The notes under the pieces were generated by a model, which saw only the letters and a list, made by a program, of their open reading frames with translations, was not told the origin of the DNA and made no database searches. Below are positions 1 to 24,620 of a stretch of 24,620 nt of DNA, piece after piece. Both the position numbers and the translations under genes were made by a program. This DNA comes from a virus. How positions within the stretch are numbered: position 1 is the first letter of the stretch; the number at the start of each line of letters is the position of its first letter. The DNA is taken from IMG/VR virus record IMGVR_UViG_3300032308_000220, positions 1 to 24,620 of that record; one strand, given 5' to 3'.

Positions 1-16
1 AGGAGTTAGTTCTCCT
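1..16 (+). terminator. Possible truncated terminator hairpin upstream of the first gene
   Basis: A perfect 5-bp inverted repeat (AGGAG at 1-5, CTCCT at 12-16) closes a 6-nt loop at the window edge. It lies where the transcript of the preceding gene, probably the major capsid gene by synteny, would end. The window start may cut off a longer stem, and no U-run follows directly, so this is a weak call. Confidence 0.25.
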
Positions 17-36
17 GCTCCCCTTATTACTTATAA

Positions 37-45
37 TGATATAAT
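37..45 (+). promoter_or_regulatory. Extended -10 promoter for the 63-512 gene
   Basis: TG-A-TATAAT matches the extended -10 consensus (TGn plus TATAAT). A second TATAAT lies at 32-37. No convincing -35 is visible at the right spacing. Transcription would start near 52, inside or next to the ribosome binding site AAGGAGG at 52-58, which precedes the ATG at 63, so the 5' leader would be very short. Confidence 0.5.
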
Positions 46-62
46 ACTAACAAGGAGGAATT

Positions 63-512
63 ATGGAAAACATTAATGAAAATCCAATTGTAGAAGAAAC
101 AACATACGAAGCACCAGTTTTTGAAGCACCAGTTGCAGAAGAGCCTGTTGTAGAAGCCCCAGTGGTTGAGCATGTAGAAGAAACTCCAGTTGAAGAAGAG
201 GCTGCTCAGGCAGTTGTTGAAGCACCTGCATATCAGGCACCTGAAGAAGTTCAGGCTCTTGGAGCAGTAGCAGAAGGAGTTATTGGAGCGACCAAAGCGC
301 CAAAGGCACCTGAAAGAAAGAAGAGTGCAAAGGCTGCAGAAAAGAAAGACACTGTAGCACTTTACTCAACAAAAAATGTAACTTGGTCAGAGGTAGGAAA
401 GGTCTATCGTGGCTATAACATTGTTGAAAAGGATGCTGCTGAAAAGTGGCTTACTCGCTCTCACATCCGTACAGCAACACCAGAAGAAGTTGCTAGGGAA
501 TTCGGTAAGTAA
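63..512 (+). CDS. Acidic Glu/Pro-rich structural protein with small C-terminal domain
   Basis: This 149-aa protein has three parts. Residues about 5-75 are acidic and low-complexity, with repeated EAPV-like units, and are likely disordered. Residues about 78-95 are Lys/Ala-rich and basic. The last 50 or so residues (from VALYSTKNVTW to EEVAREFGK) have mixed composition and look like a small folded domain. The ATG follows a near-perfect Shine-Dalgarno (AAGGAGG, 52-58). It precedes the head-tail connector genes, so a capsid-associated or head-completion role is inferred from position. Arginine codons include CGT and CGC, as in the strongly expressed tail tube gene. I do not recognise a named family. 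A decoration, neck or assembly protein are all possible. Confidence 0.7.
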   Translation: MENINENPIVEETTYEAPVFEAPVAEEPVVEAPVVEHVEETPVEEEAAQAVVEAPAYQAPEEVQALGAVAEGVIGATKAPKAPERKKSAKAAEKKDTVALYSTKNVTWSEVGKVYRGYNIVEKDAAEKWLTRSHIRTATPEEVAREFGK

Positions 513-514
513 AT

Positions 515-1429
515 ATGGAGATATTGAGAGTTCCGCCATACGATGACATTGTTGTAAATTTCGTTGTACCTTCAGGGTACGAAGACGCAGATATACACGC
601 AAGAGTAACAGATATGGCGGATCTTTCAGTACAGACTTTAGATTTTAATGGTTGGTCTACAGGAGATAACATTAATATTCAACTACCTGGAAGATATGAT
701 AACAACTACAGAGTAGAGATTTTTACAATTAGCGAGGGTGAAGAATTAATTCACGAAGAATACTACGAACTAGTCCGACCATATGTAGACCCAAACACTC
801 TAGGAACGACGGCATCTGAGATTGCCGAATATACAACATTAGAATTAGTAGCAAGATCAATGATAGATACATTCTGTCCAGAAGGATTTTACAATAAAAA
901 GGTTACAGTTCTTGGAACTGGAAATGGCTCAGACTACTTTCCATTATGGGAAAAGATTTATAGAGTATTTAAGGTTTACGAAAACAATGTTTTAGTATAT
1001 GACAGATCAACACCAGATTCAAATATATCAGAATACTCTATAACTCCAGACAGAACTGCAATACAAAAAGTTTATGTTGGAGAGTTGAATAGATACGAAG
1101 CAACAGGACCAAACCTTGTTATTGGTCGAGGAGATATTGCAGACTATGGTGCAGTAGGTACAGGGTTTCCAGTAAACTATGACTATACATTTTTGGTAGA
1201 TTATGGATATCTAACAGTTCCAGCAGACATTGAGTACGCAACAAAATTACTCATAGAAGATCTTAAGTGTGGAAAGTTAGATTATTACAAGAGATATGTA
1301 ACTGCTTATAACACAGATCAATTTAGAATTCAGTTTGACAAGACTATGCTTAGTGGCACTGGTAATTTTCTAGTAGATAAAATACTTGAGAAATATGTTA
1401 AGACCATTGTTAAGCCAGGGATAATTTGA
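515..1429 (+). CDS. Head-tail connector (adaptor-like) protein with N-terminal beta domain
   Basis: The protein has 304 residues. The first 90 or so are rich in beta-type alternation (VVNFVVPSGY, HARVTD, YRVEIFTISEGEELI) and resemble a small Ig/FnIII-like sandwich. Residues about 100-304 look like a phage connector: a helix near ASEIAEYTTLELVARSMID, then beta strands, then a C-terminal segment with VPADIEYATKLLIEDLK and SGTGNFLVDKILEKY. In siphophages such proteins join the portal to the head-closure ring. The start lies 2 nt after the previous stop with only a weak Shine-Dalgarno, so translation is probably coupled. It leads a tightly overlapping run to 3118. The adaptor role rests on position and sequence pattern, not a verified family match. 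Confidence 0.65.
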   Translation: MEILRVPPYDDIVVNFVVPSGYEDADIHARVTDMADLSVQTLDFNGWSTGDNINIQLPGRYDNNYRVEIFTISEGEELIHEEYYELVRPYVDPNTLGTTASEIAEYTTLELVARSMIDTFCPEGFYNKKVTVLGTGNGSDYFPLWEKIYRVFKVYENNVLVYDRSTPDSNISEYSITPDRTAIQKVYVGELNRYEATGPNLVIGRGDIADYGAVGTGFPVNYDYTFLVDYGYLTVPADIEYATKLLIEDLKCGKLDYYKRYVTAYNTDQFRIQFDKTMLSGTGNFLVDKILEKYVKTIVKPGII

Positions 1430-1875
1430 TGATATGCGAGCAACCAGACTATATTTTTCCAATGCAGGCAGATGTTTACTATCCAATAGTTGAGCAGGGC
1501 CCATACGGAAATGTAAAGAAGTCTTGGATACATGATAGAACAATAGCAGCAAACTTTAACTCTGCTGGATCTGCAACAAAAGAAGAAGTTGTTCCAAATG
1601 TAAACATAACACAAAAAAGTATTTTAATTGGTAGATGCAAAACTGACATTAGAGTTTCTAGCCTTGATGGAAATAACGCTATGACTAACATTATTTTGAC
1701 AAACATTAGAGACAAAAACTGTAATGAAATTTACATAGAGACTTCGGGACCAAGATCAGGAAAGTCTACAATATTCGAAATAGCAACACAAGAACCTTTT
1801 GTGGGGCCATTTGGTGGAGTTGAGTATTACAACCTTCTTATTCGTAGGTCTGAAAACCAGGCGGTAGACATTTGA
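1429..1875 (+). CDS. Probable head-closure (stopper) protein
   Basis: This is a 148-aa beta-rich protein starting at ATG 1429, overlapping the previous TGA by one base (TGATG). An in-frame TTG lies one codon upstream at 1426. The N-terminal segment with Pro and Tyr (PDYIFPMQADVYYPIVEQG), a middle region of alternating hydrophobic residues, and a C-terminal strand (GGVEYYNLLIRR) fit head-completion proteins that sit between adaptor and tail terminator. Its place, second after the portal side and before the neck and tail terminator genes, supports the closure role. The assignment is by gene order and size; no diagnostic motif was recognised. Confidence 0.55.
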   Translation: MICEQPDYIFPMQADVYYPIVEQGPYGNVKKSWIHDRTIAANFNSAGSATKEEVVPNVNITQKSILIGRCKTDIRVSSLDGNNAMTNIILTNIRDKNCNEIYIETSGPRSGKSTIFEIATQEPFVGPFGGVEYYNLLIRRSENQAVDI

Positions 1876-2546
1876 TAACTTTAAAGTTCGATTCAAAATC
1901 TTTTGATAAAACAATGAAAAACTTAATGAACTACTCTGATGGATTCTTAGAAGGGGCACAGATGGGTAAAAAGGATTTCTTTGATAATCTTGGTCCAGAG
2001 ATAGTCCAAATCGCATCAAACTTTATAGATACAAATGCTCGTGTATCCCCAGAAACACTGCATCATGTCTATGAATGGTACAAGACTGGATCTCCTGCTG
2101 CAAGACTCTTTGACATAAATTATACAGTTAGTAATATAGGTCTTTCTTTTATATCAGTATTTAGACAATCAAGAACAGTACAAGAAGGTGGATCAGTTCC
2201 ATTTGCTAACAAGGCAAAGATAATGGAAGAAAGTAGGCCAGTCGTAATAGCACCACGAAATGCTGAAGCACTTGCATTTGATATTAACGGTGAAATGGTT
2301 TTTACAAAAAAGCCCGTTGTTGTTGCAAACCCTGGAGGACAGACCCAAGATGGCTTTGAAAAAGCATTCGATACATTCTTTGGGCAATACTTTACTCAAG
2401 CATTTTTAAAATCAAGTGGACTTTCTCAGTATTTTGAAAATCCAACATCATACAAAAAGAATTTAAAAAGAGGTAGTCGTGCTGGAAGATCAGCAGGAAT
2501 ATCTACTGGATATAGATGGGTAGCAAATGCGGGGGTAATTAGATAA
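1872..2546 (+). CDS. Probable neck / HK97 gp10-like connector protein
   Basis: The protein has 224 residues and begins with TTG at 1872, overlapping the previous stop by 4 nt (TTGA). The N-terminal helix-rich part (KSFDKTMKNLMNYSDGFLEG, then FFDNLGPEIVQIASNFID) resembles gp10-like minor head-tail proteins, in which a long helix precedes a beta barrel. The middle is hydrophobic with strands, and the C-terminus is basic (KKNLKRGSRAGRSAG), which could contact DNA or the acidic tube lumen. It lies between the head-closure and tail-terminator candidates, the usual place for this protein. Function is by synteny and general pattern. The unusual start, with no independent Shine-Dalgarno, implies coupling to the upstream gene. 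Confidence 0.55.
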   Translation: MITLKFDSKSFDKTMKNLMNYSDGFLEGAQMGKKDFFDNLGPEIVQIASNFIDTNARVSPETLHHVYEWYKTGSPAARLFDINYTVSNIGLSFISVFRQSRTVQEGGSVPFANKAKIMEESRPVVIAPRNAEALAFDINGEMVFTKKPVVVANPGGQTQDGFEKAFDTFFGQYFTQAFLKSSGLSQYFENPTSYKKNLKRGSRAGRSAGISTGYRWVANAGVIR

Positions 2547-3118
2547 TGACAATTTATACAAATGAAGAGCAAATAACTCTAGGAAAAGAACTATTAATAA
2601 ATACACCAATGCTTTGGATTAATAAATATTTACAAGAAAAACTAGCAGATTTAAAGATTGGTGTTCCATTTTTCCCACCATCACCAAACACAATAGATGA
2701 CTTAACAGAGACATGGATTTTTGTCAATGGAGAAAATTTACCATATCAAGGTTTGAAATGCACATTTGACAGACTAATAAGAATGAGAAGGACACCATTT
2801 CCCCACATAAAATGCGAACAGTTATTATACTATTTTTACGCAACTCAAGAGGGAGTCACTGACAAAATGATAGCAACTACAGAGACGGTACTCAGGTTGA
2901 TGGATCGAGAGGACGAAACAGCAGAAGAGATAAACTCCTGGATGCAGGGTAAGACAATCGCTGGCCACACCCCAAAATTTAGATTCCATAGATTTAAGGT
3001 CTATCAACTTGAGGAAGTCGCAGATATCATTGATTTTGGTACAGCAAGAACCTATGGTGGAAATAAGATTATTATTGATTTTGAGTATCATCAGGATAGC
3101 GCTCTAACAAATATCTAA
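2546..3118 (+). CDS. Probable tail terminator protein
   Basis: This 190-aa protein begins at ATG 2546, sharing the A with the preceding TAA (TAATG). It is the last gene before the major tail tube gene, the standard place for the tail terminator that caps the finished tube and joins it to the head. The length fits. Visible features are an N-terminal helical part, a central segment with YQGLKCTFDRLIRMRRTPFPHIKCEQLLYYFYAT, and a beta-rich C-terminus ending in a strand-like IIIDFEYHQDS. No motif proves the family. The stop is followed by a 69-nt gap that holds a promoter. Confidence 0.5.
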   Translation: MTIYTNEEQITLGKELLINTPMLWINKYLQEKLADLKIGVPFFPPSPNTIDDLTETWIFVNGENLPYQGLKCTFDRLIRMRRTPFPHIKCEQLLYYFYATQEGVTDKMIATTETVLRLMDREDETAEEINSWMQGKTIAGHTPKFRFHRFKVYQLEEVADIIDFGTARTYGGNKIIIDFEYHQDSALTNI

Positions 3119-3124
3119 AAAGGC

Positions 3125-3133
3125 TGTTATACT
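3125..3133 (+). promoter_or_regulatory. Extended -10 promoter for the major tail tube gene
   Basis: TG-T-TATACT fits the extended -10 pattern shared by the other promoter candidates in this window. A weak -35-like CTAACA (4 of 6 matches to TTGACA) lies at 3104-3109, 18 bases upstream. Transcription would start near 3140, giving a leader of about 48 nt with a purine-rich ribosome binding site (AGAGGTG, 3175-3181). Confidence 0.55.
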
Positions 3134-3187
3134 TGGATTGAGGAAACAAGCCCCTTAATTCCAAAAAAGAAAAAAGAGGTGAAATAC

Positions 3188-3826
3188 ATGGCATATACCC
3201 GTGGTTCGAACGCTAACATCATCGTTGGCGCAGCGGCTCTCTTCACATATGAAGATGGTACGCTTACAGACGCAGACCTTCCAGCATACGAAGCAGCGAC
3301 ATCATTTAGAGAATCTCTAACTGAAGACGCTTCATTCCGCAATGTTGGTTACACCATGAACGGATTGGAACTACAGTTCCAACCTGATTTTGGTGAGGTT
3401 GCAGTCGATCAGGTTCTTGACGTTGCTAAGTTGTTTAAGCAAGGCATGCAGGTTAACTTGAATACTACATTCGCAGAGTCAACTCTCGAAAATCTCTTGT
3501 TTGCTATTGCAGGCAAGGACACAGATCTAACAGCATATAATGCTGCTGGAGCAGGTTCATCAGCACTAAATCTTTCAGCAGGTGACATTGGAGAATGTCC
3601 AGTTGAGCGTGGTCTAGTTGCAGTTGGTCCTGGAACAGGTGACTGCGAAGCAGGTTCATCTATCGAACGTATCTACGTTGCATACCGTGCACTCTCAATT
3701 GAGAATGTTTCAGTATCAGCAAAGCGCGATGAAGCAACAATGTTTGAAGTTTCATTCCGTCTTCTTCCAAATGACTCAGCGTCATACGGTAAGATCGTTG
3801 ATCGTGTAATCCCAGCAGGCGCATAA
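3188..3826 (+). CDS. Major tail tube protein
   Basis: This 212-aa protein lies between the tail-terminator candidate and the tail chaperones, the fixed place of the tube subunit in siphophages. It starts MAYTRGSNANIIVGAAALF and contains tube-protein-like beta segments (YTMNGLELQFQPDFGEV, SIENVSVSAKRDEATMFEVSFRLLP). ATG 3188 is preferred over GTG 3179 because the GTG overlaps the ribosome binding site AGAGGTG (3175-3181). Eight of nine arginine codons are CGT or CGC, against 2 of 11 in the 14879-15604 gene, a sign of selection for strong expression. The gene has its own promoter at 3125 and a strong terminator at 3842, so it can be a monocistronic unit. The fold is not confirmed by search. Confidence 0.8.
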   Translation: MAYTRGSNANIIVGAAALFTYEDGTLTDADLPAYEAATSFRESLTEDASFRNVGYTMNGLELQFQPDFGEVAVDQVLDVAKLFKQGMQVNLNTTFAESTLENLLFAIAGKDTDLTAYNAAGAGSSALNLSAGDIGECPVERGLVAVGPGTGDCEAGSSIERIYVAYRALSIENVSVSAKRDEATMFEVSFRLLPNDSASYGKIVDRVIPAGA

Positions 3827-3841
3827 TATAACTTAATATGC

Positions 3842-3878
3842 GAGAGGCTCAATCCTTCGGGGTTGGGCCTTTCTGTTT
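3842..3878 (+). terminator. Rho-independent terminator with UUCG tetraloop after the tail tube gene
   Basis: AGGCTCAATCC (3845-3855) pairs fully, counting G-U pairs, with GGGTTGGGCCT (3860-3870) around the loop TTCG (3856-3859). Three more pairs (3842-3844 with 3871-3873) extend the stem to 14 bp. The C(UUCG)G loop is an exceptionally stable tetraloop. The 3' side is T-rich (TTTCTGTTT). It lies 16 nt after the tail tube stop. Confidence 0.9.
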
Positions 3879-3886
3879 GGTATACT
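3878..3886 (+). promoter_or_regulatory. Extended -10 promoter giving a leaderless mRNA
   Basis: TG-G-TATACT ends at 3886, and the ATG of the next gene is at 3893, exactly 6 nt later. Transcription normally starts 6-7 nt after the -10, so the mRNA would begin at or next to the ATG. There is no Shine-Dalgarno: the terminator stem of the previous gene fills the upstream space. No -35 was found. Confidence 0.6.
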
Positions 3887-3892
3887 TATATA

Positions 3893-4576
3893 ATGGCTAC
3901 AGAAGTTTATAAAACAAAAATAATATCATTAGTAGATGATACAAAAATAGAGTTATCTCCGCTAAAAATAAAATATCTTAGAAAGTTTATGATTGAGTTT
4001 GAAAATGTTAAATTAGCAGATGGAGATTTAGAGGCTATTTCTGCACTATCTGATTGTGCTATGATATGTATGGAACAGTACAGACCAGAAATTGCAGTTT
4101 CTCAAGAAGTGTTTGAAGAGTATATTAACCTAGAAATAATCTATAGCATTCTTGAAGTTGCAGCGGGAGTTAAAATAAATAAAGACTCAGAAGAAGAAGT
4201 AAAGAAACAGGCAGTAGATAGCGGATCAACCTGGGATGATTTAGATCTTGCAAAACTAGAATCTGAGGTTTTCCTATTGGGAATTTGGAAAGATTATGAT
4301 GAACTAGAAAGGTCATTGTCTATGCCAGAATTAGTACTAACGCTATCAAGCGCAAGAGATCTTGATTATCAGGAAAAGAAATTTTTAGCAGCAATGCAGG
4401 GTGTAGATTTAGACAAGAACAAAAATGAAAAGAATGCCTGGGAAGAGATGAAGGCAAGAGTCTTCTCAGGTGGAAAAGCAACTGATGCAAATGACATTTT
4501 AGCATATCAAGGAGTAAACGCTCAAAAGGCTGGTTTTGGAATCGGCATGGGAATGGATTACGAAAGAATAGGCTAA
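3893..4576 (+). CDS. Tail assembly chaperone, long form (G-T-like)
   Basis: This 227-aa protein has two parts. Residues about 1-98 are the chaperone N-domain and are paralogous to the next gene (about 30% identity by hand alignment, sharing PLKI, FM, DC, QY and PE positions). Residues about 100-227 form a second domain with a helical, charged segment (LERSLSMPELVLTLSSARD, YQEKKFLAAMQGVDLDK) and a Gly-rich end (NAQKAGFGIGMGMDYERIG). In lambda-like phages the long chaperone (gpGT) is made by frameshifting from G; here it is a complete gene. It binds tape measure and tube subunits during tail assembly and is absent from the virion. The start is ATG 3893; an in-frame TTG at 3863 lies inside the terminator and is unlikely. 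Confidence 0.8.
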   Translation: MATEVYKTKIISLVDDTKIELSPLKIKYLRKFMIEFENVKLADGDLEAISALSDCAMICMEQYRPEIAVSQEVFEEYINLEIIYSILEVAAGVKINKDSEEEVKKQAVDSGSTWDDLDLAKLESEVFLLGIWKDYDELERSLSMPELVLTLSSARDLDYQEKKFLAAMQGVDLDKNKNEKNAWEEMKARVFSGGKATDANDILAYQGVNAQKAGFGIGMGMDYERIG

Positions 4577-4591
4577 AAATACGCTTGGCTA

Positions 4592-4600
4592 TGGTATAAT
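4592..4600 (+). promoter_or_regulatory. Extended -10 promoter for the short tail chaperone
   Basis: TG-G-TATAAT is a perfect extended -10. No -35 is visible. Transcription would start near 4607, giving a leader of about 20 nt with a good Shine-Dalgarno (GGAGG, 4616-4620), 6 nt before ATG 4627. This differs from the leaderless arrangement of the paralogous long chaperone. Confidence 0.65.
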
Positions 4601-4626
4601 TAATTAATTCACATTGGAGGAAGTAC

Positions 4627-4938
4627 ATGTCAGAAAAAGTTGAACTATCACTAATCGATGGTACAAAGTTCGAAGCAAAGCCACTAAAAATCTCACTATT
4701 GAAGCCTTTTATGAAGGCGTTCACAGGTTTGGCTGATGTCGCAGAAGATAACGAAAAGTCTATGGATGTATTGTTAGACTGTGTTCAGATTGCGTTTAAG
4801 CAGTATGTTCCAGAACTATCAGAAGATAGAGAAAAACTGGAGGAAAATCTAGACCTTCCTACAGTGTACCAAATTATTGATGCAGCATCTGGAATTCAAC
4901 TCTCAGATCCAGCAGCATTGCTAAGCGCACTAAAATAA
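4627..4938 (+). CDS. Tail assembly chaperone, short form (G-like)
   Basis: This 103-aa protein consists only of the chaperone N-domain and is paralogous to residues 1-98 of the gene at 3893. The start ATG 4627 has a strong Shine-Dalgarno (GGAGG). The two proteins share the pattern SL.D.TK.E..PLKI..L..FM, and both keep DC, QY and PE. Only 23 nt separate its stop from the tape measure start, so there is no room for a frameshift extension into a T-like domain. It is the probable counterpart of lambda gpG, which is needed in excess over the long form. A duplication followed by loss of the C-terminal domain, or gain of it by the other copy, is inferred. Confidence 0.8.
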   Translation: MSEKVELSLIDGTKFEAKPLKISLLKPFMKAFTGLADVAEDNEKSMDVLLDCVQIAFKQYVPELSEDREKLEENLDLPTVYQIIDAASGIQLSDPAALLSALK

Positions 4939-4961
4939 AAAAGTAAAGAGGGTGCAATGAA

Positions 4962-7900
4962 TTGTCTGATGTAAATGCAAATATAAGTATCAATTTTGAT
5001 ACTGGTCAAGCACTTGCAAGTTTACGTCAGTTACAGGCGGGTCTAAGCCGTTTTAATCAATCACTAACTCAGGGCAATGTCGCTGCCATGAATGCACAAA
5101 AGGGTCTCAATGACCAACTTATGCAGGCAATCAATGCTACTGGAAAGTTTGTTGCAACTCAAAAGGATATCGCAACAAGCACATCCTCTTTTACGCAAGC
5201 GCTTGAAAAGAATCAACTCTCCATGCGAGAGTACTTTAGGTATACTGCAGCAGCAGCGACTGCAAATACTAAAACCTTTAAAGGTATGTTCGCCCAAGAG
5301 CGTGAGATTATTAATCGTGCTCGCAAAGATAGAGTAAAATCTCTTCAGGCTCAATACATTCAATTGTCAGATGCTTCGGGCAATTTTGTTAAAACTTTGC
5401 AGGTAGTGCCAAAGCATCTCCAGATGGTAAATGGTCAGTACGCAGACTATGCCACAAGAATGCAAATGGCAGCACAAAGACAGCAATTTTTAAATCAGTT
5501 ACTTAAGCAAGGTTCTACACAACTCCTAAACTTTGGTAAAAACACTCAGTGGGCTGGCCGTCAGTTGATGGTTGGTTTGACCATCCCACTAACAATCCTA
5601 GGATCTACTGCAGCCAAAGCATTTATGGAAATGGAACAGGCAGTTGTTAAATTCACAAGAGTTTATGGAGATATGACAACTGGTGGAGACGCAACAAATA
5701 AAGCAATTGCAGATATTCAAAGATTAGGTAAAGAGTTTACCAAGTATGGTATATCAGTAAAAGATACAATGGAAATGGCAGCATCGGCTGCTGCTATGGG
5801 TTTAACTGGTGGAGCATTAAATGCCCAGGTAATCTCAGCAACTAAACTAGCAGTGCTTGGACAGGTTGAACAACAACAGGCATTAGAGACTACTATATCT
5901 TTAACAAATGCTTTTGGTATTGCAACACAAGATTTAGCAAACAAGATTAACTTTCTTAACGCAGTAGAAAACCAGACAGTTCTCTCTATTGAAGACTTAA
6001 CAATTGCAATTCCAAAGGCTGGACCAGTTGTAAAGCAACTTGGTGGATCTGTAGAAGATTTAGCATTCTTCATGACTGCAATGAAGGAAGGTGGAATTAA
6101 CGCATCTGAAGGTGCTAACGCACTTAAGTCTGGTCTTGCTTCTATGATTAATCCTTCAAAAAAGGCTTCCGAATTTCTTGCAGGTCTTGGCGTAAATATC
6201 AAGGGAATTGTAGAGGCAAACAAAGGAAACCTAAAGGGAACAATCGTTGGATTTGCACAGGCACTAGACACACTTGATCCACTTAATCGTGCTCGTGCAA
6301 TCGAACAACTATTTGGAAAGTTTCAGTTTGCTCGTCTATCAACATTATTTCAAAACGTAACAAAAGATGGAAGCCAGGCATCAAGAGCACTTCGTTTAGC
6401 AGGAGCATCAGTTGAAGAACTAGCAATCTTGTCTGAAAGAGAACTTGCAAAAGTAGAGGATGCAACTGGCGTAAAGTTTAAGAAGTCAATGGAAGATCTT
6501 AAGCAGCAGTTAATTCCAATAGGTAAGGCATTCTTACAAGCAGTCACACCAATTGTAGAGTTTGTCGGCAAGATGTTGGAAAAATTTAATAACTTAAGCG
6601 AAGGAACAAAAAAGACTGTAGCAATTATTATTGGTGTTGTTGGAGGTCTTGCTCCAGTTGTATTGATGACATTTGGTTTAGTTATGAACGCTCTTGCAAA
6701 CGGAATTAAGTTATTTGCAAAACTTCGTGAAGGAGTTGCTAAACTTAATGGATCAAATAATGTTCTAGGTGGAGGGTTTGATTATTTAACACAACAAGAA
6801 ATTGAAAACCTTGCACAAACAAATGCGCTGCACACATCACACTCTGAATTAATATCAACATTCAATGTTGAAAAGAGTTCAGTAGATGCGCTTGCAGCAG
6901 CATATGGAAACGCAGCAAGCCAGGCAAGAACTCTCGCAGCAGCATCACCAGGATTGTTTAACGCAGTTCCTGGAGCAACTGGTGCAGTTTCTGGATTACC
7001 TAAAAAGCCATTGGGTTTTGCACAGGGTGGAGTAGTTCCTGGAAGAGGAGATAAAGATACAGTTCCTGCAATGCTTACTCCTGGAGAGGTTGTTCTTACA
7101 AAAGATACAGTAAAAAATAATCCAGAATTAGTTGCAGCACTACAAAATGATTCTTTTAAGAAATACAATAATGGAACTGGTGGAGGCAGTGAAGATATTG
7201 CTGCTACATTAAGAGAAAGGTTTACATCTTCATCTGCACCAGGATCAGAAGCCTTCAAGGGAAGAATGAAAACATTAGTGGATGGGGCCATGTCCCAAAC
7301 ACAAAGAGGTGTAGAAAGAGTAATTAGATTTGCAGCAGAATCAGGAGTAACAATAACTGCTGAGCAAACAGATCAAATAGAGTTCTACAGAAAAGAAATG
7401 CTTAAGTCAATTGAGCAGGCTGGAGAAGCACTTGTTGATGCAATTGATTTAACAAAGGATCAGATCAAAGAGAGACTTAAAACAATGTCTCCAATTGCAG
7501 GAACACAGGCTGCACCAAACAGGAACACATTCGATTTAATTGATAAGCATGGTAGCCAAAACTTGGCTGAAACATTTGGTCACTTAACAGCAGGAAAGAG
7601 AATGTCTGGCGCTCAAACTAAAGAAAGACTAGAGCCAGGATCAAAGGTTGCTACTGAAGTTGATGCAGTAGAGAGAGCAGCAACCTATTTAAATAATCTT
7701 CCAGAGTCTGATCCAAGAAGACCAAAAAAACCAATAATTCCTGAATATAATGTTGTAAGCGGTCTTGGCATTGATGGAATGACTCAAGAGACAAATACAC
7801 TGCTAAGACTTGGAACTAAAAATACACAAGAGTTTTTAAATGAATTAAATAATGTTGGGCCACTGCAAGCGTGGGATACATTAATGCAACAGAACGGCCT

Positions 7901-10900
7901 AACTGTAGAAGAAAATGGTCGAGAAATAGAAATCCTACACGCAAAATTTAAGGCTTTTGTTGCAGACCTTGCAAAAAAGAAAAAAGAAATTTCTGATGCA
8001 GATGTTACAGGATTCCTAACAGGACTAGAGAGTGATCCAGAGATTAGTCCAAGAATGAAAAATGCAGTAAAGAGATCTGGAAACAAAATAACCGCAGCAC
8101 GACTCAGTGGTGTTTCTTCTGTAGATGCAAAAAACATAGAAGAGGTTGTTCGAAGCGGAGAAGTAACAGTTCCTGGCTTACAAGACCGCACAAAGTTTAA
8201 GGTTGCTAAATCTGGTAGTGCACAGGGTGGAGAGTCTGCATCTAACAGAGTTAACGGAATTGGATTCTATGATCAACAAGTAGAAGAAGCATTAGCAGCA
8301 GAAGCAGAAACTCTTAGCCCTCCAAAAGTAAAGGCTACAGAAGAAGACAAAGCACAAGCAGAAGCCGAAGGAGAGTCAATCGGTAAAGCAGCACTTAAGG
8401 GTGTAAGAAAAGGTGCAACTACAGAGTCTCCTTCTAGAGAAGGTAAAGAAGTTGGTAAAGATATTGCAGACGGAATTATTATTGGAATGCAAGAATACTC
8501 CGCAGCAGTTTCTTCTCAGGCTGAAAAACTAGGGTCTGCTGCCGTACCAAAAAGACAAAGAACAGCAGCAGAAACACAAGCAAGAGTCGATAAAATGGAC
8601 ATCGATAACAAGGCTTTCTATGATGATATCGACACTCCAGAATTTCGTGATGAAAGACAAGTTCTTAAGTCTTTAGATAGACAAAGAAGAAAGCGTGGTG
8701 CTGTTCGTCAAGTTGGCGCAGCGATGCCAGCCACCAGCGATCCTTCTCAAACCGCACAACTAACTGTTGCTACATCAAAACAAACTGCAGATGCATCAGC
8801 ACAACTTGCAGTCCAAACAAAGGAAGCAGCAACTGCTCAAGCGCAGATAGTCCAACAAATCAAGGATGAAAGCAGATCAAGAGTTACGATTAAGGGTAAC
8901 ACCGTAAATATTGGCAGGGCTCGTGAAGAAGCAGCAGCAGCAGAAAAAGCATCAGCAGATGCAAGAAAGAAAGCAGCAGCACTTGAAGCAGAGCAAGCAA
9001 AGCAAAAGAAATCAAATTCACCAACAACCATTACTGATGAACAGGTTCTTGAGGCTAAGGAAAAGGCTAATGCTTTAGAATTAGAAGCAGCAAAGAAAAG
9101 ACAAACCGCTGCTATGGCAGAAATTGAGAGAGCAGACCTTGTTGTTTCTGAAGAAGATGTTAAAGATATTGGCAAGGTTCAAAAGATTCAGGATGAAAAA
9201 GAAGAGGTTCTTTCTAACGGAACCCAAGAAGCAGGAGATGGTCTAAGACGAATTGTCGAGGGTACAGATGACACAGCAGAATCAACTCTATTAGTTGCAG
9301 ATCAAACAGATGAACTTGCAAATATAACTGAAGAAGCAGTTACTGCTCAGATGGCAAATACAACCAACCTTCTAACTGGTAGTGAATTAACAAATGCGAC
9401 AACTCAAAATCTTGGAGAAGTTCTTCAAGCAACAGACATGACTGGTTTGGCACAAGGGGATCTTGCAGAATCTTCAGAAAATATTGCTAGACTTAGTGAA
9501 GACATTGAAGAAAAAAAGAAAAAAGAAAATGAATTAGCCAAAAAAAGACTTGCTCGTCTTATGGCTGAAGAATCTGGGGATGGAGTTATTCCTGACGGTA
9601 CGCAATCAGCAAGCAAGTATATTAATCCAGAAGAGGCAATGGGCGCAGAAGAAGCATATGACTATGCAATGGGAAGAGATCCAAATCCAAACGATCCAAC
9701 AGATAAGGGACAGACTGGTTTTACAAAAGATAAAAAAGGTAGAATTCTTATTGATCCAGAAACAGGAAATCCAACACATCTTACAAAAAAGGAACTTACG
9801 CAAAAAAGGCGTGGAATGCGTAGAGAAAAGGTTGGAAAGTTTTCTGGAAAAGCATCAGGAGCATTAGGAACAGCAACAATGGTTGCAGGTATGGCTGGTG
9901 CGCCACCACAGGTAACAGCAGCACTTGGCGCAGCAGCAACAGTAGCCCAGTTCGCTCCAGCACTTGCAGGTATGGGGCCAATCGGTTGGGCAGTAGCAGG
10001 TATCGCAGCAGTTGGAGCATCTGCATATTTAGTAAATAAGCATTTTGAAGGAATGGCAAAAGCACAGGCGGAGTATGTAAGAAACACAACTGCAAGTTCT
10101 GATAAACTCAAGGCTATTGGAGAGTTAAATGGTGTTGTTGGTGCTAACGAAAAAATGAATAAGCGTAGAGAAAATGGACAACTTCAGGGATATAACGAAG
10201 CAGAAAGAAGAGGAACTGACTACGGAGTTAAGTATTTAGAGAATAAAACTGGAAAGTTAATGCTGGACTCTCTTAAGACTAGCATCAACAAGTCTGGAGC
10301 AAAAGAAGCAGCACAAGAGGTTGCACTACAACTTGCTGCACAGGTATCTGATGGAGTCCTTACTGCTGAGCAAGCAAAGAGTGTTGCGTATCAAATTGGC
10401 CTTAACTTAAAAGACTCAACAATGACAATGAATATTAATGGAAGCCTAAGAGCGCTAATTGGTCCAAACGGAGAAGATCTTGTTAATGATCCGTTTACAG
10501 CAAGAATGAGACTTGTTGCGGTTTCAGAAAATAGAACCAAGGCTGCCAAAGCAAATATTAAAAAAGCCCAAAAACAAAATATTGGTTGGTCTTGGATGGG
10601 ACTTAAAAAATCTGGTGCAGCAGAAGCAGCACAAGTTGCAGCATTGTCTAGAGCACAAGTTGAAATGGCTCTACTTCAAGCAGACTCTATGGCTGAATAT
10701 GTTGAAAAACAAAAAGCAACTCTTGAAGCACAAAGAGCAATAACAACAGACAAAGCAAAGCAGTTGGAAATTGATCAAAAACTTGCCAACCTTGATTCTA
10801 TGGCTGCAAGAGCAAATGCAAGAGTTGCTGTATCTGTAGATAATGCTGTTAATCAAACAGATGGAATTATTACTGGACAAAGTGGAATAACAAATTCAAG

Positions 10901-13900
10901 CCCGCTATTAGGTTTATTATCAGGAAAAAATCCTCTTGATTCAATTACAGGTGGTTATGGAGCAACTGGTTCAGGTGCTTTGATGGCTATGAGTGCATTT
11001 TCTCCAATTGGAAGCATTATGGGGGCATTGTTTGATAGGCAGGGAAGAACAGAAGATGCCTACTTTGATGCAAACAAAGACGATGTAAAAGCAAAGTATA
11101 AAGGAACAGCACAAGAAGCATCAGCACAAAGAGTTTTAGACTTAGGTGCAAAAGCAGATGAAGACACATCCTTTAAAGGTGACAAAATTGCTGGAAGAAA
11201 GTTTGAGGCAAAACTTCAAATTCTTATGTCTTCTGGAGTAATGGACCCAGATTCACTAGAAAACCTTCTTAGAGTATTTGGAGGAGATTATAAAAAATTA
11301 AATACCATGCTAACAGTTGGTATTAAAATGCATGGTGGTTCAAAGATGGCAGAACTTACAGGACTGCTAGGGAGCACAAATGACGCCACTGCTAAGAAAA
11401 TAATTGTTCGAATGGTAAGAAAAGATCCAAAAGAATTTGACAAAATAGCAAGAATGCTTGCACTCATTAAGTCATCAGATGGTCTTGAAGTTAACATGGA
11501 CATAATGCTTACAAATATGACCCAGGCCGAACTGGACAAACTTGCAGATAAGTTAGACATAATTGAGAATATGAAAACCCCAATTGAGCAAGAAGTAATT
11601 ATTAAATACGGTAAAGAAAATGGCGTTGATATGCAGGGGCTTATTGATGACTGGGATTATTATAGCAAATTAAAACCAGAAGTAAGAAAAGAAGCAATCC
11701 AGAACTATGTAATGATGAAAGAATTCCTTATGAGTTTTGACAGCCCAGAAGCAAAAAGACAATGGGCAATTGAAACTGCAAGAGCAGAAGCAGAGATGGT
11801 CGGAGAAGAAGGATCGGCAGCCTATGAGAGAAAGTATACAACAACTTTTACTATGATTATGCAAGAGGACACTGGCGCTGCAGCAAGTGGTCTTGTACAG
11901 TCAAAACTTGGTTCTGATCCAACTATAGCAGTAGGTACAGCAACAGGTGATCTTGATGGCAAAGATAAAAAAGAAAGAGATACCACATACGACGACCTAC
12001 TTAAGCGTTTAAGAAATGTTAGAAATGCTGCTATCGATGCTGCTGGAGGAGTCAAAGAACTTAACAAAGCACTATTGGCATCTGGATCAAAGGCAGTACA
12101 AAATAGATTTAAAGGACTTTCTCAGCAACTAAGAGCAAAGGGAGTAAATGAAGAGTTTATTGAGTACTTAAAGGGTCTTGATACAAAAGATTTAAAGAAG
12201 TTTGCATTTACAGCAACAAAAGACGGTACACAAAAATATACAGAAAAGGTTGCAAAAAGAGATAAAGAAGGCAACATTGTTAAAGATAAAAAGGGCAAGG
12301 TTGTATATGTAAATAAGCAGCAGAAGTATAAGGCTGGAGATACTGTATTAACTGACCTTGGAAACCAGATGAAGCGTGGCTACGATAAAGCCATTATGGG
12401 TGAGTTCCAAGAAGCCCAAGAAGTTACAATAAGAAACTTTAATGACCAAGAAAAGGTACAAAGAAAACTGGTTGCTGCTGGATATGACCAAGCGACAATT
12501 CAAAGAATTCTATCTGATGAGATGGCAGTACAAATTATTGCATCAGGACAATTAACAAGCCAAGAGTTAGCAATAAATGCTGCAATAGCAAAACAAGCAG
12601 CAATAAGAGAAAAAGTAAATGGATTAATTAACGCAGGAAAGGACGCCCTTACCCAAGCAGCAAATATAAAGATGGCTCCTAAAGTTCAAGAGTTCTTTAC
12701 TAAGATGAAGGGTCAAGGAATAAACCTTTCCGCAGGAGCGCTAAAAGATTTGCTTACAAATCCAGAACAGTTAGATGGAGCACTAGCAGCAATGAAGGAT
12801 TACGAGTCTGGTGCAGCAGGAGCAAGAGATAGACTACAGGAAATTGTTAATGGACTAAATGCTATTAAAGAAAACTCAAATATTCAAATTGCTATAGAGT
12901 ATGTTCAAAAGAATACTGCTGGAAGAGTCCAGGCGGGATACGAAGCAGCACAAAAGGTAATGGCAGCAAGAACCCTTGCTTATAGCAATATGACTCCTGG
13001 AGAGTTACGAAAGGTTCAAGTAAAAAATCAAAGAACTGGTGTAACAACTAACGCTGGAGAAATTGGATATCAAAATGCTGTAAAGGATAAGTTTGCTGGA
13101 GTAGAAGATCCAACAATTGTTGGTAAGTCTCTTGCTGGTGTTCAAAAAGAAAGAGCAGCCTTAGCACAAAGATCTGCGGTAGCCGCTGCAGCAGCAAATG
13201 TTTCACAACAGATGCTTAGTTCTGCACAAGATGCACTTTCAAAATTGCAAGAAGGTTTGTCAAAGACTCTTGACGGTATTAATAAGAAGTATGATGAAAT
13301 AATTAAGGGACAGCAAAAGAGTATAGATACTCTAAACAAAAGACTTAGTGAAGAGTTTGATAAGAAGATAAAGGCAAAGCAAGAAAGAACTAGCATGCTT
13401 TCTAACGACTTAACCATAATGGATAAGCAAGCAGAGTCTATTAATGAAAAATATGATAAGCAAATAACTGCCTTACAAGAAATTCAAAGAGTTCAGGAAG
13501 CAATTACTGCCCAACAAGAGCAGCAACTAGGACTAGCAGATGCGTTGACTCAGGGAGATCTTTCTGCTGCAGCAGCAGCAGCACAACAAATAAGAGCAGG
13601 TAATGCTGCCCAGTATGGTGGGGGACAACTAGAAGCGCTTGACCTATCAAGAAATAATGAAATTGATTCTTTAAAGGGTGCAGAAAGCGGACTGACAAGA
13701 AAGCAGATTGCAGAAGAACAGTATCAGATACAGCAAGATATTTATAAACTTGAAACTGATCCAGTAAGAAAGACAATACTTGAAGACATTGAAAAACTTA
13801 CAGAAGCAATTGCAAAAAATGAAGAACTACGAACAAAAGAACTTGAAGATGCTGAAAAGAGCATAAAGGCTCAAATAGATGCACAACAACTTGTGGTAGA

Positions 13901-14879
13901 TGCAGCACAGGCTGCTTCAGACATTCACTCAAAGATAACTGCTGATCTTGCTTTGCAGGATGCAGAACTTGCAAGACAAGAAGTAAATTTGCAAGCAATT
14001 GTTGATAGCGTTACAGATGTTGATGATTTTACTGGAATGACACTTGAAGACTGGAAAACTCTTGCAGAAAAAACTCTTGATGTGGACGGACTCATGGCAT
14101 CAATAGCACTTGCAATGGAAGCAAGCGCAAATGAATCAGCAGCAATGGCAAACTCATGGGCAGAAATTCTTAAGATTATTGATGCTCTTCCAGATAGCGT
14201 TACAACAAAGCAAATCATTGATACAATAAATTATGTTAGGACAATAAATGTTCCAAGTGATCAAGATCCAGATACATATTATCCACCAGAAGATACTCCA
14301 GAAGATGATGCAAACCTTGATGCACTTGTTGCAGCAGCACAAGCACAAGATGCAGCACAAGCAGAAGTAGATGCTGCACAACAAGCATATGATGACGCAG
14401 CAAATAGAGGAGAATGGTATAAGTTTAGTTCACTGTTGGCTACTTTATCTGCAGCAAAAGCAAAACTAGCAGATGCAACTGCTGCTTATAACGCAGCAGC
14501 AGCAAAGGGTGGAACAGGAACTGGATCAGGATCTGGCGGAGGCAGTGGGGGCGGATCTACGCACATGCAAATGCTTGCATCTGGTGGAATTGTTAATCCA
14601 ATGAAGTTTGCTATGGGTGGTTTTGCAAGTGGTTCAGATACCGTTCCTGCGATGCTTACTCCTGGAGAATTCGTAATGAGTAAGTATGCAGTACAGTCTT
14701 ACGGTCTTGATAAAATGAAAGCAATAAATAATGGAAGCCCAGTCGGGGGAGATTCAGTGTATAATTATAGTGTCAGTGTTGCTGTGCAGTCAGATGCTAA
14801 TCCAGATGAAATTGCAAGAGCAGTAATGAGACAAATAAGACAAGTAGACTCACAAAGAATTACGGGGAACAGAAACTAA
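4962..14879 (+). CDS. Tail tape measure protein, very long (3305 aa)
   Basis: This protein sets tail length and passes through the tube during DNA ejection. Residues about 197-470 match the tape measure core seen in TP901/PhageMin-tail proteins (WAGRQLMVGLTIPLTILG, then TVLSIEDLTIAIPKAGPV and GGINASEGANALKSG). Hydrophobic stretches at about 551-586, 1627-1694 and 1980-2027 could insert into a membrane. SPSREGKEVGKDIADGI (near 1156) is a recurrent tape measure motif. Ala/Glu/Lys-rich coiled coils lie near 1320-1395 and 2727-3014. A Gly/Ser linker (about 3182-3201) precedes a C-terminal DTVPAMLTPGE motif (3226-3236), with another copy at 699-709. I saw no lysozyme, transglycosylase or peptidase motif. 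The start is TTG 4962 with AGAGGG upstream; no in-frame ATG lies nearby. Confidence 0.93.
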   Translation: MSDVNANISINFDTGQALASLRQLQAGLSRFNQSLTQGNVAAMNAQKGLNDQLMQAINATGKFVATQKDIATSTSSFTQALEKNQLSMREYFRYTAAAATANTKTFKGMFAQEREIINRARKDRVKSLQAQYIQLSDASGNFVKTLQVVPKHLQMVNGQYADYATRMQMAAQRQQFLNQLLKQGSTQLLNFGKNTQWAGRQLMVGLTIPLTILGSTAAKAFMEMEQAVVKFTRVYGDMTTGGDATNKAIADIQRLGKEFTKYGISVKDTMEMAASAAAMGLTGGALNAQVISATKLAVLGQVEQQQALETTISLTNAFGIATQDLANKINFLNAVENQTVLSIEDLTIAIPKAGPVVKQLGGSVEDLAFFMTAMKEGGINASEGANALKSGLASMINPSKKASEFLAGLGVNIKGIVEANKGNLKGTIVGFAQALDTLDPLNRARAIEQLFGKFQFARLSTLFQNVTKDGSQASRALRLAGASVEELAILSERELAKVEDATGVKFKKSMEDLKQQLIPIGKAFLQAVTPIVEFVGKMLEKFNNLSEGTKKTVAIIIGVVGGLAPVVLMTFGLVMNALANGIKLFAKLREGVAKLNGSNNVLGGGFDYLTQQEIENLAQTNALHTSHSELISTFNVEKSSVDALAAAYGNAASQARTLAAASPGLFNAVPGATGAVSGLPKKPLGFAQGGVVPGRGDKDTVPAMLTPGEVVLTKDTVKNNPELVAALQNDSFKKYNNGTGGGSEDIAATLRERFTSSSAPGSEAFKGRMKTLVDGAMSQTQRGVERVIRFAAESGVTITAEQTDQIEFYRKEMLKSIEQAGEALVDAIDLTKDQIKERLKTMSPIAGTQAAPNRNTFDLIDKHGSQNLAETFGHLTAGKRMSGAQTKERLEPGSKVATEVDAVERAATYLNNLPESDPRRPKKPIIPEYNVVSGLGIDGMTQETNTLLRLGTKNTQEFLNELNNVGPLQAWDTLMQQNGLTVEENGREIEILHAKFKAFVADLAKKKKEISDADVTGFLTGLESDPEISPRMKNAVKRSGNKITAARLSGVSSVDAKNIEEVVRSGEVTVPGLQDRTKFKVAKSGSAQGGESASNRVNGIGFYDQQVEEALAAEAETLSPPKVKATEEDKAQAEAEGESIGKAALKGVRKGATTESPSREGKEVGKDIADGIIIGMQEYSAAVSSQAEKLGSAAVPKRQRTAAETQARVDKMDIDNKAFYDDIDTPEFRDERQVLKSLDRQRRKRGAVRQVGAAMPATSDPSQTAQLTVATSKQTADASAQLAVQTKEAATAQAQIVQQIKDESRSRVTIKGNTVNIGRAREEAAAAEKASADARKKAAALEAEQAKQKKSNSPTTITDEQVLEAKEKANALELEAAKKRQTAAMAEIERADLVVSEEDVKDIGKVQKIQDEKEEVLSNGTQEAGDGLRRIVEGTDDTAESTLLVADQTDELANITEEAVTAQMANTTNLLTGSELTNATTQNLGEVLQATDMTGLAQGDLAESSENIARLSEDIEEKKKKENELAKKRLARLMAEESGDGVIPDGTQSASKYINPEEAMGAEEAYDYAMGRDPNPNDPTDKGQTGFTKDKKGRILIDPETGNPTHLTKKELTQKRRGMRREKVGKFSGKASGALGTATMVAGMAGAPPQVTAALGAAATVAQFAPALAGMGPIGWAVAGIAAVGASAYLVNKHFEGMAKAQAEYVRNTTASSDKLKAIGELNGVVGANEKMNKRRENGQLQGYNEAERRGTDYGVKYLENKTGKLMLDSLKTSINKSGAKEAAQEVALQLAAQVSDGVLTAEQAKSVAYQIGLNLKDSTMTMNINGSLRALIGPNGEDLVNDPFTARMRLVAVSENRTKAAKANIKKAQKQNIGWSWMGLKKSGAAEAAQVAALSRAQVEMALLQADSMAEYVEKQKATLEAQRAITTDKAKQLEIDQKLANLDSMAARANARVAVSVDNAVNQTDGIITGQSGITNSSPLLGLLSGKNPLDSITGGYGATGSGALMAMSAFSPIGSIMGALFDRQGRTEDAYFDANKDDVKAKYKGTAQEASAQRVLDLGAKADEDTSFKGDKIAGRKFEAKLQILMSSGVMDPDSLENLLRVFGGDYKKLNTMLTVGIKMHGGSKMAELTGLLGSTNDATAKKIIVRMVRKDPKEFDKIARMLALIKSSDGLEVNMDIMLTNMTQAELDKLADKLDIIENMKTPIEQEVIIKYGKENGVDMQGLIDDWDYYSKLKPEVRKEAIQNYVMMKEFLMSFDSPEAKRQWAIETARAEAEMVGEEGSAAYERKYTTTFTMIMQEDTGAAASGLVQSKLGSDPTIAVGTATGDLDGKDKKERDTTYDDLLKRLRNVRNAAIDAAGGVKELNKALLASGSKAVQNRFKGLSQQLRAKGVNEEFIEYLKGLDTKDLKKFAFTATKDGTQKYTEKVAKRDKEGNIVKDKKGKVVYVNKQQKYKAGDTVLTDLGNQMKRGYDKAIMGEFQEAQEVTIRNFNDQEKVQRKLVAAGYDQATIQRILSDEMAVQIIASGQLTSQELAINAAIAKQAAIREKVNGLINAGKDALTQAANIKMAPKVQEFFTKMKGQGINLSAGALKDLLTNPEQLDGALAAMKDYESGAAGARDRLQEIVNGLNAIKENSNIQIAIEYVQKNTAGRVQAGYEAAQKVMAARTLAYSNMTPGELRKVQVKNQRTGVTTNAGEIGYQNAVKDKFAGVEDPTIVGKSLAGVQKERAALAQRSAVAAAAANVSQQMLSSAQDALSKLQEGLSKTLDGINKKYDEIIKGQQKSIDTLNKRLSEEFDKKIKAKQERTSMLSNDLTIMDKQAESINEKYDKQITALQEIQRVQEAITAQQEQQLGLADALTQGDLSAAAAAAQQIRAGNAAQYGGGQLEALDLSRNNEIDSLKGAESGLTRKQIAEEQYQIQQDIYKLETDPVRKTILEDIEKLTEAIAKNEELRTKELEDAEKSIKAQIDAQQLVVDAAQAASDIHSKITADLALQDAELARQEVNLQAIVDSVTDVDDFTGMTLEDWKTLAEKTLDVDGLMASIALAMEASANESAAMANSWAEILKIIDALPDSVTTKQIIDTINYVRTINVPSDQDPDTYYPPEDTPEDDANLDALVAAAQAQDAAQAEVDAAQQAYDDAANRGEWYKFSSLLATLSAAKAKLADATAAYNAAAAKGGTGTGSGSGGGSGGGSTHMQMLASGGIVNPMKFAMGGFASGSDTVPAMLTPGEFVMSKYAVQSYGLDKMKAINNGSPVGGDSVYNYSVSVAVQSDANPDEIARAVMRQIRQVDSQRITGNRN
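7056..7087 (+). repeat. Direct repeat copy 1 inside the tape measure gene
   Basis: This 32-nt segment encodes DTVPAMLTPGE at residues 699-709. It matches 14637-14668 at 30 of 32 positions. The copies are 7581 nt apart, a multiple of three, so recombination between them would keep the frame. Confidence 0.85.
14637..14668 (+). repeat. Direct repeat copy 2 inside the tape measure gene
   Basis: This is the C-terminal copy, encoding DTVPAMLTPGE at residues 3226-3236 after a Gly/Ser-rich linker. It differs from the copy at 7056-7087 at only two positions, both silent third-codon changes. Confidence 0.85.
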
Positions 14880-15604
14880 TGCCAAATTCATACGCATACA
14901 TGCGAGGTAGACAAAAATACCAAAGACCACAAGGAGTCCTATGGTCTGAGAACTCTGGCACATTAGTAGAAGATCCACTAAGCACTACAACACCAAAACA
15001 AAAGATTTATATACCAACTGGCATTGAAATAAATGCAGATTCAGGACTTGCTACTGGCGATGATGTTCTTAATCAATTTTTAATATTATCAGATGATAAT
15101 AGGGGACCAATTGATTTTAACCAGAATAGAATTGAAAAGCGTGAAAGAATGATTAATGGAAGAATGAGGTCTTATCACATTGCTGATAAACTTGCTATAT
15201 CTTTAAAATGGGAAAATCTTCCTTCAAGATCACATGGTCTGTACCCAGGTTTTGGTTCATCTGGAAAAACATCTTTAATAGATGAAGGTTTAAGAGAGCC
15301 AGGAGCAGATTCATCATTTGCACAGTTGCCAAATGTTACAATTCAAAACCAACAATACACAACAGATGGTGGCGCAGGAGGAGCAGAACTTTTAGACTGG
15401 TACGAGAATCACCAAGGATCATTCTGGATGTTTTTGTCATATGATAAATATACAAACTTTGGGTCAGACAACAAGGCGTATGGACACCTTCCTCAGTATA
15501 ATCAACTAATAGAAGTATTCTTTTCAGAGTTTAAGTATACTGTTTCAAAGCGTGGAGCGATGATGGATTTGTGGAATATTGATGTAACCCTGGAAGAAGT
15601 ATAA
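14879..15604 (+). CDS. Distal-tail-like minor tail protein
   Basis: This 241-aa protein lies right after the tape measure and shares one base with its stop (TAATG). That place is typically held by the distal tail (Dit-like) protein that ends the tube and begins the tip. The sequence is rich in aromatic and polar residues (MPNSYAYMRGRQKYQRPQG, ISLKWENLPSRSHGLYPGFG, ELLDWYENHQGSFWMFLSYD), and the end reads like beta strands (EVFFSEFKYTVSKRGAMMDLWNIDVTLEEV), in line with a tip ring subunit. An upstream GGGG-containing segment could serve as ribosome binding site. The assignment rests mainly on synteny; no diagnostic Dit motif was recognised. Confidence 0.6.
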   Translation: MPNSYAYMRGRQKYQRPQGVLWSENSGTLVEDPLSTTTPKQKIYIPTGIEINADSGLATGDDVLNQFLILSDDNRGPIDFNQNRIEKRERMINGRMRSYHIADKLAISLKWENLPSRSHGLYPGFGSSGKTSLIDEGLREPGADSSFAQLPNVTIQNQQYTTDGGAGGAELLDWYENHQGSFWMFLSYDKYTNFGSDNKAYGHLPQYNQLIEVFFSEFKYTVSKRGAMMDLWNIDVTLEEV

Positions 15605-18600
15605 TGTTTGAAAATGAAGAACTCAAGAATCACCTTGAAACATCATCAGTAATTAAAACACAGTCTGCAATTATTGCAGAATGGAATATGAATCTTCCAG
15701 GAAATATAGACACTATTGGTAATTACAGATATAGACCAAATAACCCAGACTCAATATACTCTTCTCTTCCAAACACATTTATTGCAGAAAGCGAAAATAG
15801 CGCTACTAGGTTTTACTATGGCGCCACAGACTCTGATGTTGTTATCGATGGCACATTTAAAGACAATGGACTTCCAACAACTCTAATGTCTAAGGGCGAC
15901 AGGAATGCCCTCTTATACTCCTTAGAAGAGTGTTTTAAGCCATTTAGACCAAGATCTGGTATCAATAAGGCAAGAGTTATGGATAAGTCCTTTATACACC
16001 ATACTAATCAGAATATGGCAAAAAGACCAAGGTTCTATATGTCAGATAAAAACGACGGGTTCAAGTACTGGTCATCATTTAGAAAAGAAATACAGTATAA
16101 GTATACATATTCAGACTCTACTATCAGATACGGATTTCTTCCAACATTTATAGATAACGATACAGCACAATCTGTAAGACAGGGTGTATTTTTTGATAAT
16201 AAGGAATACGGGATATCTAGTCAATCGGGATCAAGATATATTATAGATGATACTGTACCATTTGTTGTTTATAAAGAAAAACTTCCAGCAAACAGAGTTG
16301 TTTTAAAAATGCAAACTGGTGTTGGAGATCTTAATCTGGGAATTACATCAGACCCATTTTATGGGTATTCAAATCAGAAAACTCCAGTTAAGTGGAAAGT
16401 TCAGTATTTAGAAAATAACAGTTGGATAGACTTGATTGCATTTAACGAAGCATCTACAAGAGCAGATGGTAGCAGAATTATAAAATCAGACGGCTATGTA
16501 GAACTTGCATACGGATTAAAAATTCCCAATGAATATAAAGAAATTTTTATTTATGCAGAAAGATATTCTTCAGAAGTTCCCTTACCTAAAAAATCAGTTA
16601 ATGGTTATGCCTATTTGATAGCAAGCGATAACGAGATAGGTGAGTTTCATATATGGCTAGATAGTATAAACGATTATGCTAAATTTAAGCCTTCTTATGG
16701 ATGGTATCTTCAGGAAGAAACAGTTGAAAGGTTAACAAATTTTGTTACAGACCTTACAGACCCAGACTACTATGTAAACTCAACAGACGGCAAAAATACT
16801 TACAGAGAGTTTCAGAACATACAAGGTATCAGAGTTGTTGTTGAAACTATGAATACAAACCTATCTCCTTTTGACTTAATAGAAATCTCTCCAAGGCTTT
16901 CTGTAAACTTAACAGGAAAAACAACAAGTTTTTCAGTTAAGAAATCATTGTCTGACCTTGGCCAAAGTGGACTACCAGTTGGTCAGTTGCTATCTTCAAC
17001 TGGCAGCCTTGAACTATTTGATTATGATGAAGCATTCAATGAAAATAATAAAAGCAGTATGATATCTAACTATATTTCTAGACATACACAGATTAAGTTT
17101 TATGATGTAGTTTCAGATGTTGGTGGGTATGATTACTTTATTCCCATTAAAACAATGTACGCATCGGGATTCCCAAAGTCAAATAATAAAGACAAAAAGG
17201 TTACTCTAGACCTAAATGACCTATTCTTCTACTTTGATTCAGTAGATGCGCCACAGACAGTTATGACAAGCGTATCTCTTAGTTCTGCGGTATCGATGCT
17301 TTTAGATTCTGTTGGATTTGCCAACTACACATTTAAAAGATTGCCATCAGAAAAAGAACTCATAATACCATATTTCTTTATTCAGCCCAATGTCTCCGTT
17401 GCAGAAGTTTTACAGAGTTTGGCAATATCAACACAGAGTGCAATGTTTTTTGATGAGTACAATAACTTTGTTGTTATGAGCAAAGATTACATGCTTCCAT
17501 CAAATAAGGAAAGACCATCGACCTTTACATTTTATGGATCCTCTGATCAGGAGCATGTTGGTGCAATAGAAAATAAAACCACAAAGCCAAAACTTGCAAA
17601 CATTATTGATCTTGTTTCTAAAGACAATATTGTTTATAATGGCGGAAAAATTATATATAGTCCAAAATATATTCAGAGGACATTTGGATCTATTAAGCAA
17701 GCGAGCATGATTGATAATCAAAAAACTTGGAGATATAAGCCAGTCCTTCTTTGGGAAATTGCTGGTACACAAAACTTAAAGTCAATTAACAATGAAGTTG
17801 GAAACATGTCTTCATATATGCTCAGCGCAATACCTTTAAACTCGGACTTGTCAGATCAGGTTCCAACTGTATCTAACAGGGCAGTAATAAACAATATTAT
17901 TGATTTTGGTGAGGGAGTATATTGGATATCTAGATATAATGGATACTTTTATAGTGGCGGAGAAGTAATTAAATATGACGCTGTAGAATATAATGTTGGA
18001 GGAGTTGGAAATGTTTGGATAACAAATTCTGACGAATACAACGACTACTTCGGCTCCGTTCCGTTTAATGGAAAAATATATCCTACAGGTCGTGTCAGAA
18101 TTTATTCCGAGCCAGAGTACGAAACTGTTTCTGGAGTTCTAAAATTAAAAAATGGAAAAGTTGCAAAGCATGGAAGAGGTCAGTTTGGAACTCCTGTTGT
18201 CTTGCATTCTGCTGGTATTAATGCTAGATGGTACGACAATGCCAATGTGCGTGGATGTGTTATGGATTCTGATAAGTACTTATTTACAGATACCGCACTT
18301 ACAGTACCTGGATCACTCACAAAGGACTTATCTTTAGAAGTGGGGGATGCTGGTATATCAAATACACGAGCCGAAGGAACTGTAAGAAACGGTATTATTA
18401 AAAACTTTATGTCAACTTATCTTGGTACAGAGTCAGACCTAAACACAAGAAGAGTAACTCAGGCAGGTAGTATTCAGTCATCTGCACTAGTAATGAACGG
18501 TCCATCATTTACAACTTCAGAAAAGCCAAAGGACTTTATTTCTTATGTCTATAAGCCACTTGACAACAAGTTTAAGCATTTTGGAACAAGAATGAGAATT

Positions 18601-20001
18601 ATAGGAAAACTAACTACTGGAAATGACGGACAGTCTGCAGTCGGAGCATCAACATACTATGTTGTTCCAGGAACCACACCAGACAAAAACATAACTGTTT
18701 CAGGTGGTTCAGGTGGATTAGGTGTAATGCTTAATCCAAATAATAATAATGGATACTACTTTGAAATTTCTGCACTTGGATCAAAGAAGATAGATAATAA
18801 ATCAAATAAGTCTAATGTAAACAATGTTATGTTTTACAAGATAATGAAAAAATCAGGAACCTCTGAAGCAGTTCCAGTAAAACTTTGGGAAGGTCTTGCT
18901 AATATAATTGTCGATGATGGAAACTTCACTGGACAATATAGAATGGCAAATGAAAAAAATCCAACAGTTTACGACCTTTCGGTTGAATACTTAAATATTG
19001 GAAAAATACGAAGATTCTTTTTGTATATTAATGGAGTCTTAATTAGGACTGTGGATGACGAGTCACCCCTTCCAATTTATAATAATATGGCCCTATTTGT
19101 AAGAGGATCTTCAAGAGTTATGTTTGAAAATATGTATGCTTTGTCAGAAAACTATTCACAGATACAGGGAACCAAAATAGATACACCCGTCCAATCTATA
19201 TTTGATGCAGACGGAATCGATACAAACGAATCATTTAGAAAGCATGCAATGAGCGGTGTAATACAAGGAACATACCTAAGTGGAATAGGCTCTTCTGAAA
19301 ATCCAAGTCATAACATATACTTTGAAGAATTTGGATCTATAATGAGAGAAGCAGCAACATTTAATGTTAAATATGATAAAGCATACCCAGCCTTATACGC
19401 AAAAATGTCTCCAACATTTAATAGAATAAAAGGCTATACCGTGTCTGGATTTAGAGCAGGATCTTACGGCGCAGAGTTTATGGTTTTTAACGCAACAGAT
19501 ACAGCACTCAGTTTAGACTCAGGATCTGGGAATTACCTTAGAATTCAGGGAGTAACTTTTACACAAGAAAATAAAAACGAGTTAACAGTAGACAAGTTCT
19601 TTACAAAGAATAGCGATTTTTCAAATCCATCATTTAATGGTCAAGACATAGTAACATCTCCAATAAAGGCATCTCAAGATTACCAGGATATAAAAGTCAG
19701 CAGAATGACTTATGGAGTTAAAGAATTTTCTTTAGAAACTCAACACATTCAAACAGAGGACGCTGCCACAGAATTAATGTCATGGCTAGTAAATAAAATA
19801 AGCAAGCCAAGAAAGTCAGTAGGCTTAAAAATATTTTCTATGCCAATCGTACAACTTGGAGATATTGTTAGTATTGATTATTTTGAAAATGGAATTGATA
19901 AAACTGGAGACCCTAATACACAATATGTAGTTTACTCTATAGACTACTCTAAAAATTCTACTGGACCAGATATGACGGTTTACTTAAGCGAGGTATCATA
20001 A
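15604..20001 (+). CDS. Large minor tail / tail tip protein with a lectin-like domain
   Basis: This 1465-aa protein overlaps the previous gene by one base. Residues about 550-640 (SVSLSSAVSMLLDSVGF, then VSVAEVLQSLAISTQSAMFFDEYNNFVVMS) resemble tail-hub segments. Residues about 996-1183 have the pattern of a concanavalin/LamG-like lectin domain: GYYFEISALGS, VPVKLWEGLANIIVDDG, FFLYINGVLIRTVDD, MALFVRGSSRVMFENMYALS. The C-terminal 110 residues (SVGLKIFSMPIVQLGDIVSIDYF) look like a hub domain again, so the lectin-like region may be inserted into a hub scaffold. It likely forms the tip and contacts the host surface glycan. Domain names are pattern-based guesses; its role as a tail tip component is more secure. 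Confidence 0.7.
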   Translation: MFENEELKNHLETSSVIKTQSAIIAEWNMNLPGNIDTIGNYRYRPNNPDSIYSSLPNTFIAESENSATRFYYGATDSDVVIDGTFKDNGLPTTLMSKGDRNALLYSLEECFKPFRPRSGINKARVMDKSFIHHTNQNMAKRPRFYMSDKNDGFKYWSSFRKEIQYKYTYSDSTIRYGFLPTFIDNDTAQSVRQGVFFDNKEYGISSQSGSRYIIDDTVPFVVYKEKLPANRVVLKMQTGVGDLNLGITSDPFYGYSNQKTPVKWKVQYLENNSWIDLIAFNEASTRADGSRIIKSDGYVELAYGLKIPNEYKEIFIYAERYSSEVPLPKKSVNGYAYLIASDNEIGEFHIWLDSINDYAKFKPSYGWYLQEETVERLTNFVTDLTDPDYYVNSTDGKNTYREFQNIQGIRVVVETMNTNLSPFDLIEISPRLSVNLTGKTTSFSVKKSLSDLGQSGLPVGQLLSSTGSLELFDYDEAFNENNKSSMISNYISRHTQIKFYDVVSDVGGYDYFIPIKTMYASGFPKSNNKDKKVTLDLNDLFFYFDSVDAPQTVMTSVSLSSAVSMLLDSVGFANYTFKRLPSEKELIIPYFFIQPNVSVAEVLQSLAISTQSAMFFDEYNNFVVMSKDYMLPSNKERPSTFTFYGSSDQEHVGAIENKTTKPKLANIIDLVSKDNIVYNGGKIIYSPKYIQRTFGSIKQASMIDNQKTWRYKPVLLWEIAGTQNLKSINNEVGNMSSYMLSAIPLNSDLSDQVPTVSNRAVINNIIDFGEGVYWISRYNGYFYSGGEVIKYDAVEYNVGGVGNVWITNSDEYNDYFGSVPFNGKIYPTGRVRIYSEPEYETVSGVLKLKNGKVAKHGRGQFGTPVVLHSAGINARWYDNANVRGCVMDSDKYLFTDTALTVPGSLTKDLSLEVGDAGISNTRAEGTVRNGIIKNFMSTYLGTESDLNTRRVTQAGSIQSSALVMNGPSFTTSEKPKDFISYVYKPLDNKFKHFGTRMRIIGKLTTGNDGQSAVGASTYYVVPGTTPDKNITVSGGSGGLGVMLNPNNNNGYYFEISALGSKKIDNKSNKSNVNNVMFYKIMKKSGTSEAVPVKLWEGLANIIVDDGNFTGQYRMANEKNPTVYDLSVEYLNIGKIRRFFLYINGVLIRTVDDESPLPIYNNMALFVRGSSRVMFENMYALSENYSQIQGTKIDTPVQSIFDADGIDTNESFRKHAMSGVIQGTYLSGIGSSENPSHNIYFEEFGSIMREAATFNVKYDKAYPALYAKMSPTFNRIKGYTVSGFRAGSYGAEFMVFNATDTALSLDSGSGNYLRIQGVTFTQENKNELTVDKFFTKNSDFSNPSFNGQDIVTSPIKASQDYQDIKVSRMTYGVKEFSLETQHIQTEDAATELMSWLVNKISKPRKSVGLKIFSMPIVQLGDIVSIDYFENGIDKTGDPNTQYVVYSIDYSKNSTGPDMTVYLSEVS

Positions 20002-20492
20002 TGACTGAGGCAACACCAAATACACCAGCAACAGGCACAGCATCAGCACAGCCATCGGCAACAAAGATTGCAAGTCCAGACCTAATAATAATAAAAGATG
20101 ACTTTCTTTCTGTTGACACCATGACAGACTTAGTGTTTGAAAACATTGGAGGTCACGAACTAATCAATGTTTCCAGACATGACCTGGTTAATGGAATAGA
20201 TGTTCTTTATCAGCCAATCAAAAATCTAAGCACTTTGTATCTTCAGTATAATCCAGAGAACATTTTAAGACTTCAGGATACAACGCAGTCATATTTTAAA
20301 AACTTTCCAATCCAATATTCAAATAAAATTCCAAATGTGGGCACTGGAGAAAATGGAGAAATTATATATATAGAGTCTGGGACTGGAGATCTAATTATAA
20401 ATGTCATAAACCTTGCAAAAGGCGAGCAAGTTGAGGTTCAGATTTTGGCACAGGGAAGTGTTTTTGATGATACAATATATGGTGGAGTGTAA
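20001..20492 (+). CDS. Minor tail protein with Thr/Ala/Pro-rich N-terminus
   Basis: This 163-aa protein starts at ATG 20001, sharing a base with the previous stop, with GAGG shortly upstream. Residues 2-25 are low-complexity Thr/Ala/Pro/Ser and likely a flexible linker. The rest is beta-rich (PDLIIIKDDFLSVDTMTDLVFENIGGHELINV, DLIINVINLAKGEQVEVQIL). It lies between the large tip protein and a fibre-like protein, so a structural role in the tail tip or a linker to the fibre is inferred. I do not recognise the family. Confidence 0.6.
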   Translation: MTEATPNTPATGTASAQPSATKIASPDLIIIKDDFLSVDTMTDLVFENIGGHELINVSRHDLVNGIDVLYQPIKNLSTLYLQYNPENILRLQDTTQSYFKNFPIQYSNKIPNVGTGENGEIIYIESGTGDLIINVINLAKGEQVEVQILAQGSVFDDTIYGGV

Positions 20493-20494
20493 AA

Positions 20495-21640
20495 ATGATA
20501 ACTGAATTTGGCAAAGGCATAATCGGAAAGTACTTAATTGGTCAAGCACCAGCATATGCTTCTTATATCGCTATTGGCTGCGGTCCAACCCCTGCAGAGG
20601 CTAACTCACCAGATGTAGACTATTCATCAAAGAAGACGCTAGATATGGAAATGTTTAGAGTTCCTGTAATATCAAGAGGGTATGTAAATGATAATGGTGT
20701 CAACAAGGTAGTACTAACAGCAGAACTACCAACAGAAGACAGATACGAAATATCAGAAATCGGCCTGTATTCTGCAGGATCAAACCCTTCAGCATCTGTA
20801 AATGACAGTAGGACAATATTTGCTTTTGATGATTCAAAAGAGTGGGTCATAGGTTCTGGAACAGCAATTCCAACAGTGTCAACCCCACTAGATGCTGGAG
20901 ATAATGGCGTTGATGATTTAGGAACTGATGAGATTTCTTTAACCTATCCAGTATTTAAAACAAACGCAGACAACAGAGCATTTGCAAATATAAGCAGAGT
21001 CGCAAGATATGAGAGATGTAGATTTTTAAATAGAGTCCTTGTTGTTCGTGGGAATCATTCAACACTAGGAGTTGTCACGACCAACTCTGTAAATCATTTA
21101 AACCCAACAAGCGGATCATACATTTCTTTAAGTGGAGAATCCTTTAACTTTACTCAAAACGCTCCAACCGATGAACTCAAACTTGCATTTTCTGTTATAA
21201 GCAGAGTTGCTGGAACAACTCAGGTACCTGCACCATTCCCAGATAAAGTAAGAATCTTAATAGATTTTTCATCATCTGCAACCTTTGGATCTGAAGAGTG
21301 GGCAAGGTTTGAGATTATTCTAGATGACTATGATTTTGAAAATAATAGATATATAGTAATAACAAAACAACTACAAGAACTTTATAAGAGCGCACCTGGA
21401 TTTTCTTGGAACTCTGTAGACAATGTAAGAATATACACATCAGTATTAAAAGATGATGCTGTATCCCCTGACTTTTATGTAGCATATGATGCACTAAGAT
21501 TAGAAAATAAAAATGAGTCAAATCCACTTTACGGAATGACTGGATACACTGTAATAAAAAATACCAATGCTAATACAATTGTAAAGCAAGCAAACAAAAC
21601 AAGTTATGTAGAGTTTAGATTTTCTATGGATGTCGGATAA
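20495..21640 (+). CDS. Tail fibre-like minor tail protein
   Basis: The protein has 381 residues. Residues 1-120 resemble the N-terminal attachment domain of minor tail/fibre proteins: MITEFGKGIIGKYLIGQAP, YASYIAIGCGPTP, RYEISEIGLYSAGS. Residues about 170-380 are a separate beta-rich, jelly-roll-like part (LAFSVISRVAGTTQ, VRILIDFSSSATFGSEEWARF, FYVAYDALRLENKNESNPLYG) that could bind carbohydrate. The ATG follows GGTGGAG (20481-20487). It sits downstream of the tip genes with two spacer bases after the previous stop. The general role as adsorption apparatus is likely; the exact family was not verified. Confidence 0.65.
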   Translation: MITEFGKGIIGKYLIGQAPAYASYIAIGCGPTPAEANSPDVDYSSKKTLDMEMFRVPVISRGYVNDNGVNKVVLTAELPTEDRYEISEIGLYSAGSNPSASVNDSRTIFAFDDSKEWVIGSGTAIPTVSTPLDAGDNGVDDLGTDEISLTYPVFKTNADNRAFANISRVARYERCRFLNRVLVVRGNHSTLGVVTTNSVNHLNPTSGSYISLSGESFNFTQNAPTDELKLAFSVISRVAGTTQVPAPFPDKVRILIDFSSSATFGSEEWARFEIILDDYDFENNRYIVITKQLQELYKSAPGFSWNSVDNVRIYTSVLKDDAVSPDFYVAYDALRLENKNESNPLYGMTGYTVIKNTNANTIVKQANKTSYVEFRFSMDVG

Positions 21641-21813
21641 TGGCAACCCCAGATTCAGGAATAAAAAAGATAACAATTCCAGCAGCAGATCTTCCAGATC
21701 TCCTACCTGGGTCAACAAAGTATGTTGTTAGATTTAGATTTGTTTCTGACGATAAAAACAGAACATCACATTGGTCCCCATCACAGGAAGTAGATCCCAA
21801 TAATCCAGCCTAA
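21640..21813 (+). CDS. 57-aa half-FnIII-like minor tail protein
   Basis: This short frame begins at ATG 21640, sharing a base with the previous TAA, and ends at TAA 21811-21813. The protein reads like the last strands of a fibronectin type III or minor-tail domain: LLPGSTKYVVRFRFVSDD, then NRTSHWSPSQEV. Similar wording (RFR, S-D-x-NR-S-x-WSP) starts much larger minor tail proteins in actinobacterial phages, as I recall them. Here it stops at 57 residues, and a hairpin and a promoter follow at once. It may be a stand-alone module or the remnant of a larger fibre. The codon-perfect frame and the overlap support a real gene. Confidence 0.6.
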   Translation: MATPDSGIKKITIPAADLPDLLPGSTKYVVRFRFVSDDKNRTSHWSPSQEVDPNNPA

Positions 21814-21825
21814 ATGGGCTGTCTT
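21806..21825 (+). terminator. Weak hairpin at the end of the tail operon
   Basis: CAGCC (21806-21810) and GGCTG (21817-21821) form a 5-bp stem with a 6-nt loop that holds the stop codon of the 57-aa gene. A short TCTT follows. It is too small for a confident terminator, but it sits just before a new promoter. Confidence 0.3.
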
Positions 21826-21827
21826 AA

Positions 21828-21836
21828 TGGTATAAT
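21828..21836 (+). promoter_or_regulatory. Extended -10 promoter, near-leaderless
   Basis: TG-G-TATAAT is identical to the site at 4592. ATG 21846 begins 9 nt after the -10, so the leader would be about 0-3 nt. No Shine-Dalgarno precedes the ATG. No -35 was seen. Confidence 0.65.
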
Positions 21837-21845
21837 AGAATAACT

Positions 21846-22289
21846 ATGCCAAATATTCCACCATTGCCTGAGCGTGGCCAGCCACTAGATGTATCATATA
21901 TATATAAAATTGTCGAAGCATTGACAGACATTAATAATGCTATTACTGTTTCAACTGGAAAAACAATAACAATTGACACAGTAGCAACAGGACCGCAAAG
22001 CGGAAAAACATCAGATGCCAAAATTATTGGTGGATACAAAGAAATTGTTAGCGGTACAAGCGTAACGGCTGGAGAAGAAAAATCTTTTGATTATTCATTT
22101 TCTGATTATAAATATCCACCAGTTGTTACTGCCACAGCAGTAAACATAAGCGGATCAGATGCAGGTAAAAATGTGTCTATTGTTTTAAAGCCAGTATCAA
22201 CCAATAAAGTTGAAGGTGTTGTTAGATTTAATTCAGCAGGTAATGCTACCTTGGGAATTAACCTTGTGATAATTGGTATACCTAATTAA
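21846..22289 (+). CDS. Beta-rich virion protein, possible lectin-like adsorption protein
   Basis: The protein has 147 residues. Residues about 1-40 form a helical start (PERGQPLDVSYIYKIVEALTD). The C-terminal 80 or so are strongly beta-patterned (FDYSFSDYKYPPVVTATAVN, VSIVLKPVSTNKVEGVVRFN, LGINLVIIGIPN) and resemble an H-type-lectin-like or receptor-binding sandwich. The YPPVVTA segment echoes the strand with Pro-Pro-Val found in such domains. It has its own near-leaderless promoter and follows the tail-tip genes, so a late structural or adsorption role is inferred. The fold and ligand are not established. Confidence 0.55.
   Translation: MPNIPPLPERGQPLDVSYIYKIVEALTDINNAITVSTGKTITIDTVATGPQSGKTSDAKIIGGYKEIVSGTSVTAGEEKSFDYSFSDYKYPPVVTATAVNISGSDAGKNVSIVLKPVSTNKVEGVVRFNSAGNATLGINLVIIGIPN
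22274..22282 (+). promoter_or_regulatory. Extended -10 promoter giving a leaderless mRNA
   Basis: TG-G-TATACC ends at 22282, and the next ATG is at 22289, 6 nt later, the same geometry as the site at 3878. GGTATACC is also an 8-bp perfect palindrome. It lies inside the last codons of the preceding gene. The final base of the -10 is C, not T, so it is a weaker match. Confidence 0.4.
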
Positions 22290-22480
22290 TGCTAAAGTGT
22301 AATAAATGTAATGGAAGAATGTTTATTGATAGAATTTACAGTTCTCCAATGCACCTTGAAACATACTGCGTACTATGCGGTAATAGAAAATTTTTTAATC
22401 CACCAGAAAGTTCTGAAGAGGGAAAATGGCTACTAAAAAAGGAACAACTGAAAGCGAAGGCTACAATCTCGCCTCTATAA
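22289..22480 (+). CDS. Small zinc-ribbon protein
   Basis: This 63-aa protein has two CxxC pairs: C4/C7 and C27/C30 (CNKC and CVLC). They fit a zinc-ribbon that could bind DNA or a transcription partner. The C-terminus is basic (KWLLKKEQLKAKA). It begins with a one-base overlap with the previous stop (TAATG) and lies under the leaderless-type promoter at 22274. It overlaps the next gene by 55 nt in another frame, so its last 18 codons are also coding for that gene. Similar small zinc-ribbons occur in actinobacterial phages next to a MerR-like gene, as I recall. Function is unknown. Confidence 0.65.
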   Translation: MLKCNKCNGRMFIDRIYSSPMHLETYCVLCGNRKFFNPPESSEEGKWLLKKEQLKAKATISPL

Positions 22481-22968
22481 TACCTGGAAACAAGAAGGTC
22501 TGGTTTCTTAATGGCGATCTAGTCAGGATACATCATTTTAATAAGTCTAACGGAATAATGTCTGTTTATAATATTACAAAAGATCAGATTGAAAGTTGTT
22601 TAGTTAGTGATTTTAAAAATAAAAGAGAAAGAGCATATACCGTAGGTCAGACTGCTGATTTAGTTAATCGTCATAAAAAGTATATGCCATCATTAATGAA
22701 ACGAGGAGTCATTCCGTTTCCAACAGGATCACAAAAAGGCGGGGACAGAGGTTGGCAAGTAAGGTCATATTACTCAGAATCACAAGTAAGAGAGATACGT
22801 GATATACTTGCTACACACCATATTGGAAGACCAAGAAAAGATAATTTAATAACAAATGATATTACCCCAACTAAGCAAGAGTTGACACGCAGAATGGGGG
22901 ATGGTATACTTACATATACGAAGACAGAAGATGGACGGTTTGTTCCAATTTGGAATGAATCTATTTAA
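22426..22968 (+). CDS. MerR-like helix-turn-helix DNA-binding protein
   Basis: The protein has 180 residues. The segment near 71-128 looks like a winged helix-turn-helix of MerR/excisionase type: YTVGQTADLVNRHKKYMPSLMKRGVIPFP, then a Gly/Lys-rich wing, then RSYYSESQVREIRDIL. HIGRPRKDN (about 132-140) resembles an AT-hook. The first 60 residues are a separate part of unknown role. Start ATG 22426 has AGAGGG just upstream and overlaps the zinc-ribbon gene. The gene lies between the virion genes and the replication genes, a place suited to a regulator of the switch between them. A perfect -35 and -10 lie within its 3' end, so it may control its own neighbours. No ligand motif was seen. Confidence 0.65.
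   Translation: MATKKGTTESEGYNLASIIPGNKKVWFLNGDLVRIHHFNKSNGIMSVYNITKDQIESCLVSDFKNKRERAYTVGQTADLVNRHKKYMPSLMKRGVIPFPTGSQKGGDRGWQVRSYYSESQVREIRDILATHHIGRPRKDNLITNDITPTKQELTRRMGDGILTYTKTEDGRFVPIWNESI
22882..22910 (+). promoter_or_regulatory. Strong sigma70-type promoter for the replication genes
   Basis: TTGACA (22882-22887) and TATACT (22905-22910) are separated by exactly 17 bp, and TG-G precedes the -10 (22902-22904). It is the only candidate in the window with a perfect -35. It is embedded in the last codons of the MerR-like gene. Transcription would start near 22917, giving a leader of about 65 nt with AAGGG (22971-22975) before ATG 22982. Confidence 0.75.
22904..22919 (+). promoter_or_regulatory. 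Possible operator over the replication promoter
   Basis: GTATA (22904-22908) and TATAC (22915-22919) form an inverted repeat with a 6-nt gap; the half-sites are 11 bp apart centre to centre, about one helical turn. It covers the -10 and the start point, where a repressor would block polymerase. Part of it is fixed by the -10 itself, so chance is likely in AT-rich DNA. Confidence 0.25.
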
Positions 22969-22981
22969 CGAAGGGTATGAA

Positions 22982-23191
22982 ATGGAAAACGATTCAACTA
23001 AGGTATCCGTAACACTAGGATACACATTAAACCTTGGAAACTTTCAATCACTAAGACTTGATCTTGGCGTTGTTGATTCTAAGCGTGATGGAGAAAATAC
23101 TGATCAGGCTTTTGAACGAGTCTATAAGTTTGTAGAAGAAAAACTTACAGATAAGATTAGAGAAGCACAGTCTGAGGCAGACCAAGCATAA
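22982..23191 (+). CDS. Small conserved-looking replication-region protein
   Basis: This 69-aa protein starts at ATG 22982, with AAGGG (22971-22975) 6 nt upstream. Residues about 6-32 are beta-patterned (KVSVTLGYTLNLGNFQSLRLDLGV) and the C-terminal half is a charged helix (DQAFERVYKFVEEKLTDKIREAQSEA). The sequence gives no clear catalytic motif. It is the first gene of the run transcribed from the promoter at 22882 and is joined to the next gene by a one-base overlap, so a role in DNA metabolism or replication is plausible from context only. Confidence 0.6.
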   Translation: MENDSTKVSVTLGYTLNLGNFQSLRLDLGVVDSKRDGENTDQAFERVYKFVEEKLTDKIREAQSEADQA

Positions 23192-23499
23192 TGGCAGAAC
23201 GCAAAGACCGAATGGCTTTGCTTTCAAGATACAGCAAGTATCACACTGCAAGGTATGAGTCAAAGCCATCACTTAATTTAAATGTAGAACAATGGGCTGC
23301 AGATGGACTTATAGAGTCTTATGGGATTTCTGGTTGCTACGATCTGCTAGAATATTACTTTAAGGTAGCAGAGACACCATCATGGAATTATTTTTCTTAT
23401 AATGCTGAAAAAATATTGCAGGCACAAAAAGATAGAATTAGAGACGATCAAGAAAGAATAGAGCGCAGACGAATGGCAAAGGAGTGGTTGAGTGAATAA
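23191..23499 (+). CDS. Probable helicase loader / replisome accessory protein
   Basis: This 102-aa protein lies immediately before the DnaB-type helicase and overlaps it by 8 nt. The pattern, an N-terminal helix (ALLSRYSKYHTARYESKPSLN), LNVEQWAADGLIESYG, DLLEYYFKVAETPSWNYFSYNAEKIL, and a charged C-terminal helix (KDRIRDDQERIERRRMAKEWL), recalls small proteins next to replicative helicases in actinobacterial phages that act as loaders or partners. ATG 23191 shares a base with the previous TAA. Function is inferred from place and pattern; no ATPase motif is present. Confidence 0.55.
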   Translation: MAERKDRMALLSRYSKYHTARYESKPSLNLNVEQWAADGLIESYGISGCYDLLEYYFKVAETPSWNYFSYNAEKILQAQKDRIRDDQERIERRRMAKEWLSE

Positions 23500-24620
23500 C
23501 ACAGAGGGAAAACTATTATCAGCAGTCCTTCAAGATAAGCAAATCCACGTTCTTTTACAAAACAACATAGACTCACTTCTAAGAACACACACAGATATCT
23601 GGAACTTTATTAGGCTGTACTCAGAACAAAATGCAGCGCTTCCACCAGCATCTTTAGTTGTGGAAAAGTTTAGAGACTTTGAGCCAGTCAAAGATGTTGG
23701 ATCAACTAAGCATCATCTTGCTGAGTTGCAAACCGAATATCTAAACGACAGCCTAAAGGATATTCTTAGATCCGCTGCAGCAGATGTGCAATGTGGTAAT
23801 GGCAATGTTGCACTAGAAACTCTTATAACCAAGACATCCGAACTAAAGAAGAACACATCAACAATTCGTGATATCGATGTTACAGATTTAGAATCTGCAC
23901 TTGCATACTTTGAAAATGTTAAAGAGCAACAGGCATTAGGTCATGTTGGAATTAAGACTGGTCTTCCAGGATTTGACAATTATCTTCCTTCTGGAATCAT
24001 GCCAGGACAACTTGGAGTTTTCCTTGCATATCCAGGAATCGGAAAGTCTTGGCTTGCTTTGTACTTTGCAGTGCAAGCCTGGAAGCAAGGCAAATCTCCT
24101 CTTGTAATTTCTCTTGAAATGTCTGAGACAGAAGTTCGTAATCGTGTATTTACAATTATGGGAGAAGGTCTTTGGTCCCACAGAAAGATCTCTAACGGAG
24201 AAATTGAGTTGGATATGCTAAAGTCATGGCATGCAAAAAATCTTCAAGGTAGGCCAGAGTTTCACATTATTTCAAATGATCAAGGTGGAGAGATTAATCC
24301 TTCAGTACTTCGTGGAAAGATTGATCAGTACAAGCCAGACTTTGTAATCGTTGACTACCTTCAGTTGATGGCTCCTAACCAGAAGTCAGATAACGAAACG
24401 GTACGAATGAAGAACCTTTCACGAGAACTTAAACTTATGGCAATTGGTGAAGAAGTTCCTATTATTGCTATCTCATCTGCTACACCTGACGATGTAAAAG
24501 ACCTAAGTACACCTCCGACACTTGGACAAACCGCTTGGTCTAGACAGATCTCATACGATGCAGATTGGCTATTAGCGCTGGGTCGTGGAACTAACAGTGA
24601 CATTATTGAATGTGTATTTA
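23492..24620 (+). CDS. DnaB-type replicative helicase (partial, 3' end beyond window)
   Basis: An open frame runs from GTG 23492 to the window end (376 complete codons). AAAGGAG (23478-23484) precedes the start, which overlaps the previous gene by 8 nt. The N-terminal 140 or so residues are helical, as in the DnaB N-domain. The RecA-like core has a Walker A at residues 181-186 (PGIGKS, lysine 185) and a hydrophobic Walker B ending in Asp 288 (FVIVDYLQLM). The region GIKTGLPGFDNYLPSGI fits the start of the helicase C-domain. It unwinds DNA at the replication fork and likely works with the small protein encoded upstream. The last part, including the remaining motifs, lies outside the window. 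Confidence 0.92.
   Translation, partial: MNNTEGKLLSAVLQDKQIHVLLQNNIDSLLRTHTDIWNFIRLYSEQNAALPPASLVVEKFRDFEPVKDVGSTKHHLAELQTEYLNDSLKDILRSAAADVQCGNGNVALETLITKTSELKKNTSTIRDIDVTDLESALAYFENVKEQQALGHVGIKTGLPGFDNYLPSGIMPGQLGVFLAYPGIGKSWLALYFAVQAWKQGKSPLVISLEMSETEVRNRVFTIMGEGLWSHRKISNGEIELDMLKSWHAKNLQGRPEFHIISNDQGGEINPSVLRGKIDQYKPDFVIVDYLQLMAPNQKSDNETVRMKNLSRELKLMAIGEEVPIIAISSATPDDVKDLSTPPTLGQTAWSRQISYDADWLLALGRGTNSDIIECVF

Follow-up and report, generated by a model that had tools for sequence, protein, structure and literature searches.

A short tail assembly chaperone gene and its fused long paralogue as a probable replacement for programmed frameshifting in a group of environmental phages

The window, which is the whole 24,620-base stretch of a metagenomic virus record analyzed here, carries two candidate tail chaperone genes placed between those of the major tail protein and the tape measure protein. 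The order is major tail gene, 227-aa ORF, 103-aa ORF, and tape measure gene, and all genes, domains and signals described for this region lie on the plus strand. The upstream neighbor (3188..3826) encodes an Ig domain family protein that matches phrog_2175 (E 2e-30) and, more weakly, major tail protein families, and it is syntenic with the annotated major tail protein of Stanwilliamsviridae. The first of the two central genes (3893..4576) encodes a long, gpGT-like putative tail assembly chaperone in which a G-domain and a T-domain are fused in frame, and the second (4627..4938) encodes a short, gpG-like paralogue. An initial annotation, made from the window alone, had described ORFs of these same lengths, and the coordinates agree with it. 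The tape measure ORF (4962..14879) starts at TTG 4962, which confirms the 23 nt that the annotation had counted between the short gene and the tape measure. This ORF matches phrog_10030 (E 2e-75), other tape measure families, and Pfam PhageMin_Tail (E 1e-26), and its product is the expected client of both chaperones. With 3,305 aa the tape measure protein is very long, which implies a long tail. No tRNA or Rfam matches were obtained in the window.

The domain make-up of the two proteins establishes which part is shared and which part is additional. Residues 1-97 of the long protein (3893..4183) constitute a G-type N-domain, as delimited by profile-profile comparison, and residues from about 111 to 227 (4223..4573) constitute a T-type C-domain that matches phrog_10474. 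The long N-part and the short protein both match phrog_10504, and the C-domain is present in the long form only. Assignment of the C-part to a different family was a hint that it exists as a separate ORF in other phages, and the -1-frame T ORFs of Stanwilliamsviridae share 41-46% identity with the T-type domain of the window. The initial annotation had regarded the two N-domains as paralogous on the basis of about 30% identity over 88 aa. This view is strengthened by BLASTP, in which the aligned 87 aa are 36% identical (E 3e-18), and by profile-profile alignment of 22 long with 15 short members of the family, which gives a probability of 99.8% (E 4e-28) over 97 columns. Judged by these alignments, the two N-domains are truly paralogous.

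AlphaFold models of the long and short proteins both show two strands followed by helices. In the GT N-domain, pLDDT is about 70 over residues 1-10 and 86-95 over residues 11-100; it is roughly 65-80 in the T domain, with a low C-terminal tail, and averages 81 for the short G. The HK97 tail chaperone gp13 (2OB9) was the top VIA-align match for both models, with weak Z values of 4.6 and 4.3 that might reflect a common helical arrangement. For the short G, matches also included 3D8L (phage p2 ORF12) and 3FGX, the latter a phage tail chaperone according to PMC9603447. A search of a viral structure library returned a 'Tail assembly chaperone' match (E 8e-6). No significant match was obtained with Foldseek against the PDB for either model, with the G profile against PDB sequences, or among Pfam and NCBIfam families for the long or the short protein.

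Relatives of the long protein belong to two types of loci. In tblastn searches the protein matched 127 Streptomyces phages, many with annotated tail assembly chaperones, and among the matches listed it aligns in two pieces, mostly under two adjacent genes whose annotation reads tail assembly chaperone or hypothetical protein. Five Stanwilliamsviridae were read in detail; the second piece is a -1-frame ORF that overlaps the 3' end of the first, and none of the five holds a second G copy. The two ORFs are annotated as a joined CDS in Patelgo (Stanwilliamsviridae) and in the Rhodococcus phages NiceHouse and Francesca. Once environmental contigs are included, the frameshift type comprises 38 distinct loci, all 38 with T in the -1 frame. 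The overlap holds a slippery X_XXY_YYZ heptamer in 30 of them, mostly C_CCA_AAT/C or G_GGA_AAC, and C_CCG_GAA in the remaining 8. This type occurs in cultured Stanwilliamsviridae, in Trinavirus, and in some environmental phages. One of its members (L247), the sole locus from the genome-contig search, lies on a contig labeled as an uncultured cyanobacterium MAG, which is probably a phage contig binned with a host or misbinned.

The second type has the architecture of the window. Several hundred stretches matched in scans of IMG/VR, and the best 80 per scan were fetched. Profile classification of the resulting 329 loci, a redundant set, assigned 270 to the order [GT][G] and 44 to the order [G][T] (39, plus 5 in which the G match was split in two). 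Of the remaining 15, 11 were [GT] loci cut off shortly after T, 3 began within the region, and one was NiceHouse, in which G has diverged too far to be recognized by the G profile. No [G][T][G] locus was present among the 329, and consequently the two arrangements are mutually exclusive. Removal of duplicates left 161 distinct fused loci (61 representatives at 82% similarity), all with a fused GT followed by G and the tape measure gene; the short G is found in all fused loci that extend far enough. The initial annotation had proposed a survey of related phages for the same gene pair, and these 161 loci provide it. Furthermore, its claim that paralogous genes stand in the place of a frameshift is sustained by the existence of the 38 frameshift loci beside the lineage with fused GT and G.

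The start signals of the two genes are conserved and differ in kind. A terminator-like hairpin, formed by a stem-loop at 3842-3873 and a T-rich tail (3842..3880 overall), lies between the major tail gene and GT, and a hairpin of this type precedes GT in 159 of 160 distinct loci, as compared with 30-46 in first-order Markov controls. An extended -10 element, TGG-TATACT (3878..3886), conserved in position in related loci, ends 6 nt before the ATG at 3893, and there is no ribosome-binding site. Since TATACT ends at 3886, a transcription start 7 nt later would coincide with the A of this ATG, and the GT transcript is therefore predicted to be leaderless. In 156 of 161 distinct loci the start of GT is preceded, at 5-8 nt, by a -10-like box (TANAHT). 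At that spacing the box precedes 2.0% of the other ATGs of these loci (23,611 in total) and none of the 161 short G genes, so its presence before GT is not due to chance. Shine-Dalgarno-like sites before GT were absent throughout (0/161). The leaderless-type spacing noted in the initial annotation recurs in most of the related loci.

The short gene is preceded by an extended -10 element, TGG-TATAAT (4592..4600), and by the ribosome-binding site GGAGG (4616..4620). The TATAAT hexamer and the GGAGG site had been recorded in the initial annotation, and both signals are conserved: TGnTATAAT is found 24-35 nt before the start of G in all 161 distinct loci, and a Shine-Dalgarno-like site in 160 of them. 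Most frameshift relatives likewise display, by eye, a leadered -10-like box and a ribosome-binding site upstream of G. One fused locus (L037) has two other genes (1,221 nt) between GT and G, and retention of the G promoter and ribosome-binding site despite this insertion argues that G is an independent unit. The inserted genes (4729-5800 of L037) encode two proteins. One, of 204 aa, matches phrog_274 (labeled DNA endonuclease V) and has a weaker match to a 2OG-Fe(II) oxygenase family; the other, of 154 aa, matches phrog_20220. The inserted genes carry their own TGATATACT box and RBS-like site.

Phylogenetic trees of the G and T domains describe the history of the pair. The GT N-domains form one clade in the tree of G-domains (support 100/99) and the short G proteins form another (100/97). 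The short G clade joins the G of the environmental frameshift phages L267, L283, L303, L299 and L315 at 87-88, and the GT N-domain clade sits on a long stem (0.62). The tree of T domains places the fused T in one clade (100/96) with the frameshift-type T of L268, L283, L299 and L315, with L267 and L303 outside it, and as drawn implies 4 state changes (2-4 in bootstraps). The branch that unites the GT N-domains, the short G and the near frameshift G is without support (35/10). An exclusive sister relationship of the GT N-domains and short G (AU p 0.55) is not rejected, nor is a single clade of all frameshift G (p 0.37). Both trees rest on about 100-120 columns and have long branches, and they do not fix the finer order of events. 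All parts are under purifying selection, with median dN/dS of 0.06 for the GT N-domain, 0.06 for T, and 0.09 for short G. Overall, these phylogenetic patterns favor one duplication of a frameshift gene inside the clade, the G clades speaking for a single origin, with the GT N-domain as the diverged copy and the short copy close to the ancestor. Frameshifting appears to have been replaced once, and the replacement to have been kept afterwards in a large group of related phages.

We propose that the two genes constitute a tail assembly chaperone set, with a short gpG and a long gpGT that were derived from one duplicated frameshift gene and acquired separate start signals, a reading to which we assign a probability of roughly 0.8. 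The ancestral single gene would have produced both forms by -1 frameshifting. A single duplication would then have allowed one copy to become the in-frame G-T fusion and the other to lose its T extension and slippery site. GT would be expressed from a probably leaderless transcript that starts just past the terminator. For G, the signals would be a consensus extended -10 and a strong ribosome-binding site on a leadered transcript, and transcription that continues from the GT promoter would probably contribute as well. Under this arrangement G would predominate, with GT as the minor form. Both would assemble on the tape measure protein, GT bringing in tail subunits through its T domain and G coating the tape measure, as in lambda (PMC5009743).

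The G:GT ratio is likely set by promoter and initiation, a supposition that fits the conserved promoter and ribosome-binding site asymmetry. Transcripts that run on from the major tail gene would give rise to little GT, because GT has no ribosome-binding site. Since actinobacteria can translate leaderless genes efficiently, a low level of GT is not guaranteed. A more specific proposal combines a leaderless minor GT, free of a ribosome-binding site and located behind a terminator, with a leadered major G and its strong site. The type of initiation would act as a dial of stoichiometry, GT would be shielded from read-through, and the frameshift would have been replaced once only. We consider the chances of this full combination to be evenly balanced.

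Both proteins could also act as chaperones without their ratio being set by promoters, if one polycistronic transcript covered the two genes and they differed in translation initiation or in protein stability. A terminator between GT and G occurs in only 1 of 160 loci, so that transcripts of GT probably enter G, and the sharp difference in ribosome-binding sites between the two genes would suit such an arrangement. The TGnTATAAT element, however, is universal in the fused loci, keeps a steady distance from the start of G, and persists in L037, all of which indicates that G has its own promoter. A purely polycistronic origin of the ratio is therefore rather unlikely. It is a good deal less probable that the short gene is a paralogue with a new task, no longer equivalent to gpG, and that the fused gene alone serves as chaperone. 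The modest identity of the N-domains (~36%), their separate clades, and the long stem of the GT N-domain would agree with a change of task. It is the GT N-domain that diverged, however, and the short G groups with the G of frameshift phages, keeps a leadered promoter and ribosome-binding site of the kind seen in those relatives, lies directly before the tape measure gene, and is present in every fused locus of sufficient length.

A hidden frameshift could in principle still operate in one of the genes, with the second copy being redundant, and slippery-like heptamers do occur near the 3' end of 21/161 G and 9/161 GT genes. However, the shifted frames end a median of 10-23 nt past the stop of either gene, and no fetched locus has a T-like ORF after G. 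The initial annotation had argued that there is no room for a frameshifted extension, and this argument holds. The long form of the window does not need a programmed frameshift, with T already in frame with G, and the short gene lacks T in all frames. Furthermore, codons at 4906-4914 of the short gene read GAT CCA GCA where frameshift relatives have GAC CCA AAT at the same place, so that Asp-Pro is kept and the slippery heptamer is gone. The resulting T_CCA_GCA (4908..4914, located by eye), which occupies the position of C_CCA_AAT/C in those relatives, is possibly a vestige of the ancestral slippery site. We accordingly reject a frameshift in either gene as highly improbable. An artefact of assembly or sequencing, by which an indel joined G and T or mis-assembly doubled G, might be suspected in a metagenomic virus record but is refuted by the occurrence of the same structure in 161 distinct loci on independent contigs, where a linker has been added, dN/dS is low, and the separate signals are conserved.

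It is instructive to compare the pair with known systems. Chaperones of the gpG/gpGT type characteristically bind the tape measure and major tail proteins and are absent from the virion, and production of their long form by programmed frameshifting is usual but not universal. The G/GT frameshift of lambda type is described as widely conserved among long-tailed phages, and in lambda itself gpG and gpGT occur at a ratio of about 30:1 and bind the tape measure (PMC5009743). The likeness lies in two forms that share an N-domain and of which the longer also has a T domain; the difference lies in their origin, which is a -1 frameshift in one gene of lambda and two genes in the window. Stanwilliamsviridae have clearly homologous T and G domains and Trinavirus a homologous T domain with a weakly homologous G domain, in both cases at the same place between the major tail and tape measure genes, but in these phages a -1 frameshift (at C_CCA_AAT, G_GGA_AAA, and similar sites) operates in one gene, and there is no second G. 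Microbacterium cluster EA1 phages have no evident frameshift either (PMC7302621). However, the second ORF of their pair (AlexAdler genes 15 and 16) consists of the T part only and does not represent a paralogue of G; in AlexAdler it shares 79% identity with the T part of Casey. A split into G and T of this kind was rejected for the window, where T is fused to a G-type N-domain instead of forming a separate protein without one.

A close parallel is found in T4-like phages, which represent another phage lineage. Vladimirov, Gautam and Davidson reportedly assigned the T4 chaperone pair to genes 26 and 51 in 2022. Our comparison identifies gp26 and gp51 as distant paralogues (20% over 161 aa, E 1e-5). 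A passage in PMC10885494 that cites Vladimirov et al. (2022, Virology 566:9-15) relates that separate genes for the short and long forms, without frameshifting, were proposed in some T4-like phages, and that the long chaperone is there the short form fused to a downstream part. Separate short and fused-long paralogous genes without a frameshift are thus common to both systems, but in T4 the two genes, 26 and 51, are on opposite strands, whereas the pair of the window is co-directional and adjacent to the tape measure gene. Searches with the G and T profiles found no match to T4 gp26 or gp51 at E 10, a test at the sequence level that is compatible with remote kinship; given this lack of sequence homology, an independent case is likely.

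Separate short and fused-long genes as such are therefore reportedly known already from some T4-like phages. What is new is an apparently independent case in which frameshift relatives survive and in which a leaderless and a leadered promoter are paired; no earlier description of this replacement was found in the literature examined. Survival of frameshift relatives within the same family makes the replacement traceable. A large group of environmental phages without the frameshift offers a natural experiment on whether it is the frameshift itself or the protein ratio that is important, and the leaderless and leadered gene pair suggests a way to fix stoichiometry. Annotators should also be warned that a fused long chaperone with a short paralogue must not be forced into a frameshift call.

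Two further features of the window lie outside the chaperone region. A 376-aa ORF that is open at the window end (23492-24619) resembles, by eye, a DnaB-type replicative helicase and is located directly 3' of small genes of unknown function. Extended -10 elements of the TGnTATAMT type are also present upstream of the major tail gene (3125-3133), upstream of the ORF at 63 (37-45), and at 21828-21836, 9 nt before the ATG of the ORF at 21846, which suggests several short late promoters of this type in the window.
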